Positions 1 through 5,545 of a stretch of 5,545 bases of DNA are shown piece by piece. Source of the stretch: Candidatus Hermodarchaeota archaeon (GTDB taxonomy: Archaea; Asgardarchaeota; Hermodarchaeia; Hermodarchaeales; Hermodarchaeaceae); the NCBI GenBank assembly GCA_016840595.1, contig JAEOSA010000138.1, forward strand, positions 1 to 5,545, in the 5' to 3' direction. The notes beneath the pieces are model-generated. The model was not told the DNA's origin. It did no database searches and was given only the letters and a program-made list of their open reading frames with translations. The stretch's first letter is position 1. Every line of letters begins with the position of its first letter. Position numbers and translations under genes: made by a program.

Positions 1-81
1 CCTCGCATTTTGGATGTGAAAGAACATCAGTCTGGAACAGTACGGATTCTAGATGATTCATCTTCAAATGACGATTCTTAG
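1..81 (+). CDS. C-terminal fragment of an unknown protein with an acidic tail
   Basis: Frame 1 is open from the left edge to a TAG at 79-81, giving 26 residues (begins PRILDVKEH, ends with an Asp/Ser-rich tail). The start lies outside the window and no domain can be named. The tail holds VRILDDSSSNDD, a short hydrophobic run followed by acidic and serine residues. The same pattern occurs in the next two genes, so this is probably a third member of the same functional set. The next gene starts 13 bases after this stop, and its ribosome binding site overlaps the stop codon, so the two are very likely co-transcribed. The reading frame is supported mainly by this motif and the tight junction. Confidence 0.6.
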   Translation, partial: PRILDVKEHQSGTVRILDDSSSNDDS

Positions 82-86
82 GTGAT
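80..86 (+). promoter_or_regulatory. Strong Shine-Dalgarno site of the 66-residue gene
   Basis: AGGTGAT matches the extended anti-Shine-Dalgarno complement at the 3' end of 16S rRNA. It lies 8 bases before the ATG at 95 and overlaps the TAG stop of the preceding gene. It is the best argument that the small gene at 95-295 is real. Confidence 0.6.
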
Positions 87-94
87 TTTGCGCA

Positions 95-295
95 ATGTCG
101 GACCGTCCACCTGATAAGGAAGGAGAAAAGGAAGAATCGGAAAAAAATAATGAACCGACATCAAATCGCATTGTTGTATTAAATGAACGGGATATACCCT
201 TTGAAGAAGAACGCCCACCGAATTTTTCACCACACTTTGCAGTTAAAGTGCATCGTGTTCGGAAAGACGCTCGTTCGGAGGAGAATGAAGAGTGA
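95..295 (+). CDS. Small highly charged protein, 66 residues, unknown function
   Basis: No known family is recognised. The N-terminal 24 residues are very rich in Glu, Lys, Asp and Pro and probably disordered. Residues 25-32 form RIVVLNER, a short hydrophobic strand-like segment followed by acidic residues (to FEEE at about 36-39). The C-terminal third is basic and then acidic. There are no cysteines, membrane segments or signal peptide, and the end is not Gly-Gly, so it is not an obvious ubiquitin-like modifier. A strong Shine-Dalgarno site supports the ATG. Its TGA stop overlaps the GTG start of the next gene in GTGA, which suggests translational coupling. The hydrophobic-acidic segment resembles those of both neighbours, so an adaptor or interaction-peptide role with the zinc protein is a reasonable guess, not shown. 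Confidence 0.7.
   Translation: MSDRPPDKEGEKEESEKNNEPTSNRIVVLNERDIPFEEERPPNFSPHFAVKVHRVRKDARSEENEE
277..283 (+). promoter_or_regulatory. Shine-Dalgarno site deciding the GTG start at 292
   Basis: GGAGGAG lies 8 bases before GTG 292, inside the end of the previous gene. It favours the GTG over the in-frame ATG at 316, which would begin just before the first zinc-ligand cysteine. Confidence 0.55.
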
Positions 296-669
296 GTGTA
301 CATGGTGCATCGCATATGAAGTGCGTAGCCTGTGCAAACCAAGTTTCACTGGATGAAGCACGACGTGAATGGTGGATTTGTACAACATGTGGTAGCTACA
401 TGTGCCCCAACTGTCGATCATTGTATCTTGAAACCGGGCAGGGAACCTGTCCTGGCACAATCGTTCGGGGGGTTGAATCTCACCCACCCCATTTCACACG
501 GTTCCTCGGTCCACGAGATGAACCAGAGGCTGTGTCACCTGAAACTCGTTCAACGGTGGTTATCTTAGAAGATGTGCGACGGAATCAGCCCCGTTCACCA
601 GGTGGTCGAGTGATTATCCTTGACGATGATGAAGCCCAAGATGAAGCTGACGAAGAAACGCAAGGTTAG
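292..669 (+). CDS. RING-like or treble-clef zinc protein with acidic, SIM-like tail
   Basis: A 125-residue protein. Residues 11-67 carry closely spaced potential zinc ligands: C11-x2-C14, C30-x2-C33, C38-x2-C41, C53, and H64 or H67 as an eighth. This is enough for two zinc ions in a RING, IBR or PHD-like arrangement. The segment WWICTTCGSYMCPNC has the W-x-C-x2-C-x4-C-x2-C spacing seen in such folds, but the order is not a textbook RING-H2 or C3HC4. From about residue 74 it appears disordered and holds two hydrophobic-acidic motifs: VVILED at 89-94 and VIILDDDE at 107-114, followed by a run of Asp and Glu. Beside E1-like and JAMM genes, an E3-ligase-like or adaptor role is plausible but inferred. 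It could instead be a zinc ribbon that binds nucleic acid or protein. The GTG start overlaps the previous stop, and the transglutaminase-like gene starts 5 bases downstream. Confidence 0.8.
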   Translation: MSVHGASHMKCVACANQVSLDEARREWWICTTCGSYMCPNCRSLYLETGQGTCPGTIVRGVESHPPHFTRFLGPRDEPEAVSPETRSTVVILEDVRRNQPRSPGGRVIILDDDEAQDEADEETQG

Positions 670-674
670 GAGCA

Positions 675-1550
675 ATGAAAACTTCCTCCACAATTCTTTC
701 TCACCGAGTCACCTATACAACCAAGATTCGCAATACCTCAGATAATCCGCTCTTCGGGATCCGAGTGTTTGTTGCCTTTCCGCCACCCCTCCCTCCTCGC
801 CAAGAACTCATTAATCTGACACCAATTCCTGTTTCGGGTCGTCAAGCCACAGATTTGAAAGGAAACCATTGGTTGGATTTGACCTGCGATCGATTAGCGG
901 GAAAGGAAACGTTCACGTGTGGTTACACTGCGTTGGTCCGGAATCGTTCCATTCATTTCAGACTGCCACTTTCTACTAGAAACCTCTCAGTACCCTCTAA
1001 TCTTATTGGATACACCAAACCAGAAAACTTCATTGAATCGCACCATCACCTAATCAAAGACCTAGCGCGTGACCTTTCCAACAAACACCCTAATCCCATA
1101 TCTTTCGTGAAAGCTGCAATGCGTGCGGTAACAAAAACAATTCGATACTCCCCTCAGAAGTATGAGCGCGGGGCTGCTTTTGCAATTGAAAACCACGTCG
1201 GGGATTGCACCGAATTTGCTGCATTATTTACGGCTCTCTGTCGAGCGAATGGAATTCCTGCAAGATTAGAAGCGGGATTTGCATATAGTGGAAAAAAGTG
1301 GGAACGGCATGCATGGAGTGTAGTGTGGATTCAGGACAACTGGATTCCCGTTGATCCGACGTGGTATGGCAACAGTGGTTGGTTGGGAGTGACAAACCGT
1401 CACATTCCCCTCATTATTGGTAACTGGATGGATATTCGTATCCACCAAGAGTTCAAGGTGTCGTGGTCGCATAAACCAAAAACAGCTCCACCACAACTGG
1501 GTTCAAAATGGAAGGTCACGAAAGTTGTGAGCATCCTGAATTCACGCTAG
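675..1550 (+). CDS. Transglutaminase-like cysteine peptidase with N-terminal beta domain
   Basis: A 291-residue transglutaminase-fold protein with a complete Cys-His-Asp triad. C178 is in HVGDCTEFAALF, H212 in ERHAWSVVW and D227 in WIPVDPTWYG. Residues 1-110 are beta-rich (for example HRVTYTTKIRN and IRVFVAFP), like the immunoglobulin or transthyretin-like domain that precedes many prokaryotic transglutaminase cores. Residues 115-160 form the helical lead-in ending in TKTIRYSP. There is no signal peptide or membrane segment, so it should be cytosolic, unlike many bacterial relatives. Prokaryotic members mostly act as thiol peptidases or amidases; the eukaryotic relative PNGase works in ubiquitin-linked degradation. 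Its place after the zinc protein and opposite the E1/JAMM pair suggests processing or removal of a peptide-linked modifier, but its substrate is unknown. AGGAG precedes the ATG by only 2 bases; the beta domain beginning at residue 8 argues against a later start. Confidence 0.9.
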   Translation: MKTSSTILSHRVTYTTKIRNTSDNPLFGIRVFVAFPPPLPPRQELINLTPIPVSGRQATDLKGNHWLDLTCDRLAGKETFTCGYTALVRNRSIHFRLPLSTRNLSVPSNLIGYTKPENFIESHHHLIKDLARDLSNKHPNPISFVKAAMRAVTKTIRYSPQKYERGAAFAIENHVGDCTEFAALFTALCRANGIPARLEAGFAYSGKKWERHAWSVVWIQDNWIPVDPTWYGNSGWLGVTNRHIPLIIGNWMDIRIHQEFKVSWSHKPKTAPPQLGSKWKVTKVVSILNSR

Positions 1551-2417
1551 TTATTTGTGTTTTCGTTTGTCCCGACAGAAAATCTCACTACATCGAGGAT
1601 TCGCCATAATTTGACCCGACGTGGCCTGATGTCGATTTAGGTCGTACTGGATAAACCGTCCCAAAGCAGGTTCTAAGCCTTCTTGCCACTGTCGCGTTTC
1701 TCGCCACTGTTTCAACCCCACAAGAACACGAACTGCCTCCCAGGCCATTACAGCACCCACCACAGATGTCACAAAACTAATCATAGGAAATCGCGGAACG
1801 GTGTCTACAAAGAAGGGGTCACATCGTGTCCGCACCTCATTGGCGACAACGTGGTCGACGAAGTCTTTACTCCACGAGCACACAAGACACGCTGTGTGAG
1901 GAGGAGCAAGCACCTCGACTGAGACGAAATCCTTGCCCATCGCCCCATTGATGATTGGACGCGGAGGGTCGAAGCTGAGATTTTTTGCATTCAGGAGGTA
2001 GCGGGCATAATGATTATCCACACCAACAAGGACTAACTGGGCATCCCAGACAGAATCAGGTGCCTGTTGTATAGCCACTGCATGAGGTTCCACAACAGTC
2101 TTTGTAGCTAATTCTGGTAACCTTTCGGCTACCGCGTCTACTTTGAATTTCGTATCATGATCTCCGGGTCGGAAGAAAACACAGCGATTAAGATTCGAAG
2201 CCGCTACTTTGTCCGGATCCACCAAGATGATTTTACCCACACCTAGCAGCCCAAGGTTTTTGCACACTTCATTACCAACAGCACCTACCCCAACCATGAG
2301 TACAGTAGATTGTTGGATGGTTTCGAGATTATTTGCTCCTAGCCAGCGTCGGGTTCGATCGTGTTGATCGCGTTCGAAGAAGCTAAGTTCAATCGGTGTT
2401 GGCAGGTCCTTTGTCAT
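1551..2417 (-). CDS. E1-like adenylyltransferase (ThiF/MoeB/UBA family)
   Basis: With the ATG at 2417 this is 288 residues, usual for single-domain MoeB/ThiF/UbaA-type enzymes that adenylate the C-terminal glycine of a beta-grasp protein. Visible motifs: nucleotide-binding GVGAVG at 43-48 in a Rossmann strand, Asp67 in ILVDPD, NLNR with the conserved Arg78, lysines 90 and 92 in DTKFK, Asp134 in VGVDN, CLVC at 177-180 as the first zinc pair, and C199 in RTRCDPF as the likely thioester cysteine. The second zinc pair is C276-x4-C281 instead of C-x2-C. There is no rhodanese domain, E2-binding ubiquitin-fold domain or fused E2. The frame stays open to an ATG at 2531, but the chosen ATG has GGGAG upstream (spacing 12) and starts just before the family's usual N-terminal helix. 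It overlaps the JAMM gene by 29 bases, so the two are probably translated together. Sulfur transfer (cofactor or tRNA thiolation) is the main alternative to protein modification. Confidence 0.9.
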   Translation of the reverse strand: MTKDLPTPIELSFFERDQHDRTRRWLGANNLETIQQSTVLMVGVGAVGNEVCKNLGLLGVGKIILVDPDKVAASNLNRCVFFRPGDHDTKFKVDAVAERLPELATKTVVEPHAVAIQQAPDSVWDAQLVLVGVDNHYARYLLNAKNLSFDPPRPIINGAMGKDFVSVEVLAPPHTACLVCSWSKDFVDHVVANEVRTRCDPFFVDTVPRFPMISFVTSVVGAVMAWEAVRVLVGLKQWRETRQWQEGLEPALGRFIQYDLNRHQATSGQIMANPRCSEIFCRDKRKHK

Positions 2418-3033
2418 GAAGGTCTGTCGCTCCCTGTTTTGGTTCATCAGCGATTGGTGCGACTTCGCCCAAGGGTACGGAGGGTTGGTAAGTACACCAG
2501 TCGACTTGTTCAAGTTGGAGACCAAGTTCACTGGGTCGGGGACGAAGCATATAGACTTTGAAAATGCAACTCAACGGGTCGATGAGGAAGAAAATGTTGC
2601 CCTCTGCACAGAAAGGCGTGTTGAAGAAGGTGCGTAAATCGGTAGAGGAAAACTGCGGGTCTCCACCGAATGGGTGTGAATGCCAAAGACCCACAACGCG
2701 AGGAGTATGTGGATTGGTGCCATATCGATCATGTAATGCAAGCCGGTACTCAAGAACGCCCTCTGGTGTAAACCTAGCATATGCCATGCTTGCTTCAACG
2801 CGACCAGTGGCCCAGTCAGTCACTCGGATGTAATTCTTTCCTTGCCAAGAACGTCGAAACCCAAGAATCACTCCTAACGCTTCACGAGGTGGTTGCTGAA
2901 TTGCCTCTTGATGACAAAAATTGAATATTTCTTTACAAGTCCTATTGTAGATGTAGACGGGAAATACAATATTGGTTCCATTCTCGGATCCCGATGCATT
3001 TGTTTCGGGTTGCGTTTTCAGTGGGAGTGGCAT
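2389..3033 (-). CDS. JAMM/MPN+ (JAB) zinc metalloprotease
   Basis: A 214-residue JAB-domain protein with a full JAMM motif: Glu51 in EALGVILG, His118 and His120 in LWHSHPFGG, and S129-x2-D132 in FSSTD. In this family these residues bind the zinc and the catalytic water and hydrolyse isopeptide or peptide bonds after a ubiquitin-like Gly-Gly end (Rpn11, AMSH, HvJAMM1). The spacing from the second His to Asp is 11 residues where Rpn11 and AMSH have 10. The MPN core spans about residues 25-165; the first 20 and last 40 residues look disordered. No signal peptide or second domain is present. It is the first gene of a two-gene unit with the E1-like gene, the arrangement expected for a modifier activation and removal or maturation pair. 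Bacterial sulfur-transfer operons also pair JAB with ThiF, so that role remains possible. The ATG at 3033 has no convincing Shine-Dalgarno site. Confidence 0.9.
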   Translation of the reverse strand: MPLPLKTQPETNASGSENGTNIVFPVYIYNRTCKEIFNFCHQEAIQQPPREALGVILGFRRSWQGKNYIRVTDWATGRVEASMAYARFTPEGVLEYRLALHDRYGTNPHTPRVVGLWHSHPFGGDPQFSSTDLRTFFNTPFCAEGNIFFLIDPLSCIFKVYMLRPRPSELGLQLEQVDWCTYQPSVPLGEVAPIADEPKQGATDLHDKGPANTD

Positions 3034-3228
3034 ATTTGGTTCACATCTTGGGGCAGAGTCCTCAATAGTTAAATGCTGGTGCTACACTCATATATTTTCA
3101 ATCAAAGTTAAAGAGGGAATATTATATCTGATTCAAAAATAACTTCGCCGCTTCAAAGCAGAGTCTGGCGAGTTCTCTTTCTTTTTCTTTCTATTATAGT
3201 TGTTACATTATTTTGCATTCATCTTTTC
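3034..3228. other. AT-rich divergent intergenic region
   Basis: These 195 bases separate the minus-strand JAMM gene from the first ATG of the plus-strand membrane gene. They hold the candidate TATA element near 3089-3100, an AAAGAGGGA Shine-Dalgarno-like site at 3110-3118, and a pyrimidine-rich tract at about 3173-3192. The last 117 bases are open in the reading frame of the membrane gene and probably belong to it. No RNA gene or repeat was recognised. Confidence 0.5.
3089..3100 (-). promoter_or_regulatory. Candidate archaeal BRE/TATA promoter for the JAMM-E1 pair
   Basis: On the minus strand the segment reads TGAAAATATATG, a purine-A-A-A BRE-like element running into a TATA-like core. It lies about 60 bases before the JAMM start, so transcription would start near 3066 and leave a leader of about 30 bases. 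The same AT-rich core is near-symmetric and could also serve the plus-strand membrane gene. The call rests on consensus match only. Confidence 0.35.
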
Positions 3229-3636
3229 ATGATGGAGCTTGCAAGGCAGGCTGCTTTGCGTCTAGATGCTTTGATGTATACTTGGAATTTAATGAGTAGT
3301 GGCATATTAATCGAGTTAGGAACTTGGTTACTAATTATGTGGCTAGTGATGTTTATCATTTTCTTTGCTATTCATCCAGGGCATAGAAGCAGCCCATATC
3401 CCCCTTTACTGATAGAGGGCTTCGCTTTCGGCGGATTACTCACAAGTCTTTGGACAGGACGTGTCCAAATTTTTCTTCAATTCAACTATACAACAACACC
3501 ACCCGCAGATATGTTACTTCAGGCAACTTTTGCCCTTCCTACGTACGAATTTATTTGTGTGGGATTAATGACGCTTATCGTGATCTTTACGATTTTCACC
3601 TGGTTTAGGGTGATAAAATTCAAATTAGTCACGTAG
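3229..3636 (+). CDS. Small integral membrane protein, unknown function
   Basis: From the first ATG this is 135 residues with clear membrane segments at about 26-48 (WLLIMWLVMFIIFF) and 107-128 (GLMTLIVIFTIF), and a weaker one at about 59-76 (IEGFAFGGLLTSLW). A Pro/His/Ser-rich loop (49-60) and a short basic C-terminus (RVIKFK) lie between or after them. No family is recognised. The ATG lacks a Shine-Dalgarno site. The frame stays open upstream to a TAA at 3109-3111 and encodes another hydrophobic stretch (VLFLFLSIIVVTLF), so the protein may really begin at a non-ATG codon near 3121 and have about 171 residues and four membrane helices. The gene is visibly more AT-rich than its neighbours. It is isolated, with opposing genes on both sides, and nothing ties it to the E1/JAMM system. 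Confidence 0.7.
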   Translation: MMELARQAALRLDALMYTWNLMSSGILIELGTWLLIMWLVMFIIFFAIHPGHRSSPYPPLLIEGFAFGGLLTSLWTGRVQIFLQFNYTTTPPADMLLQATFALPTYEFICVGLMTLIVIFTIFTWFRVIKFKLVT

Positions 3637-3680
3637 ACTTATTCTCATTACAACCATAATAGACCCGTTGTAGAAATCGG

Positions 3681-5156
3681 CTAGAACCGTGAAAGAGTGG
3701 ATGTTTCACCAAGTCTAGTAGACCAAGGATATCGTTCCATGATATTATCTAAGAGACGATGAAGTTTTGTAACTTCAGAAGTATTAGAGTAGACAAGAAA
3801 GACAACACACCCACCACGACTGCGTTTCATTTTCTGATAAATTGTCTTTGTTGTATTCACCGTATCACATATGATGAGTAGATCTGTATCAGGTAAATCC
3901 AGGTCACGTTCACCTACAGGAGAGAGGATGACAGCAGCAGGAGGTTTGGCTTGCCTGAACTCTGAGAGTACAGCTTGTTTATCCATCGTCCGCCCTGTAA
4001 GTTGAAAGGTTTGGACTCCTTGCTCTTTGAGGAGGCGTTCGATTTCGCTGACAACATTTAGGTATGAAGAGAGTATTACGGTTTTTCCTGCATTCAGAGC
4101 AAGATCTCGGGCTTTGATGGATTTTGGTGTAGTTTTGGGCCAGTCTTGCATCATTCGGTTGACATCGATTTGGGGTTTAATAGAAGGGTGATGGAGATAG
4201 CGTCGAAAGCTCTTTGCAGACATGCCGTAGAGGTATTTCCGAATCATCAGTAGTCCACTATATTTTTCTCCGAGTTCTTCGGGGATGGGTAGTTCGTGGA
4301 GCATCAGGTGAAGTAACCGGGTGTTTTCGGGAAGCATATTGACTGGTTCTTTTGTAGCTTCTCGAACGGTTTCATAGATTTCTTCTCGAGTAGACTGGAT
4401 GAGGTCATCGAGGACAAGAGCCATGGCCCGAATAACAGGATTCTGAACTGGAGCTGCGTCAAGGATGGTGGGTTTGATATATTGCTTCAAGTCAGTGCCA
4501 ACGAGTTCATCCATACTAATCAATTCAACATTAGTCAGAAAGGTTGCTAGGGTTTGGAGTTCATCTCGGATTTGAATCTGAGCGTTGTTGAAGATGACAT
4601 GGTCATCGCGGAGGGTTCCGCTGAGCCCAATAATCCATCGGCCCTTGAAGAAGTCAAGGAGGAAACTCCACGGTTGTATGAGAACTCGATTATGACCAAC
4701 GCGACGGAGGATGGTATCTACCTCGTTGATGAGGAGTCCTTCGAAGTGTTCAGGGGAGAGTTCACCTTTTCGGAGGATATTTGCTAGGACACGAGGGGTA
4801 CAGAGGACGACGCGGGAGCCACGTAGGAGTTTCACTCGTTGGGGTCCACGTACAAATGGTGTAAGGACGCCTAACCCTTCAACGCCGCCGTATTCTTCTT
4901 CGAGGTATTGGGCGGTTTCTTGGAGTGAGGACGAGGAGTTGACGGTGATGACAAAGCGTGTGGTGGGAAAGAGTTCGGTGACAAGTTTGTAAGTGAGGAC
5001 ACGTTTTCCGAGGCCGCAATCTAATTCCACGAGGATGTTGCAGTCGCGGTTTTCTTTAATCCGTTTGAGAATATGTTCTTGATATTGTCGTGTGTCAAAT
5101 CGTGGTGTGACGGAATCGCAACCTGGTGGGTTTGAGAGAGGTGGAGTGGGTGACAT
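3681..5156 (-). CDS. Divergent SF2 helicase-like protein, Hef/FANCM-like, degenerate ATPase motifs
   Basis: About 491 residues with two RecA-like domains in SF2 order (positions counted from the GTG at 5162). A Q-motif-like RQYQEHIL is at 25-32. The Walker A region is DCGLGKR at 48-54, with Arg in place of the usual Thr/Ser after Lys. Motif Ib is at 121-130 (CTPRVLANIL). Motif II is NEVD at 146-149 instead of DExD/H. Motif III is LSGT at 180-183, motif IV begins TVILSSYLN at 361, motif V is SPVGERDLDLPDTD at 414-427, and motif VI is the weak QKMKRSRGG at 443-451. The PVGE-x2-LDLP segment and a long helical insert between the lobes (about 200-350) recall archaeal Hef and eukaryotic FANCM/Mph1, but the ERCC4 nuclease and HhH parts are absent. 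ATP turnover may be weak or lost. The ATG at 5156 has AAGGA at spacing 9 and is preferred to GTG 5162 at spacing 3. It follows the HAD gene by 24 bases, probably in one operon. Confidence 0.8.
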   Translation of the reverse strand: MSPTPPLSNPPGCDSVTPRFDTRQYQEHILKRIKENRDCNILVELDCGLGKRVLTYKLVTELFPTTRFVITVNSSSSLQETAQYLEEEYGGVEGLGVLTPFVRGPQRVKLLRGSRVVLCTPRVLANILRKGELSPEHFEGLLINEVDTILRRVGHNRVLIQPWSFLLDFFKGRWIIGLSGTLRDDHVIFNNAQIQIRDELQTLATFLTNVELISMDELVGTDLKQYIKPTILDAAPVQNPVIRAMALVLDDLIQSTREEIYETVREATKEPVNMLPENTRLLHLMLHELPIPEELGEKYSGLLMIRKYLYGMSAKSFRRYLHHPSIKPQIDVNRMMQDWPKTTPKSIKARDLALNAGKTVILSSYLNVVSEIERLLKEQGVQTFQLTGRTMDKQAVLSEFRQAKPPAAVILSPVGERDLDLPDTDLLIICDTVNTTKTIYQKMKRSRGGCVVFLVYSNTSEVTKLHRLLDNIMERYPWSTRLGETSTLSRF

Positions 5157-5167
5157 CTTCACTTTTC

Positions 5168-5172
5168 CTTTA
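5168..5172 (-). promoter_or_regulatory. Shine-Dalgarno site of the helicase-like gene
   Basis: On the minus strand AAGGA precedes ATG 5156 by about 9 bases and GTG 5162 by about 3, which favours the ATG. It sits in the short gap after the HAD gene's stop, consistent with co-transcription. Confidence 0.45.
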
Positions 5173-5180
5173 TCAACAAG

Positions 5181-5545
5181 CTAGATAAGTTGCTCAATTT
5201 CTGCAATTGAGTTAAGGATGTGATTGGCGAAGGGTTTCAAGTCCTCTGTGGTTCCAAATCCCGTTAGGACACCTATTGTCACGAAGCCGAGGTTTTGTGC
5301 GGCTTCGAGTTCTCCAGCAGAATCACCGATAATCCAGACATCTCCTTCAGATTTGACGTCTTGAAGGGCTAACTGGATGAGTCGGCGGCGGTGGGGAAGA
5401 AAGGGAAATAGCGGAATGCGTTCCTTTCCTTCTGCCTGAGCTAGATCTCCACGGGTGAATATTTTCTCGAAGCACTTGTAGAGGCCAAACCTGTGGATTT
5501 CTTGACGGGTTTGATCGATGGCTTGTCGTGAAGTGATTAATCGCA
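5181..5545 (-). CDS. HAD-superfamily hydrolase, C-terminal 120 residues (partial)
   Basis: The minus strand is open from the right edge to a TAG at 5183-5181, giving 120 residues; the N-terminus with the nucleophile Asp motif lies outside the window. Visible HAD motifs are ITSRQA at 3-8 of the fragment (motif II, Ser/Thr), a lysine in EGKERIP at about 40 (motif III), and WIIGDSAGELEAAQNLG from 70 (motif IV, the acidic Mg-binding loop with D74 and E78). The tail GVLTGFGTTEDL and the final helix match phosphoglycolate-phosphatase-like (Gph/PGP) members, which hydrolyse small phosphate esters in the cytosol. The substrate cannot be told from this part. The usual Lys-Pro of motif III is replaced by a Pro/Phe/Arg-rich loop (RIPLFPFLPHRRR). 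It lies directly upstream of the helicase-like gene and probably shares its transcript. Confidence 0.85.
   Translation of the reverse strand, partial: RLITSRQAIDQTRQEIHRFGLYKCFEKIFTRGDLAQAEGKERIPLFPFLPHRRRLIQLALQDVKSEGDVWIIGDSAGELEAAQNLGFVTIGVLTGFGTTEDLKPFANHILNSIAEIEQLI

Follow-up and report, generated by a model that had tools for sequence, protein, structure and literature searches.

What kind of system do the E1-like, JAMM, zinc and transglutaminase genes of this Asgard locus belong to? The window, the whole 5,545-nt stretch of DNA analysed here, is one end of a larger Asgard gene island. A sequence-only reading had described two facing operons with four proteins in it, and this observation was correct but partial. 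The E1-like, JAMM and transglutaminase proteins were recovered as open reading frames with Pfam-type matches, the zinc protein by its Cys/His pattern, and the reported overlap of the E1 and JAMM genes is 29 nt if E1 starts at position 2417. The same reading saw neither a modifier nor an E2. However, bases 1–81 translate as PRILDVKEHQSGTVRILDDSSSNDDS followed by a stop, which is the tail of an E2, and in Hermodarchaeum yapensis, a relative of the window genome, complete candidate modifier and E2 genes lie directly upstream of the genes equivalent to those of the window. An operon with an SMC gene that is SMC5/6-type by profile also belongs to the conserved unit; the E2 tail, the upstream genes and this operon had all been missed. 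The island is probably a dedicated, parallel ubiquitin-like conjugation cascade coupled to an archaeal SMC5/6-type complex, and the window would be its downstream part. The analysis shows the gene set, the conserved residues, the homology of E1, E2 and JAMM, the co-occurrence and conserved linkage of the genes, and the SMC5/6-type profile matches; the working of the cascade and its targets are proposals. Literature searches found no paper describing such a linkage. The features of the window are listed in Table 1.

Table 1. Coordinates of the features in the 5,545-nt window.
Feature	Position	Strand	Evidence
E2-like enzyme, C-terminal tail	1..81	+	Translation; gene start upstream of window; PRIL and VRIL motifs
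p66 linker protein, 66 aa	95..295	+	ORF; IVVLNERD motif and conserved PPNxxPxF
Hydrophobic-acidic motif IVVLNERD in p66	170..193	+	
Zn, zinc protein	292..669	+	Cross-brace-like ligand pattern, then tail with two motifs
Zn tail, first motif VVILED	556..573	+	
Zn tail, second motif VIILDDDE	610..633	+	
Transglutaminase-fold cysteine peptidase	675..1550	+	Transglut_core E 2.7e-23; triad C178 H212 D227
E1-like activating enzyme	1551..2417 (ORF start possibly 2531)	-	ThiF E 1.4e-33; one adenylation domain, zinc C4, candidate catalytic C199
JAMM metallopeptidase	2389..3033	-	Prok-JAB E 1.8e-8; E51, H118-S-H120-P, S129, D132

The enzymes of the proposed cascade and their candidate modifier

The catalytic residues of E1, JAMM and the transglutaminase, earlier called intact, are conserved across alignments of their relatives. 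C199 and the four zinc cysteines of E1 are present in 17/17 rows, and its GxGxxG, D and NR motifs in 16/17 (one blank). JAMM retains E51 in 18/18 rows and H118, H120, S129 and D132 in 17/18 (one blank), and the transglutaminase Cys-His-Asp triad is conserved in 20/21 (one blank; one gene entered twice). Blanks are gaps, mostly or all from ORFs cut at contig ends, and the E1 and JAMM rows leave out the copies of genome G006. The island E1 matched the canonical E1 of the same cell (E 2.6e-20), with C199 aligned on a cysteine of the canonical enzyme. The nucleotide-binding motifs and candidate catalytic cysteine point to an activating enzyme, and the intact active site makes JAMM a candidate deconjugating or processing peptidase.

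The complete E2 gene (L001:9029-9790) encodes 253 residues. The island E2 had no Pfam match, and PDB searches with single E2 or modifier sequences gave chance matches only. Profile–profile comparison with three canonical Asgard E2s gave a probability of 92.9 (E 3.8e-7) and aligned Cys on Cys. This residue, C134, is invariant in 60/60 sequences. The motif HPR..C is also invariant, and E2 identity between the Hermodarchaeia and a second, diverged lineage is only about 34–39%. By sequence, the protein is an E2 homologue with a candidate catalytic cysteine. In Hermodarchaeia the gene for p66, which had no family match in the domain-model scan, separates E2 from Zn; in the second lineage it comes straight after E2.

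The candidate modifier is a 108-residue protein whose V104-G105 is invariant in 19/19 genomes (20 rows, one gene twice), with 1–3 residues after the VG where present. The earlier reading had proposed looking for a modifier ending in GG; the small upstream candidate ends in VG, and significant similarity to ubiquitin was not found. In Pfam, 3/9 members matched the ubiquitin-like family YukD (best E 0.047) and 2/9 matched DUF7054 (best E 0.012). A PDB search gave no relevant match, and comparisons with canonical ubiquitin and with other Asgard ubiquitin-like proteins were insignificant (probabilities 2.5 and 2.1). A single-sequence structure model had a pLDDT of 44, too poor for use. A search with the YukD family over 227 genomes missed the island proteins and found another Ubl–E1 family. 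We therefore refer to a candidate ubiquitin-like modifier.

The modifier family occurs in 19 of 227 Asgard genomes and the E2 family in the identical 19, with one copy of each. E1 matches of E 4e-89 or better were found in 18 of these 19, with five other genomes at 9e-41 to 6e-46; JAMM matches of E 1.5e-43 or better were found in the same 18, with 21 other genomes at 5e-11 to 3.5e-17. One genome (G062) has an E1 contig without any other island gene. An ordinary E2 is also present in 13/13 island genomes checked and ordinary ubiquitin in 12/13.

The idea that the small protein delivers sulfur, as in ThiS, MoaD or SAMP systems, with JAMM as a regulator, was considered because the single-domain, zinc-C4 E1 resembles MoeB (65 bits) and ThiF (60 bits). 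Against this, the modifier has a VG rather than a GG end, and an E2 homologue occurs in the same 19 genomes. The E1/JAMM pair co-occurs with this E2 and with one particular small protein. Three other ThiF-family genes of H. yapensis score higher than the island E1, and cofactor genes of the ThiS/MoaD type are absent among the annotated neighbours, as judged from annotation rather than a model search. A sulfur-carrier function is scarcely credible.

Zinc proteins, transglutaminase and SIM-like motifs

The ligands of the zinc protein Zn are spaced like those of binuclear cross-brace fingers (C-X2-C-X15-C-X2-C-X4-C-X2-C-X11-C-X10-H). C11, C14, C30, C33, C38, C41, C53 and H64 are conserved in 16/16 rows and H67 in 8/16; two of these rows come from the ZnP place of modifier-less genomes. 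All of its RING/FYVE-type Pfam matches fell below the cut-off. ZnP, a Zn paralogue encoded in the SMC operon, has a cross-brace-like pattern that lacks one cysteine in Hermodarchaeia, and no family match above the cut-off. A further Zn match was seen in genome G107 (E 6e-4).

The two facing operons had been read as one system in which the transglutaminase acts on the modifier. That the operons belong to one modifier system stands, and the patterns that would have refuted it were not seen; a transglutaminase acting on the modifier is doubtful, because the gene is found near the SMC operon in genomes that lack the modifier system, at 6.3–7.6 kb in 5/5 loci long enough to tell (the L054 and L055 contigs are too short to cover this distance), and because in the second lineage Zn and the transglutaminase are encoded as a pair away from the modifier genes. 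Zn and the transglutaminase do stay with E1 and JAMM in Hermodarchaeia, where the plus-strand operon and the E1/JAMM pair are found together rather than scattered.

A short motif, V/I-x-I-L/I plus an acidic residue, is repeated in the tails of E2, p66 and Zn and recurs in some second-lineage transglutaminases and kleisins. It is enriched, as counted with a regular expression written after the sequences had been seen. The motif resembles a SUMO-interacting motif (SIM) and is a candidate modifier-binding peptide.

The SMC operon and its linkage to the proposed cascade

The operon beside the cascade encodes the SMC ATPase and ZnP, together with a putative kleisin and a winged-helix protein taken as the kite. 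The SMC profile matched SMC6 chains in the PDB at 105–121 bits, above prokaryotic Smc (94) and SMC4 (90). The hinge profile matched SMC6 only, and the C-terminal head profile matched SMC5 best, by a narrow margin (48.3 versus 45.5 for the next SMC). In the control with the canonical SMC, no SMC5/6 appeared in the best 60 of 104 matches. The single L001 sequence scored 68 bits with prokaryotic Smc, 47 with SMC3 and 39 with SMC6. By profile, the island SMC therefore appears to be of the SMC5/6 rather than the SMC1–4 type, while the single sequence ranks prokaryotic Smc first. The kleisin and kite names are putative and rest on gene position and weak winged-helix matches: 9/11 kites matched MarR_2 weakly and 1/11 matched SMC_Nse1 (E 0.0027). 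The kites and the L001 kleisin gave no ScpA, ScpB or MAGE match, and the kleisin, of which the L001 copy was scanned, matched no family. A motif noticed by eye had hinted that the kite is MAGE/Nse3; neither Pfam nor PDB gave a MAGE match, so this identity is not claimed. Eight genomes carry weak kite-profile matches (E between 1e-28 and 1e-3).

In Hermodarchaeia, SMC adjoins the modifier gene head-to-head in 8/8 genomes. The second lineage has the one-strand order SMC-ScpA-ScpB-ZnP-JAMM-E1-Ubl-E2-p66 (ScpA and ScpB being the putative kleisin and kite) on one contig in 6/9 genomes; SMC is cut by the contig end in one of the six, and the other three are split by contig ends and show no contrary order. 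A rival reading is that a real ubiquitin-like cascade merely neighbours the SMC operon: the two would share a promoter region and have inherited their arrangement, with no functional coupling. The Hermodarchaeia operons are indeed divergent and 194–388 nt apart. In addition, 24/227 genomes have the kite (E below 1e-28) but not the modifier family, which means that the SMC complex can do without the modifier, and in seven loci the SMC operon was found with no cascade beside it. Yet the second lineage, despite its low E2 identity, has the genes rearranged into a single series on one strand, where 16–34 nt separate ZnP from JAMM, JAMM directly follows ZnP in genome G061 too, and a Zn paralogue sits inside the SMC operon. 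Mere neighbourhood is unlikely.

A role in defence against phages or plasmids, like that of Bil, Bub, type II CBASS, Wadjet or Lamassu systems, was also weighed. The PADLOC E1-E2 model matched E1 (5e-15) and the JAB model matched JAMM (4e-5), and the defence models LmuB (1e-27) and JetC (1e-10) matched SMC, but these matches look like general family similarity. The modifier and E2 are single-copy, the island is present in 8/8 Hermodarchaeia and so is not patchy there, the same genes flank it in Hermodarchaeia wherever the contig reaches, and the annotated island genes include no nuclease, cyclase or pore gene. A defence role is very improbable.

Proposed working and comparison with known systems

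In a cascade coupled to the SMC complex, JAMM would trim the residues after the VG of the modifier, where present, and later strip the modifier from its targets. The single-domain E1 would adenylate the C-terminal glycine and carry the modifier on C199, from which E2 would receive it on C134. Zn and ZnP may act as E3-like adaptors, with ZnP bringing the cascade to the SMC complex. The SIM-like motifs could gather E2, p66, Zn and some transglutaminases and kleisins around a single partner, for which the modifier is the simplest candidate. The modifier would be placed on SMC subunits or on proteins bound to DNA.

The island resembles the Ub-E1-E2-srfp-Rpn11 locus of Caldiarchaeum subterraneum, as described in excerpts of PMC5654768, in that modifier, E1, E2, a small zinc/RING protein and JAMM are together and JAMM is transcribed against the operon. 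Compared with the locus in those excerpts, the island modifier has neither a GG to mature at nor significant ubiquitin similarity, and in the E2, which has no Pfam match, HPR takes the place of HPN. The island also adds the SMC operon, p66 and the transglutaminase, and in the genomes checked it exists alongside a canonical E2 and ubiquitin. Bacterial Bil operons and operon type 6d of Iyer et al. 2006 likewise combine a ubiquitin-like protein, E1, E2 and JAB in one operon (excerpts of PMC11354881 and PMC1779556). Unlike the island proteins, BilD carries a pair of adenylation domains, and BilA a pair of ubiquitin domains (excerpts of PMC11354881); SMC is mentioned in the main text of neither paper.

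The UFM1-UBA5-UFC1 system is alike in its single-domain E1. UFM1 matures at a C-terminal VG, and the island modifier likewise ends in VG; the UFM1 system uses a cysteine protease, and the island has JAMM instead. Pfam and PDB searches gave no UFM1 match to the modifier. The likeness is taken as analogy only because UBA5 scores no higher with the island E1 than MoeB or ThiF, and kinship with UFM1 was rejected. In the PMC10183829 study, UFM1 and UFC1 were seen solely in eukaryotes.

A second, divergent SMC beside the canonical one recalls the second-SMC system (cf. PMC9389158), in whose main text the word 'ubiquitin' is absent. Eukaryotic SMC5/6 has a built-in SUMO ligase, Nse2, and ubiquitin ligase, Nse1, and its Nse5 subunit binds SUMO via SIMs (excerpts of PMC8327961). 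The island differs in that one SMC gene was read per island, not two different ones, in the lack of a MAGE match, in the Nse1 match being weak and confined to one kite of 11, and in itself encoding E1, E2, modifier and JAMM. The likeness lies in the SMC6-like hinge and SMC5/6-like C-terminal head seen by profile, the small putative kleisin, the winged-helix partner, the zinc protein, the ubiquitin-like pathway and the SIM-like motifs. We tentatively suggest that the island may be an Asgard precursor of the eukaryotic alliance of SMC5/6 with SUMO and ubiquitin, or an independent equivalent of it. Genes for an SMC5/6-like complex would share a single unit with those for a modifier, E1, E2, JAMM and zinc adaptors dedicated to it, working beside ordinary ubiquitin in the same cell, and SIM-like motifs would connect the components. 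Across diverged Asgard lineages, the genes for an SMC5/6-type SMC lie next to those for a ubiquitin-like cascade, so that the origin of the SMC5/6–ligase partnership can be put to the test with a set of roughly twelve small proteins. If the suggestion is true, it would also show that two ubiquitin-like pathways operate in parallel in some Asgard cells, much as ubiquitin and SUMO do in eukaryotes.

E2-like enzyme and candidate modifier

The cysteine-rich zinc protein of the window (Zn) matched a single genome contig, L001 of Candidatus Hermodarchaeum yapensis (G001), at 94% identity. The genome sample comprised the class of G001, Hermodarchaeia (n = 8), and the Asgard phylum (n = 227). The E1-like and JAMM genes of the window overlap on the minus strand. 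In L001, window bases 1-81 correspond to the last part of a 253-aa gene, with a 108-aa gene directly before it; neither protein has a Pfam match above the cut-off. The 253-aa protein is E2-like and contains YP...HPRLSASGTGHAC. A 60-sequence profile, built from L001 plus 59 picked among 93 relatives, matched three canonical Asgard E2s (prob 92.9, E 3.8e-7) with HPR..AC aligned on HPN..VC, and Cys134 is invariant in the profile alignment (60/60). The minority of the 93 relatives with source names come from Asgard groups (Heimdallarchaeota, Thorarchaeota, Hodarchaeota, Promethearchaeota, and others), with one exception labelled Zixibacteria.

Genes of the window and TG genes near SMC operons in genomes that lack the modifier
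Feature	Locus	Position	Strand	Basis
Tail of cut gene, start upstream	window	1-81	+	ORF reading, translation
p66, 66 aa	window	95-295	+	ORF reading
Zn, Cys-rich zinc protein	window	292-669	+	ORF reading; Pfam, RING/FYVE-type and other zinc-finger matches, all below threshold
TG, transglutaminase fold	window	675-1550	+	Pfam Transglut_core 2.7e-23
E1-like	window	1551-2417, start possibly 2531	-	Pfam ThiF 1.4e-33
JAMM	window	2389-3033	-	Pfam Prok-JAB 1.8e-8
Small membrane-like protein, JAMM/helicase interval	window	3229-3636	+	ORF
Helicase	window	3681-5162	-	Pfam Helicase_C and ResIII; Hef-like NCBIfam match E 6.5e-10
HAD-family hydrolase, truncated at window end	window	5181-5545	-	Pfam
TG	L203	2277-3881		
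TG	L204	16393-18000		
TG	L205	16295-17896		
TG	L211	2-1492		
TG	L045	368-1978		

The candidate modifier is the 108-aa protein, in which VG is conserved in 19/19 genomes (20 rows, one gene entered twice). After the VG, Hermodarchaeia have FSS, F, Q, IK, or D, a second lineage (G063-G071) has nothing, and a third (G061 and G062) has F or nothing. Judged from the sequence, a VG with a variable short extension has the look of a JAMM-trimmed precursor. Pfam searches matched YukD in 3/9 members (best E 0.047) and DUF7054 in 2/9 (best 0.012); the PDB gave no relevant match, profile comparisons for a ubiquitin fold were insignificant, and the predicted model was useless. The sequence-only reading had seen neither modifier nor E2 in the window. 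This is incorrect for the E2, whose gene tail occupies the first 81 bases, and the candidate modifier sits upstream in L001. The search of relatives for an E2 and a GG-ending beta-grasp protein yielded an E2 homologue and a modifier candidate that ends in VG.

In the seven Hermodarchaeia loci extending that far, the helicase gene precedes JAMM-E1 in the same orientation; in G007 it runs 1 nt into the start of JAMM. It may be part of the same unit. The small membrane-like protein has no Pfam family match, and a counterpart was not found in the G007 and G008 loci. In relatives, the HAD-family hydrolase is followed by another HAD gene and by a gene resembling malic enzyme (the latter named by eye).

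Conservation of the gene neighborhood

The modifier family is present in 19/227 Asgard genomes, and the E2 family is present in the identical 19 (G001-G008 and G061-G071). The E1 family was found at E 4e-89 or better in 18 of these and at 9e-41 to 6e-46 in five other genomes; the JAMM family was found at 1.5e-43 or better in the same 18 and at 5e-11 to 3.5e-17 in 21 others. The exception is G061, where E1 was not found at 1e-40 and JAMM is truncated by the contig edge. The idea of a modifier system, proposed from the E1, JAMM, zinc, and transglutaminase genes, is borne out in outline by these co-occurring modifier and E2 families and their linkage to E1/JAMM. Elsewhere, L213 of G099 has JAMM and E1 genes side by side (5959-7345), which are distantly related to their island counterparts (E 4e-12 and 3e-44).

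Gene starts in the neighborhood maps were set mechanically at the first start codon. In Hermodarchaeia, an operon of a zinc protein paralogous to Zn (ZnP), a ScpB-like kite protein, a ScpA-like putative kleisin, and SMC is transcribed away from modifier-E2-p66-Zn-TG, which E1-JAMM faces. The SMC and modifier genes are adjacent and divergent in 8/8, with a gap of 194-388 nt. Conservation of the facing E1-JAMM pair near the zinc/TG operon, which the earlier reading had made its check, holds in all seven genomes whose contigs reach that far; the G006 pair is on a separate contig. In the seven loci that extend far enough, the SMC operon is bordered on its ZnP side by a histone-deacetylase-like gene (named by eye; L001 2658-3629).

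The second lineage has SMC-ScpA-ScpB-ZnP-JAMM-E1-modifier-E2-p66 on one strand, on a single contig in 6/9 genomes (in G071, SMC is cut by the contig end); contig ends break the order in the other three, and none is contrary. All nine genomes show a 4-nt overlap between E2 and p66. Zn, where found, is 6.3-8.9 kb past p66 (G064, G067, G069, and G071) or about 40 kb off (G065), and TG adjoins it in most cases. In the third lineage, modifier-E2-TG are grouped in both genomes, and SMC-ScpA-ScpB-ZnP-JAMM are grouped in G061. The E2s of the first two lineages are about 34-39% identical; therefore, the linkage is old, strongly selected, or block-transferred.

Zinc proteins and a short motif

The eight ligands of Zn are invariant (16/16 rows), and their spacing is that of cross-brace fingers. 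ZnP matches Zn in 7/8 Hermodarchaeia (E 9e-9 to 4e-7) and shares this ligand frame, except that the second ligand is C or H and that the Hermodarchaeia copies have lost one Cys. We infer an E3-like role for both proteins. A short motif, [VIM][RKVQE][IV][IL][DENG or end], resembles SUMO-interacting motifs. The pattern was composed after seeing the sequences, so the counts are descriptive and carry no test; the rows include gene fragments. The 20 E2 rows contain 29 matches to the motif (shuffled mean 1.1), the 16 Zn rows 13 (0.4), the 17 p66 rows 5 (0.2), the 16 TG rows 11 (1.7; all within four second-lineage proteins), and the 16 kleisin rows 7 (1.2; second lineage only). Counts were 5 in 20 for SMC (5.5), 2 in 16 for E1 (1.2), 2 in 16 for JAMM (0.7), and 1 in 4 for the membrane protein (0.2). 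There were none in the modifier, kite, and ZnP rows or in 34 flanking proteins (HAD1, HAD2, HDAC, Hel, MaeB, and S; summed shuffled mean 3.0).

The SMC operon and the canonical ubiquitin genes

The island SMC is the second SMC of G001 (SMC_prok_A 1e-26, SMC_prok_B 4e-35), which also encodes a canonical SMC (1187 aa, SMC_prok_A 5e-236). Against the PDB, the single L001 sequence scored best with prokaryotic Smc (68 bits), followed by SMC3 (47) and SMC4 (41), with SMC6 at 39. A profile of 11 SMCs, two of them (L045 and L055) from modifier-less genomes, gave SMC6 chains at 121-118 and 105 bits, prokaryotic Smc at 94, SMC4 at 90, SMC3 at 64, and SMC5 at 58 among the best 60 of 75 matches. Because coiled coils could inflate profile scores, two coil-free pieces were searched separately. 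The hinge matched SMC6 chains only (E 8e-4; the next match, at 0.19, is unrelated); other SMC hinges exist in the PDB and were found by the canonical-SMC control. The C-terminal head placed SMC5 first at 48.3 bits, a narrow margin over other SMCs (45.5 and 44.1) and SMC6 (42.3). The control placed prokaryotic Smc (564 bits) and SMC1-4 on top, with SMC5/6 absent among the best 60 of 104 matches.

The kite-like protein has matches in 50/227 Asgard genomes, 42 at E below 1e-28. These 42 are 18/19 island genomes (all but G008, where the contig is cut) and 24 without the modifier. Seven modifier-less loci (L045, L054, L055, L203, L204, L205, and L211) all have SMC-ScpA-ScpB and a ZnP-like gene, and TG lies 6.3-7.6 kb from that operon in 5/5 with sequence extending that far. 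The SMC module is therefore wider than the cascade.

Among the 13 of 19 island genomes checked, canonical E2 is above the cut-off in 13 and canonical ubiquitin in 12; the seven ubiquitins inspected end in TEGG. A separate Asgard Ubl family lies outside the island (L227, L228, L230, L232, L234-L238, L240, L241, and L243-L245). Its inspected members carry STAG at or close to the C-terminus, and an E1-like gene is adjacent in most cases; in L233 an E1-like gene is grouped with further genes.

Conjugation, the ubiquitin fold of the modifier, and the E3-like and SIM-like steps are putative. In the open-access literature covered, no description was found of an Asgard ubiquitin-like cascade with an SMC island, and no single paper combined Asgard, ubiquitin, SMC, and JAMM. 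Archaeal 'SMC5/6-related' SMCs are already known (PMC9389158). That a candidate parallel ubiquitin-like cascade is linked to an operon of the SMC5/6 type is a stronger finding than the modifier-system idea.
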